A DNA stretch of 64,000 nucleotides from Prostheceraeus crozeri (Eukaryota; Platyhelminthes; Polycladida; Euryleptidae), in assembly GCA_907163375.1 (NCBI GenBank), contig CAJQUW010011512.1, forward strand, positions 310,001-374,000, written 5' to 3'. Below the pieces are notes generated by a model. The model was not told where the DNA came from, ran no database searches, and saw nothing but the letters and a program-made list of their open reading frames with translations. Shown here in pieces: positions 1 through 64,000 of this stretch (position 1 is the stretch's first letter; each line of letters starts with the position of its first letter). The position numbers and the translations under genes were made by a program.

Positions 1-1993
1 CCTTGGAATCAATTTCCACTACACCTTCCACTGAGCAATGCAGTATTGATGTTTTCAAGTGGCTTGCGACCATGTCAATGGTCAGTTTGTTTAATATGCT
101 GAGAAGATCTGCTATATTCCTTTTGCCTCTTTCCAATAATGAAATTTTCTCTTTCCTTTCTATATGGACTAAGCCCTAGCTCACATAATACACTGACTCC
201 CTTCTATGATAAGGGTGAAAGCTGTGTAAAGAATAGGAAAACGCATTCCTATTCTTTACACATTATTTCACATTATTTATTGTCCTAAGGCGATCAATAA
301 TGACTATTCAATCAAAATCCAGTTTCGTAGACGTTCGGACCCTATCAGCGCTAATTTTGTAACTTTACTTTCGAATCTTCGCGTTGAGATGTTTATTTAC
401 TCGAATTTGCGTACATATGAAACATTGAGTACATTTGAAAGCAACTGCTTTCTGATGAGCATATCAACGCTCTTCTGTTATCTTGCTTTCATAATTAGAG
501 AATCGGCTATTCACAAAATTAGGTGAAGGAGAATAGTGTGGTTGAATATTAGTGTGGTCTAATCATAGGTCGCAATCTGTTTTATTACATGGAAGTGATT
601 GGCGATATTCTCACTATAACTGCAATAAAGCGTGATTCCTGACATGACTAAACACAAGAAGGTTGACTTTAGTTGTAAGTTCTACTCACTAGACGCAACG
701 AACATGGTGCTTTATAAATGTTCAACCATTTTTTCAAAAGAAATTCAAAAACTCGAAAGTGGAAATTTCATTGTAAATTGACGGCAAATAGGAATATCTG
801 GCCTATGGAAAATTCGACTTCGATTACAATGAACTTATGACTGGAGACAATTGGAAAGAAAAATCTGGACATTCGAGGAAGTTTGACGTAGATAATCGGG
901 AACTTGAAGCGGAAAATAATTGAAAAAACCTGAAGAAATTCGAACTTGAAAGATCTCGAAGTTCTCGGTCAGTCTAGCGCGAAGACCTTGCCGGAACAAA
1001 GGAGAAGTAAGATTCCTTCGTCTGCGACCCAACCAAGTAGCACAGCTTCATTTTCTTCGATCTTCTGATCAACTTTTCATCAATAAGAAATTGATCATTT
1101 TTTGACGCAAATGTGGTTCCATATCTTTTCCATTATTTGCACTCAATCGTAGTAAAATTTACAATGACAAGACAGAATTTTCAACGCTGTGCATGTGAGT
1201 TCGTCGGGAGCAATCGTTCTCACGGGTGTGCTAATTTTGGTCTTTCTTCTCTAACTCAACTTAGTGTCACTATTGTAAGATTAAATTATTGCGTGTAACG
1301 TTTTGTTGCCAGAACTGTTCGTTAGTAGATTATTGACAAAAATTCCTGTTCACGAGCTCGGGATATCGATAGATATTTTTTGTAATGAGTATTATGGGAA
1401 GCATCGATAGATGAGTCATCCTCGACCTTGATAAACAGATACGAGTCTTGTGGAATGAAAATAGAGAGAGAAAATGAGGAGTACAAGTCACCGAAGGGGA
1501 AGAAATGAATTCGGCCTGATCTCAAGAACATCTCCTTCAGATGTTTTGCATGAAACTGGTCGGAGAGGTTTTTAATCCCATGAGGAGCAGGCAACTTGCT
1601 AGCAAGAATGCTGTGTGAAATGGGGGCAATTAGTCTGATGTATCCTTTTTCAAGAGTTAAATTTTGTTGAATATCAAGTTGATTACATCGTGAACGAGAC
1701 AGGAAAAGAAGGAAGATGATTGGGGGACAAAATAGAAATAAAGGAGCATTTTGGAGACGGAATAATTGAGCGGGAAAAATGGACGGATTGAATTTTGTAG
1801 GTTAGTGCCCTATCCGTTTTTAGAATCGGAAATAGAAAATTAGAAATCTGCGTTACAAATTGCACTCTAGGTTAAGAAAAGAATTTGAATGTGAATGGCT
1901 TTTTATTGCAGTGGGAATTCTGTGTGATGCTCTGAAATCCAAGTTGAATCAGGGATGTCTATGAGTAATCTGTGAGTAACGTTATGTAGAACT
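1..1993. other. AT-rich non-coding DNA, no gene seen
   Basis: The stretch has no open frame with protein-like composition, no splice-bounded exon and no recognisable transposon protein. The only structured item is the short perfect hairpin at 223-262. Open frames here are short, rich in Phe/Leu/Ser/Ile and overlap on both strands, which is what AT-rich non-coding DNA produces by chance. Confidence 0.6.
223..262. repeat. Perfect 17-bp inverted repeat (hairpin, 6-nt loop)
   Basis: The left arm 223-239 (TGTGTAAAGAATAGGAA) is matched exactly by its reverse complement at 246-262, with a 6-nt loop (aacgca). A perfect 17-bp arm pair at this spacing is not expected by chance in 64 kb. It could be a remnant of a small palindromic insertion or a structured element. 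The arms are too short for a typical animal pre-miRNA, and no flanking target duplication was found. Confidence 0.75.
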
Positions 1994-2469
1994 CGGGATA
2001 CACAACTCCCAAAGTGTGGAGAATTGACTGTGGGCTGAAATTTATTATGTTTAATTTGAAGTCATAATGCATTTTTGATATATTGTCCCATTTAGTCTCA
2101 ATTGTGGAATAGTGTATATATATATCATAAAAAACACAAAATATCTGCGATATGGACATGAGCTTCTGATCTTCCTATTGTGCATTTTGTTGAATAAATT
2201 GAGAAATTTGAAGATAAACTTGCAAAAACACATTAAACAGTGGGAGTAAATCGATATGATGACCACCATAAAATCAGTTCGATTAATGCTCATTTTCGAT
2301 GCAATACTTAAGTACCGGCATATGTTATACATGACATTCACGTTAGAATTTCCTTGAAGCTCTAGCGTTCTAATAAACCCAGAATATAAGTGAAACTTTC
2401 TGCATAAATGCTGCGATTTGTGACATTTCAGCTCACAGTCAATTCTCCACAATTTAGTTGTACATCCCG
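1994..2469. repeat. Inverted-repeat pair, about 46-bp arms, inserted beside a mariner fragment
   Basis: The left arm, 1994-2041, contains GTGGAGAATTGACTGTG and continues to GCTGAAAT. Its reverse complement lies at 2425-2469 (ATTTCAGCTCACAGTC then AATTCTCCAC and CATCCCG). The arms differ at a handful of positions near the outer ends. The 383-bp interior is AT-rich and non-coding. The right arm abuts the end of the recognisable transposase frame at 2470, so this may be a small terminal-inverted-repeat element or an internal rearrangement of the mariner-type element. No convincing target duplication was found. Confidence 0.6.
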
Positions 2470-2640
2470 ATCTCACCAATTTGGATCTGGATTGTCCTTG
2501 TCACACAGCTGCATTGCTTAACGAGTCCATTCAATGTAAAACAAGCTTCATCAGACCAAATAATGTTTGGCAGAATTTCCTTATTCTCCAATATCCACTT
2601 CACGAAATCTAGTTTCGTTATTTGAATAAAACAACTTCAC
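2470..2640 (-). pseudogene. Tc1/mariner (IS630-type) transposase fragment, broken
   Basis: The minus-strand translation reads KLDFVKWILENKEILPN and then IIWSDEACFTLNG. This is the pattern of the region around the second catalytic aspartate in DDE/D transposases of the IS630-Tc1-mariner superfamily (W/F-SDE..F.LNG). Only about 50 residues remain. The N-terminal DNA-binding part, the first Asp and the third acid are not recognisable, so the gene is dead. Upstream on the minus strand, an end-like string GTGTGAGTCATAAAG lies at 3091-3105, next to a TA at 3108-3109. It resembles Tc1/mariner terminal repeats, which would put that end of the element near 3109. The inverted repeat at 1994-2469 interrupts or replaces the other side. 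Confidence 0.6.
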
Positions 2641-4044
2641 GAGAGTCAATCTCATTTATAAATCAAACGAAACTGACAGAGGCAGGAACACTACTGAACT
2701 TTTGGTTTTGGAGGCTGTTCCTCGCACATCAAAGATTAATCGTAGGTTTCAAAATTGAAAGACAAATTCAAAATCTTCGAACAACTTAGATGACTTGCTC
2801 ATGTCCAAATCGTTGCTCGAACAAAATCGATTGTTGAATCATTCTGCAGTCAAATCAAATCACTGAACAAAAGCAAAATGACAAATCATGCAATAAACAA
2901 TCTTAGGTTTTCATGTACTAATTGATAATTCTATATGATTTAAATTTTAAAATTTTAGGGGTGTAATTTCTAGAGGGACGAAAGATTTTATATAAAACAA
3001 AATCCTAAGTTTTGACGAACAAAATGACATTAAAATGATTGTCGAATATTTTATTCAGAAAGCACAGCACATTTTCAAAGTTTTGCGCACTTTATGACTC
3101 ACACTGTACATCTATGGCTGGATGCACCAAAAGTACTATATTATGTCCACAGTAAAAATACAAATGTAATCGTTAGCTACGGAACAGTATTGCATCAACT
3201 ATAGATAATTATCACTTGGAGTTTGCCAAGTCGTGTGAGACTGATTAATCCTGGCAAGATTAGACGTTTATATGCTTAATAGAAAATAGCGGCAACTACA
3301 CTCTATGTTGCGTTCATAGAAGAACTATAAATACGTGGTGTAGTTAACTGTGCATCTATTGATGTACGTATCAATTAATGCAGACCACTAGGCTTACAAC
3401 GTTTTCAAAATTTTGTCAAATCTGCATACCTGCATTCGCTGCAGGCTACTTGAGGGCGCAATTGGTTAATTAATTGGTCAGCACCGTTCGAGACCCCTGA
3501 AAGGTAAGTCGCTACGCTAAAGTACATCGACCACTAGTTCACTTCATCGGTCACCTCATCCAAATCGTTCTGCAATTTCCTGATCATATTGTATATTAAG
3601 AATTCAATAAATAATAGCGGCTTTTATGAAGAAATTGTTGAGTAATAAGAAAAATGTAGTTCTGTTTGCCGAAACATGTTTCTGGTCGTCCAGGGAGTCG
3701 CTTCTTACTCTCCTTGGGAGCTTTAGGGCACTGAAGGATTCGCAGGTAAGCTGCAGGTGGTCCTTTATGACTGTCGTCAAGCGTGTTTGTCACACGAACC
3801 AACACGCATGCCTTACATGATGGGAGAATGTTGCGTAGGTGTGTTTAGGAAGTTCGATATGATTATTATTAGTCAGCTATTGACCTGTCGAATTTGTGAT
3901 CCTCAGGATGAATATGCTTGACTTGATGACTCCACCTTCTTCGTCAAAAGTAATACGTGTAGCTGCCATCAATCTTTGAAAGTCTCTTTCTTGCGGTGAT
4001 CCATGCAGGTCTCAAATTCGAATTACATGTGTAATTGTGTTGTC
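2641..4044. other. Non-coding DNA, probable remainder of mariner element to about 3109
   Basis: From 2641 to 3109 no protein frame is readable, but the position and the terminal-like string ending near 3109 suggest decayed mariner-type element sequence. From 3110 to 4044 nothing specific was recognised. A gtaagt string near 3502 has no coding frame or acceptor to make it an exon edge. Confidence 0.45.
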
Positions 4045-4240
4045 GGTCTCCGTGGCACAGTGGTTAAGTGTTTGGCCTAGCGAACTTCCTTTCCAGAGGT
4101 CGAGCCCCGAAAGTGTCATTGAAATTCGTCAGGAAGGGTATCCGGAAAAACGTGCCACAACGCTCCAGATAAAAGTCTGACTGTATCAGTACCGTCCAAC
4201 CCCCCCCCCCATTGCGGGGCAGTGGTGACTTTAAACCATC
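4045..4240 (+). repeat. SINE-A, tRNA-derived SINE, near full length
   Basis: The head reads GGTCTCCGTGGCACAGTGG, carrying a pol III A-box-like TGGCACAGTGGTTAAG and a B-box-like GGTCGAGCCCC about 45 bp later. A shared body follows (GTGTCATTG, GGAAGGGTATCCGG, CACAACGCTCCAGAT, TCAGTACCGTCCAA) and then a tail ending GTGACTTTAAACC. The tail contains a 12-13-nt C run near 4200. This is the most complete of the ten copies in the window together with 22235-22422. Confidence 0.85.
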
Positions 4241-4379
4241 ATCATTCATTGCTGTATAGCAAATTCAAGTTTTTCCCATATCTTCGTGTAGCGGTCATTT
4301 CTTGTTTCTATTGACATAGTGCCAGATTGCTGTAGAACGTCTGGTGACCAGCTCAGTAGTGGTAACGCCATATGTTGAA

Positions 4380-4526
4380 AAATCTTTGCCTTTCTTTAGT
4401 GCTGAGTGTCTAGTAAAGATGACAACTTCAAGTTTCAGGACTGACCGTACCAAAGTTTGAACCAAGGTTCGTGTTGGTGACTCTGCCTGACACAGAGTGA
4501 ACACTCGACGGTACCGCTGTTGCTTT
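4380..4526 (-). repeat. SINE-B, tRNA-derived SINE copy
   Basis: Read on the minus strand, the head contains a B-box-like GGTTCAAAC, and the body leads to a conserved segment ending in CACTAAAG. The same order occurs at 16170-16352, 40822-40998 and 55376-55515. This copy is diverged and its body is shortened. Confidence 0.65.
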
Positions 4527-6249
4527 ATATGTGTACATTCATGGGACAAGTGGTAGTCGTCAGAGTTATTGATAGTGACCTACCAAAGGAAGTTGAAAGC
4601 ATTCATTTGGGAAATTGTAATTTTACACTTTTACACTACAAATTTTTTTCATACATTGCAGTATTTCGAAGATCATTAATTGATGCATTAAGATACTGCA
4701 AATAATTAAGTAACGAAATATTATTATCATTCCTTAAGAAAATCAAAACTTCACATGAATTGTAGCACTGACTGTGTAACACAATATCACTTAAATCACC
4801 AGGTAGAAAAAAGACAGTTGTAAAAAAGGTTCGTTTCATATTGCGCTCTGCAATTAGATTCAATCAAGTATTAAGACAATTCTCATTACATTTTCTCTTC
4901 TTAAAGGTCTTGTGTTGTTGATTAGAAATGCCTGACTTGTGAGGACAATTCAATCATCAGCTCAATTTTCTTATTTTAATCATAATTTGTTTGAACTCTT
5001 TTCGCTTAGGATTGTCTATCAGAACGGAACCCGCCACTGGTAGCCAGTGTAGTTAGTAGTTACTTACGTCTGCCTTTGATGTTAAAGTAAATATTGTGCC
5101 AACTAGGAATCTGCTGTGTTTCTCATGATAAACACGTGAATCCATCAAATTGACGTCACAGCCTTCTACACTGATTAAATTTGGACATGAAATATTGTCT
5201 AGTTAATGTCCTTATCAATATTGATCTTCAAGTGTATTTGCAGTCATTTTCAAAAACGGTGGATTTGATTAACTACTTAATTAATTACTTAAAAACTTTA
5301 TCATTGGTGGCATGTGCATTGTGGGATCGATATGATGATTAGCCAAGATCCGTCAATTCTACTTGCCAACAATTTGCGGTTCTCGTGCCAACTGTCAGAG
5401 CGGAAAATCCAATATATCGTTTCTTCCCTGATTTCTCATTCGTTCCACAACAAGCAGAACGTCAATGTCAAATAGTGACTGCTGTATTACCTGTGAGGGG
5501 TAATTTATATGCATTTGCAACCCAAATGACAAAAACATCTTTCGTAAAATGTTTGCTAAAGCTCCGTTAGAATTAACATTATCCTGCCGAATTGATGGAA
5601 ATTCGATCTTTCTGTAGCTGTAAGTTCACAAGCTTGTGATGATGATTATTATTTTGAAGTCTTTTGATGCATTGAGCGACGCTCATTAATTTCCAGATTG
5701 ATTGCTAGCAGAATATTGCTATTTTCCTGAGTATATTTTGATGGTACGATTAAGTCACCTTTATTCCACTGTTCGATTCTGCTAGGTTTCTCATCTTTGT
5801 ATTCGCCCACGCTTCGTTTAGCTTTCATATTATTGCTGTGTCAGTATTGTGCATGATAAATAACATAAACACATTGGAAGAAGGCACTTTTTGTTAACAG
5901 TGCTACTCGATAGTATTTAGGAAAAGAAACGAAGTTATCTATATTCTTTGTTCACTGTCATTATTATTTAATTATTTTATTTCATGCAATGAAGTATATT
6001 CGAACGTGTTTAAAGCCGTCTCATTGCTAGTAATTGAAGTTTAAACATTTTGTTTAAACAGTTGAGACCACCACACATTTTATGTAGGTGGTGCAATGAA
6101 TATTGAGTCAGTTCACGAAATACCTATTTTTCAAAAAAATCATCTTAACTGTTATGTATTCTAACCTGCATGTACATTCAGCGGATTAATTTTGCTTGAT
6201 AAACTTAAGTGGAAGAATGTGATCTCACATCGTCGATTCACTTACGCAG
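4527..6249. other. Non-coding DNA, nothing recognised
   Basis: No transposon protein, exon or structured repeat was recognised. The composition is AT-rich throughout. An 8-nt or longer G run near 6260 marks the start of the GC-richer LINE fragment that follows. Confidence 0.5.
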
Positions 6250-6289
6250 TATCTGCTATTAGTGGGGGGGGGTCATCGATCTAACAAGG

Positions 6290-6745
6290 ATATTGACACT
6301 GTAAATGGCGCACCATGCTGAGAAGGACGTTTTTTCCCATGTGACGGCATAGTCAGATGGTGAAGGTCGCCATGCGTAGCCAGCTCGTTGTTGCATTGTC
6401 CAGCATTCTTAGTCCGTCCATGCCGTTTGGGGCTCGGTGGCGAGAGCAGATCGAAATATGGTGGTACGGGGTCTGCTCGTTTGCCCCGCTGACACAGGCA
6501 GCAGTGTCGCGCAGTCCCCAGCGGTGTAGAGTGCTGCCGAATCAGCCGACCCCGGTCCGCAGACGATTAAGTCGCACCCAGGCCTCCAGGCCTTCCGCGG
6601 CAAGTTCTTCCCCTTGACGTTAATATCCGGCTCTTGGATGAAGTCGTGCAGCCTCGAAAGCGGACGTTGATTCCACTGATTGCGCCACTTGTTGGTGGAC
6701 CAGCTAGCGAGACTCTGTTGAGGGTCCGTCGCCTCCAGCATTGGC
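6290..6745 (-). pseudogene. Non-LTR retrotransposon (LINE) reverse-transcriptase C-terminal fragment
   Basis: On the minus strand a GC-rich frame reads SLASWSTNKWRNQWNQ, RLHDFIQEP and NLPRKAW. After a frame change it continues LRTGVG, then RWGLRDTAACVSGANEQT and HRAPNGMDGLRMLDNATT. This is the familiar C-terminal tail of one LINE group: a conserved Arg-Leu-Arg-Thr-Gly segment, then a Cys-rich half-finger, then CP-like and HRAPNG blocks. At least one frameshift and an in-frame TGA after TGVG break it. The RT and endonuclease domains are absent, as expected for a 5'-truncated insertion. The GC content stands out from the AT-rich surroundings. Confidence 0.8.
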
Positions 6746-7093
6746 TGGCGTGGTCGCTGAAGGGGTGCCGTGATCGAAGTCGACGATTGGGTGTGCTATT
6801 GTAGAACGCTATTGTATTTCAAAGAATTATACTGAAATTGGTTTGAAAGATGGCCCTTGAAATCATGGAAGTGTCCATAGAGATAAACCTTACTTTAATT
6901 GATTGGATTAGCACCTCCCATACTTGATCGAATTAATTTTTCAGCAACAAGCCATTTGCCATTTTTGCCATTTTTTCTAACTAAAAAATATTATACTTTA
7001 ACATAAATGAAGTTGACAGCATTTTTTCATGTATCCAATACAATATCAGTTAGAGTGCTATTTAATGTCTTAGCTGATGTAAATCGAACTGGC

Positions 7094-7300
7094 AAATAGT
7101 GAGTTGCATCCTCAGTTGAATAATGGGACTATGCCTCAATAGCTACCATTTCATAAATTATCGGGAACCATCAGAAAGTCTGGTTCAAATCCTTGAACAC
7201 AGCTCCTTATTGAATATACTGAGCTATAACCGAAGTAAATTTGAGATGCCCAATTAGCACATTAAGTGAATTTCTTCATTTATCGATTGAACAATGCATT
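7094..7300 (-). repeat. Dispersed repeat family F, diverged copy
   Basis: The reverse complement matches the copies at 25524-25636, 25748-25925 and 52535-52700. Shared blocks are GAGTTGCATCCTCAGTTGAA (read on +), then an AATGGGA block, a CATTTCAT block, a GGAACCATCAG block and a TAAATTTGAGATGC block. There is no coding capacity and no pol III box pair was recognised, so the type of repeat is unknown. Confidence 0.6.
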
Positions 7301-7972
7301 AAAATACTGTGGCATTTTGTTTAAGTCAGTGTGCTAGTGTAGAGGTAATAGTTGACAAAGACTTCTTTTTTTGAAAACGTGATGTAAGTGCAATTCCTAG
7401 CATGAATCACTTGCAGCTAGATCTCCAATTTTTGACAAGAACATTCATTTTTCTGGAAACCAAATCTTGATGATGTCGTGATATTTAGGGAAGAAAATAT
7501 GTATGGAAAGATCTCAAACCAAGAAGAAATCAGATTATATTATCATTTTTGAAAATATTAAAGCCACAGATTAGCCATGTAGTATTTGTCTGATGAAAAA
7601 CAAATGGTTTAGTAGCAGATTTTAGAACAAGAGAAACACATAAGAAATGATAAATCAATAGTAGAAAATGGAGAATTATTTCCATTTGAACATCCTCGCG
7701 AACTTTCGTCTCAGTGATTAGCTCTTCGAGTTGTCAATCTGTGTAAGGTACAAAATTAGGGAAATGTCAAGAACTTGGTGGGAATAGGAAAGATCGAAGA
7801 CAGCTATTGCAGCAATAGTGAAATTCGACCCATCCCTGATGTTGCTTGAATTAAATATTCTGTACTCATTATTACTTTAGTTGTCACATGATCACGTCGA
7901 TGCATGATTTTGGATGCATTAGACTTTCGTAGTCGCTCGTTCGTAGGGTATATTCTAATAGAAAATTCTTGT
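7301..7972. other. Non-coding DNA, nothing recognised
   Basis: The stretch is AT-rich, without exon signals or transposon protein similarity, and ends directly at the SINE-A head. Confidence 0.5.
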
Positions 7973-8081
7973 GGTCTCCGTGGCACAGTGGTTAAGTGCT
8001 CAACCTAGCGATCTTCCGGTCCAGAGGTCGAGCCCCAAAAGAGTCATTGGAAGTCGGCAGGAAGGGCATCCGGACTAAAAG
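7973..8081 (+). repeat. SINE-A, 3'-truncated copy
   Basis: The head GGTCTCCGTGGCACAGTGG and the B-box-like GGTCGAGCCCC are intact. The copy runs through GGAAGTCGGCAGGAAGGG and CATCCGGACTAAAAG, then stops before the CACAGCGCTCCAGA body segment seen in longer copies. Confidence 0.85.
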
Positions 8082-9053
8082 ATCGCAATTGTATGATATA
8101 ACGTAAATTACAATAAGTACGAAAGTAATCTGAGTATGTAATATCCATTTTTCCTCCTCCGAGTTTCGTTCAATGTAGTGGTACTAATAACATTTATTTT
8201 ATGAATCACGTAGGACTATCAAGTCATCATTAAACTTTCAGTAACGCAATCTTTTCAAGGCTTGAAAGAAAACTTTGAAGGGATTGCTTTTCAAACAAAC
8301 TGCGTACTCTCGAATCAACCCACCATGACTTACTGAGATAAACCGAAACATTTGAGACGTAAAAAATTTGTTAATACTTAAAGTGATAGTGCACTAGTTT
8401 ATGCATTAATAGACTATCTAAGTGGTCAACGATGCATGGACGAAGGAAATTTCTGTAATTCCAATGTTTTGTAGAGACCTGCTGCGTCATGGATTCTGAA
8501 AATTTCATCGTTTATCATAATTTATCCACGTCTCTTTGCTTCGTTTTGTAAGCTACATACTATATTCCCTTGCAACAACCTCCTCTTTGAGGAGAATATG
8601 GGAAATTTTGTCATTCTAAGTCGCACTAACTCTTATGCTTGGTTTGACCGAGTATGAATTAATCACCCTCGGGACAGGATTTCTGTTGCTATTCTAAGCA
8701 GAACATGTTGCTATTCTACGTTTATCTTCAACAGTGGACAGACAGTCGTCTTCACTTGATGGTATTTACTCTGTATGTCATCCGACGAAGAGTTTCTTAG
8801 TCAACATTTCTTCTGAGAAATTGAATATGAATTTTACGAAATGTTAGACTTGTTTAAACTATGGAATTCGAAAAATGCCGTATGAGTTGAAATCTGTTGG
8901 AGAGAAATGTCAGACTAATTCAGTTGAGTTTCTCCTCCTCGTTTCTGCTATATTTCCACAGAATCTTCCAGCAAACCTAACTTACCACAGGATCCATCGT
9001 ACTACTGTAGTTGTCACTTGGTCCTTTTCATTGAACAGATTATTAGCAGATCA
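8082..9053. other. Non-coding DNA, nothing recognised
   Basis: No frames, splice-bounded exons or repeats shared with the rest of the window were recognised. Confidence 0.5.
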
Positions 9054-9061
9054 CTTAGGAC

Positions 9062-9583
9062 CACAGAATTAGATTGTTGTACCGTGTCACTTTGCTGGAA
9101 TTGCATACTGATTCAAAATGATGGCACATGCAGGAACCTACTAAGTGGGCAAAAAGAAATTTTAATACCTTGCAGAGATAGGAAAAATAGCCGTGCGCCG
9201 CTTGAGAATTTTTGTGAATTCCTTCAAAATGCTCCAATTGCCACGATTACTTCAGATTCGAAGAATTCAGATAATTGCGCAAAAGTTTTGTCGATAATGT
9301 TGGACCCTCCGATCATTATTTAAAAAGTAAGCGGGCACACGAAAGACGTTCACCAACTTCTCTGTAGAACATGACATCGACTGTGTCTCTTTGCTGTGTG
9401 ATCCGGTTGAGAACAGTCACTGAAGCTTCTCACAATTTGGCGTGTTTAATGTTGAACTGGCTGCTCTCATTGTTCGATTGCTGTGGTATTATGTGAGCAG
9501 ATTGTGCCATTTCATTAACGTTACATGTTCCAATGTTTCCTTTCTCGTCAAACGGAAGTAGAGACAGCCTGTCTAATTATGTA
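9062..9583. mobile_element. Non-autonomous hAT-like DNA transposon, family M1, copy 1
   Basis: The element starts CACAGAATTAGA and ends in a diverged reverse complement (TCTAATTATGTA). It aligns along its whole length with 61649-62171, in the same orientation. The flanks are cttaggac (9054-9061) and cgtaggac (9584-9591), an 8-bp target duplication with one mismatch. An 8-bp duplication with ends starting CA fits the hAT superfamily. The interior of about 500 bp has no transposase, so it would depend on an autonomous relative. The decayed right terminus suggests this copy is older than copy 2. Confidence 0.85.
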
Positions 9584-9591
9584 CGTAGGAC

Positions 9592-12500
9592 AAGTACTTG
9601 ATATTTTTTCCCCAACAGATATATAAGTTCAGGAATCCTTTTTTCTATCAATTGCTTATTCAATTTTATTCTAAGTAAAGAAATTATAATGTTTATGAAA
9701 AAAGTTAGCAGATATTAAAGTAGCATTTCATACAGGGTTTTCAAATTTGATGTCTTGCATTTCAATTAATTGGTCGCAATTATTTGGATAATGACAATTA
9801 ATTGATCGATGTCGATAATTCGATGGTTCGGTTGAAATATGATAACGGGATGCATCATTGAGACCAGTTGATCTTAAATAAATGAAAAAAGGATTTTTTT
9901 AAGTTTTGAAGCCACATCTTAGCTTAGATATTAGTAAATATGATAGGTCTACCGAACAGGAAATTTATAAATACGTGCTTGCAGTAGCTATGATTACATG
10001 TTTACGTTAGGAGCCATTTGATGCAGCATTAAGAATTAGTATCTCACAAAACACAGATGATTTTCAATGCATGAATTTGAATATAAGTGTTATCAGCTCG
10101 TATTTAACTCTAACGTAAAAAGTTTCACGCACAGTAGATGTCTTTATGTATATAGCACTTGTAGAGTGGATATGAGGAAAACAATCTTCTGTTATGAAAA
10201 AGTCGTGCATCCGAATAGGATATCGTTTGAGGAAATCAAACAAATGGGATGCGTGTGTGTACACACAAAATATCGCGATTCTTAATCAAAACCCGATTTT
10301 TCAATCCGACCCCAGCCCGATCGATTCACGACCCGACTACACATCTCTTGTGCACACTAACATAAGACAACATCCGCATGCTGCACAAGATTAAGAAATT
10401 CGCCAAGTAGCTCAGGCTTCATCCCCCGTAGGTACCGAAACCGCTCGTATAATGCGTACTATTATCTATCCGTCAATAAATACAGAGTGACTTCGTAATG
10501 ATCCAAATAAATACGGCATGATGATATTTTGGAAAAACTTTTAGCGCAGAAAACAGGTGGCTCTGCATCTGTGTGTGTGCCATTACCAACTCGAGATATT
10601 CAGAGAAATGTAAAATTTTACACACTATGAGGACATTAGCAGTTGAAACACTTAGTTGATAACTTTGTTGTAAATATTTTAACCATCTTGTCTTAGTCTT
10701 GATTCATCAGAATTATTTAATGAATGCGTGGGTTTGAAAATCAGAGGCTTTCTATTCTTGATATACAAAACAATGTTGATATTTTCATGACATCACAACG
10801 AACTGCTTTGACATTTTGATGGATAATTACAGGAAATCAGCTGTCATTTGTTTATGTCTCTGACCTTGAAATTACATAGTAAGCCATCTCATGGAAAGTA
10901 GTATTTTGACGTTCCTGTATTTTCTCATAATCTCAAAATCTATCTATAGCTATCTGGAATTAATCTCTCACACGTTTATATTGAATTTCAGTCTGTTGTT
11001 CATCAGCTCGTCCACAAGCAGTGGGGATTATTGTCGTGGTTTATCGCTTACAGTTGATAAAATATTGCTGTGAAGAGGAAATAATGGCTGCAACTTTCGT
11101 CAGCATAGAATTAATTGTTAAGAGATTCATTCGCAGGAGGAAGATTCGGCAACTCTCACGCTTTAGTGCTGCCGCGAATATGAAATGTTCGATTTCCCTT
11201 ATCCTTGAACCCTTAAGAGTATCTGTGAGTATCGGAGAGGTAATGAAAGAAATTAGATGAATATTGGCTCGGTTGAGTTAATTTTTCGATGTAGCTCCTC
11301 GGCTTACCTTTTGTCGTTGTGTCGTAGACTTCCTGTGTTATATTTGCAAAGAAGTATCCTCTTTCAATATTGACCGGTTTCACCGTGCTGTCCTGGTGAC
11401 TTCTTCAACTTTGATATCTTCTATGCGTATATATTTTGTTCTATTAACAAATTGTTTCTGTTCTTTCTTTGTATATGAATTTATCCCGTGAGCATTGGAG
11501 GAAAACACACACTCCGATAATTACACAGGACAAAATTCAGGAGCAATTTGCACTAAATGAAAATATCTCGCTTAAGCAAGAGGCCCTCTTTACAATTATT
11601 TTGTTCTGTCTGCACTCATTTGCAGCGAATTTGTGTTAATTGTTTTTTGTTTGCGAACTCTCAAGTTGAACTGCTAAAGTGTGCTAATGAATAAATGATA
11701 CTTTGGTCAATCTCTTAAAAGTTAACGTCAGATCTCCTGGCTAAGTGGCACAATTGCTAGTGTTCTTATATTCTGCATACATGTACATATGACTTCAGAT
11801 GCTCTGATGGACAATTGATCCTCGCTACTTGTCTTAATATCAGCAGTCACAATTGTGACGAAGTATTTATTCACTAATCACAGTTGCTATGACAACCGAT
11901 ATGTGATGGTGTGGGCTTGATCTTGCTAATTGGCACATCGCATGTAGGCGGCTCGTAGCTAATGTAGGCGAGTGCAACTTTAACCGCTATTAACATATAT
12001 GGAAATAAATCGCTTGGTTGCGGTTGATCAGAATGGAAATGGCATCACAGTCCTCTTTCTTCTGTAATTCAGTTTTCTATCCTACAAATTCCTCAGAATC
12101 ATTGCTGATGTATTTGGAATAGCAAGTTGTGGGCGATTCTGAAGTAGAAGTATTCAACTACGTAAGTAAAAGAATGGGTTATTTCAAAATGTGGTTGCAT
12201 AAATTTTAATGGTCGCATTCTATATTCTAATGCAGCTTCAATACAAACCATATTTCTATTCATCTGGAGTATGAAACGGGCCCTATGCTGGACATTTTGA
12301 AATGCGAACAGGGCCCGAATTTTTGGGAGCATGACGAGGCCGAGTCGGACCCGGGCGCTGCCGACTTCCAAGGTATTTTCCTTAAACATCCTCCTAAACT
12401 TGACACTTTTTTTATGCTGCGCTGGTGTGCAATCGAGTCTAATTTATTCAGTTTGCGATCATGTCTATCATAACGGAACACGAGGTAACATCATTAGATA

Positions 12501-14874
12501 TTGATTGTTAAAATATGAGGCTCCCTGACGCAAACGCATAATCTTTCCCTAAGAACGATTCTATTAATGGATTTAAAGACCACCTTGTTCTGCAAAGAGG
12601 AAGTCGTCAAAGTGACTTCTAGCAGATATTACTTAGATTTCAGAATATTTTATTGGCAAGTATTCAATGTATTTTACTGATGACAGCAATTTATTATTGG
12701 TAAATTATTATGACAATAGCGGGCGCGAGTTAATTGCGGTTGAAAAGCAAGCGCGCGTTCGCATATATCGCATAAATATGTAATGCAAATGAAATGTGAA
12801 TACACACACGCTCACTAAATTTGTCATATGTACTTAAATGTAATACAGGCATCACTAAAGTACTTAAGCATACGTGGTCATGAAAACTTATGTAGTACCT
12901 TCATTCGGGGTGAATACTGAAATATGTAATTGCTTATTCAAGCATAATTTACTACTGAATTTACTATCTTAAAATGCAACTGGCCACAGCAGGGCCCAGT
13001 CTTCGAAATTGAAAATCACCGGTCGTGCCCTAATCGAAAAATCCGACCGCCTCCCACTTGTGTGCATCTATCTTTTACAATCTTGAAAATAAGATAAACT
13101 CAAATAATTCTTTCGAAAGGATGTTCAGTCAACGCCTCCATAAACTCCCAATTCAGACCTGTCCTTGCATGTCTTCCTCCGCCACTAAGTCATTAAAATA
13201 GATTTATTCAAGATTGAAGACTATTAATTTTTGATTATATAGGAATCAGGATGATTCACTTTATGATTAATGGACAACATGGCCGTGTCAGCTGTTCAAA
13301 ATTAAATCTGAATAATGCACATTGCACCTAAGCTGTAGTTTTACAACTATATTAACATGTACTGCAAGGGAGATCAGCGACATTTAGAACTTGGCAAGTG
13401 AACTATTTCTTCCGACATCGATGCGAATCACATGAAACCCGAACCTAACCGAAGATACGTCTTATCAAGTGATCTCTTTGAAGATTGTCTGTCTGATAAA
13501 AGACAAACGGAATACGTTACGGGTTTGACAGCAATAAGTCAATGTTAGGTAGACAGGTTTAGTATCACGAATTCCGAGATATTTTTTCATTTTGCACAAT
13601 TATTTCCAAGAATAGTCGTAGGAATTGATGTTTATCGACAACTTTGATTATTTCATTTTGGTTTTTAGAATGTCTCAATTAAATCTGTGAAAGAAAATTC
13701 TGGTAAAAGAAAAAAAACTGTGTTAAAAAATTCAAATGAATTATTCAATGAGCGATTCAAGTTAATAGTCACAAATCTCTCAATCATTATATTCAATGAG
13801 GTTTTCATTCTGGTAAACTTTCTTACATAAATCTGGAAATTCATTCAAATATCAGACGAATATCCTTTTGATGAGAAGCATAAAGATGTCAATCCCTTTG
13901 AATTTTGTGATCTCGATGGCTAATTTGAAGCCTGAGTAGAATCGGATGCGGGAAAGTCCACGGCTGACATTCGATAAACTATAATCAGAAAAAGGATATG
14001 AGTTTTGATATGATGTGACGATGACAATGAGGTTACACCTGCAAATGATTTTGACCTGCAAGCCCGTTATCAATTCATTTACTGTCCATTTTAAACAGTA
14101 TGTGTTGGATAAGTGATGCAGACCTTTCTCCCGCTCAATCTGAATTTATGTTTCTTCGTGATGACATCATGTTGCCTCTTAATACTCATAAGCAAAACTA
14201 AATTCAGTGAAATCTCCTTTGCGGACCACTTCTATATTCGGACATGGACCACCGAAAAAGTGGTCCACGGCGCCATAAAGGAGCTGAGCACAAGATCAAG
14301 AGGACATGGTAAAGATATGAAAACAGTAAATTGCATTTCTGCTATAGCAGAGCACACTAATGACACACAGTCTCTAATTTTCCTATTGAAAATATCATTT
14401 TTGAAGGCCGTAGGCGTTTGTCCTCGTGCAACCCTCGTACTTACGTATAATTGAGCTATGTGCCTTATGTACAACAGCATATGAGCTTCAAAGTACTCTT
14501 GTAATGTCAATAAATAGATACGTACATTTAATGAAAAAATATGCATTTATAAAAGATTACGCGAATTTGAAATTTGGACACAATGTGCATACTGTTGCTT
14601 ACAAACTTAACGGGTACAAAAGGATTATTGTCTACTTTAATAAGCGCAGTCCAGGTACCACTAGGCTATGAGTTGTAGAGGAGCTTAGACGTGCACACTC
14701 AGGTAGATAACTCACACTGGCTAGGAGTTCAGATAGGTCACTTGGTGCCATCTCACACAAGGATCAAAAGATTGCGGTCGATCATAACTTTGATAGGTAG
14801 GAACCGATCTTTCAAAACAAGCGAACATGCGTTGTTCATAAAGAGATGGTTCTCCCCGTGCCCGGATTCCAGTT
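9592..14874. other. Long non-coding stretch, no gene seen
   Basis: About 5.3 kb is without a recognisable exon, transposon protein or window-internal repeat. Two GC-richer patches (12270-12380 with several GGGCCC strings, and 12980-13070) stand out, but no terminal repeats or coding frame could be tied to them. A C-rich patch at 10290-10340 is similarly unexplained. The rest is AT-rich with short chance frames. Confidence 0.5.
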
Positions 14875-15174
14875 GCAAAATTGACCAAAAAGAGAGGCAA
14901 ATTTCAACAGGCACTAGATGCTGTATTAAAGTCGTGCGAGCTTTCGACTTTCCGCTTTAATCATGCACATATAAAGTGATAGATAAGCAAAGAAGATCGA
15001 AAACAGAATTTACACTAATAATCTATAAATCATTAAAGACAAATACTGTAAGTTAAAAGTCAAAAATGCAGGACAGAAAAAGAGAAAAAAGTAAAAAGAA
15101 AATTAGTTTAATAGTTACTTTAATGAAGCATCTAGTGCCTGTTGAAATTTGCCTCTCTTTTTGGTCAATTTTGC
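14875..15174. repeat. Inverted repeat, 58-bp arms, 184-bp spacer
   Basis: The left arm 14875-14932 includes TTGACCAAAAAGAGAGGCAA, then ATTTCAACAGGCACTAGATG. Its reverse complement occupies 15117-15174 with only two or three differences near the inner end. The spacer is very A-rich and non-coding. Arms this similar suggest a fairly recent inverted duplication or a foldback-type insertion. No flanking target duplication was recognised. Confidence 0.8.
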
Positions 15175-16169
15175 GAACATGGGCTGTGGTGGAAGGCTTG
15201 CTATGAAGCGAGCGGCGGCATTGATAATGGCCTCTTACCTAAATAGATTATTTTTTCGGAATTCCACACAACATACCGATGCAATTGTCAATCCCTGTCG
15301 AAAAAGCGGCACAACTATGTTCGCGGAAACCTGCCCTGAAGTAGATAGAAGTGTCTTTTGGAGTCAACCACAACACTTGTATGAAGCCACTGCTTTTTAT
15401 GCACTCAGTTTTTGAAAATGTGAAATACACCAAAATAATTTTTGAAACCGAATGAAACATTTTTTGACAGCTTAGATGCTTAAATACAGCGAGATCTCTT
15501 ATTAGTTATGTTAGAATATGAAGTGTTGATCAATAACACTCAGATAATTCGTGACACGACGAAAGCAGTGCGCCCATGACAAAAGTAGACATTCATGCGG
15601 AAAATGCCTTTATTTCATTGTGATATATTGCAAGTTAAAACTCGAGTGAAGATCTTAACAGTTAATTGCTCTTCCTGGTTCACTACAGATTAGAAGACAG
15701 CACTTCAACTTCAGTCTATTTTAAGAAGCAACAATAGCGTTAGCTGAGAGAGTTAATTTCCTTCTGTTCTATTATAAAGGAAGCCGTGAGAGGTGATCAA
15801 GAATTCATCATCTCCTATTTTCTGTGCATTTCAACATGTGTTTTGGCTCATGAAATGTAGACTGAAATAGAAGCAATCAAAGGTCTTCAATTTTCGTCTG
15901 TAAAAAAGTAGAGCATGAAGATGCACAGAATCGGAAAGAAGATAATCTAATGATGCGGAAGAAGGAATCAATTTATCTCCAGTATTCCGTCTTTTTGTTG
16001 ATGCTCTAAAATTGACATATCAAGGCATTGAAAATGACGGTTGAAGGATTTTTAATTGTTAGGAAAATATTATTCTACAATGACATGATGAAAATTAATG
16101 ATCTGATCTGGAAAATGTGCTTTGTTGCCTAAGAAATAAAACTTTCTTATATTGCGAAGCGGTTTCAGC
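15175..16169. other. Non-coding DNA, nothing recognised
   Basis: An open frame just past the inverted repeat (15149-15415, +) has no recognisable domain, and part of it lies inside the repeat arm, so it is not proposed as a gene. Confidence 0.45.
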
Positions 16170-16352
16170 GCGGAGTCTTCCTTCCTTATTTTCTATTTAT
16201 CTTTCTTTTTGTCCCACTTTCATTATTTTGTGCTGAGTGCTTGGCAAGAATGCAATGTACCTATTTTGAAGTCTTAGGTGTGACTTGACCAAGTTTTGAA
16301 CCCAGGTCTCCCGGACGCAGAGGGAACACTTCATCACACGGGAAGCCTTGTT
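16170..16352 (-). repeat. SINE-B, tRNA-derived SINE copy, split from its right flank by a transposon
   Basis: On the minus strand the tRNA-like head carries CCGGGAGACCTGGGTTCAAA, whose GGTTCAAAAC part is B-box-like. It is followed by the shared body (ACTTCAAAATAGGTAC and CTTGCCAAGCACTCAGCAC on the minus strand). The copy ends next to gttggaac, the target site of the element at 16361-17332. Confidence 0.75.
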
Positions 16353-16360
16353 GTTGGAAC

Positions 16361-17332
16361 CAAAGATCGGCAATGATAAAATGATATCATTTTATTTTTG
16401 AAAATGATATGAAATGATATCATCAATAATTTTTATTTCAATTATTTTCTAATCGTAGATTCTTGGCAAGTTACATTGAAGCAAATTTAGTCTCTTTCGT
16501 TTGTTTTGCCAATGGCCTCCCCACTGGTTGATTCATGTATCGAAAAGCAACAGGCTATTATCTGTCAGTCTGTCTATCACAGAGATTGTCAAACAATGCT
16601 AGTTTAAAAACACTAGTTTGAATGTTTTTTCCTGACTTGTCTTAGTTTCTATAATACGAGTATAATATAAGCTTATGAATAAATTGTTAGTAATATGTAA
16701 ACGAGGCTTTGAAATTTGGAAATGCGAGTACGGTCAAAGCTCGACATTTCGGACTTGGATAATTAAGATTCTGGTTAATAAAGACCGCCGTTTTCTGGGA
16801 TTAGCTCTACTGTACATGTACAGTGCATGTCTCAGATATTGCTGGCTAATTCAGACTTACAGTAGGCCTATGATTGAACATTGAACTAATTAATAATTGT
16901 CTTGATGTTTTGAAGCTTTGACTGTTATCTAAATATTTTTAGCCTTTTTTTGTACTTTAGACTCTGTCGGCCTAGTCAACTGCATATTGTAGGCACATGT
17001 GCAATTCGAGTGTGTAAAGCTTAAATCAAAACTTGCAATGTCTAATGTATAGGCCATAGACCCTACCTAAGTTTTTGATAGACAAGAAGCTTTGTATGAC
17101 TAAACTTCTTTTTTCGGTCTTCCATTATTTGGAATATATCGATGCTGCATGCACTCTAATTTTAATTTCATTGCTAATGGCAGCAAAAGTATCATGGTAG
17201 CAATGTAAACCGAAAAATTCGCATGACTAGATCTAATTACGGTGTAGGCCTATACGCATGTTTCACTAAAAAATGGTGTATTTTCATCATGAAAAATAAA
17301 ATGACATAAAATGATATCATTGCCGATCATAG
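16361..17332. mobile_element. Non-autonomous hAT-like DNA transposon with perfect 8-bp TSD, family M2
   Basis: The element is flanked by perfect copies of gttggaac at 16353-16360 and 17333-17340. The ends share GATCGGCAATGAT (16365-16377; reverse complement at the right end up to about 17328), followed by related AT-rich subterminal sequence. The palindrome ATGATATCAT occurs at 16381-16390 and 16414-16423 on the left and at 17311-17320 on the right, possible binding sites for a transposase. The outermost three to four bases differ between ends (CAAA versus CTAT). The 972-bp interior has no transposase frame. An 8-bp TSD points to hAT, or less likely P or Merlin. Confidence 0.85.
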
Positions 17333-17340
17333 GTTGGAAC

Positions 17341-19295
17341 TGTGATAGTCACATCTTGCGGCACTTGTACGTGGTCATTCGATCTTTGGGCTGTGTGGTC
17401 GAGTCTCTCCCTCTCAAATGTCATTGGCAGTTCACTGTTGGGACATCCGAGTTAAAATTCTTCTCCTTCATCCTCCTTGTCACTGTTCTTCTTTCATTCT
17501 TCACGGATTCCTTCTCGTCACCCTCTTCCTACTCCCGAAACTTGTCTCCAATTTTCACGCGACTCCGCAATTGCTTGATCATCAGTAGAAAGTACATGTA
17601 GCTTCACTTACATTTTGATGAAGTCCATGACTACAATGAAGAGGTAAGGGCTCACCGAACAGAAAGTAACATCAACATTGGAAAGCATATTCTGTGCCCA
17701 AACACCAATTGAAATCGAAACATCTGCGTCTTGCAATTAAGAACCATGTGAAGATTTTTATACCTTTTTTAATAGGAAATTTTTTTAATGACATTATGAT
17801 TAATATTTGAGGTAAACAACAGGACCTTGTCTGGGGTGGTTGCCATTTGTCATGTAATGCAAGTATACCGTAGTGCATACTATATTCAAACTCGACATCA
17901 ACTCAACTCCTGTACTCGTACTTTCACAAATTGCTTCTCTTATGAACGTCACATAATTGCCTGAAGGAAATGAAACATGCCTGTAAAAATCAAAGATAAT
18001 GCATCCATCTGTTTTGGATATAACGTTCATACAGAAGAAATCAACAAATTGTTGACTTTTATGCACTGTTTACAATTTCTTAGTCGATAATTATCCTTCA
18101 ATATTCTTTCGTTTGATGAGATTGCCGATAAGTCGAACCCTAAGCAATGTTGCAATCATTCTTAGTAGATTTGTTTGTAGGCTTTCTGTATGACAAACTC
18201 ATTCCTTGTTATCATATTATACTCGACCCTGACGATGTAAGGATAGCAAAGCATACAAGTAGAAGTGCACAAGAGCACGGAAGAGCAGTGCTAAATATTT
18301 CTCTCACGTTATCTTACGGACTGCTTCTTTCTTTGATGCAATGTTTAGCGCGGTGTGTCGGCTGTGATACAGAATCCAACACATTCCAAGTTAATCTCAC
18401 TTTTTTTAATAATAGAAGACTGTGAAAGAAATAAACGAGAGAGGACACTAATTATCTCCAAGAAATGAATGAATTTCCTTAAAAACAATTGCTCGTGTTG
18501 TGAATGTTCATTGTCTGGAAACAATGAAGCAATGCAAGCAAATGCGATGTGATTCTTAATTTATAGAATTCTAAATTTCTTAATTGCTTTGAAAAGAGAA
18601 TAATGTATAGACTAAGTATGACATTATATAAATTGTATTATGAATTCAACCGGATTCAAATAATGATTTCCCAGCTTTGCGATACTACCGCACTGATCTT
18701 GTTCAACAAATGATGTGAGCTTTATTGCAATCTGAAGCTCATCTCCCAAGTTTTACGAAAGCATGGCAATTGGTGATGAACGGCCTCAGCTAAAACCCCT
18801 ATGTATTTTGAATTTCTTCATTTGTAAATCAGATTCACAAGTTTTGTTTGTTCTGAGCACTTGCAGTCCGCATATCATGCCATCGAAATAATTTCAGGTG
18901 AATGATAGCAATGTTGTTTAGGGAAGATGCCAGGAAATCCCGAATTTTCGCCGTCCATACTCTAGCTGTTACAGACAGGGGCAGGTGACTCGAAAGGAGC
19001 GGGTTCGAATCCCTGCAAGTGTTAATTTTCATGTCACTACTTGGTCGTTAAAATTCAATATTGCTAAATATGATTGATTTCTCTATTTCAAAACAATGCT
19101 GATCCTTTTCATCTTGATTGGTATGACATCGAGCTCTATAATGTGTTTAACCACTCAGGCAGTTGCTCCTCAAAACATCTGAAATTGAAGGTGGAGCCTA
19201 GTTTGTTTGAAAATACTGAATATGTGTTCATCGACTGCTCAAGTGAAGAAATTAAGAGCTTTCTTCACTTGTCTTGTATTGGTTGTTTTTGTAGG
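17341..19295. other. Non-coding DNA, nothing firmly recognised
   Basis: A GC-moderate pyrimidine-rich stretch follows the transposon (17340-17600), without exon signals. A tRNA-like string near 18955-19020 (GCGGGTTCGAATCCC) has a good B-box/T-arm but no matching D-arm at the right distance. Otherwise the stretch is AT-rich. Confidence 0.45.
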
Positions 19296-19898
19296 GAGTT
19301 GTATAGGTGGGAATATTCCTTGGCTAGTCATTTTATTTTTAGAGATTGGAAAGAGCCAAGTAAATTGCCAGAATTGTTTTGCTAATTAATGCAATATCTT
19401 TCCTCTACTATCCGTAGCTATCATCAGGCAGTAAGTGAATGATTTGCAGAAGAAAATTTGAAATTCACATCAAGATATATAAAAAAAGATATACAACCAA
19501 AGATCAACTCAAGACACGAACTTGACATTTGTAGAGATTTCCTCTTTCATTGACTATGTACTTACACATTAATCAGATTTTTAATTCACATCCTATTTCT
19601 TCCCTGTTTTCTTGCTGTCAGGTCATTTACTATAAATGCTATTAGTACTATGTAACCCTTCACTGCCTGCCGCATAGCTCCTTCTCTTCTCATCTCTTGC
19701 CATGGTGTTGCATATTTTGTATATCTTTTTTATATAGCTCTTGATGTGAATTTCAAATTTTATTCTGTAAACCATTCACTTACTGTCTGATGATAGCTAC
19801 GGATAGTAGCAGAAATATATTGCACTAATTAGCAATTATTGATAAATTCTACCAATTTACTTGGCTCTTTCCAATCTCAAACAATAGAGTTGTATAGG
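19296..19898. mobile_element. Inverted-repeat element, about 150-160-bp arms, flanked by 12-bp direct repeats
   Basis: The arms are about 19342-19494 and 19718-19878. Both carry GAGATTGGAAAGAGCCAAG, then CTACTATCCGTAGCTATCAT, then GAAATTCACATCAAGA, read in opposite directions, with moderate divergence. The direct repeat gagttgtatagg is present at 19296-19307 and 19887-19898. The inverted arms do not start right at the direct repeats (34 nt extra on the left, about 8 on the right), so either the ends have decayed or the direct repeats are not a simple target duplication. The 223-bp interior is non-coding. Confidence 0.65.
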
Positions 19899-20413
19899 CT
19901 TTTAGGCCTAACAGAATATTGTATTTCTTTGGAAATCAGTTGATTAGCGTAGATTTTAATCTTGCTAAATCTGTAGCAATCTGTTAAATTTAGTTGTATT
20001 GCAGGAATGATTTTCCAGATTTTCTTGTAAATTAGAGCCACCATTAAATTCAGAAAATGATTAGTCAGCTATATTGAACCCATAGAAATTGACAACAGTA
20101 AAACCTCTAGAATGGAAGTTAAGCTTTACTCAATTCGCAATGGTGGCACATAAATCCCACGCTTTGTCATTTAGGTACTCTTGTCAACGTCTGGGGGTCA
20201 TTGGTCTAGAATTAGTCCAAATCTAAACTTTAAACTGGTTATTCATACCGCAACATATTTTCCCCGGTTTGCCGACACATTGAGTCAATTTCCATTCTTG
20301 GTAACTTCAGATAAACAGTTGATTTCTATGGTAAAAACTGCTATCATTTCACGCTATCAGGAGGCCGAAAGGTCCACGACACATTTATGGAAACTACACA
20401 TAAATCTCACGGT
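19899..20413. other. Non-coding DNA, nothing recognised
   Basis: AT-rich sequence between two mobile elements, with no exon or repeat recognised. Confidence 0.5.
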
Positions 20414-21012
20414 GGTCTCCGTGGCACAGTGGCCAAGTGCCTGGGTTAGCGGTCTTTTGTTCCAGAGGTCGATCCCTGAAAGTGTCATTAGAAGTCGACA
20501 GAAAGGGAATTCGGAATAAAAGGGTACTTCTATTCTTTCCTCCCCCCTCCACATTTTTGTTGCTGACACCCGAGATTTTGCATCGTCTCTCGATGCACGA
20601 TCTTCTCTTGCTCCTAAGGGCAATCTCGCTACTGTCGCAAAAGCGTTGAGTGTGTAAAATGAGCTTGTAGAACATTTACAGCCTCAGAGCTAGACAACTG
20701 CTCGTCATTTGTCTGTAGACAACAACCACACGAAGTTCATGATCACACCTGTACCTTGTATTCTAACTGAGTATCCAAGGCACCAATCCTTCATCCCACG
20801 GTTCAAGTAGGACTTCTCAGTGACAGCTGTACTGTCACTCAGTGACAGATCGAGTCTATTCTAAACCCAATGTGACTAACCTTGAAGAAATTTGATGATT
20901 TTGGAAAACTTGAAAAATGTGGTGGGGGGAAGAATAGAAGTACCAATAAAAGTACCACAGCGCTGCAGAAAAGTCTGACTATGTCAGCACCATCCAAGCC
21001 CCTAATCTGGCC
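20414..21012 (+). repeat. SINE-A copy split by a DNA transposon
   Basis: The head and body at 20414-20522 (GGTCTCCGTGGCACAGTGG, a damaged B box GGTCGATCCC, then GACAGAAAGGGAATTCGG) stop at aataaaag. After the 422-bp transposon the SINE resumes at 20945 with the duplicated aataaaag and then TACCACAGCGCTGCAGAAAA and GTCAGCACCATCCAAGCCCC. The resumed part is exactly what the longer copies at 4045 and 22235 carry at this point, so the insertion is certain and later than the SINE. Confidence 0.9.
20523..20944. mobile_element. Non-autonomous DNA transposon with perfect 8-bp TSD, family M3, copy 1
   Basis: The terminal inverted repeats start GGTACTTCTATTCTT and continue through a run of C into CCACATTTTT, about 36 bp in all. 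The right end mirrors this through GGTGGGGGGAAG. The flanks are perfect 8-bp duplications aataaaag at 20515-20522 and 20945-20952. The interior has no transposase. It aligns throughout with 28319-28718. The GG terminus with an 8-bp TSD leaves hAT, Merlin or P as candidate superfamilies; I cannot decide between them without a transposase. Confidence 0.92.
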
Positions 21013-22234
21013 AAGGTTTCATTTGTCTGACCTCGTTCAACGTTGCCAGGGACCAAAAACGGGTAAGTAAGTATATATTATACAGAATAGATAAACATCT
21101 TTCAATAATATATAAAAACGCGTCAGAATGGTTTCATGCAGGAGATTTTGTTTCAACTTTTCGCAATTTTCCGAAGCGGTAATTTCAATAATTTCCTTTC
21201 CTCTTTAAAGAATGAACTTTTTGACATTCAGAACTCTTATTTGAATTATTTCAATATTTCATTTATTTTCAATAAATAGAGACTATTCGCTTTTGTTTCG
21301 ATAATCGGTTCAATTGAAGTCTGGTGCACGCGCATAGTTCCATCCACTTTCATCTGACAGAAAGATGGTGGGAAAGAAGGTCTGAGGGAAGGAGGAACAC
21401 TGCAAGTCTGACGTCTAATTGACGTTCATTGTATCTCGGAGATGTAGCAAAAAGAAGAATGAAAACAATTTTCCAATTCTTGCTGTCTGTTTGGTTATAG
21501 AGAAGCGTGGATGCTTTTCCTGATTAAGTGAATCTCCCAATCGACCTCAACAATCCAAGTCGTATTTGCGAGGTAGCAGGCGCGAATCGAAAAGATGAAA
21601 TAATGAGATCTTTGGCGAACTCATTAAGCACAAGAGCGAAGAATGCAACAAGCTTACACATCACGAGAGTGCCTGCATTTTGATTCGAATGCTCTCGTAA
21701 GGATGACGTTAATAGACGGTTCATTTGAAGATAAAAACCTAATCCTGATTTAGGCTATAATGGACCGGAATGTGACAGACGGATGTTAGAATTGAAGGCA
21801 CAATCTCATGGGACATTCTGGTGCCATGAATGAATGACCGAACATTTGAAGATCGACGAAGGATTGACCCTAATCATAATTTGTTTGTTTTCTATTTGTG
21901 ACAACATGAACCGAATGAGATGATGTTGTGCTATGGAGACTGTCCTTATACATGAATAATGAATATGCATGCAGTATGAAAAAGCCACAGTTCAATGAAG
22001 GCTATTTAGCGACATATTAGGAATGAAATTATATTAAGACTTCCGCTGTCCCATGAAAGTTTGCTTCGGACATATTTTCAATTCAGCAACACATTTATGT
22101 GATTCTTGTATTGACGATGTGTGAAGCGGAATCTTAATCATTTAGAATCATCGAGTGCATGAAGTATGCAAAAAAATAGAAAAACACTCTTAACATTGCA
22201 GTGATAGGATGTTTATCTTTATTGGTTTTTATAG
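21013..22234. other. Non-coding DNA, nothing recognised
   Basis: AT-rich, with chance frames on both strands and no window-internal repeats. Confidence 0.5.
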
Positions 22235-22422
22235 ATTGTCCGTGGGGCAGGGGTTAAGTGCTCAGCCTAGCGATCTTTCGGTCCAGAGGTCGAGCCCCGA
22301 ATGTGTCATTGGAAGTCGTCAGGAAGGTCATCCGGACTAAAAGCATCACAGCGCTCCAGATTGAAGTCTGACTACGTCAGCACCGTCCAAGCCCCCAGTC
22401 AGTGGAGTAGTGACGCTAAACC
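22235..22422 (+). repeat. SINE-A, near full length
   Basis: A slightly mutated A box (GGGGCAGGGGTTAAGTG) is followed by an intact GGTCCAGAGGTCGAGCCCCG and GTGTCATTGGAAGTC. The body continues through CATCCGGACTAAAAG, CACAGCGCTCCAGATTG, TACGTCAGCACCGTCCAAGC and the tail GTAGTGACGCTAAACC. With 4045-4240 it defines the full-length unit of about 190 bp. Confidence 0.88.
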
Positions 22423-23351
22423 ATTCATTTTTTTCATTTGATTAACGAATATCCATGTATTATAAGACCAGCAAAATTGAAATATTTGCCGATGCCTATT
22501 GATAATTTGTGCTACCTTCCTACACAAGGTCCTAATTCAAACATTCTCTGAAATTTATTTCGAAGTATTAAGTATGAAATTTACGTCAGTATTAAAGGCG
22601 GCAGCATCATCACTTCTTTGATTAAATGTTTTCGTCAATGACAAAGGCAAAATTTGCTTCGGAAATATTTCAAAAATTTATTTAAAAATATTTTGCTGCC
22701 AATTAGTCGCCCTTTGTGTCACCAATTAGAGGCGATCATTAATATTAGAGGTTGTTTGGTAATAATAATATCTGTACTTGAGTTTCACAAGACGACGAAC
22801 ACTTTCGGAAATTGAAGCGACAGAGCACAAATTTTGTTTAACGATTACAAAGTTAGAACACAAACACACATGCAGTAGATTCCACACTTTCTATAGTCAA
22901 TAAGCAAAAAACGTGGTGCGAGCAAAAAAAAGTGGTGCGTGCAAGTTTCTTTATGTGACTGACCTTTCTTCAAGAAACACAAGGACATCAGCAAACATCC
23001 TGGACTGCAATTCGGTATGGAAGAATAAGATAATACGTAATAATTTTATAAATGATTGCTAAATAATAAACAACCGCAGCTTCGAATAAGGAAGATCATT
23101 TCGGATCACAGGATCCTATTGTCATTGAGGCACACTTTTAAACACCCAAATCTGCGTGAAGGATGTTGAATTGCAAAGTGCGGAGTATGGGCGCAGAATA
23201 ATACATCGCATGTTAAGGATTAAGTTCAGAATTTATTTGTCATGTCTGAAAACACGTTACAAAATCATTATCGAAAAATGCAGTTTTTGAAATCGTCATT
23301 ACTTTGTATTACTCATTTGACAATGCAGCTATTCTATTGAAAAAATGAATC
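22423..23351. other. Non-coding DNA, nothing recognised
   Basis: A short imperfect repeat of GTGGTGCG(A/T)GCAA near 22912-22943 separated by an A run is the only local structure. No gene signal was seen. Confidence 0.5.
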
Positions 23352-23535
23352 TTTAACATCACTGCTCCCCATACTTGGGGCTTGGACGGTGCTGACATAG
23401 TCAGACTTTTCTGGAGTGTTGTAGTGCTTTTTGTCCGGATGCCCTTCACCCCGACTTCCAATGTCACTTTCGGGGCTCGACCTCTGAACCAAAAGATCGC
23501 TAGGCCAAGCACTTCACCACTGTGCCACGGAGACC
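23352..23535 (-). repeat. SINE-A, near full length, reverse orientation
   Basis: The plus strand shows the unit backwards: GGGGCTTGGACGGTGCTGAC, CATAGTCAGACTTTTCTG, GTCCGGATGCCCTTC, GGGGCTCGACCTCTG (B box) and TGTGCCACGGAGACC (head). All segments of the unit are present. Confidence 0.88.
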
Positions 23536-25523
23536 ACACAGGCCGTTGGCAATATTGGAAATTCTATCTTATTTCAGGTAATAAAGCATGCGACTGATGT
23601 CTCTCACATTATGTATGTCGAACATATAAAGGCATAAATGTTGATCCATTTAAACAGATTGCTTGTTTAAACGAACTTTTTGACCGGAAACTTTTGGGTC
23701 AAGATTGCGAAGCAACTGCGAGTCAACGACTAAATTTGGCAACCGAAGGAAAGAGGAGATCAATGCGACTCCAATGCTACCACTTTTCTGAATAAGAGCT
23801 TCAATTTTTAAAAATAGCTCGCGTATGCAAATGTGTCAATGCATGAGTCTATCTTTATTGACTATCAAAGCCAATATTTATTTGCTTTATATAAGTAAGC
23901 TATTTTAGGATCATCTTTATGATGAAAATGCTGAAAAGTCTAACTAATTATCAAGAAACATATTTTTTTAAAAAAATAGCCGATTTTATGAAATGCCATT
24001 TTTGAAACCTACGCTAGAAGTACTCTCGACTCTCCGATTAGTCCGAATTATTCTAATACATCTCAGGGTTATGTAGGCGGCTTGTTCATCAACCGCTCAT
24101 GACTCCGAGCTATGTCGAAAATTCGCTCCTCCCGCCTACACAGCACATAATCTTTAATAAATCAGTATGTACTGAGAAGCTCAACATTCAACTCTTCCTA
24201 ATTGAATTTTGGATGTGGTACCGATTTTATATTGCATGCATCACAAGAATTTCTAATTATGCATATTAGCAATCAATCAGAAAAACCAGTAACCGCTTCA
24301 TCTGCAAAGGAAAAAGTCGGCAACTGAATGAAAGTTACTTCGGTCAATTGTTAAGGTGTTCACATACTCGCACGTTATATATGAAGACGATTGCCTACGT
24401 ACTCTCGGTATACACATACATTCTTAGAATTTCGTGCTTCATTATATAGGCTGTGCATGAAAGACGATCATTGCTGTCGAGATCACGAAACCTCTCAATT
24501 TCAACACCAAAACTTTGATTTATGTCAAAGAGTGGACAGATTTCGAGTTTGTTTTCAAGTTAGCGACATCGCAAAATCACTCGCAACTGAAAACTAATTG
24601 TAGCATTTTGCTTATGTTTGAAGATTTTATCTATCAAAGTCGGACGATATACGAAAACTGAATAATCTCAAATCGTCCGTAAATCATTCTTTGGACTTCT
24701 GATACTTTTCAATCATTATTCAATCTTCGCCTCGATTTCGCGTCTATGAAACAGACATGCACATGACAGATCCAACGGACAGCTCGACACACATAATCGT
24801 GAGTGATAATAGCGTTCACCAGTGTTCATCTTCCAAAATGATGTTAAATTTGATGCTCACAAAACTGCAATAATTGACCAATGTCCAGAAGATCTCATCA
24901 CTATTTCAGCATCCATGGTTCCGTCATCAAACACCAACGCAGACTTTTGGTGCAGAGACTTTACAGAGATTTACCGCCTTTCCTTTCAATGTTTCAGTTT
25001 GCTTCATTTTGGGAGAGCCTATACACGTATAACACCTTCAGCAACAACCTCTAGCTTTCTCATCCATCCATCGTCATGCAGATCACATTGTCTGCTTTTA
25101 AAAAGAGACAGTCTAACGGTACTCTTTTCTCTCATGGTTCACTAGTAGTCCCGTGAGTAGTCGTTGTGCGACTTAAGTATAACCAATCGGACATCTGTCA
25201 TGTGCAGTTTGAGCTCGTCTTGAGAATTCAGTCCACTGATTTATATTTACAGTGACCTACTACAATTCCTCTAAATCTTATTGTCCAATACGCTCAATAA
25301 ATGCTAGAGCAGATGTTCATGGAGTTTAACCTGACTGGAAGGGATGTTGATTACAAAACTATTGATCGGGTAGAATATAGGTGTTTGAAAATGGAATCCT
25401 GTTGGCATGTTGACCTAAACATATGTCTTAAAGGACTCGCTTGCCTCATTGTACAGCAGCCATCTTTAGATCCCATTACTTTCTGTTATTACTAGCGAGG
25501 CAGTACACTGTAGCCAACATTGG
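23536..25523. other. Non-coding DNA, no gene seen
   Basis: A weak 9-bp inverted pair (TGTAGGCGG at 24074-24082, CCGCCTACA near 24133) encloses a slightly GC-richer patch, but it is too short to call a transposon. TGTAGGCGGCT also occurs near 11944. Otherwise AT-rich, with chance frames. Confidence 0.45.
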
Positions 25524-25636
25524 TGAACTAGGTCTGCTGATGATTCCTGATAATGAATGAAATAACAGCTATTCAGTTCTGCTCCCATTTTTCAACTGAG
25601 GATGCAACTCAATATTCGATTTTTCTATTTACACAG
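25524..25636 (+). repeat. Dispersed repeat family F, partial copy
   Basis: It contains CTGCTGATGATTCCTGATA, ATGAAATAACAGC and the conserved ending CAACTGAGGATGCAACTCAA then TATT. It is a shorter neighbour of the copy at 25748-25925, from which it is separated by about 110 bp. Confidence 0.65.
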
Positions 25637-25747
25637 TGTTGCAAAACACAGTGCATTTGTCAGATAGTATTACGAGGGCACATTTCAGCATTGCTTTAAA
25701 AGTAGTGTCTGATCGATGCTCACTGAAATTTCACTCTAAACGTCAGC

Positions 25748-25925
25748 TTTGCATCTCAAATTTACTCTAGGTATGACTGCAACTTTAAATAAGAAGTTGT
25801 TTCGATGTTGAGAGGGAATTAGACCCTCTGATGATTCTAATATTGGATGAGATGGCAGTTATTGGGATTTGTTCCCATTTTTCAGTTGGGGATGCAACTC
25901 AATTTCTAATTTTCTTTTTGCAACA
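25748..25925 (+). repeat. Dispersed repeat family F, longer copy
   Basis: It carries GCATCTCAAATTTACTCT, GACTGCAACTTTAAATAAG, GATGTTGAGAG, TGATGATTCTAATATTGG and CCCATTTTTCAGTTGGGG followed by ATGCAACTCAA. The same order is present at 52535-52700 and, reversed, at 7094-7300. The block order defines a unit of roughly 180-200 bp. Confidence 0.7.
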
Positions 25926-26840
25926 TTGTGTAGCATGATTTATTATGTCCATTCGGTTCTTTGAATGCCACTGTTCTGTGTCAACATTGACCACTACTCA
26001 GTGTATGTAGCTGCAAGCTCTTTTCTGCTCTCATAATAAAGCTATTATTCTATGAATATGCTTGCTATCAAATACTAGAAGCTGGTCTTTCAAGTTGTCG
26101 GTTTTCCTCGGGTCTCAAAGTTTTGTTGAACCAGGGCCAATCCATCAACAAATCGACAACAGACGTTTGAGACCGGCAACCTTTCAAGCTAAGTCAAACC
26201 CCTCGACCCATTGAAAATTGCGAGGTGTTGGATGCCTTTATATTTCCAATACAAATTCAGAAAACCGAACGCAACTGAATGCAAATTAACCAACGAAAAC
26301 TTTAACCTGGAATTCCTGGTACTATTTTCCCATGTACTGAAGCACTATACTTTAATGAAATATAGTTCTTTCGAAAGGCACTTGTTTATTTAATCTCTTC
26401 GTAGCAAAATAGTTCCTCAATCACCTTCACAAGCCACGCAAGTGATTAATGAGATACCAATCCTAACTAAAGATGTGTGTGGGCTTCAATCAGCATTTAT
26501 AAATGATTATTTCTCAATTTATTGTCGACTATTGACTTGATCGCGCTTTGTCTTTATTACACGCAGATCTGATGCCAAATATAAAAAATCTTCTGCCGAC
26601 GCTAGATTTTGCGATATGAAAGCGCATGCAGCAAACCAGTGAATGTCATTACTGCTGTTTGATGTATCTTGATATAGCGCAACAATGCGCCATTTGATTT
26701 CTCCTTTCATTCGACCCACTATACCGTTTCAAAAGCAAAATCCCCATCGTTAAACTTCTTATCATCCAGACATAACAAAATGGCTGAGATAACTATAAGG
26801 AGATATTTATAGCAGTTTGCCAGCATTCAGCTGTTCATAA
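25926..26840. other. Non-coding DNA, nothing recognised
   Basis: AT-rich flank of the large palindrome. No exon signal or repeat was recognised. Confidence 0.5.
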
Positions 26841-27597
26841 TAGTCCGGGAGGTACTGACACTTCCTAAATTCGCGCACAAAGGGCTTAATAGCATGGATT
26901 TTCAGATCTTGAAGCGCTGAATACAAAAATCAAATTCTTGACTGTCACAGTCAGTCCGTTCGGTTATAGGTAAGGCTAAAGGATTCCCATTGGAATCCAA
27001 TGGTAAAATTCGAGAAATATCTATGGATTGTGAAACACTTGGCAATTTTCGTACATTTTCTTTTGCAGAAAAGAAACCATTTATCAGAATGCCATGAACT
27101 TTGAAACATGATTGAGTTCAGAACATCAACTTCGATATAAAAGTTGAAGTGAGTCACATGATTCAGTATTTGATGTCTGAGAGTCTCTACAAAATGAATA
27201 AATTTCACGTTTTAACTTAATTCTGGCGATTTCACTCATTTTGTAGAGGCTCTCAGACATCAGATACTGAATCATGTGACTCACTTCAACTTTTATATCG
27301 AAGTTGATGTTCTGAACTCAATCATGTTTCAAATTTCATGGCATTCTGATAAATAGTTTCTTTTCTGCAAAAGAAAATGTACGAAAATTGCCAAGTGTTT
27401 CACAATCCATAGATATTTCTCGAATTTTACCATTGTATTCCAATGGGAATCCTTTAGCCTTACCTATAACCGAAAGTGACTGGCTGTGACACTTAATAAT
27501 TTGATTTTCGTATTCAGCGCTTCAAGATCTGAAAATCCATGCTATTAAGCCCTTTGTGCGCGAATATAGGAAGAAAGTGTCAGTAGCTCCCGGACTA
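26841..27597. mobile_element. Foldback palindrome: 357- and 362-bp arms, 38-bp loop, TA flanks
   Basis: The left arm 26841-27197 is the reverse complement of 27236-27597. By eye the outer 110 bp differ at about ten positions plus one 5-nt gap. The inner 245 bp, including GCTAAAGGATTCCCATTGGA and TCACATGATTCAGTAT, differ at only about five. The outer ends read TA-GTCCGGGAG at the left and CTCCCGGAC-TA at the right, so a TA target duplication with inverted ends GTCCGGGAG fits the Tc1/mariner-type MITE model. There is no coding capacity. A transcript from either strand would fold into a hairpin of more than 350 bp, a good substrate for Dicer-type processing. Gene conversion or youth would explain the arm identity. 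Confidence 0.9.
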
Positions 27598-28318
27598 CGA
27601 TGTGTGATTGCACAGAAAGAATTTATGACTAGATCGAATATTTAACAAAGAGATTATTGAGCATTGGTGACTTTTCTAAGCGGTAGCAGGACTCTCAGTT
27701 TCTCAGATTTGACTTGTCTTTCTCTCATGTTACAAAACTATTTGCCTTTTTTTGGTCTAAAACAATCTAAAGCATGTGTCAACTTAACATATCAAGAAAG
27801 ATCCGAGGCAAAGTACATACCAGGAATAGAAGAACCATTTAAAGCATCCGGAAGGAAAGTGTTCGGTTTGCGATTGATTTTCATTTTTAGCTCAGGTTTT
27901 TTCTGTTGCCAGTCAAGTCAGCATCTAAGCCTTGAAAATCCCGAGAATTATTAGTGTCATTGTCATTATGAAGCTGTTGAATATCAGATATTGGCGAAGA
28001 AGTTTTGTTATCGTTAGTGCACCTTACCAATGGGAGATGTCCAATGAAAATCATTGAGTTCTGAGGGAGTCAACTGGTCACTTGCCTTAAATCCGTGTAC
28101 ACGATCGCCTAGGAAACTATACGTCATATATGAGTCTTTACACCACGTTTAAAATTAAGTCGTGGAACTCCTAAATTTTAGATGGGCCCATGAATAAAAT
28201 GGAACACTGCTAGGTGATACGTGACGTGTATGTAAATAGAAAAAGATTTTTATATATAATTTATTCATTCGAATAATGATCAAATTTAATGGATCTGATG
28301 TAAAGTATTATTGAAATC
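27598..28318. other. Non-coding DNA, nothing recognised
   Basis: It contains a 97-codon open frame (27664-27954, +) with no recognisable domain, no splice context and ordinary AT-rich codon use. I do not call it a gene. Confidence 0.45.
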
Positions 28319-28718
28319 GGTGCTTCTATATCCCCCCACATTTCTGTTGTTGACACCGGGAAGTGTTGCATCGTCAACGATCTTCTCTTGCTACAACTCT
28401 ATGTCTCAATAACGTTGCATAGCATTGAGTGTGTAAAATTCCTCTTATCTGACTTGTAGAACATTTACAGCCTCAGAATTAGACAACTGCTCGTCTTTAT
28501 CTGTAGACAACAATCACACGAAGTTCATGATCACAGCTGTATCTTGCATTCTAACTGAGTATCCAAGGGGCCAATCTTTCTTCTCAGTTTCTCAGTCGTG
28601 TTGTAGTGTCACTCAGTGACAGATCAAGTCTTTTCTAGTCCAATGTGACTAACTTTGGCGAAATTTGATGATTTTGGAAAACTTGAAAAAATGTGGTGGG
28701 GGAAAGAATAGAAGTACC
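28319..28718. mobile_element. Non-autonomous DNA transposon with perfect 8-bp TSD, family M3, copy 2
   Basis: The left end is GGTGCTTCTATATCCCCCCA and the right end GGTGGGGGAAAGAATAGAAG followed by TACC. Perfect duplications ttgaaatc lie at 28311-28318 and 28719-28726. The interior shares long segments with 20523-20944, for example TTGTAGAACATTTACAGCCT, CACACGAAGTTCATGATCAC and GTCACTCAGTGACAGATC. The left terminus has decayed more than the right. No transposase is present. Confidence 0.92.
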
Positions 28719-28726
28719 TTGAAATC

Positions 28727-29524
28727 ATTAGATATCTGCATTGCAGATCTTGTCAGGCAACTATATTCAAGTGCTGACACTTTCATGACGTCAGTGATCG
28801 AGCAATTAATTGCTGGCAAATTGTAAGTATCTCAGACAAGTCTGGAACGATGATTTTTTGTCTCATCTGTCTTCTCTCGTCTAGACCTTGTTCTACCATT
28901 GTCGCTTTCGGTCAGACCGGAATCTAGCGCCCTCCACTCACAAGACACTCTTGTTGACCCCTCGACTACGGGTGCTTCTGCTTGCATCATATAAGTTCTT
29001 AGAAGATTTTGGGGTCTTATTAATAGCATCGAGGAAATTGGGCGTGTCCGCATGCATTCATTCAATAACTTCTCGATAGATCCTACATAAGGATAAATAT
29101 AGAAGTTTCGCACTCTAACTTATCAATAACATTCATAAATCTGTAGATGTCCTCTTGCTCTTGAGGAACTTAAAAGAACAAAGTCGTTTAGGTGATTGTT
29201 TTTCCTACAGAATCAATAAAGCTGCTCAACTGATGTTATCAGTGTCAATCTGGATGAATAGAATGTCTTGGTTATGATTTCGTCACTGTGTGGAATATCC
29301 TGCTGAAGATTATCCATAAAGCCTTAATGATCCCTAAATTAGGAACTTGTGTAAACTGATTGCGCGTTTTTGAGACAACAAAATTATAGCCAGCCAAAAA
29401 TAGAAAAGTTCATTTAGAACGTGCTTGCTGATAATAGAAATGCAATATTATCGATTCTGCGAGTAGACGCTCATAAAAAGACCTCACTCACTTTGTTAAT
29501 TTGTATGAGATGTTGAAAGGTGAA
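28727..29524. other. Non-coding DNA, nothing recognised
   Basis: Frames of 60-90 codons overlap on both strands (28832-29113) without a domain. No repeat was recognised. Confidence 0.45.
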
Positions 29525-29726
29525 GCTTTACCGTCACTGCTCTTCCATCGGGTGCTTGAATTGTGCTGACCTATGTCAGCACAGGCACAGGCACAGGCTT
29601 TCATGGAAAATTGCGATACTTTTAGTCCGGATGCAATTCCTACCGACTTCGAGTGATGCTTTCGGAGCTCAATCTCCTTACCAAAAGGTCGCTAGGCCAA
29701 GCACTTGAACACTACCACGAAGACCA
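29525..29726 (-). repeat. SINE-A, reverse, diverged, with a small CAGGCA expansion
   Basis: Head and body are recognisable from GTCCGGATGCAATTCC, GGTCGCTAGGCCAAGCACTT and CACGAAGACC. The B box is mutated (GAGCTCAATCTCC on +). Near 29580 the segment CAGCACAGGCACAGGCACAG is a local short-unit expansion not seen in other copies. Confidence 0.8.
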
Positions 29727-31099
29727 TCATGAGAGGCTGTATTTAACGAAATGTAGCATTATCATTTGCAGGTTGAATATCTAGGAATATTGAAAAACTG
29801 TGGCAGTTTCATACTTTGCATTCATCATTTTTAGGAAGCTCAACATGTTTTACATCATTGTACTGCTTGTATTGTCATTGAAGTGACACGGTCACAGCAA
29901 CAACTTTAGTTCAAAATAATGCAACCCCTGAAGTTAATGAATCGAAAAGTGTGACCAAATAATCTAAAAATCACTTGATATGAGGTCAAATAATCACAGA
30001 GTATGGCTTGTGGTCTGCCAAAAAGGTTTCACAAAACTGGAAATTTTCGTTCAATTGAATCACCTGTTGACGGGAAGTTTGGAGACATAGCTTTTCATAA
30101 CAATACAAACAATATCTTGACGCAACTATTGTGTTATATTCCGTTGTTTGAAAATTAAATCATTGACCCTGAACGTTTTTACTCATAAACGACCACTCAA
30201 TAATATTAAATGTAATGCAATACAGTCTAAACTCCAAGCCTAAATTTATAATACAAAATACATACACCGTATACAAATATAGATGTATGTAACATACTGA
30301 GAACGACGTAATCTTTTGTTGTCTCTCTTGTGGCAACTCTATCATTCGGCAAAACAACATGAGAGCACAACAAAGAGCAACACAGAGTTCCGAAGTTGAG
30401 GATTGAGAAATAGAACTCTAAAGTGACTTCTGAAATTAATTATTATTTTCAAATCAAGTACTGCAATCTCATTCTACACTGAAAATATTTTCATTTCGTT
30501 GTTTATAGCGTTGTTGCATTTTTGGCACTCAATTCTGCTCTATAAAATCCGCGGCGAAGAATTGGGAATTCAGAATTTGGGAGACTTCTGTGTTGTCCCA
30601 TCTTCTTGAGTTGTTGAGGCTAAATTCTGGTCTGGAGAATTTTCATTCTTTGCAAAAGTCAGACAAGGATTTAATGCGTTTCAACGGAAATAGGAACAAC
30701 AATTTTGGGGAATTGTTCGAATAAGAGAGGATTGTATCGTGAGATAGCGTACGTTTAAGCTGATACTGATGGGATATCGCAGAACTAAAAATGAAAAGAC
30801 TAAAGATATTCGAATTCTTCTCATTTTCGTCAGCAATGGCAAACAGGAGAATAAAACTGTCAATTACTTCACTGACTCGATTGGAGTGACAAATGCGAAA
30901 ATCAATAAACCATGAAATACGTGTGTGGTCTAGCACATAGAATAATTTGTTGATGAAGCAGCAAACATTGATATAATTTCATCGAAGAGGCTAATTGTCA
31001 TAATTATGCCTTCAAATAGTTGTAATTTTGCAAATGAAATGGAAGAGAAACTGTATACCAGATAATCCATGATTACGCAGTATTTACGTTTTTAGTTAA
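29727..31099. other. Non-coding DNA, nothing recognised
   Basis: AT-rich, with no exon, repeat or transposon protein seen. Overlapping minus-strand frames at 30643-30936 are Ser/Phe/Leu-rich chance frames. Confidence 0.5.
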
Positions 31100-31460
31100 C
31101 ATTTTCGTTTTGCATCCAGTATCTATTCTTCGCAGGAGAAAGCGGAGTTTCCCAATGGATTTTCTAAGTATAACTCACTTTCAGTCCAAGCTCTGTGCAC
31201 TCAGGAAGCCGCGCTTTAGGTCACATCTTCTTGGGGCGCCCTCCAGGTGTTGGTCATGGCAGGTCCATGTCATACGCCTTCTTGACACAACTATCGCGTG
31301 GCTTCCGGAGAGCATGCACAAACCATGAAAGACGGTTCCTTCCCATGACAGTCTTGATGTCCTCTGTTCCAAGGAGACGGAGAAACATGGAGAAAGCGAA
31401 CGTATCCTTCAAAGAAATAATTGTCACGTAACGAATCGTTTTGCGTTCTGTTGTCACCAT
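31100..31460 (-). pseudogene. LINE reverse-transcriptase C-terminal fragment with in-frame stops
   Basis: The minus-strand frame reads IRYVTIISLKDTFA, then LLGTEDIKTVMGRNRLSW and FVHALRKPRDSCVKKAYDMD. It then continues past three in-frame stops through PGGRPKKM and CTELGLKVSYT to NRYWMQN. This is the block order at the C-terminus of many LINE ORF2 proteins: a SLKD(R/T) block, a RLRWFGHV-type block, and a GRP(K/R)K(R/T)W block. One reading frame holds throughout with only point-mutation stops (TGA, TGA, TAG), so the decay is fairly mild. RT and endonuclease are missing. Confidence 0.85.
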
Positions 31461-34065
31461 ATCTTTGGTTGATCTTCAACGTTCATTGTCCAGTGTTGCT
31501 CTTCTCACTTTCCCCTTCTTTCATTTTCTGTGCCGAAGTTCTAGTGTAGCTTAGAACTTCCTGGAGAAAAACAGTTACAATTTTTGGAAGTTGACTCTTA
31601 GTTTCCTTGTCACACAATTTCCGAACCTCTTTGGAGAATGTCAAAGAGAAAATTGTGTTTCAAGACATCGGGGCTTGTGGGTTCTTATTGGTTGTGGAAA
31701 CTTTATTCGGTTTGCAATTACATCTCTGCTAGGCATCAAACTGATTTAAAGACTCAACCTGTGACTTCTGGAATTTTTTTTCTCTTTTTCCGAGGAAGAG
31801 ATTGCGTTACAGCAGTTTTCTAATATACTTTTCCGGTCAGCAATTTAGATCGGTGGATGAAGAATTTTATAACACCGGTGTTGGTCATTAAGGCTAGATT
31901 GTTTAGATTTTGCCGAAAACTGTTCTCACATACGTTGTGACGTCATCAAATGTTCGACAAATGTATACATTATAGTTAATGTGTTATACTTGCATATGTC
32001 TTCAGTTAGCGTCAGTTAGCGTGCCATTTTTTATCTTGGTCGTGATGCAATGTGTTTTCCACAGTTCCGACTATGTTGTAAAATAAGCGGAAGCAAAAAT
32101 GATAAGTTTATTTTATGAAAACTCAGTGGTTGGAAATGGGAGTCCTAACATGCAAGAGATTATGACGATACAGATGTAATTCACCTCAACACAGATGTGT
32201 CGAATTACCTTCCCATAAATGACAATGTGTCAATTGCCATGACATCTGTGTGGTAATAAAAGGTGATTTCACCGATCTGCCTATGACAGACCTCCACAAC
32301 TTGGTCTGGATAGCCAGGGTGAGTGCATTTTAAGTTTCGCTCAACTTGTATCTTCCGTGTGATGATTTGATATTGCTACATACATGTGTCATAATAGTTA
32401 TACTTGGGCTGCGCAAGTTCATCATCAGTATTGATGTGAAAATGCAATTCATTTCAATAATTTTCAATGTAATTCGTCAGGTTATCATAATGAAATGAAA
32501 GCAGGAATAATTCTTCGATCAAATCATAATTAGAACAGTTCAATAAAATAATCTCCAACTCTTCGTCTTTAGCTTGCCCACAGTTGATAAGTACCTAAAC
32601 CGAGTCGTCAGCAGCCCAGCTAGGCTCGGCTTGAAAATTCCCAAAATGCATTGGCGCGCGATTCGTCTGGACAAGCCGTGTACATCTCTAGTCCACAGAG
32701 CATAGATCAAAGCTAAAATTGGATATCTATATCAGGGCATTTGGATTTTATCTCGCTCAGTTCATCATTGCGTTTGGCCGTCAAAAGAATGATTTCTATT
32801 ATCGTGTTGTCATATTTAAATGGAGTGCTTGAGTTCTTGCATTATTTTATTTCTGAGGTTTTGAGAAGCCGGACGACCACTGAATATCTGCTCTGTTGAT
32901 TGAAATATTAAGATCAGTTAAAAACAAAGATTTGAACACATACCACAGCTCATTGAGGGATCAATAGCATGTCCATCCGAATATAAACTGTTCGTGAAAT
33001 AGCTTGGTCGGAGAATTATTTCTCTTTGCTTTCACCATTCATGAAGGTATTATGAGAACAATGTGCGATTTTTGACCACAAAAATAATCGCCATAAATAT
33101 TCAAAAATTTTTGGGCATTGATATCCAACTTCTCATAGTGAATGAATTAAATTCCAATAGCAGTTGAGTGTGTAGATTACCTTTATCTTACTGGACATTT
33201 TTATGCACTTTTAAAGTCTTTTTTGCACATGCAGTATCGAATCTTTTGCTCTTTATCATTTCCATTTCGTTTATTGTACTTAGGGAACTTTCTTCATAAG
33301 TGATCATGCTTACTACTTCATGTATTTTGATCGATTTTAATGAAGATCAGATTCGCGAACTTTACTTCATTAAAAGTCACGAGTTCAAACCAGTATCCTT
33401 TATATTAAATTATTTACCTTGCTATAGTTCGACAATTCATCAGAGTGAAGGAAAAACAACACTACCTTTATTGAAATCATTGATTAACCATTTCTATCAT
33501 AATTAGATGTAGATTATTCACAAGAAGAGAATATTCTATTGTGGGCAATAATTCATACACTGAACAGTCACATAGTGTGGGCGTCATGAAAAAACAATGC
33601 TGTTTGCTAAGATGATATGAGAGAATGGCAAGCCTAGAATACAGGAAGTTGAGACTGAAGGATAAAAGTTTCTCTTTGATGAAAGCGATTACTTCATAGA
33701 AACGATAATGGCGAAGGTTATGAAACGATCCGACAATTATTGTCGGGAAGAAATTCTTGAATAGACGAGTACTAGCTTATGAATATGATCGTTGTTTGTA
33801 GATTCGCTCACAATACCCAGACTGTTTCGAAGACTTAGAACATATGACAATCAGTTGTCGTTCTTTTCGACTTCTGATTATGGGTCTAATGAAAAACCAA
33901 AAAGATCAAATTGAAAAACATGTAAAATACATTCCGCTCTAGTTATTAGAATTATTGCTGAGATAAAGGATCTGAAATTTCGTTAGAAGCGAAGTCTGAA
34001 CTTAACAATATCCACAAAATATAACCAAGAATTCTCATTTACGAGCATTGAAGGGAAGGAAATTA
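31461..34065. other. Non-coding DNA, no gene seen
   Basis: About 2.6 kb with no exon, SINE or TE protein recognised. A tiny tandem GTCAGTTAGC (two copies near 32003-32020) is the only local repetition. The upstream RT part of the LINE at 31100-31460 should lie just right of 31460 on the minus strand but is not present, so that copy is 5'-truncated. Confidence 0.5.
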
Positions 34066-34152
34066 GATCAAACTGTCATGTAAAAGCTGTGCAGTTGATA
34101 GGACTCGAACCCACGACCAAACCAAGTCAGCTTACGAGTGACTGCGCTAAGA
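34066..34152 (-). repeat. SINE-C, tRNA-derived SINE, diverged copy
   Basis: On the minus strand GTCGTGGGTTCGAGTCCTAT is a T-arm/B-box, preceded by a decayed A-box region. The non-tRNA segment after the B box (TGCACAGCTTTTAC then ATGACAGTTTGATC on the minus strand) matches the equivalent segment of 45320-45421. This shows a SINE family rather than a tRNA gene. Confidence 0.6.
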
Positions 34153-34272
34153 AAATAATTGTGAATAGTTCAACCATAAGAAGATGAGTGATTTCCTTTA
34201 ATATTCATAGTTTCAAAATTGTGCTGCATTATCGAGAAATTTTGGTAACGTTTTGAATTATTTTAGTTCATA

Positions 34273-34780
34273 GAAAAGGCCATTAAGGAAAGCAATTGTC
34301 CTCATGAAATACCCACCACCGATAAAAAAGAAACATTTTGGAGAATTCCATTCGTAAAAGAAAGCGAAAAAGAAATTCGCAAAGGAGTTTATCAGTTTAA
34401 CAAAAGTCTTGGCAAAAGCAAAATACGCCTAGCCTCTTACAGATACAAAACACAAAATATGATAAAAATACAAAGACCCATTCCCCTTTTCCGTGTCTTC
34501 ATCCGTTGTGTATGAATACAAGTGTGAATGCTGCGAACAGTATTACATCGGTGAAACACGGAGACATGCACAAACCAGAATAACCGAGCATATCAAAAGC
34601 AGATCAGTATCAGAGATATCTATGCATATTCATCCACCGTCTCGTGATTGCTTCAAAATTCTCATGCGCACTTCGAACACACGTGTCGCTGAATCTCTAT
34701 TCATCAAGCAGTACATCGACGAGAAGAAGATATTGATGAACAACAACTTGCGATCGGAGGAACTCTTTTTATTTTAAACT
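34273..34780 (+). pseudogene. Penelope-like element, RT linker plus GIY-YIG endonuclease fragment, frameshifted
   Basis: The first segment, 34273-34492, reads FWRIPFVKESEKEIRKG, VYQFNKSLGKSKIRL and IKIQRPIPLF. After a +1 shift the second segment reads SSSVVYEYKCECCEQ, then YYIGETRRHAQTRITEH and ends at a TAA at 34778. VVY.Y.C..C...YIGET.R....R..EH is the GIY-YIG nuclease signature of Penelope-like retroelements, with the CxxC knuckle that precedes it, and the upstream linker order also fits. The catalytic RT domain is not recognisable further upstream (an in-frame TAG precedes 34273), so this is a 5'-truncated, dead copy. The 3' untranslated end holds the structured motif at 34831-34890. Confidence 0.85.
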
Positions 34781-34830
34781 TCGCTCTATTTTATCTTGTA
34801 TATAAACGTGTCGATATTGTATTCTTCTAG

Positions 34831-34890
34831 ACTGTGCATGTCACTGATGATGAGCGTAAACGCTTGAAAGCACTATGGTGAATAAATTTC
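34831..34890 (+). ncRNA. Hammerhead-like core in the PLE 3' end (candidate)
   Basis: CTGATGA (34844-34850) is followed by a 5-bp hairpin GAGCG/CGCTT with loop TAAA (34852-34865) and then GAAA (34866-34869). This is the conserved CUGAUGA - stem II - GAAA core order of hammerhead ribozymes, which are known to occur in Penelope-like elements. A GTGC/GCAC pair (34834-34837 and 34869-34873) could close an outer helix. I could not assign a normal stem III and cleavage triplet, and one base between CTGATGA and stem II is unpaired, so activity is doubtful. Confidence 0.35.
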
Positions 34891-35091
34891 GATCAACCAA
34901 AAGATTTTAGATTCATTGAAAATTGTAAAGAAGCTGTGCAATATACAAATTTTTCACCTTTGCCGTGGATTAATGTGGTTATTGAAAATAGATAGTTAAT
35001 GATAATTGTACAATGAATTCAAAAGTTTTCTACATATTTTTCTAACTTCACTAAGTGAAAGATTGAAACAAATTTTCTGTTTTTCCCTGTC

Positions 35092-35297
35092 CTAACCCAG
35101 GCGCGAAGCCATGCTACTAAAGTAGGAGTGGGGCAGACTTCATGTTCAGGACACTCTCACCGGGTTGTGGTCAGTAACCTCTCTTGAGAGCGTTGGTACA
35201 TCTCATGCGGACATACTCGAGTCATGCACCTTCTGCACCATTGCGACGATTTGTGATCCTTTGACAACTGAGCTATCGAACCACAACTGATCAATCT
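35092..35297 (-). repeat. tRNA-like SINE remnant (tentative)
   Basis: On the minus strand GTGGTTCGATAGCTCAGTTG followed by TCAAAGGATC looks like a tRNA 5' half with a pol III A box. A clear B box about 35 bp on is missing (GACTCGAGTATG is the nearest). Composition is less AT-rich than the surroundings. No second copy was found in the window. Confidence 0.3.
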
Positions 35298-35739
35298 GAA
35301 AATCAGCATCACTTTAGCCCTTCTTTATAAAGCACACCTTTTTACTGTTGTTTTATTGTGACATCTAATTGCTCGTTTTCATCTAACCGCACGTTTTCTT
35401 GGATTTTCCTCATGTAACATTTTCCGGCATTTTTGTGTGATGCTCTCTACTTGTTACGTAACTTTCAGATTATAATTTGTTAATCGGTCGGATCACAAAC
35501 TGATGTGTTTACATCATGACAATTTTTCAAGTATTGGTCGTGTCCTTCCTCTGGGGTTGAAGATATGGAGGAGACGTATTTGCGTCTGCTTATGTGCATG
35601 TTGATTTCTATTTATTTGCTTCAAACAACATGTACATCAATTTTCGTAAAATTGAAACTTTGAGTGGATTTGATACTGATGTTTTTCTGTGCGTCATACA
35701 ATCTTGCATCTAAATGATTGCACCATTTGTATCTTAGAA

Positions 35740-35890
35740 CATATCACAATCTCAGTGGATGTAGTCACCAAGCACTTGTTTCGGCCAATTGGGTCTCATC
35801 AGTCATGGATGGATTTGAACCACCGACATTGGAGCCATATTACTAAGCTCGAGAGGATTCTGTAACCTCAGACACCGAACCAGACCGGGA
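35740..35890 (-). repeat. SINE-D, tRNA-derived repeat, copy 1
   Basis: It shares with 45500-45645 the order AATCTC..(A/T)GGATGTA, CACCA, then CTCATCAGTCATGGATGG followed by TTTGAACCACCGACATTGG (a B box on the minus strand) and a decayed head. The other copy has TTATCAGTCATGGGCAGG and TTCGAACCAGCGACGTTGG. Confidence 0.6.
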
Positions 35891-36420
35891 ATCAGCGAAC
35901 AAGGGACTGCTGCATCGCAGGTTTATGGAGGGAAGACTGCAATCTACAATCGCAATGCACTGCATCCGAAGTTGGGGCCTTTCACACTACTTGTTGAATT
36001 TTTCATAAGTACGTGACTATGAATAAGAGTAAATTTTTAGGGGTTTTCCTGTGTGAATAATATCTCCATCCGAAAATCGAAAGGCTTGTTCATCAGTCTC
36101 CTAAAAACTTGACTGTAATCTTGATCTAATGACTAGTGTAACTTAACTGTAGTGCGTTCGATGATCAGCTGCGGTCGTGAATTTATCTTTGATTTCAAAT
36201 CTATCACGAACTTACACCAAGCATTAGTAAGACAAGCATAAATGTTGAGTCACGTTGACGGAAGCAATCCATCTACTTGGTTCCAGCTTCTTTTGATTAC
36301 ATGTATAAGTAGTGTCACAACGGTTGCTTCATTCATGCGCTTCCAAGCGGTCACTTTTTCTTTTTTCCATTGTATTTATTAATTGCTGGAATCTGAATCA
36401 TCTTTATTTTCTCTTTCCAG
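35891..36420. other. Probable intron sequence upstream of an exon
   Basis: AT-rich, ending in the polypyrimidine-rich acceptor TTTTCTCTTTCCAG at 36407-36420. No branch point can be fixed with confidence and no repeat was recognised. Confidence 0.5.
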
Positions 36421-36670
36421 TCAGGTTCGGCACGGCTGTGTACTCAAACTCTCACCGGCAGGTGCCACCCTCCCCCACTCCTCCTCTGCCCATTCCAACT
36501 GTGTGGCCAACTCGGAACCGCCACCCACACCCTCTGTTCATCATTCGCACTCCGACACCGAGCTGGAACTTCGCCTGGCCGGAATGAATTCGAAGTCTGG
36601 CCATCCACCTACCTCGCAACCACAACCCCAACAACTTCAACAACATCATCGTCATTGTACCAAAGCCGCG
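36421..36670 (+). CDS. Internal coding exon candidate, Pro/Gln/His-rich protein segment
   Basis: A 250-bp exon lies between a strong acceptor (ctctttccag, ending 36420) and donor (gtgagtag, from 36671). The first base completes a split codon and 83 full codons follow, so the exon enters in phase 1 and ends in phase 0. The frame encodes QVRHGCVLKLSPAGATLPHS, then EPPPTPSVHHSHSDTELELR, LAGMNSKSGHPPTS and QPQPQQLQQHHRH. It has no stop. The low-complexity, polar composition suggests a disordered part of a cytoplasmic or nuclear regulatory protein. One other frame is also open across the exon but has a less protein-like make-up. GC content is far above the flanks, as expected of a real exon. I do not recognise the gene. 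No partner exon is visible within several kb except possibly 41787-41936. Confidence 0.65.
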
Positions 36671-36874
36671 GTGAGTAGCGAATCGTTGCGGATTTGGTGA
36701 TAGAATTCAGCATCTGATTTTCAGCGAATGGAAGGCTCCAGACCTCTGACCTGATTCCTGTACTCCGACTGCTGTTGTTATTGATTTCGAATGATACTTC
36801 TGGGGGGAATTGATCTCACAACTGGTAGATCGCAAAGCCTATCCCATAGCCGCTATACCATGACGGTCTGCAAT

Positions 36875-37719
36875 CAGGCTTGCCGTTGGGATTGGGATCT
36901 CAATTGGGATCCCAATAGCTATCGGGATTGGGCTACCAAAAATCCTCCCCAATCCCAATAAATCCCAATAGATCTCAATAAGTCCTCTCCCAGCAAAATA
37001 TACGTGTGATAGTTGACATTAGTCAGTGCGTTACAAATGTTTTCGTGTTGTACTGAGCAGTTCATCTTGCTGTGTCTCCAGTCTGACCTTGCCTATCTCG
37101 AATTCTAGCATTGAGAGCTCTTAGTCTGATTCACGCAAATTGACACAGTCAGCTTTAGCTCTACTCTAAGGCTTTAACTTCCACAGTTGCTAAAAATAGT
37201 GGCTTAATTCGGAGGCCTTCTTGTGCCTCGACTCGTGCTTTGCGCGTGCGTATGAGGCATTGATTGGAACGGGTTATAGTATGACGATGTAACAGTGTCA
37301 CACTGCGCAGGAACAATGGCTTCAAAAAGAGCCCGTGTGGCGACCTGTTTATTAACACCGCATTATCCGATATAGACTTCATTAATGCCAAGTGTGTTTG
37401 TAGCTCGTACATACATATCAGCTATACACGGAGGCTCCTATAAACTCTCAGGTGAAGGCAGTCTATCGGTGTAAAATTTAGTCACACATTGGGCCTATTA
37501 TACATAATTGTGTGAAATCAATTAAAGACCCTATTGCTATTAAGGCCAGTATATTCCTGGGACTTCGTCAATTCAAAAAGTAACACATATTGTAGGCCTA
37601 AGCGGTAAGCCCCGATGCAGCTTGGGGTTATATTGTGTACGCTTTTAGCACTAAAGCAGGGATCCCAATGGAAATTCTCATCGGGATTGGGCTGGAGATT
37701 CGTCCTAACGGCAAGCCTG
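36875..37719. mobile_element. hAT-like non-autonomous transposon, 8-bp TSD, family M4
   Basis: The ends are CAGGCTTGCCGTTGGG (36875-36890) and the reverse complement of CAGGCTTGCCGTTAGG (to 37719), a 16-bp inverted repeat with one mismatch. The flanks tctgcaat (36867-36874) and tctccaat (37720-37727) form an 8-bp duplication with one mismatch. CAG termini with an 8-bp TSD are typical of hAT. Many GGGATTGGG/ATTGGGATC motifs crowd the left subterminal region, and ATCGGGATTGGGCT occurs on both sides in the same orientation; such subterminal repeats bind hAT transposases. No transposase is encoded in the 845 bp. It sits 205 bp downstream of the exon at 36421-36670, so within an intron. Confidence 0.92.
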
Positions 37720-37727
37720 TCTCCAAT

Positions 37728-38329
37728 ACTTAGAATCATCTAGGAATACAGGTTAAAAACGTCCTATTTAACTGATGCTGAACTATCTGCGTTACTAAAG
37801 TGTCTCTCCATTTGAAATTGTCTGTTTGGAGGAATTGTCTGTGAAAATATCCTTTAAAAGAAGGTAGTAGTACTGTGTGTCTACAGAGCAAGAAATGAGT
37901 CATAGAAAAAATTCATGTCCGAAATATCATGTCGAAGAAAAGTGTTGATTGCCACCTGTGTTGTAGATAACATCTCAATATTAGCTGATTCTTGAATGGC
38001 ATCGGACGGGAAGGCATTAATATTTCGTAAGTCAAATAGAGAATGACGAAGTAGTGACTGGTTATGTTGCCGACGCATAGAGACCCTTTCTCAAAGCAGA
38101 TGATGTTCTGGCTATGTCCTCGTGAAGGTTCAATCATGACGTCAGTTCAACTTTTCACTGAATGAAAGATACGATATCAGCATCTCAAAAATAAGTGGCA
38201 TAATCGGGAATTGCTTTTTCCATTTGAGATAAGATACGGGTGGGAACCGAAATTCCGGTGGTATTAAAAGTTGTCCGCAGATTTCGAAGAATTTCCACGA
38301 TTCGTTGCCAGCTCCGACGAGCAAAGGCA
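37728..38329. other. Non-coding DNA, probable intron
   Basis: AT-rich sequence between a hAT-like element and a LINE fragment. No exon or repeat was recognised. Confidence 0.45.
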
Positions 38330-38790
38330 TTTCTCTCAGACGCAGGGGTCATATCTACAAGGCACGTATAAGAAGCACATTGTAGTATCTACCGCAGACA
38401 TGACCATCAAAGCAGAAGACCTAACACGCCTTACCAAGAACGAGAACTCCATGATGCGATGGACATGTACGGTCGAACTACGTGAGCCATGCTCAATGTG
38501 TGAAGGGGGCTTGGTCTGAATATGTTGGGCAAAATCGTTAAAGGTGACTTGGTCACCTTCAAAGAATGCCCAAGTGCAAGTGGCCGAGGAGAGTGATCGA
38601 TCGTGAGATACCGGGTCCTAACATTAAAGGCAGGTGGAGAAAGACGGAGATGGAACTCGTTCATCTCAACCCCCGACGTGCATAAGACCGAACAGTGTAG
38701 AGATAGCGCACCCATGCAAACTGGAATAGAAGTTGCCCCAGTGCCCTGCCCTCAAGCCTGGGGCTCAGCTGAAAATAAACGCTGAGTAAT
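38330..38790 (+). pseudogene. LINE reverse-transcriptase C-terminal fragment, several frame changes
   Basis: The first frame reads AEDLTRLTKNENSMMRWTC, matching the block (L..TEN.M.RWMC) that precedes the C-terminal tail of many LINE ORF2 proteins. Later pieces in other frames include GRWRKTEMELVHLNPRRA and KWPRRVIDREIPGPN, which correspond to the GRP(K)..W..V..DL..LN and R...W blocks. At least two frameshifts separate them. It is 5'-truncated like the other LINE pieces. The block order resembles 31100-31460, so both may belong to one LINE group, in opposite orientation. Confidence 0.7.
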
Positions 38791-40610
38791 TAAGCAAGAA
38801 GCTGGGAAATGTCCAAATCTGTTCAAAAATTCGCTTCCTCGGATTTCTCATTATGAATATTTTTAATAATTTAATGGAAATCTTCCGTTAATTCGGCTAA
38901 CATGAACATGCAGTAAACAGAAGAATGAACATTTGTGAAAGCGATACCTTGGATATGTGGATGAATGGCAAAAAGTTTTCAAACGTCATAACAGACGACT
39001 ATTTTATAGCACATGTGGCATAGACCTAGAAAACTGGTAGGTCGAGGAAAGGAATATATTTAGCCAGAGTAGGGAAATTCTATGAATGTGTGGGGAAAAT
39101 TGGTCACTCTGACATTCTATAAGCTGAAATTATGATGATTTCCATAGAAAAAATCATAAACAGATCAAGAAGTCATAATATTTACATACCATCAATGAGA
39201 TATGCGTGGACACCATTCTGTTTCCAGCTTTTATATTATTATTTGTTTTATTTCGTTAATTGTTTATTTTCTCATGAATTATTCCGGATCAAATACTGCT
39301 TTGATTATTAATATTTGCCTTTGATTCATTCTTAATCACAAAACGGTCTGTCCAATCTAAGGCGTCTGTGTAAGCGCAAGGCTATTTAAGTAGGAAATTA
39401 AGTATGAAAAGACTTCCGGTCTACTCATTCAAACATTTAATGTTTTATTAGCACATGTGCAGTAAAATTAGATTTCAAAAACTGCCGCCTTCCAATAAGA
39501 ACCGCAACATTTATTTACGATTTGTTTTCTAAATCGAGAAAATTTAATTTTTTCTCAATATGGGTATCAAGGTCACGCTATGAATAAGAAATGAAGAATC
39601 AGTGCATATCTATATAATACGTCTCTGGGATTTTGAAGATGTTCCAGTTTTAAAGAATCTTCCTCCATTTTCTTCTCATCAATTTACAATCATCAGTTCA
39701 GCAATTTATGGATCGTTTTAGACCAATCAAAGTAATTTCTTTCCAAATTTCCATGATGAAGATCCAATTTTGTCGAGAATGCTGTATCTTTGACGATTTT
39801 TAAGCAACGAAGTTAAGGTTTTGAATAGAAGGAAGACTTCAATGTGACCACAGACTTTGGTAATATACAGGAATTAATTTTTTCATGGAACAGTGTGACT
39901 TTCATCCACCAAAACAGTTGGATACTTCATTTTATGACAAGCAATATAGTAGCAGCGATTTTCCATAGAAATCAGTTATCGAAAGTAAAATCTTGATTCC
40001 GATGGTCACTTATTCGTAATTTCAGCTGACTGCTTTATTGTCATATCTTTCGTCAAGATAGGGGGTTGTGAGTAGAGTGTCTCGATGGACATAATTGATC
40101 AGTGTTTCATTAGATACGCATAAACGTCTTCTTTCAGTTGTTTTGCTATAACATAGATGTTACTGAAATAGAAAACCGGGAGGTCGAGGAAATGAATATG
40201 TTTAGCAGTTACAATTGCAGTTGTTTCTACAAATCTAATAACATAACATATTACTTTCATGCGCCTATAACCGGAACATAGCAAATGCTATCCTAGACCG
40301 GTTCGATGACATAGCATCCTTGACAAAGCAAAAAGCGAAAATTTGGGAAAATTATTTGTGTATTACTTCATTTTATTGCGGAAGAAAGGGCTCCTAGGCC
40401 AGCTATTAATTTTTGACCAATATCCTCCTACCAACGCTTAAGTATCTTCTCCTTCTGCCATTTTTCGATTCCATGCAACTGGAGGTATCACTTTTTCACA
40501 CACTTTTAATTTTGTACACATCATGAATATTAAGAATTCTATACATAATTTGCATATGGTGATAAACGACCTGTGGACATTGAAGTAACAAACTCCAGAA
40601 TTTTAAAGTT
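38791..40610. other. Non-coding DNA with one short repeated phrase
   Basis: A phrase GGTCGAGGAAAGGAATATA near 39041 recurs as GGTCGAGGAAATGAATATG near 40181, each after an AAAAC(T/C)GG(T/G)AGG-like lead. The match is about 35 bp and may be a shared decayed repeat. No exon or protein similarity was seen. Confidence 0.45.
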
Positions 40611-40820
40611 TTGCGCACTCATCGTCGTGACCATGTTACACCGGCTCTTAAGACTCTCAAATGGTTTCATATTTTACATCTAATGAAGAGCAAGTTATGT
40701 CGCTTGAGATTTACATGTTTGTATTTCAACTCTCCCGTGTATATTTCAAGGATGTGTCATTTGTACATATCTTCTCGTTCTCTTCGATCGTCGAGTCATA
40801 ATGCCTCGGAAGCACATTAG
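40611..40820 (+). pseudogene. LINE (CR1/L2/Rex-like) reverse-transcriptase C-terminal fragment
   Basis: The frame reads THRRDHVTPALKTLKWF, then a Leu/Cys/Phe-rich link, then YISRMCHLYISSRSLRSS. This is the tail of CR1/L2-like LINE proteins (..RKRDHITP.LK.LHWLP...., then ..Y..SR.LRSS). The open frame spans about 70 codons up to a TAG at 40818. The rest of ORF2 is absent. A SINE-B copy follows directly. Confidence 0.8.
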
Positions 40821-40821
40821 G

Positions 40822-40998
40822 CACGGAGCCTTTCTTCCATGTGGCCGAGTTTTCATTTATCCTCTTATTTTGTACTGAGTCTCTAGCTAGAATGCAGACT
40901 GTACCTATTTTAGAAGCCTTTGGTTTGACCCGACCAAGCTTTGAACCAAGGTCTCCCGGACGTAAGGCGAACACTCAATCACAAGGCCACAGCACCGG
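40822..40998 (-). repeat. SINE-B, tRNA-derived SINE, fullest copy
   Basis: On the minus strand CTGTGGCCTTGTGATTGAGT is an A-box-like head and CCGGGAGACCTTGGTTCAAA carries the B box, about 35 bp apart. The body follows as TCTAAAATAGGTACAGTC, GACTCAGTACAAAATAAGAG and CTCGGCCACATGGAAG. It is the best copy for defining the family of about 175 bp. Confidence 0.78.
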
Positions 40999-41599
40999 AT
41001 GCCATTCAATTGCATACTTATTCACTATTTGTAATTTTATATTGTTCTCATAATGTCTCGCGCTGCGAACCTTGTACGGAACTTTGCGAATTTTCTTTAG
41101 AAAATAGTGCATGTCCTATTAGTATCTATAGGACAAATGGAAAGGAAAAGTGTTGAAGACAATTAAATACTGTACAAATCTTGATTGAAAATGTCGTCAA
41201 ATTGCAATAGTTTTCATACATCGTAATAGTGTAATGACTGAAAATGTGAAGACCGATTTTCTTTGTGAAGATCAGCAGAAGTTTGACTGTTCGGTGATAA
41301 ATTTCCCATAACTGATGATCTGAGTAAAGGCCGATGTTTAATTATGCAGGAAATGAAGAATTTCAGTTAATTGCGACATAAAACTTTCAATTGACGAATA
41401 GTCCTAAACCTTCAGTTGTCCCTACACATTCATCAGCCGTCGTATCTACGAGACAATGAGTACATGTTCATTCACGTGTCTCTTCTTCCCTGAGTGCGTG
41501 TCTCTCATGCGCACATGCACGTCCATACACAGACGTACTATTATTTTTTCTCCTTTTATCTTAGTAATTACAATTTCTCTGTTTTTCTGCTTCCAACAC
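40999..41599. other. Non-coding DNA upstream of a CpG-rich exon candidate
   Basis: AT-rich, with a short TG/CA-rich patch near 41470-41540. No repeat or exon was recognised. Confidence 0.45.
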
Positions 41600-41786
41600 A
41601 TTCCATATGGTCGATCGAGCCTAGTTTGACACCGCGTCCGGTTTACGGTTCGTTGTCCACTTCAGCACGTTGTGAGGGTCATGTAGTGAGGGGGAAGGCG
41701 TCGCCAGCGAGACCTCAAGCCGACAGCGTGTACAGAGGCAAGCGCACAGCAACACACGTCGCATTTCCTCCCTTACTGCCGTGTAG
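41600..41786 (+). promoter_or_regulatory. CpG-rich patch, possible promoter and 5' UTR
   Basis: In an otherwise AT-rich window this stretch has many CpGs (GACACCGCGTCCGG, GCGTCGCCAGCGAG, CCGACAGCGTG). It leads directly into an ATG and a splice donor. That is consistent with a transcription start area and 5' UTR. No TATA box or initiator can be pinned down, so the start site is unknown. It could equally be the upstream part of a longer exon. Confidence 0.35.
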
Positions 41787-41936
41787 ATGAGCGGACGCGA
41801 AGAGGGCAAAAGTAAAATCTTAGCCCAGTTGCTCTGCTCGCGTGGCAGAGACAACGACAGCTACGAGATGCTAGCGAGCAGTCCTTGGCCTCCTGGAGTG
41901 ATAACGGAGAGACGGTGGAGTTCGGAGAGATCCTCG
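41787..41936 (+). CDS. Possible first coding exon, unknown protein
   Basis: An ATG at 41787, immediately preceded by an in-frame TAG, opens exactly 50 codons that end at a good donor (tcctcg/gtgagt, intron from 41937). The peptide begins MSGREEGKSKILAQLL and ends ITERRWSSERSS. It is charged and Ser/Arg-rich, with no signal peptide or membrane segment. The GC and CpG content set it apart from the flanks. The exon ends in phase 0. The context of the ATG is weak (tagATGa). I do not recognise the family. The next exon is not visible. A non-coding first exon is a real alternative. Confidence 0.45.
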
Positions 41937-42703
41937 GTGAGTTTCTATCAAGCGAAAATCAAGTGTTAGTTATCTCATCGACACATCTGCGAGAATTGAA
42001 GATGATCATAGCCGCCACGACTTCTTCTTAGTGCCTTTAGTGCTTTTTTGTTGAACGCCGTCAGCTCTATCCTGCTCTCAGCTCGCCGATCGGTTCGTCG
42101 CCGGCCCACGTTCATCATTGTGCATATACCTGTTCTGTGTCATTGTAAGAACGATCGATTCTCCAATCTGTAAGTTACCGGATTGTGAAGCGTCTTTATC
42201 CGTCGGTGATGCGTTGCATATCAACCTGTCAGCAGCATGCAGTTGTAAGCTGAACCTTCACGTGATGGTGTCAAATACGGGTATAAAAGTTTTGTCCACT
42301 ATTCATCCACTGACATGACATCGACGCATTTTATTTGTTTGTTCACCAACTTCTATATTACTACACAATAAGCCGTTAATGACCTCTTCAGTGGAATATT
42401 CTTGTGAATCTTGGTGTATAGCTTACTCACCATGTCTAGCCAATACAGCTGCGGAATAGATGGAATAAAAATCCTCAATTGTATGCAGTTTGATTGGAGC
42501 ACAGCACGGCCTTGACTCATGTCCAACTCTGTGAGTCCCTAGTTCCAAATCGTACAAGTGCGGTTCTTCCTATGAGTTATCAGTTCTCCAAGTTTCAGTT
42601 ATTATCCCATTCAAAGAGCAAACCGAAGATCAAATTATGAGCCCTCGGCCTTTCTTTGAGGTGGAAATAGTCCATGATATCAGCATTTTCTCGTCTGTGA
42701 ACC
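41937..42703. other. Probable intron start, no further exon seen
   Basis: The stretch starts with the gtgagt donor and stays moderately GC-rich to about 42130 before returning to AT-rich. No acceptor-bounded coding frame was found. Confidence 0.4.
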
Positions 42704-43316
42704 AGCTTTATTCCTGAATATCTAAAGAGAATGACAACTATTAAGTCGATACAAGACCCTTGATTCCCCGACCGCACTCGCCCGACCTGCTCGCACGGTG
42801 GAGACGAGCTCGCACTTTCTTCACTAGGCCACGCTGACGGCTCAAAAGGAATGTGAGTGAGGGCAGAAGTCATCTCCAAGTGATATCGACAGCTTATTAT
42901 CATATTATTATTGACACAATGCTATCAGCGCTTATGCTGTAGTGAGACAGCATGTCAGCATGTCATACGACTGCGTCAGACAGTAGATTGACAACAAAGG
43001 TCTGTCGAAGTGAAATTATCTTGTCACCTACGACTCATTATCTAACTCCCGTTCTGTGCGGTCGCCCAAGGAAGGTAGCGTCACAATGCGCGCGGAAAGC
43101 TTTACTTACTCTTGACACGGTCGTGGAGGTCGACAAGGAACACGGTCGTCCGCTGTCCTACGTCGGGCAATTCCTAGGCCCTAGGTAGGATTCCTAAGTC
43201 GGGCGAGTGCGGTCGCGGAATCAAGGGTGCTAGTGTCTTGTTTTGACTGAATAGCTGTCTTTCTCTTTGGATATTCAATGTGCTGCGACAGACCTTTGTT
43301 GTCAAGCTTTATTCCT
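42704..43316. mobile_element. GC-rich inverted-repeat element between 12-bp direct repeats
   Basis: Perfect direct repeats agctttattcct lie at 42704-42715 and 43305-43316. Between them, 42715-42788 is the reverse complement of about 43199-43279. The arms share TGAATATC(T/C)AAAGAGAA, ACAAGAC, CCTTGATTCC and GACCGCACTCGCCCGAC, with gaps. A second, perfect 20-bp inverted pair TTGACAACAAAGGTCTGTCG lies at 42988-43007 and 43286-43305, nested and offset from the first. The interior is unusually CpG-rich for this window and has no clear coding frame. A transposon with decayed or rearranged ends is likely, but the superfamily is unclear because a 12-bp duplication is unusual for DNA transposons. Confidence 0.65.
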
Positions 43317-43873
43317 TTGAATGATTTCTTATATTTGTGTTCTCGACTCGGCCTGTGTCAGATGCTCGACAAATACTTCAACAGATCGATTGAAGTGATT
43401 GCATTCATTTGAATTACTCACATCTGTGAACTCCGCTGATTCATCGGTTACCGGATCCTTATGCTGTCGTTCCGCATGTTGCAATGTCAATGTCACAGCT
43501 GTAATATCGTGATCCTCGCCTCCGTTTGCGTGTTTTTACAAACGCTTCTTGTCCCGATTCCCGTCTGCGTTACTTCAAAGATTTTAGGGATGATAACTGA
43601 CAAATTGGCGCACTGACCTCTCTCTCCCTCAATTTCTAAGTTTTCATGCATTCGTCAAATTCGCAAAGAAGCAGATCATGCCTTCGTACTCCTGCGCTTT
43701 GAACTGAAGAGTAGCTATGTCTTTCGATGATGTTGTAGAGGTTTTGACACTTGCAGTAGGATGCCTGCATTCCGAAGACCGGCAGTGTTCTTGATAATTT
43801 ACATGTATGTCATTCCGTTTTAAAGATTCCACTTACTTTAGTGTCATTTCTCGAAGGTCAGCATGTACTTACA
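43317..43873. other. Non-coding DNA, nothing recognised
   Basis: Moderate GC content without exon signals. It ends where the repeat B unit begins. Confidence 0.45.
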
Positions 43874-44251
43874 AGTCTATACATCAAATCTATAAAAATG
43901 CGGACACATTTGCCATTCAACTAAAGGCTAACTGCTAAAAATCATTTCAACACCGTGTAGAAAAACATGCGTCAATGTCAGACATTGACAGCGTCGTCCA
44001 AACCCTCATTGAGGGAGTTGTTACGCTACACGCTAACACATTACAGTTTGCTCTACAATCTTCACAAGAAATGTCAGCAAAATGCACTAAGAGGCCTATT
44101 TGTAAGACAATTGAGGTTCAAACCAAGAAATATATAGTTGCATCAAACATGTCCTTGTTTAACGTCCTTGAGTTCCCTGGTGGAGTTGGACAGTTGATGG
44201 CTCCTCTCCAGCCGTTTCTGTCCAAGGCAACACTTCGGTCTTCCTGCTGTC
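43874..44251 (+). repeat. Repeat B, copy 1 (378 bp) with a short open frame
   Basis: It aligns with 48047-48429 in the same orientation over its whole length at roughly 90% by eye. Shared strings include CATTTGCCATTCAACTAAAG and CTCATTGAGGGAGTTGTTAC. A 120-codon frame from 43975 begins MSDIDSVVQTLIEGVVTL and continues QFALQSSQEMS. The second copy has the same start but leaves the frame after about 45 codons. Differences between copies are not concentrated at third positions, so selection on a protein is not evident. Confidence 0.7.
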
Positions 44252-45319
44252 AGCGACCGCCCACTTTCATCTCTTCAACCTCTTTCATAATCCGTATTGT
44301 CCGCACTCTTCACATGTCCAAACCAGCTGTCAATTAGTTTGTTTGAGAGTGGCCACGTAGGCCTACAAAGTGCACAAAATCAAATTATTTTGATTTCTTG
44401 ACAACATTACATCTCTACTCGACTGAATCATTATTTTGGAATTGTAAGGCCTTTATAAATTCAAGTAATGATTGTAAATTTGTCTGAAAAATGAAAAATC
44501 AGTTCATCTTTCTTTTCTTTGTGCATTTCGATCGCTGGTATAGTCCCATTATCATCATGCAAGATGGTAGAAATACATCATTATCTTTCATTTATGTAAT
44601 TTGGAAGCATTCCCTTTAATCATTTTCCATCTTTGATATTCGGAGTATATTTTCCACATTTTGATGTGTTGGTTATTTTGATAATCTCATAGACGTGAAA
44701 TGATTTTCATTGTGAAAATCAAAACCGCATGATATCGCTACCGTCACCGCAGATCTCATCACCTCGAGCAGACAGGAATCAGCGACCCTGGCGGACAACC
44801 CTGTCTCACCGCAACTTCCTCTAGTCAATTTCAAACGACACCGCTGCAAAGTGTTAGCTGTTCTCATCTCATTTCATTCTCTTGTCCGACGTATACCGCT
44901 GTCAAGTCTACGACCTTTTCTACCCCGCGTGACAAAAAGCGAAGAAAGCAGCAATTACGATCGCATTAGATCAAATATCAAGCGAAGAGTGAGGAAAGCA
45001 AAACATATTTGAAAGCGATGAAGAAATTATACAACTAAGACCTCGAGACGACTGGTCATTTGTATTCTAGGTGGAAAATGGCTCAATGTGTAACTAGGAT
45101 TACAGTGATTGATCGTTGGATGATTTCCTGTCCAGGAATTGAAAGAACCAAATTGATGAATGTGCAGGATGATGCACGAAATGCTGTATTACTGTGACGA
45201 TGTCTCATTTATCTTTCTTTACATTTAATGTCATGAATGTCTATTGCCATGATGGTCTGTGGCCACTCATAAATTACTACGGTGTGATAAAACATTAACA
45301 ACAATGACATTAAATAAAC
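44252..45319. other. Non-coding DNA with a GC-richer patch
   Basis: The patch 44740-44930 is GC-richer with frames on the minus strand but no splice-bounded exon or domain. The rest is AT-rich. Confidence 0.4.
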
Positions 45320-45421
45320 GATTGATCAAATTGACAAGCAAAAGATTTGCGGCTGGTAGGATTCGAACCTACGACCAAGGCTAACTAGACCTGTGCTCTA
45401 ACCAACTGAGCTACGAGCCAT
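45320..45421 (-). repeat. SINE-C, tRNA-derived SINE with very tRNA-like head
   Basis: The minus strand reads GGCTCGTAGCTCAGTTGG then TTAGAGC (a good D-arm and A box), and further on GTCGTAGGTTCGAATCCTAC (a perfect T-arm and B box). The acceptor stem does not pair (5' TGGCTCG against 3' CAGCCGC) and the anticodon stem is poor, so it is not a working tRNA gene. The segment after the tRNA part matches 34066-34152, which marks it as a SINE family. Confidence 0.7.
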
Positions 45422-45499
45422 TTACGCGACTGTTTCAATTGGCAGGATTGGCACATGTGATTTTTCACCTCTGTCCCTTTCGATGAGGTTGCTTGATAT

Positions 45500-45645
45500 A
45501 ATAAATAATAATAAAAATCTCTCAATAGATGTAACCACCGTGGGCCTTATCAGTCATGGGCAGGTTCGAACCAGCGACGTTGGAATTAGAGGACGTGCAA
45601 GCGCACCCTCCAGCCTAAAGGCCGCCGTACCATATGTTGAGAGCG
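45500..45645 (-). repeat. SINE-D, tRNA-derived repeat, copy 2
   Basis: The minus strand carries a B box within CGCTGGTTCGAACCTGCC. The flanking blocks match 35740-35890 (GATGTA-ACCACC and TTATCAGTCATGGGCAGG on +). The tRNA-like head toward 45640 is decayed (CCTCCAGCCTAAAGGCCGCC on +). Confidence 0.6.
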
Positions 45646-46732
45646 TGAATTAGCCAGGAAGGCACTGCTTTAACACAGGCAACCATTTAATGCCGCATTT
45701 GACATTGAGACACTTCACGCTAGCGCTGCTCATTACATCTTCTTTGACAACTTGTTTTGATATTTTCATGTGTTGACCAATTTATCATGTTGAAATTCGT
45801 TCGGTAGACGGAGTGTAACAAAGTGCTCTGAAGCATCTTGATCCAAAATTGATCTAAAATTGAGCATCTTGATCCAGCATGGGGAAAGTGACATTAAAGC
45901 TTCAATCATCACTGAGCCCCGTATGCCGTTGTACCCTGAGTGTTCTAGATGACGAAATGACGGCATTATGAAATGGTCGATAAGATCGATGATAAAGATA
46001 AACGATAAGGAAGATCGCGGTTTTGTCTTTATTAAGATTAAACCAGCGATATGATGACTTATGTAATCGTTATAATGACATATGTGGGCAACCTGCAACT
46101 TGACAATCAGGGATGAAATATCATGAAATTGAATTTGCAGTTAAATCAAAATTCAAGAAGTGGAGCAGGTCGCCACAGTTTTGATAAATATATAGAGTAA
46201 CAAGCCATAAAAGGTTAGCAACCACAGACTTATTTGCTTCATATGCTCAATTTCCTCGCGAATTCCTTAATTTAATTCAATTAAATCATTTATCTCAGGG
46301 ACAATCCTGTTCGCAGGAAGGAACAACTATTCACTTCAGAAAAAACATGTCTAGTTGTTGTGATGCGTACAATAGTAAGACATTGATGAATACAGAATTT
46401 CCCAATTGATAATTTTGCTATAAAACCAGTCACACCCATCGACAATTGGACATGCAAAAATATTGTAAAACTATTAGTCGCGAGCTGTGTTCGAGAAAAA
46501 AGATGATATCTCAGTTGCAACCTTGAGACTGGTCTGCCATTGCCATTTTCTTCAACTTAATTTTTACATGTTAAGACATGTAAAAGAAGTTGAACGTTCA
46601 GAAATGAACACTGATATCTGCGATTGCAAAATGGATACAAAGTCTATTTGACTTCGATCAGGATTGAAATTGTCATTCGCAATGTCACACCAAGAACTTC
46701 TCTCCATTGAGATAATGAGTGACATTGGCTTT
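45646..46732. other. Non-coding DNA, nothing firmly recognised
   Basis: A short duplicated phrase AGCATCTTGATCCA occurs at about 45832 and 45863. No exon or transposon was recognised. Confidence 0.45.
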
Positions 46733-46836
46733 GGTCACCGTGGCACAGTGGTTAAGTGCTTGGCTTAGCGATCTTTTGATCCACAGGTCGAGCCCCGAAA
46801 GTGTCATCGGAAGTCAGCAGGAAGGGCATCCGGAAT
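46733..46836 (+). repeat. SINE-A, 3'-truncated copy
   Basis: The head GTGGCACAGTGGTTAAGTGC and GGTCGAGCCCCGAAAGTGTC are intact, then GGAAGTCAGCAGGAAGGG and CATCCGGA, after which similarity stops. It has the same length class as 7973-8081. Confidence 0.85.
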
Positions 46837-47423
46837 TATCTTATGGATAGTCAACATTTCAAACCCATGCACCCATGCCGCCAAACACGATCACAGGTGG
46901 AGCCTTGTTGCGCAAGACTGGTGAAATGTGATTAAAAAAGCATAAAAAGAAAGTGAATATCAGCTGAAAACTTTAATCACAGTCAAATCGGACGAAAGAG
47001 AAAATAGCGAGGAATAACACCCTAATACAAAATATTCATTCTTTCAATGCACACAATTTATATCAAAGAACGAAATATAATATGATCATGAACGCAGCTT
47101 TTGGGACTTGATTTTCAGCGTTTATATTCATTTGACTAAAGCTGACTTCACAATTGTGAATTTGTGTTTCAGCTCATTATTTGATGTTCTAAATTGGAAC
47201 ATTTTCGTTTCGCTATTCATAAATAAGATGCCAATTATGTTAGTATGAAAGATATTGAGAGGCACAAATTGATTTAAAGAAATAGTTTTCTTCTCTTAAA
47301 TGTTGACAGCAAAGAAGACCTTCATATGAAATTATATTATGATCTTGTATTATCACATCATCATAAATTACACTGAAATGCGATTTTAGCACCATTTGAG
47401 CTGAACTAAAAGTTTGAATTGTT
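46837..47423. other. Non-coding DNA, nothing recognised
   Basis: AT-rich, with no exon or repeat seen. Confidence 0.5.
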
Positions 47424-47436
47424 TGACCTTTGACCT
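47424..47436. promoter_or_regulatory. Perfect DR1 nuclear-receptor-type element, site 1
   Basis: TGACCTTTGACCT is a direct repeat of TGACCT with a 1-bp spacer (AGGTCAAAGGTCA on the minus strand). This is the DR1 sequence bound by HNF4/RXR-class receptors in animals. A second identical site lies at 47598-47610. Sequence alone cannot show use. Confidence 0.45.
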
Positions 47437-47597
47437 CATCTAATACAATGATGTAATCTCAGAGCGATTAATAAATCATCGTTTTATTTAACCACCTTAA
47501 CCAGATCTTTCGATTACTGTGTGGTTTATTATTTTTTGTTGTCATTTTCCATTTCAAAAAAAGATCTAATGGAAATTTGTTGAAAATTGGCGGTCTT

Positions 47598-47610
47598 TGA
47601 CCTTTGACCT
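47598..47610. promoter_or_regulatory. Perfect DR1 nuclear-receptor-type element, site 2
   Basis: It has the same 13-mer TGACCTTTGACCT as at 47424, 174 bp away in the same orientation. It is followed by a third half-site-like tcacct (47611-47616). A further gatgacctgag lies at about 47626-47636. Confidence 0.45.
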
Positions 47611-47845
47611 TCACCTCAATTCAGGGATGACCTGAGAAATAAAACTGAATCTGTTTTTCTGAATCCCCTTTCAATGCCTATTCGATTGATGTGTGGTTTG
47701 GCAAAATTGGTGCAATAGTTTGGGAGATCAACAGGGGGGCAAACTTCGATTAACCGTCGGATACTGGTCGAATATATCTCTGGTTAACGGGCAGTTAGGG
47801 ATAAAAATCCCACCGTTGCAGTTGGGAATGGATAAAGATCTCGCG

Positions 47846-48048
47846 ATTTCACGGTTGATCATGTCTACGGAATGCCATAAATGCTACTTCGGTGCCATAA
47901 ATGACCGAACGAAGACATGTGAAAGCGAATATTCCATCAAGGAAAATGTCAGTTTAGTGTACTTAAAAGTTAATAATACAAAATAATGAATATATATTAT
48001 ATATATATATACATTTATACAATAGTTAGTAATGTTAGTCCTAAAAAG
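47846..48048 (+). repeat. Repeat A, copy 1
   Basis: It shares with 48433-48670 the start TTTCACGGTTGATCATGT, the middle CATAAATGACCGAAC, ATTCCATCAAGGAAAATGTC and the end AATGTTAGTCCTAAAAAG. A short TA-rich microsatellite lies inside (about 47990-48012). Repeat B begins right at its end. Confidence 0.75.
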
Positions 48049-48429
48049 TCCATATATCAAATCTATAAGAATGCGGACACATTTGCCATTCAACTAAAGG
48101 CTAACTGCTAAAAATCATTTCAACACCGTGTAGAAAAACATACGTCAATGTCAGACATTGACAACGTCGTCCAAACCCTCATTGAGGGAGTTGTTACGCT
48201 ACAGGCTAGCATATTACAGTTTGCTCTACAATCGTCACAAGAAATGTCGGTAATATGCATTAAGAATCGTTTTTGTAAGACAATAGTGATTCAAGCCAAG
48301 TTGAATCAAGTACAGTTGTATCAAACATGGCCTTGTTTAGCGTCTTTGAGTTCCCTGGCGAAGCTGGACAGTTGATGGCTCCTCTCCAGCCGTTTCGGTC
48401 CAAGGCAACACTTCGGTCTTCCTGCTGTC
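48047..48429 (+). repeat. Repeat B, copy 2, sandwiched between two repeat A copies
   Basis: It aligns with 43874-44251. The open frame from 48148 begins MSDIDNVVQTLIEGVVTL and ends after 75 codons by frame change relative to copy 1. The unit sits between repeat A copies in the order A-B-A, like an internal segment between short direct terminal repeats. Confidence 0.75.
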
Positions 48430-48432
48430 GTG

Positions 48433-48670
48433 GTTTCACGGTTGATCATGTTTACGGAAGTTTGGTGTAGTCCGATGCGGTTTAGAAATTGATTTAACCG
48501 TAAATCATTACTTCGATGTCATAAATGACCGAACCAAGACATGTGAAAACGAATATTCCATCAAGGAAAATGTCAGTTTACTGTACTTAAAAGATGATAA
48601 TACAAAATAATGAATATATATGGTATGTATATATATTTATACAATAGTCAGTAATGTTAGTCCTAAAAAG
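48433..48670 (+). repeat. Repeat A, copy 2 (35 bp longer)
   Basis: It has the same unit as 47846-48048 with extra sequence near 48455-48505 (TTTGGTGTAGTCCGATGCGG). It follows repeat B directly. Confidence 0.72.
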
Positions 48671-48968
48671 GACGGATAGGCGTTCATGCGTTCAACGGTT
48701 AAGATACTTGCACACTGCTACGTATAAAAAAACATACATGCAGAAAATTAAACATTAGGCGCACAGAACAGTAAAACTACATGTAAATATACAAGAAACA
48801 TGTGAACAGTCCAGAAGGCCAACAAAAATCAAAAAGAAGGGGCTCATCAGCAAGATGGCCAGTTAGGTCGCGTTTCGGGTCCTTTAACATCTTGTAAGCT
48901 CAAAGCTTAGCTGGCGGACCCCTGCGAAATGGCGGACCGCATACACAGTAACACTATCGATAACAAAT

Positions 48969-49292
48969 TTAGCAAAGCCACACAGGATAGACAACCCCTT
49001 GGCAGAATGTAGACCAAACTTGAATAAAACCAAAAATATGCATATTTAATGATCTCTCCATACACTTGATGAGTTTACAAGCTTTATAACCACGCTTCAC
49101 GAGAATATCAAAAGTACTTTTGACTTTAGCAATGGCATGCTGTAGGTGAGAACAAAGTCTTACATAGCTTAAAACTTGATTGGCCAATACATTCGCACCG
49201 ATATGAAGAGGAAGAAGACTTTCCGGAAAAGTAAATATTATAACATTAGCAGAAAATTGTTCCACTTTATGAAAAACTGTGCAATCCATCAT
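48969..49292 (-). pseudogene. Possible retroelement protein fragment (tentative)
   Basis: A 107-codon minus-strand frame contains VLSYVRLCSHLQHAIAKVK and then ILVKRGYKACKLIKCMERSL. The Y.R.CS ... L..RGY...KL......L pattern resembles the segment after the RT fingers/palm in some Penelope- or other RT-like proteins. I could not find further conserved blocks next to it, and it may be chance. No catalytic motif is visible. Confidence 0.3.
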
Positions 49293-51017
49293 GATTAACG
49301 TTCAACTTAACATCAAGGTATTGAGCGGAAGTGTTATTGATATTTTCTGAATTCCATGAATATTTCACAACTAGACGTCAAGGTTGCCATAACCTTCTTG
49401 TTGCTGTGCTCACGAAAAATAATTGTTAGTCTCCATTTCACTGCAGGAGATGTATATCAGTAGTGAAATCATAGTATCCATGTACTTGAGGTCTTCAGCA
49501 ATGCGAACTCATTTGCTGGAAGCAGTCAGAGTCGAACAGATGTTTATCAAGCGCTTCAACGTCCTCTGCGTGTGACAATTGCGAAAATACTTTCGCCTAG
49601 TCATTATCATCTATAATCTGCACTGTGCTGTTTCTACTTTCTCAAAGCTAGTCTACTTCTCATTTCGTGTGCTGGTTGTGTGATACATAGTTGCCACATT
49701 TATAATGATTTAAATCATTTGAACTCGGCATCTAAGATATTAATCGTGAAAATAATGGACATTTTACGAAGAGTTCGTGACAATCGAAAGTCGAAAAACA
49801 CGAAGGAACAATTTTACGATCTTCACTTGATGTACTATGTTGTATGTTTGTTGGAGCAATTATTCTTTCTGATTCTTGATTAAGATTCACAGGAAAGCTC
49901 TTGCAGAGAACTGCAGCATCTCGAATCAGCTGAATATTTAGCTTAGGCTACAGTACAGAAGAGCAGGAGATAGTCTTGTCTCTTAAGAATATGTGATTAT
50001 GCGGAAGATGTTTCAATAACCAAATTATCGAATGAACATAACAAAGAATAATCTGCAACAATCACATTTGATTTCGCTTCTACGAGTTTTTTCTCACATG
50101 TTTAAATTACAAGGCTCCGAATCATGGTCGGAGCTTTCGATGTGATGACATGCTAGATCATCAACACATTGAATAGCATGATAAAATCTGTGAATGCGAA
50201 GCATTTGTTTCATAGCCGAGTGGTTACGAAAATGAAAACATTGTACTTCATGATACCGCGTTTCTTTTATTCATTTACAATCGCCAATTTTCAAGTGCGG
50301 TGCTTATTATGGATCGACGTTTATTGATATTTTCCTACGATTTTCCACTTGTGAGATTTTTCCAAATTGAATGACTACAATAATTGCTGTCACATGATCT
50401 TTACTGCATTGTCGACAAGGCGTGCTGGTTTCGATGCTGATTGAGCACAGTTTGAGACTTATTTCTTGGAAATACAGTAGTCGTATACTCTTTCTTAGCC
50501 ATAGTCACTTGAAGGCCGGACTCACACAGAATTTGTGCATGGCAAGTCATTACATGACTCAGTGCTAAGCGGTACGGGAAGCTCTACATGTACACGCATA
50601 AGTTCCGAATCTCATATCGATGACAACATAAAATAAGATAAATTAATTGGAGTGCTAGGTTGAGTGCGCACTCTTATTATGTGACTTCTTCATCAGATTA
50701 CAGTGCAATATCATAAAGCATACCAGTGAAGCCTGATAACCATATCCTTGTTTTTTTGCTCAATGGACTATATGTGGTCTACATTTAGTCATTATTTTCT
50801 AGCTTTCTTGATATCAGAGGTGGGGTGTATATTAAAAGGTCGACCTCTCAGCTACGGCGCCTAGTAGGGGGCGGTGTTTATTAACGGAAATACTTACATT
50901 TGAATCTGAATTAAGTTGTTCACGACAAAGTTATAAAGCATGAAATGACTATATGCTATATTTCTATCCATATGCCACACAAATTGAAGCATAAGATCAG
51001 CTACAGATTACATAATA
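49293..51017. other. Non-coding DNA, nothing recognised
   Basis: AT-rich; the last part leads into the (TAA)n/(ATT)n tail of the LINE fragment at 51018. Confidence 0.5.
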
Positions 51018-51450
51018 ATAATAAATTCTTTATTGGTATACAAAAGGCGGTTCGCGCATTACATAGAATTCAGACCAAGATATTGTGAGGAAAGTTTGAA
51101 AGTTAACGGCAAAATCTAATGAAAGAATTAGCAAGACGTTTGGTAAACGTTCGCGGTTTCCTGAGCGGACAGGAGTTACGTGATGTAGGATGCCTTTTGT
51201 CGAACAATGCTTCTAATGGATAGTTTTGACTGGAGGCAATCTTGCTGAAGAGTTTATTGCATATTCGATCCCCAGTTGTGATGTCATTCTCGGGCATCGA
51301 GGAAGACCCGGTCATAATCCTGTATGCCCTCCTTTCGACACGCAAAATAGACGGTTCAGGTGACGCTTGCTGGCATTCGCAAAACACGGGAAGGCATTGG
51401 TCAGAATTGAGCGGATTAGGGAATTGTATTCATGTATTAGGATGTCGCGT
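51018..51450 (-). pseudogene. LINE (CR1/L2-like) 3' end with C-terminal coding and short ATT tail
   Basis: The minus strand reads LIRSILTNAFPCFANAS, then, after a frame change, ILRVERRAYRIMTGSSSMPE, ICNKLFSKIASSQNYPLEAL and RLANSFIRFCR. This is the classic C-terminal block order of CR1/L2-like LINEs (..E..Q.RA.RII.., ..L...LF..I......LL.., ..R..NSF.P). It ends with a short 3' UTR and AATAAAGAATTTATTATTAT on the minus strand, a microsatellite-like tail as in that LINE group. It is 5'-truncated and has at least one frameshift, but the 3' end is intact. 40611-40820 may be the segment just downstream in a related element. Confidence 0.85.
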
Positions 51451-52534
51451 CTGCACTCTCACATTCCATGTATTACTACAAGGTACTTTATTTATTTCAT
51501 AAAGATGTCTGCCTACCTGAAGTTGCTTTTTTGACGAATAGCTGATTATCGATAGTTAACGGATTATAGGCATGAGGATTACGGTCATGAGCTACCAGCG
51601 CTCATAAAGTTGCTGTGATAATATTTTCAAGCTTTCTTTTAAGATTTATTGTTCTTTTGCTATTAATAAATTAACTAATTCAAGACACTACGAGGAGGAG
51701 TATCGGTGGATGGAACGATAAATCAAATGTGACCTTCTGCGTCAATTTTTAAGGTGTCTCAGATGAGAAATGAAGAGATATCAATAAACGAGATGATAAA
51801 ACTTACAAATAAATCAAATCTGACAGTTAGTAGCAATTGCTGACACTGATGAGCTTTAATTCTTCAGTCCCCTTCCTGATGTTAAAATATGACACCTAAA
51901 AGTTGAAGTGTTGTTGTGACTATCGCTTTTATTTTTTGATTTATCAAATTTAGCATTAATCTCCATGATAATCGTCCATGCTCCTTTAAGGCTACTCAGT
52001 GAGATGATCGTGTCCTGACCGAATTTAAAGACCAAAACTAAGATTTTCGATGTGGAAAAGCGATAGGAAGGCAATTATTTCATCGTTAATTAATATTTGA
52101 TAATTATTATAGGCCCAGTATCTTAACTTGACTTAATTTTGAAGCCTAGAATTATAATTCTCACTGTATGAGCAAATAGTCCACTTAGATATTACAGCGG
52201 GCATGTGCCCTAACAGGACGTTGATGGTGTAAAATGCCCATGATATGAAATTGTTTCTTCGATTGTCTTACGGAAGTGAGCCTAAATTACACCATTTTAA
52301 CTATGTCGAAATGTCGAAAGAGAGATTGAACAAATTCATGTGATGCATCGGATGGACATGTCTCGCTGCATGGAAGTGGTCTGTTTTGTATAGCACCCGT
52401 CTGTGTATTTATAGTCTGTGAATAGATGGGATCACAGGGTTTTGTTTACATTTAATGACCATTATTATGACTGATTCTCTTCTTAATCAATGGTCGTGAT
52501 TTCACTAACTTGCCAATCGCAAAGCTCATATTGA
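51451..52534. other. Non-coding DNA, nothing recognised
   Basis: AT-rich, with no exon or repeat seen. Confidence 0.5.
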
Positions 52535-52700
52535 CCCAGGCATGGCTGCAACTTTAAGCAAGGAGTTGTCTCCCTAGGCGATGTTGAGAGATGTAAACTA
52601 GGCCTGCTGATGATTCCTGATGTTGGATGAAATAGCAGCCACTCATGTTTGTTTCCATATTTAAACTGATGAGGATGCAACTCAATATTTAATTATTCAT
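52535..52700 (+). repeat. Dispersed repeat family F, copy
   Basis: It carries CATGGCTGCAACTTTAAGCA, GATGTTGAGAG, CCTGCTGATGATTCCTGATG then TTGGATGAAATAGCAGCC, and GAGGATGCAACTCAATATTT. It is the best-preserved copy for the left half of the family. Confidence 0.7.
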
Positions 52701-54590
52701 TTACATCGTTTTCTGAACTTAATAGATCTATGTAATGAAGTTGACTGCATAGAATGCTGGCTAACTAATTTCATCGTTGCCATTGTCATGTTACCAAGCT
52801 CACCAAGGCTTGAAACAGGCCTAGATGTCAAGGACTTGGAATATTAATTGTTTCATGCTTCCACAGAGAAGAGATCTTCCGGAATACTGGATATCTACGT
52901 CGTAAGTCGACGAATTCGGACCCCTCCACTGCATGTATTTCCTGATTTTTTCTTATTCACATCCCAGTCTTGCACCGATCAAGATCCAAAGGAATTTGAA
53001 AAGCAGTGGATCAATTTATTGTTTTAAGAGCGGGCTGAAATATTTAAAATCCATGGAATTTTCACCATTGTACAAAAATTCAGTTCTAAGTTTTCGTCAA
53101 TGTGGAAATACTCGAAATATTCTCAGTTTTCCTAGGAACGTTGAAATGAAGCAAGCAGCTTGTGTCGATGACATTTTCCTAACCCCTTGAAGAGATTCTG
53201 ATTGTCGTAGAAACAAACTTGAACAAATATTTGATGAAAATTCGAGTGTATGCGCGCACCTTAGCTGTGTGAGGTTTTTGTAGTGCATTGATTAAAATAT
53301 TCTCGACAAAGTTTGATGTGTACTCGGTTGATTAATTGCTTACTACATCAATGCTTTCTTTGTATTATTTTTGTTTTCACTCTTAAGATAGAGAGAATTT
53401 GATGTGTTTGTTGAAGTGTATACAGAATGATTGCGACCTCCTTATCGTTTCTAAAGGTTAAATGAGGAAAGATTGTTTCAATGAAGTGAAAAGTTGAATT
53501 GAAGAAAAAAAATTGAAGAGTCTTAAAGATAAACTAGGGTGACACATGGCCATTTAACATGGCTTGTTCTGAAATCATTTTAAAAGCACTTTTTCCGCGC
53601 GTTTTTAATCACATCGCGTTAAAATCAGATGTCTTCACATATTTTTGGGTTTTTCAACATTATGACATGCACTATAGGGCCTGTATGCAGACACTAATGA
53701 ATAATTGTTTCAATATCATATCACCCACTCTCATGCATCTACATCGGTGGCGTTTGGTTGCCTGCATTTGATCGCCCCTAATTCAAAAACTACTTGTCCG
53801 ATTTGCACAAATTTTGGGCATGTGGGTAGAATATATCCTCACTTGCGAGTGCCTGAAGTTTTGTGACGATTGCTTCACTTCTACGGATTTTAGTTTGAAA
53901 ACGTGGGGTGAGATAACCCATAAGTACCAAAAAATCCGAAAATCGAGCATTGGATTCATGTTTGCCCACCTTAATAAATATCCTTAAAATAAAGTGAAAT
54001 TAAATTAATAAAATATCCTGCATTTAAGAGGAAGATGGAAAGATGTTCCAAAACACGAGTGGTGGATAGAAGAGAAGAGGGGGCGGTGTAGCGCTGGGAA
54101 AAGCATGGGAACGGAGTGGGAACTGGAAGATCAGAATGAGATGGGACAGTAAGTACAGAAATTGTGGAAATGAGGTCGGTGAGGTAGAACAGTACAGTCA
54201 TGAAGACACTAAAATACGAAAATGTCCAATCAATACGTATTGCCTAATGCTATGATAAAACAATAACTCAGAATATCACGAAGAAATTGATTTGACTTCG
54301 ACAAGTGCGAATCCGTTTAAGTAATACAATATGAACATGCAAAATCGTATGAAGCTGCATGTTATTCACATTAAAGGTGGGCATTCAAGTATTTCCATTC
54401 TACTGACTCATTACTTTTTACTTTTCTCGTAGAAGAGACTATAGACTCAGTGATGGTAGATGTGTTTGAACTTTTAGACCGGTTTCTTTATTTTTTCATA
54501 AGATTACAAGAATGGCTGGGCTTACGTATTATAATATCACATGTTATGTAACATATTAGTGGCTGGGGGAGGGTGAGGGGTCTTAGATTT
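52701..54590. other. Non-coding DNA, nothing recognised
   Basis: About 1.9 kb of AT-rich sequence. Frames at 52933-53190 and 53971-54201 lack domains or splice context. Confidence 0.5.
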
Positions 54591-54731
54591 TGCTGACATC
54601 GTCAGAATTTGCTGAAGCGGTGTCTAGCTAAAGTCCAGATCCAGATGCCCTTCCTTCCGACATCCGATGCCTCTTTCGTGTGACACAAGTCCACATGACT
54701 AAGCACTTAATCACTGTATCACGGAGACCAC
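54591..54731 (-). repeat. SINE-A, reverse, strongly diverged
   Basis: It is recognised from TGCTGACATCGTCAGAATTT, CCAGATGCCCTTCCTTCCGA and CACTGTATCACGGAGACC (head). The B box is mutated beyond the core. It is one of the oldest-looking copies. Confidence 0.7.
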
Positions 54732-55375
54732 CAGTAAGCCTACTCATATCAATATCAACAGCAATCAAATAAACTCATGCGGCATAAAAGCGATAACTGA
54801 ATAGTTCTGAGATACGTAAATTACAGGAATATCAGTATTTCTGCTACCGCTTTCAACCAATAAAATACACATTGATGGAATGAGTGATCGAAGTTTTGTG
54901 AAATATTAAGTATTATATTAAAGTATTTATCATTTGATTTACTCTTAGGTTTGCACCACTTATTATAGATATTGATAGAAATTAATATAGAATTATAGAT
55001 AGATATTAAGAGAGAGACATTCTCTACACGTTCATTACCAATATTAATTAAGAATCTGGCAAGTCTTGTTGATACTTCGGAGGACGATTTCGATATGTCC
55101 TTGAGGTCTTATGTCAAGAGCAGAAAAGTTTCTACTTCCTGAAAAACCATGGAAACTACCTCCGGCTATCACGCTCAAATATCTCGTTATCCAAGATCTC
55201 CTATTGCAGATATTGTTCCCAACTTTCACTGAAGGTTAAATCCCAAATACTTTTCTGAAAATTATAAATACAGAAATCATTGAAGGTACGGATGACACCT
55301 TGTCATTGGAGCCGCTGCAAATAATGATCAGCTAAAAATTCGTATATGTTCCTTGTTTAGACTCATAGGCACATT
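54732..55375. other. Non-coding DNA, nothing recognised
   Basis: AT-rich, with a run of TAGATA-like repetition near 54965-55005. No exon was seen. Confidence 0.5.
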
Positions 55376-55515
55376 CACCACTTCTCTTCCATGTGGCCGA
55401 GCTCCATATATCATACTCTCATTCTTTAGTGCTGAGTAATTGGGAAGTATGCATGTAGTGCCTATTTTTGAAGTCTCAGCTTTGCCCTTGCCTAGATTAG
55501 AACCAATTGGCTCAA
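55376..55515 (-). repeat. SINE-B, copy lacking most of the tRNA head
   Basis: CTTCCATGTGGCCGAGCTCC, TTTAGTGCTGAGTAATTGGG and CCTATTTTTGAAGTCTCAG match the family body. The minus strand still shows a B-box-like GGTTCTAATC (55490-55503), but the A-box part is missing. Confidence 0.68.
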
Positions 55516-56386
55516 ATTAGTTCAAACCATTGGTTTTCTTTGATTGTGGAACTGAAATGACGGACGCATGGCTGAAGGTTTTGACTTAGTAGAAAAGTTT
55601 CGACAACAAAATTGATGTTTTTTCTTAGTGGCTGGAGTTTGATTTCCGAAGCCAAGTTAATTTTCAACCCTACAGTCTGCTGAGTTCATGTATTGACCCT
55701 TTCTTGTGCGTCACAGATGGTTGATGTCATTGTGGTTATTAAGTACTCGCGGTACGTGTTTCTGTTAACGCAGTTGGTGAATTCTGTGCAGGAATATTAG
55801 AGTCCAGTACACTTCGCATCAAGCAGCAAAGAGTGAGCAGCTTTTTTGTACAATTTTTCAGTCAATTTTGGATTTCATCCACAGCGAAAATCCGATGAAT
55901 TATTTGCTTACAAGACATGACTCAATATAATAATTGACCACATATTAATCAATGTTGAATGGCGAAAGCTACAAGCTTATACAGTGTAACATATTACATG
56001 TAGATGCTGCTGCACTATTAAGTTGTTACTTCTGTAATTTGAAGTCATAACAGCAATTGGATTAAGATTGCGGCAGATGGCCAATTAGTAAATTGATAAC
56101 ATCAAATCGCACTTTTACATTCAAAATATTCTCTGACAAGGAAACTGATCAGCTTGGACAAAATTCCACAGAGTACGATGGGGTGTGACCTACTGTTCTT
56201 CAAAACGCCCATCTTATTAAAATCCACCACTCCTTTTCCCAGATGTTTGCATCTGAATTAGTGAACTTTTTACACCATTCTTCAAGGCTTAAATGCCGCA
56301 ACCATATTAAAAATAGAGGAAACGGGCTGTCTATCTGACGCAGCGCGGCTTTCATTTGGTTACCGATACTATTTCAATAGTCTAGT
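55516..56386. other. Non-coding DNA, nothing recognised
   Basis: AT-rich, with no exon or repeat recognised. Confidence 0.5.
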
Positions 56387-56534
56387 GGTCTCCATGGCAC
56401 AATGGCTACGTGCATAGCTTAGCGATCCTTTAGTTTAGAGTTCGAGTTTAGAATGTGTAATTGGAAGTCGACATGAAGGACATCTGTGTCAGCACCGTCC
56501 GATCCGTCAGTGTGGCAGTAGTGACGCTAAAGCT
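56387..56534 (+). repeat. SINE-A, diverged, internal deletion
   Basis: Head GGTCTCCATGGCACAATGGC and tail GTGTGGCAGTAGTGACGCTA are present. Between them the CATCCGGACTAAAAG to CAGATAAAAGTCTG segment is deleted, joining ACATGAAGGACATCTG directly to TGTCAGCACCGTCC. Confidence 0.78.
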
Positions 56535-57310
56535 TCATTTCTTTTTTATTTCTATACTTACAACTCAGTAGTGTCTTGCATTATGCTGTTATTTAGTCTG
56601 CTGTGTCTACAATGAAGCTAGTTTCAGTTCGTCTCTTTTTCTGTAAAAGTATGACCACGATGTTCTCCCTCCTAATCGTTTCTTTCCCATCAAATTATTG
56701 CTGATAACTTTCAGTGTGACTGTTGTAATGCTTTCGTTATTTATGTCATTTGCTTGTGAAGCTCTAGTTTAAGGATAAATGGCAATTATCAACACTGTCA
56801 ATTTGACGCCAATTCTCAACTTTGTTCATTCATAGTATTTCAAGGTTTTCAATTCATTTAAACATAGAAACATTTGAATTCTACCAAATGGAATTCTCTT
56901 TCTATTCCAATAAACCACATCATTTGTTTTGATTGATTCGTTCTATCCATCACATGATTTCTTCGCGGCGATAATTCGTAAAACGTGATAACACGCACAT
57001 TAGTAAGACGTCACAATTTCAGAAATTGGCGAATTTCCGAATTCTTGAATTTAGATATTCCACTTTATACTTTTATCTTTTCTTCCGTATTTGTTCAGTG
57101 TTTCGTAGCTGTAGATGTAAATTAATTTTGACGTGTATTTAGTAGTTGTGCTAGCTTTTTTTATATTTGATTAGTTTGCACACTCCAACTTGAAAGTCAA
57201 CTTCGACTTCTTGTGAATGTATTAGTTACTAAGAGTAGTTACTAACAGCCAATTTCTATAATAGGTCCTCTGAACAGAGCAATCCAAAGTTAATATTTCC
57301 ATCATTAGTG
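56535..57310. other. Non-coding DNA, nothing recognised
   Basis: AT-rich flank between two SINE-A copies. No exon was seen. Confidence 0.5.
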
Positions 57311-57475
57311 GTCTCGTTTTGGTCCAGAGGTGGAATCCCTAAAGTGTCATTGGAAGTCGGCAGGAAGGGCATCCGGATTAAAAGTACCGGATCGCAAGTA
57401 CCACAACGCTCCAGATGTCAGCACCGTCCAAGCCCCCAGTATGGGGAGTAGTGACGTTAAAGCTTCACTTTTTGC
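57311..57475 (+). repeat. SINE-A with the A-box region deleted
   Basis: GGTCTCG jumps directly to TTTTGGTCCAGAGGTGGAAT, so the A box and the segment up to the B-box region are absent. The rest (GTGTCATTGGAAGTCGGCAG, CATCCGGATTAAAAGTACC, CACAACGCTCCAGATG, CCCCCAGTATGGGGAGTAGT) is complete. A short duplicated AAGTACC(GGATCGC)AAGTACC lies inside. Confidence 0.85.
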
Positions 57476-59189
57476 AGTAGTCCTGCGTGCAGCATATTGA
57501 TGTTGGTTTTTTTACCGCATCCACAGTACCTCAGAAGCCTATCGAATGCATCGAACATACCCTCCCTCTCCTTTATTCCTGAATGTTGCAGAATCCTATT
57601 TTTTATTCACATTTCTCAAAGAGCATGTCAGTTCGGTTTGTAAAACGTTTTATTATGAGATCCGTACAATATGTTCTATCAGACGCTGCCTCTTCAGAAA
57701 AGTTGCATATAATCTAGTTACCTCTGGTAGTACCTGTAACACAAACATAAGTTTTAGATATCGCTGCGAACGCTTTGTTATTTGAATTTTATTTATTTTA
57801 TATCCATGTCTTGTCTAGACTTAAACAAAAACATTATTTTCCTACCTACATGACACCGTTGTTTGTTGATTATTGAATCTACTTCGACCATAGACAATAT
57901 TGATACAATGAATAAGATATTCCGATTGTTTAGATGATGACATGATTTGAATGAATTTAATCGGTCAAATCAATAAATCTTAAGTTTCTGATAAGATGAA
58001 ATTTGATTTCAACACCTCTTGTCAAGTTTCGTCACTGATGCTAGCGCCGACACTGATACAACATCTAATATCACTAGGAGATCATTCGCGACTCTACTAT
58101 TACTTGCAAACGAATAAAAGCATTTCTTTACTATCTACGATATGAATTGCCTTAAAGTGTAGAGTTACATTTGAATCAATCGTTCATTCGAATGCAATGA
58201 CGCACGAGTCCCTATTTTTATCGGTATATAGCCTCATGACGTTAGTTTCCCGTTCTATCTGTTTGAAAAAAAGAAACAAGTGGATGCATTTTCAATAAAC
58301 AAAGTCACATGAAATAACTTCAATCCATGAAAGCTGACTAAGCTGTTACTTTGATATTCTAAATATTCAGTCTTAATATTTTCAAGATCTGTCAGAAGCC
58401 TTATCCTCATCAGTATATTAAAATCATGAAATGACAACATCAAAGCAGTAATTCCTCGTTTCTTCATTTCGAGAACAACTCAAGCACAAGAAATACCCAT
58501 ATAACATACATTATTCGTTATCGATCGGTTTTCATGTTCAACTTTTTGCTAAACCTGGACGGAAATCTGATGAAATTCTTTTCTGTTGTTTGCCATTGGA
58601 GATGAATTTTTTCCAACTGATGAAATATTTTCCTTTATTCTGCTAACCGTCTAGTGTGAATATTTCGATGTAATGAAATTTACCAAACTGCCTCTCAGTC
58701 GTCGTCATATTTACTCTCTCAGATGGATTCTGAAAATTAGTTTGTTCACTCTGTTTTGAGTTTCGGTCATCAGAAGTGTCCATGTATACGTAAGTCATCT
58801 TCCCGTACATATAGAGATGTTTCAAAGACTATTAATTAAGTCGACGAAGTTTCTTTTAAATGGCATTCACTTTCACACTTCAATGTAATGTAGATCTTGA
58901 CTAACTCAGCATCATGTTCGAAAGTTCTGCATCAAATGGTAGATTATTATTGCTACTCTTCAAATACTCACACAAGAGATTAAAAAATTGGATTGCCATT
59001 TAATAACTCTTTTTAATCAATTAATTGAAATTGGGATTACTAAGAAATCAATTAGCTAAAATTTTATTTTTCAATAGCCCTGTTTCAAGGACATCCTGCT
59101 TTCTTAATACAAATTAACGATGACGTGCATCTGTGCATAGTGAATAAATAGCTGAGGAATCCTTGATAGTAGCTGAGCAGACATTGAAC
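57476..59189. other. Non-coding DNA, nothing recognised
   Basis: About 1.7 kb of AT-rich sequence. No frames with domains and no repeats. Confidence 0.5.
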
Positions 59190-59770
59190 ACCTCGCAGCT
59201 GATGACCTTGATAATTGTTGTCGAAGACAGGTAATCAAATTGCAATGAATTCGCATGCCGTTGGTGCACCCATTCGGACACAGGACGATTTCTACCTCTT
59301 CCTGTCGCTTGTTCTTCCGAGACAGTCGGTCGCAGTTTCTCCCGTCCACTTTGTAATAACATTAAGCGAGTTTCGTCGGGTCTCCCTCTAGATCTTCCTC
59401 CACTTGTCCGTGCATGATGGTCTTTCATAAGGTGCTCTCTTGTCTGCTGGCGTGCCCGAACCATTACAACCTCCTGGTTTTAACAATTTTCAGCAAAGTG
59501 TTCACCGCTCCATATTTGCGTCATCCTTTTTCTCTTATGTACTCGTTGGTCCTTCTTTCTTTCCATGATATGCCGAGTATCCTTCTTAGGTACTTCCAGT
59601 CAAATCATCTACTCATTTTTCTGTCTTCTTGCTGAGAGTCCAGGATTCGCATCCGTTCAGAGTTGTGGCATTGACTGTGGCGCGTAATAGATTCACTTTA
59701 ATTCTGATCGATGGTTTTTCTCTTTCCAGATCTTGTCCAAGCAATTAATTCCTTCGCTGATCTTCCATCT
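59190..59770 (-). pseudogene. LINE reverse-transcriptase C-terminal fragment, several stops and shifts
   Basis: The minus strand reads VNLLRATVNATTLNGCESWT, then KYLRRILGISWKERRTNEY, then LLKIVKTRRL in broken frames. Further on, a frame with EHLMKDHHARTSGGRSRGRP fills the expected GRP position. This is the block order (LYGCE.WTLTK...., M.R..L.ISWKDR.TNEE, ...RR....GH..R) of a widespread LINE group's C-terminal half. More of the protein is kept here than at 31100 or 38330, but it has more stops. Confidence 0.78.
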
Positions 59771-61648
59771 TCTGTAGCTATGGAGCTGAGGCAATTGAAG
59801 CTCTTTCAATCATCAACTTGTGCGTTATAATTGTATAATTCTTCGCAGTTTTCTTTCCATCTTCTTGTCACATCTTATTTCCTAGGCTTCATACTCAGGT
59901 GGAAACCTTCATGATCAACCTGTAAATTTCATTCTAGTGTGAAGAATTATAGGTCTTCCTATCGCTTTTCCTGAGATAAAAAGAGCAATCGCTTCCGGAA
60001 AAATAATGATTTTTTTGGACCAAAAGAAAAACGTCTATCTTGACTTCTATCTGGTAGCCTTTCTCAAGTTATATTTAGATGATTTTACCAGTGATTGACG
60101 TCAACTTGATTACCTCACTTGATAATCCGACTTTTATATCCACAAACAACGCATGCAGAGAAGCAACTAAACTTAGTATGATTACAACTGATGCATGCCA
60201 ACTTTCTTTAACCATGGTTAACTTTCAACTGTAACCAGCCAAATACCAGACAAATTATTAGTTAGAATGATCAGACAAGTTCAACAGACAATGTGAGACA
60301 ATGGGCAGCCAAAAATGGCTGCTCAGCAGACAATCAGACAGTTACCAGGCAAAATATCAGACAACTACTTTTCTAGAACTTTTATCTCTGAAGCGATTCA
60401 ACAACAGCGAAGCATATCTACATACTCCCAACCACATTCGCTGTCACTCTGCCTCAATCTCGCACACTTATATACTTATCATGAATCACTCGGACACCTT
60501 ATCAGTTATCTTTTTCTGATTTAATAACGACTTCAGGGAAACACATGCCCTTAGAAATTGTAATGAACATTGTAGAAATTGAAATAAAATATGGCATCAA
60601 TATGTCAAATATCCATAGCTGCAATTGCCATGACTCAATGAGTAGAAAAGAACTCTACTCATTTTACGCCTTACATATTCATGTAATTGAAATCATCAAT
60701 TATACCATTCAATTTTGATAAAAGTTTATATACCAGTCTGAAGTAGTATGATATGCAGTAACTGCAATAATAAAAATTAGTCGTGCAATGAGACAAAAAT
60801 TGTCTGATTAGCAGGATTTTGATAATACGTAACATCAGCCAAATTACTAAATTGGCTGAAAAATTGTCGGTTAAGCGGCTGCTTACAGTTTACAGTGGAA
60901 CATCAATAAGCAAGCATCTGTCTTTAGGAGATGAATACCATCCTCATCTCATTCCCGTTGAAAAAATATTGGAACTCTCAAGGGATTCCTATCCCATTCA
61001 TGAAGAGAACATTATTCCAACCCACTTTTACTATTTTCATAAGTATGTCTTTATTATTATTATTATTAAATATGGTTTTTTCAATCTGTTCTATTACACC
61101 TGCTGTTATGTAGAGAAGATGCTGTCGCTTCTTAGACTGTAATTATCAATTCCGCTATAGCTATTCGGCTTTCACTTTTCATCTTAGTTCGCTAATGCAA
61201 TTGTCCCATTGTTAACGCTGGAAAATATTTTTTATTATTGTATTACTGCAGCTATGTACATACCTTTGTATATGAAGCTAAACACATTTAGATTTTACAA
61301 GCATCTAAATGCTGGCAGGCACAATATTTTCATCAAATGTTATCTTTAAGTTTATGCTTTTGACCGTTCTCGCATACATTGCCGATCACATGCTTGACTG
61401 GAAGACATTCCATACCGCTGAGAAGACGCAGAAAATTGTCATTTAGTGGCACTTCAATCTGTCTGCCATTGACATTTACATGTGTATTCTTCGATGCTGT
61501 TTGAAGAGAAGAGGAACCGAGAAGTACTCGGTCGACGAGCAGATTCATGGGTGTTCATCATTCTGCGTGTCATTTTCGGCCTTGTTCTCTGCAGCGACTC
61601 GTGCTCAAATCTATCCACTACTGACATAAACGAATTGACCGAGACATC
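59771..61648. other. Non-coding DNA with a short ATT microsatellite
   Basis: A (TTA)n/(ATT)n microsatellite of about 20 bp lies near 61050-61069. No other structure or gene was recognised. Confidence 0.5.
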
Positions 61649-62171
61649 CACAGAATTAGATTGTTTTAGCGTGTCACTTTGCTAGAATTGCAAACTGATT
61701 CAAAACGATGGCACATGCAGGAACTTACTAAGTGGGCAAAAAGAAATTTTTAATACCTTGCAGAGATGGGAAAAATAGTCGTGCGTCGCTTGCGAATTTT
61801 TGTGAATTCCTTCAAAATGCTCCAATTGCCACGATTCCTTCAGATTCGAAGAATTCAGATCATTGCGTCAAAGTTTTCTCGATAATGTTGGGCCCTCCGA
61901 TCATTATTGAAAAAGTTAGCAGGCGCACTAAAAACGTTCACAAACTTCTCTGTAGAACTTGACATCGACTGCGTCTCTTTGCTGTGTGATCCGGTTGATA
62001 ACAGTCACTGAAGCTTCTCACAATTTGGCGTGTTTAATGTTGAACTGGCTGCTCTCATTGTTCGATTGCTATGGTATTATGTCTTCATATTGTGCCATTT
62101 CATAAACGCTACATGTTCCAATGTTTCCTTTCTAGTCAAACAGAAGAAGAGACAGCCTGTCTAATTCTGTG
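61649..62171. mobile_element. Non-autonomous hAT-like DNA transposon, family M1, copy 2 (perfect ends and TSD)
   Basis: The ends CACAGAATTAGA and TCTAATTCTGTG are exact inverted repeats. The flanks gagacatc at 61641-61648 and 62172-62179 are an exact 8-bp duplication. The interior matches 9062-9583, for example TGATGGCACATGCAGGAAC in copy 1 against CGATGGCACATGCAGGAAC here, GAGATGGGAAAAATAG, TTGTTCGATTGCT and AGAGACAGCCTGTCTAATT. The length of 523 bp equals the other copy within 1 bp. No transposase. Confidence 0.93.
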
Positions 62172-62179
62172 GAGACATC

Positions 62180-63559
62180 TGATGATCGGAGCATCTGTCG
62201 AGACTTCACAAAGAAGTTGATTTAGCTTTTCAAGAAATCATATCAATTGCTCATAACATGGCATAAATTCACTATCTAATTTATAGACACACTGACAAGT
62301 CTGCAACGCTTTCATTGTCAAATTTGCACTGATGATAATCAGATGGAAAGTGTTCTCTTGGATATTCCTAATACTCAGATCGTTAGTCTTGTGCATTGAT
62401 AAGATGTTCTGCATTCCGACAATATTTCCATAAAGCATTACCGAAATAGACTCAAAAGGAATTTCATCAACTACACAACTTCAAGGAGTGGAGATTGGAA
62501 TTCACTAAGCCAAGGTTCTAAGGTTTCCATTCAACTGGATGCATGTAGATTCGTTTATCGGCATTCAATTGATGTTTCTAATCATGTTCTCGTGCGTTCG
62601 CTCGATTGAACGTTTGAAAACAAGTCAGGATTGACTTGAATTGTTTACATAGAAAACACCCACCTATCAAGAACCTAATCAATTTTTAAAATGTATTTTT
62701 CTACAGACTTGAAATTATAAAATTGATTGATGATGGAATTTTTAAACAGGAAATCGATGTAGATAAATCTAAAAGCAAAATTCGTTCGCTTATTTGATCT
62801 CTAAAAAGCAGACAGTTATATGATCTGGAGAGCTGAGGTGATTTGAATAGGTCTCAGTTTATACTCGTTTTTCCAAAATACAATTCGAAGTTTATCACAA
62901 GCATAGGAATATTCCGACATTCTAGAGTCGCTCCTAATAATCGCAGTGAATTAGCGCATGGTTTGCAATTCCGTTCATTTGCTGAACACGCAGCATATAT
63001 GTTCCAATTTCGCTTTTCAGTAAAGGATTTTTCTTCTTTGCTTTGTTGATTACATCAGGCACGGCCAGTCTGGCGGCCTAAGTAACTGGCAGACCGGTAG
63101 GCCTATAATGTAGCAGGCTTCTTTAATGTAGAGCTCAGGCCAGTTTAATACAGGGCTAAGTACCGGTGTCAGATCAGTCACAATATGAAAGGAATTTGTA
63201 TTTGCAAAATTGTTGGATGCATAATAATGTTCATCAATCACATTTGATAAGCCTGTGGGCACATTTATAATAAGTTAAATTCATTTGCACATTTTTTGCC
63301 GTAGAGACGTTTCTATATACGTGCTCGTCGGCATGACTAGATAGCATTACAATATTAAACATGCTATTACAGTATTATAGTATTTATATAGTATTTACAC
63401 TCAATGATGCAATATATTGAGCTGCGCAGAATAGACCTGGTATTCTTTGTAAAATCGCTGTGATTGACATAGTTCTAATTATGACCGGTGGCTACAATGT
63501 TCGCATGTGATTTGCGCTTATCACTTGCAGCGTTTCAGAGTTGCATGTAACTATATGCA
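62180..63559. other. Non-coding DNA, nothing recognised
   Basis: AT-rich, with a slightly GC-richer patch at 63055-63115. No exon or repeat recognised. Confidence 0.5.
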
Positions 63560-63643
63560 AATTTGATGGAGCGACACAATGTCTATGTAACATCAAATGA
63601 GAATTTGATGGAGCGACACGATGTCTATGTACCTTCCAATGAG
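63560..63643. repeat. Two-copy 42-bp tandem repeat
   Basis: The unit AATTTGATGGAGCGACAC followed by (A/G)ATGTCTATGTA and AATGAG occurs at 63560-63601 and again at 63602-63643, with five or so differences in the last third. It is the only clean minisatellite-scale tandem duplication noticed in the window. Confidence 0.8.
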
Positions 63644-64000
63644 AATTTTTAGATGATCAACACGACTTGAAGCTCTTTTAACATGATAAGGGGAACTCAA
63701 GGACGCCGCTTATAATATGCCATTTCTAAAAGCATTAATACATGCATTTTATAGCAGCATCTTAAGCATCACTGCTGCATTTAATACCCATGGCACTGTA
63801 GTTGATTATGATATACTAGTAATAAATTGATTCTAATTGATGAAACACTATATTGATATTGAAAATCGATCCGTCTCATAAAAGTCTCATATTTATCGGT
63901 GATTAGATTTTGCAACATCATTCTGCTCTATGCGTCCTTAAGGCCAGATTAAGTTGGCTGTCCGCGTTGGACGAAGCTCAGTTACCTTGAATTCAAGCTC
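63644..64000. other. Non-coding DNA to window end
   Basis: AT-rich with nothing recognised. The window ends within it. Confidence 0.5.

Follow-up and report, generated by a model that had tools for sequence, protein, structure and literature searches.

How do the two arms of a very long inverted repeat come to be, and stay, almost identical? To our knowledge, the upkeep of near-identical long arms in foldback elements is usually put down to unspecified recombination. The question is raised here by a near-perfect palindrome of 757 bp at positions 26841-27597 of the window, by which we mean the whole stretch of 64,000 nucleotides that was analysed (C9554:310001-374000). Three inverted matches within the window, namely 26959-27202/27231-27474 (244 nt, 97%), 26861-26956/27478-27573 (96 nt, 94%) and 26836-26866/27572-27602 (31 nt, 87%), place the borders of a left arm of about 362 nt (26841-27202, plus strand), an asymmetric spacer, or loop, of 28 nt at the dyad (27203-27230) and a right arm of about 367 nt (27231-27597, minus strand). 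The arms are 94-97% complementary, and the 757-nt single strand folds at -596 kcal/mol as against -165 (sd 6) for 20 shuffles. By its inverted-arm matches and folding energy, the palindrome reported in an earlier note on this DNA is real, with two long arms and a short loop, although the lengths given there (357, 362 and 38 nt) have been revised. The left terminus is TAGTCCGGGAG on the plus strand (26841-26851) and the right terminus is TAGTCCGGGAG on the minus strand (27587-27597), both of the 'TC' type; many other copies have TAGGACGGGAG at one end. Read along the sequence, the element thus runs TAGTCCGGGAG...CTCCCGGACTA, with its ends next to TA as the note had described.

The inverted repeats make up nearly the whole element, which is the feature typical of foldback elements. 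No direct repeat families, such as the internal tandem repeats present in the arms of some but not all foldback elements, were found inside 26841-27597 in a repeat search of 25000-30000. Upstream lie direct copies at 25525-25639 and 25816-25929, about 290 bp apart and alike over 22 and 93 nt (77% and 72%). No open frame of at least 120 aa overlaps the palindrome. Between the arms of the window copy (L008), alignment positions 7-355 show 13 mismatches in addition to the difference in arm length, of which the outer 110 bp hold 6 and the inner 245 bp hold 7; the contrast between outer and inner parts is thus weaker than the approximately ten against five once noted. Could the locus be a functional hairpin-RNA gene, a putative source of siRNA? 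A transcript of it would fold almost perfectly, but any complete copy of the family described below would be expected to fold likewise, and 26300-28200 has no match in Rfam; on these sequence grounds such a function appears highly improbable.

The palindrome is one copy of a large family of non-autonomous, non-coding foldback MITEs. The genome searched comprises 2.05 Gb in 14165 contigs. A second copy within the window was not found by blastn. Of 2318 first-look candidates in the genome, 40 places were scored, comprising the window copy plus 39 nearly full-length others, 91-94% alike and each matched on both strands. Since near-full-length copies exist at 39 other scored places, an assembly artefact, by which the palindrome itself might have been refuted, is very unlikely. 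Exact 20-mer ends number 853 genome-wide, 522 of the TC type (TAGTCC...) and 331 of the 'GA' type (TAGGAC...), while a control with both patterns reversed gave 0 matches; positions are known for the first 100 places of each list. With other copies thus present and arms of nearly the whole length, the earlier identification of a foldback MITE with very long inverted arms holds, and the generic features of a MITE (short, free of a long frame, multicopy, with inverted termini and target duplications) are all found. Two further exact GTCCGGGAG sites in the window, at 16308 and 40953, are not copies of the palindrome; they lie within copies of a dispersed repeat (16273-16341 and 40923-40993) that contains GTCCGGGAG without being the MITE, and which recurs in the right flank of one family copy, L096 (80% and 87%).

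Three samples of the family underlie what follows. The first consists of the 40 best matches and is biased towards window-like copies. The second and third, of 55 TC-end and 19 GA-end loci, were taken in contig order from the tops of the two lists and require an exact 20-mer end; ends already sampled were passed over, which concerned C843:2020556 and the second C217 end among the TC ends and C472 among the GA ends.

What kind of transposon left these copies? Directly outside the termini, 19 of the 40 best-match copies carry a perfect 3-bp repeat, whereas 5000 permutations of the flanks gave 2.31 on average and never more than 9; the 3-bp outer words of the remainder agree at two of three positions in 12 copies, at one in 6 and at none in 3. 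Repeats of other lengths stay near their permutation means (2-bp in 6 copies, 4-bp in 2, 5-bp and 6-bp in 0). In the end-chosen samples the 3-bp words are identical at all positions in 24 of 38 two-ended copies. The element's own termini include the TA, and the duplicated target consists of the 3 bp adjoining it on the outside. The 19 perfect duplications include ACT, GGA, CTT, GTT, ACA and ATT. PIF/Harbinger elements duplicate 3 bp of the TWA type, a pattern that such words do not fit.

Empty sites, which the earlier note had named as a check, were found for one of two copies. The flanks of L124 (duplication TTT), which is inserted in a dispersed repeat, were joined with one 3-bp copy to form a query of 257; 38 of 40 scored places span the junction (query to 217 of 257), the remaining 2 being the two parts of its own split locus. 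Of these 38 uninterrupted sites, 12 show no net length change and most others are about 11 bp shorter, lengths rather than letters being compared. The same joined-flank test found no uninterrupted site for L096.

These data bear directly on the reading first given to the locus, that of a Tc1/mariner-type MITE with TA target duplications. It is true that TA adjoins GTCCGGGAG at both ends of the window copy and stands at both ends in 34 of 40 copies. However, a TA duplication cannot give a 3-bp direct repeat beyond the TA in 19 of 40 and 24 of 38 copies, the 12 sites without net length change were found with joined flanks that keep one 3-bp copy, and a partner element with the same ends is flanked by TCA on both sides and has no Tc1/mariner domain in Pfam. 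Because the 3-bp repeats exclude a TA duplication, the Tc1/mariner reading is excluded with it, and its remaining probability is next to nil.

The partner was met through the termini. Three of the 55 TC-end loci (L060, L070 and L078) have only their first 42-48 bp in common with the MITE. One of these, when followed further, proved to belong to an element on contig C590 (L090 with L108). It has inverted termini whose 42 bp are 90% and 86% identical to those of the MITE, is bounded by TCA on both outer sides as a 3-bp duplication, and contains an intact open frame of 1507 codons, read as it stands; beyond the ends, no convincing match was found between it and the interior of the MITE arm. In Pfam scans, the only domain of note in the partner protein is DUF6589, which reaches 29.5 bits in a 49% identical paralogue (L130), above the cut-off of 27, and falls below that cut-off in L090 (14.9 bits) and L088 (12.9); it is absent from L128, L129 and the C-terminal 475 residues of the partner protein. 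No known transposase domain was detected by Pfam, nor any helicase or nuclease domain in the 1507-aa frame. Relatives within the genome are many, with 49 matches reported at identities down to 32%. In the PDB, phmmer gave no match to the L090 piece and Foldseek with the second of two AlphaFold models nothing at E<=0.001, both models being poor (pLDDT 44 and 54, from shallow alignments). As termini and duplication length are common to both, we infer that the DUF6589-like protein, of about 1500 aa, is the putative transposase that would move the MITE in trans.

Some further features of these partner-type elements may be recorded. The C590 element harbours a nested stretch of other DNA of about 4.1 kb (L090 reversed offsets 486-4577), whose inverted ends are 437 bp long and 96.6% alike. 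In L088 (C895), direct repeats about 123 bp apart lie at reversed positions 2099-2583 of the partner element, and their copy number apparently differs in L090. A second DUF6589-like lineage, 35-36% identical, is found on C11530, C6271, C10484 and C12886; its open frames span 1448-1501 codons, and the matching part contains no stop.

Other transposons with short duplications offer comparisons. Academ elements have 3-4-bp duplications and encode helicase or nuclease domains; the duplication length of the present family lies in this range, and neither domain was detected in the 1507-aa frame. Zator, as far as the consulted part of its description goes, also makes 3-bp duplications (PMC10045372), and the transposase domain of the Zator/ISAzo13 type was not detected by Pfam in the partner. 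Academ, Zator or another 3-bp family may be the superfamily concerned. A full-text literature search for the word DUF6589, under that name only, gave no match.

The window copy itself has TAA on the left (26838-26840, plus strand) and CGA on the right (27598-27600, plus strand) where the target duplication is expected, and no recognisable duplication. Together with its two TC ends, this is what a chimera of ectopic recombination between two inserted copies might look like, and Galileo inversions provide a precedent for exchanged duplications and chimeric copies, to the extent that the account is available to us (PMC2775673). Five TC/TC copies (L030, L057, L096, L100 and L105) nevertheless have proper 3-bp duplications, so such ends can arise in its absence; for the same reason the notion that every TC/TC copy is a recombination chimera was dropped, and for the window copy alone a chimeric origin is somewhat unlikely.

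If transposition supplies the copies, what keeps the arms alike? In the best 40 copies the arms diverge by a mean of 4.5% within a copy but by 8.2-8.6% between copies, and the corresponding values for 18 complete end-chosen copies are 7.8% and 11.1-11.3%. The 691-bp copy L067 was left out of this comparison, in which the divergence within a copy is lower than the mean distance of that copy to the others in 55 of 58 cases. Moreover, among derived bases private to one copy, counted in 58 complete copies with 41 further single arms as reference (99 loci), 56 occur in both arms and 137 in one, where 0.35 coincidental double hits would be expected. The arm-to-arm gene conversion invoked by the earlier note therefore finds support in the family, but not in the window copy, in which 0 private changes occur in both arms.

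Conversion does not follow a simple gradient. From end to centre, divergence between the arms of the 58 complete copies is 5.0, 4.7, 5.7, 3.0, 3.8, 4.1 and 5.4% per 51-bp bin, which shows no simple trend across the family; a family-wide conversion gradient from the centre was accordingly given up. The lack of a general gradient tells against a simple centre-outward model, and also against the outer/inner contrast of the window copy being typical. A patchy mismatch pattern at p<=0.05 marks 13 of 54 copies, where chance would give about 3; 8 are cleaner towards the centre and 5 towards the end, and the window copy is not among the 13. The spacer, which occurs in both orientations relative to the ends, points one way in 16 of 31 complete TC/GA copies, the other way in 14 and is undetermined in 1, so that exchange between the arms would also flip the core.

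It could be argued that the arms are alike only through descent from a recent palindromic master, with no copying between arms after insertion, and that subfamilies account for the common changes. Some derived states are indeed common to several copies, and with only 99 loci compared a private change could stem from an unsampled parent. Against this, the 56 private both-arm changes require arm-to-arm transfer somewhere in each lineage, the loop is flipped in 14 of 30 copies, and flanking DNA is inverted in three, as described below; descent from a master alone is unlikely.

Broken copies provide a second kind of evidence. The 74 end-chosen copies comprise 19 complete ones, 19 internally deleted ones with both ends and 36 truncated ones, the last including three partner-type loci and the pair L121/L122, whose members (C728, about 40 kb and 68 kb) are truncated at the same breakpoint between flanks that are 99% alike, a segmental duplication within the contig. 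In 11 of 30 simple truncations the truncation point falls 0-40 bp past the dyad (p 5e-7 against a uniform distribution); the 30 include the three partner-type loci and L121/L122, and 6 complex truncations were left out. Likewise, 15 of 24 internal deletions of at least 60 bp, 3 of which sit in truncated copies, have a breakpoint no more than 50 bp from the dyad (null mean 8.1, p 0.002). Such dyad-centred breaks are what interrupted copying or cleavage of the hairpin tip would leave.

The third kind of evidence lies outside the element. In 2 of 78 two-ended copies the left flank is found inverted on the right, with scores of 202 and 60 as against a permutation maximum of 7. In L023 (C1112) the inverted flank is about 206 bp long with 2 mismatches, and in L026 (C12923) it is 62 bp long with 1 mismatch. 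In genome searches, which may miss common words, both flanks occur only as the two inverted copies, so that insertion of the MITE into a pre-existing palindrome is improbable, and such nesting was rejected as their source. L026 reads as a target word, a TC end, arm 1, the spacer and an arm 2 that now also has a TC end, followed by the inverted left flank, the remainder of the old GA end and the target word again: beyond the inverted flank come 44 bp of the original GA end and then ATT, which also precedes the left end. A displaced end with its target word was looked for in 92 cases lacking a direct duplication, some copies being counted in both directions, and was seen only in L026; no displaced original end was found for L023. 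The flank inversion score of the window copy is 0.

A third case, L131 (C2016), was sought deliberately among the TC ends listed, of which three pairs of exact ends face one another at a distance of no more than 1 kb; neither of the other two pairs, L132 and L057, shows an inverted flank, and in L057 the duplication is normal. The symmetry of L131 extends through essentially all of the 1651 bp examined, yet L131 is not a far-reaching giant palindrome, an idea set aside when no alignment longer than 10 bp was found at about 2 and 5 kb out. Its flank shows 5 mismatches in 440 and its arms 18 in 355, the divergence changing at a point 43 bp in from the end (p 1.5e-4 for the best split and 0.001 when no split is chosen), a pattern consistent with breakage of an arm close to its end followed by outward recopying. 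Arm and flank diverge alike in L023 (p 1.0) and L026 (p 0.28), the expectation if the whole arm was recopied, which neither favours nor excludes the fold-back model set out below. The L131 flank belongs to a dispersed repeat, with its inverted copies 99% alike, a match on C2467 97% alike and the other 38 matches at 71-94%. The C2467 match (417695-418133) may represent either a duplication of this fold-back locus or the parent sequence before rearrangement.

Chimeric reads arise easily at palindromes, and the inverted flanks of L023, L026 and L131 might for that reason be suspected as library or assembly artefacts. However, the inverted copies carry mismatches of their own, though few (2/206, 1/62 and 5/440), L026 runs on into its displaced original end and target duplication, and the arms and flanks of L131 differ in divergence (p 0.001); an artefact is decidedly unlikely.

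Taken together, the window copy is probably a non-autonomous foldback MITE, moved in trans by a DUF6589-like transposon, whose arms template each other by fold-back break repair. Into this reading go observations made on the family, namely its many copies, the 3-bp duplications, the termini in common with the partner, the correlated arms, the two loop orientations, the dyad-centred breaks and the three inverted flanks. The repair of arm breaks by folding back, with an early-stopped version as everyday arm conversion, would account for them as follows. When one arm is broken, its 3' end would fold back on the other arm, copy outwards and rejoin. Short copying would produce arm conversion, exchange between the arms a flip of the loop, copying past the end of the element inverted flanking DNA, and failed repair copies cut near the dyad. 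For L026, the simplest history would be that arm 2 was broken about 44 bp from its end, that its 3' end folded on arm 1, that copying proceeded past the TC end and took in 62 bp of host DNA, and that the new strand was then joined to the other side of the break. The two arms would thus evolve together because each templates the other. Against the fold-back model stand the number of inverted flanks, only 3, one of them (L131) looked for on purpose with its flank within a dispersed repeat, and the window copy, which is free of any footprint, having neither a private both-arm change nor an inverted flank.

Several known systems show parts of this behaviour. Tc6 and similar families of C. elegans are non-coding and palindromic over nearly their whole length; Tc6 is linked to Tc1 and uses TA targets, and the present family is alike in its near-whole palindrome but differs by its 3-bp duplications. 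Galileo of Drosophila, a member of the P superfamily, has long inverted repeats, one- and two-armed copies and a role in rearrangements, and in the portions of the reports available to us an insert in one arm is later found in both, while gap repair and ectopic exchange are given as the origin of defective copies (PMC4168063, PMC2775673). Long inverted arms, one-armed copies and arm-to-arm transfer are thus common to both, whereas Galileo makes 7-8-bp duplications with a P-type transposase, and the MITE family 3-bp duplications with a DUF6589-like protein; an inverted flank with a displaced original end, as in L026, is not mentioned in those portions. In Drosophila virilis, according to similarly partial sources, Tetris is a non-autonomous foldback element that has terminal sequence in common with a MITE, DAIBAM; these have 8-10-bp duplications, internal tandem repeats and no autonomous copy found (PMC4079207), unlike the present family, whose partner has an intact frame in the same genome. 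Overall, within what these sources cover, the MITE family behaves like Galileo and other foldback elements and differs in duplication length, partner protein and readable repair scars.

A likeness for the scars comes from yeast, where the consulted parts of two studies describe inversions made by folding back where a sequence can form a hairpin, and short inverted duplications templated at break sites (PMC7467729, PMC11724301). There a broken end folds back at a hairpin or a stretch of microhomology and is extended, and the product is rejoined (PMC11724301, PMC7467729), as is proposed for the MITE; the yeast events are laboratory ones, whereas the MITE events are deduced from insertions found in a large eukaryotic genome, where the transposon arm would serve as the stem. 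A literature search by title found nothing on such repair scars in foldback elements, and to the extent of that search their novelty is likely but not established.

Through this family, a MITE that duplicates 3 bp is connected with a DUF6589-like protein. Copies of the L026 type, which combine a recopied arm, inverted host DNA, a displaced end and a target duplication, make the fold-back route readable and testable from sequence. It is a tentative proposal, on which the balance tips slightly to the doubtful side, that the family as a whole may constitute a genome-wide natural record of fold-back break repair, in which arms are kept, rebuilt and sometimes enlarged, and new inverted host duplications occasionally arise. 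If true, foldback elements in general would have in fold-back repair a source of their long, homogeneous arms.
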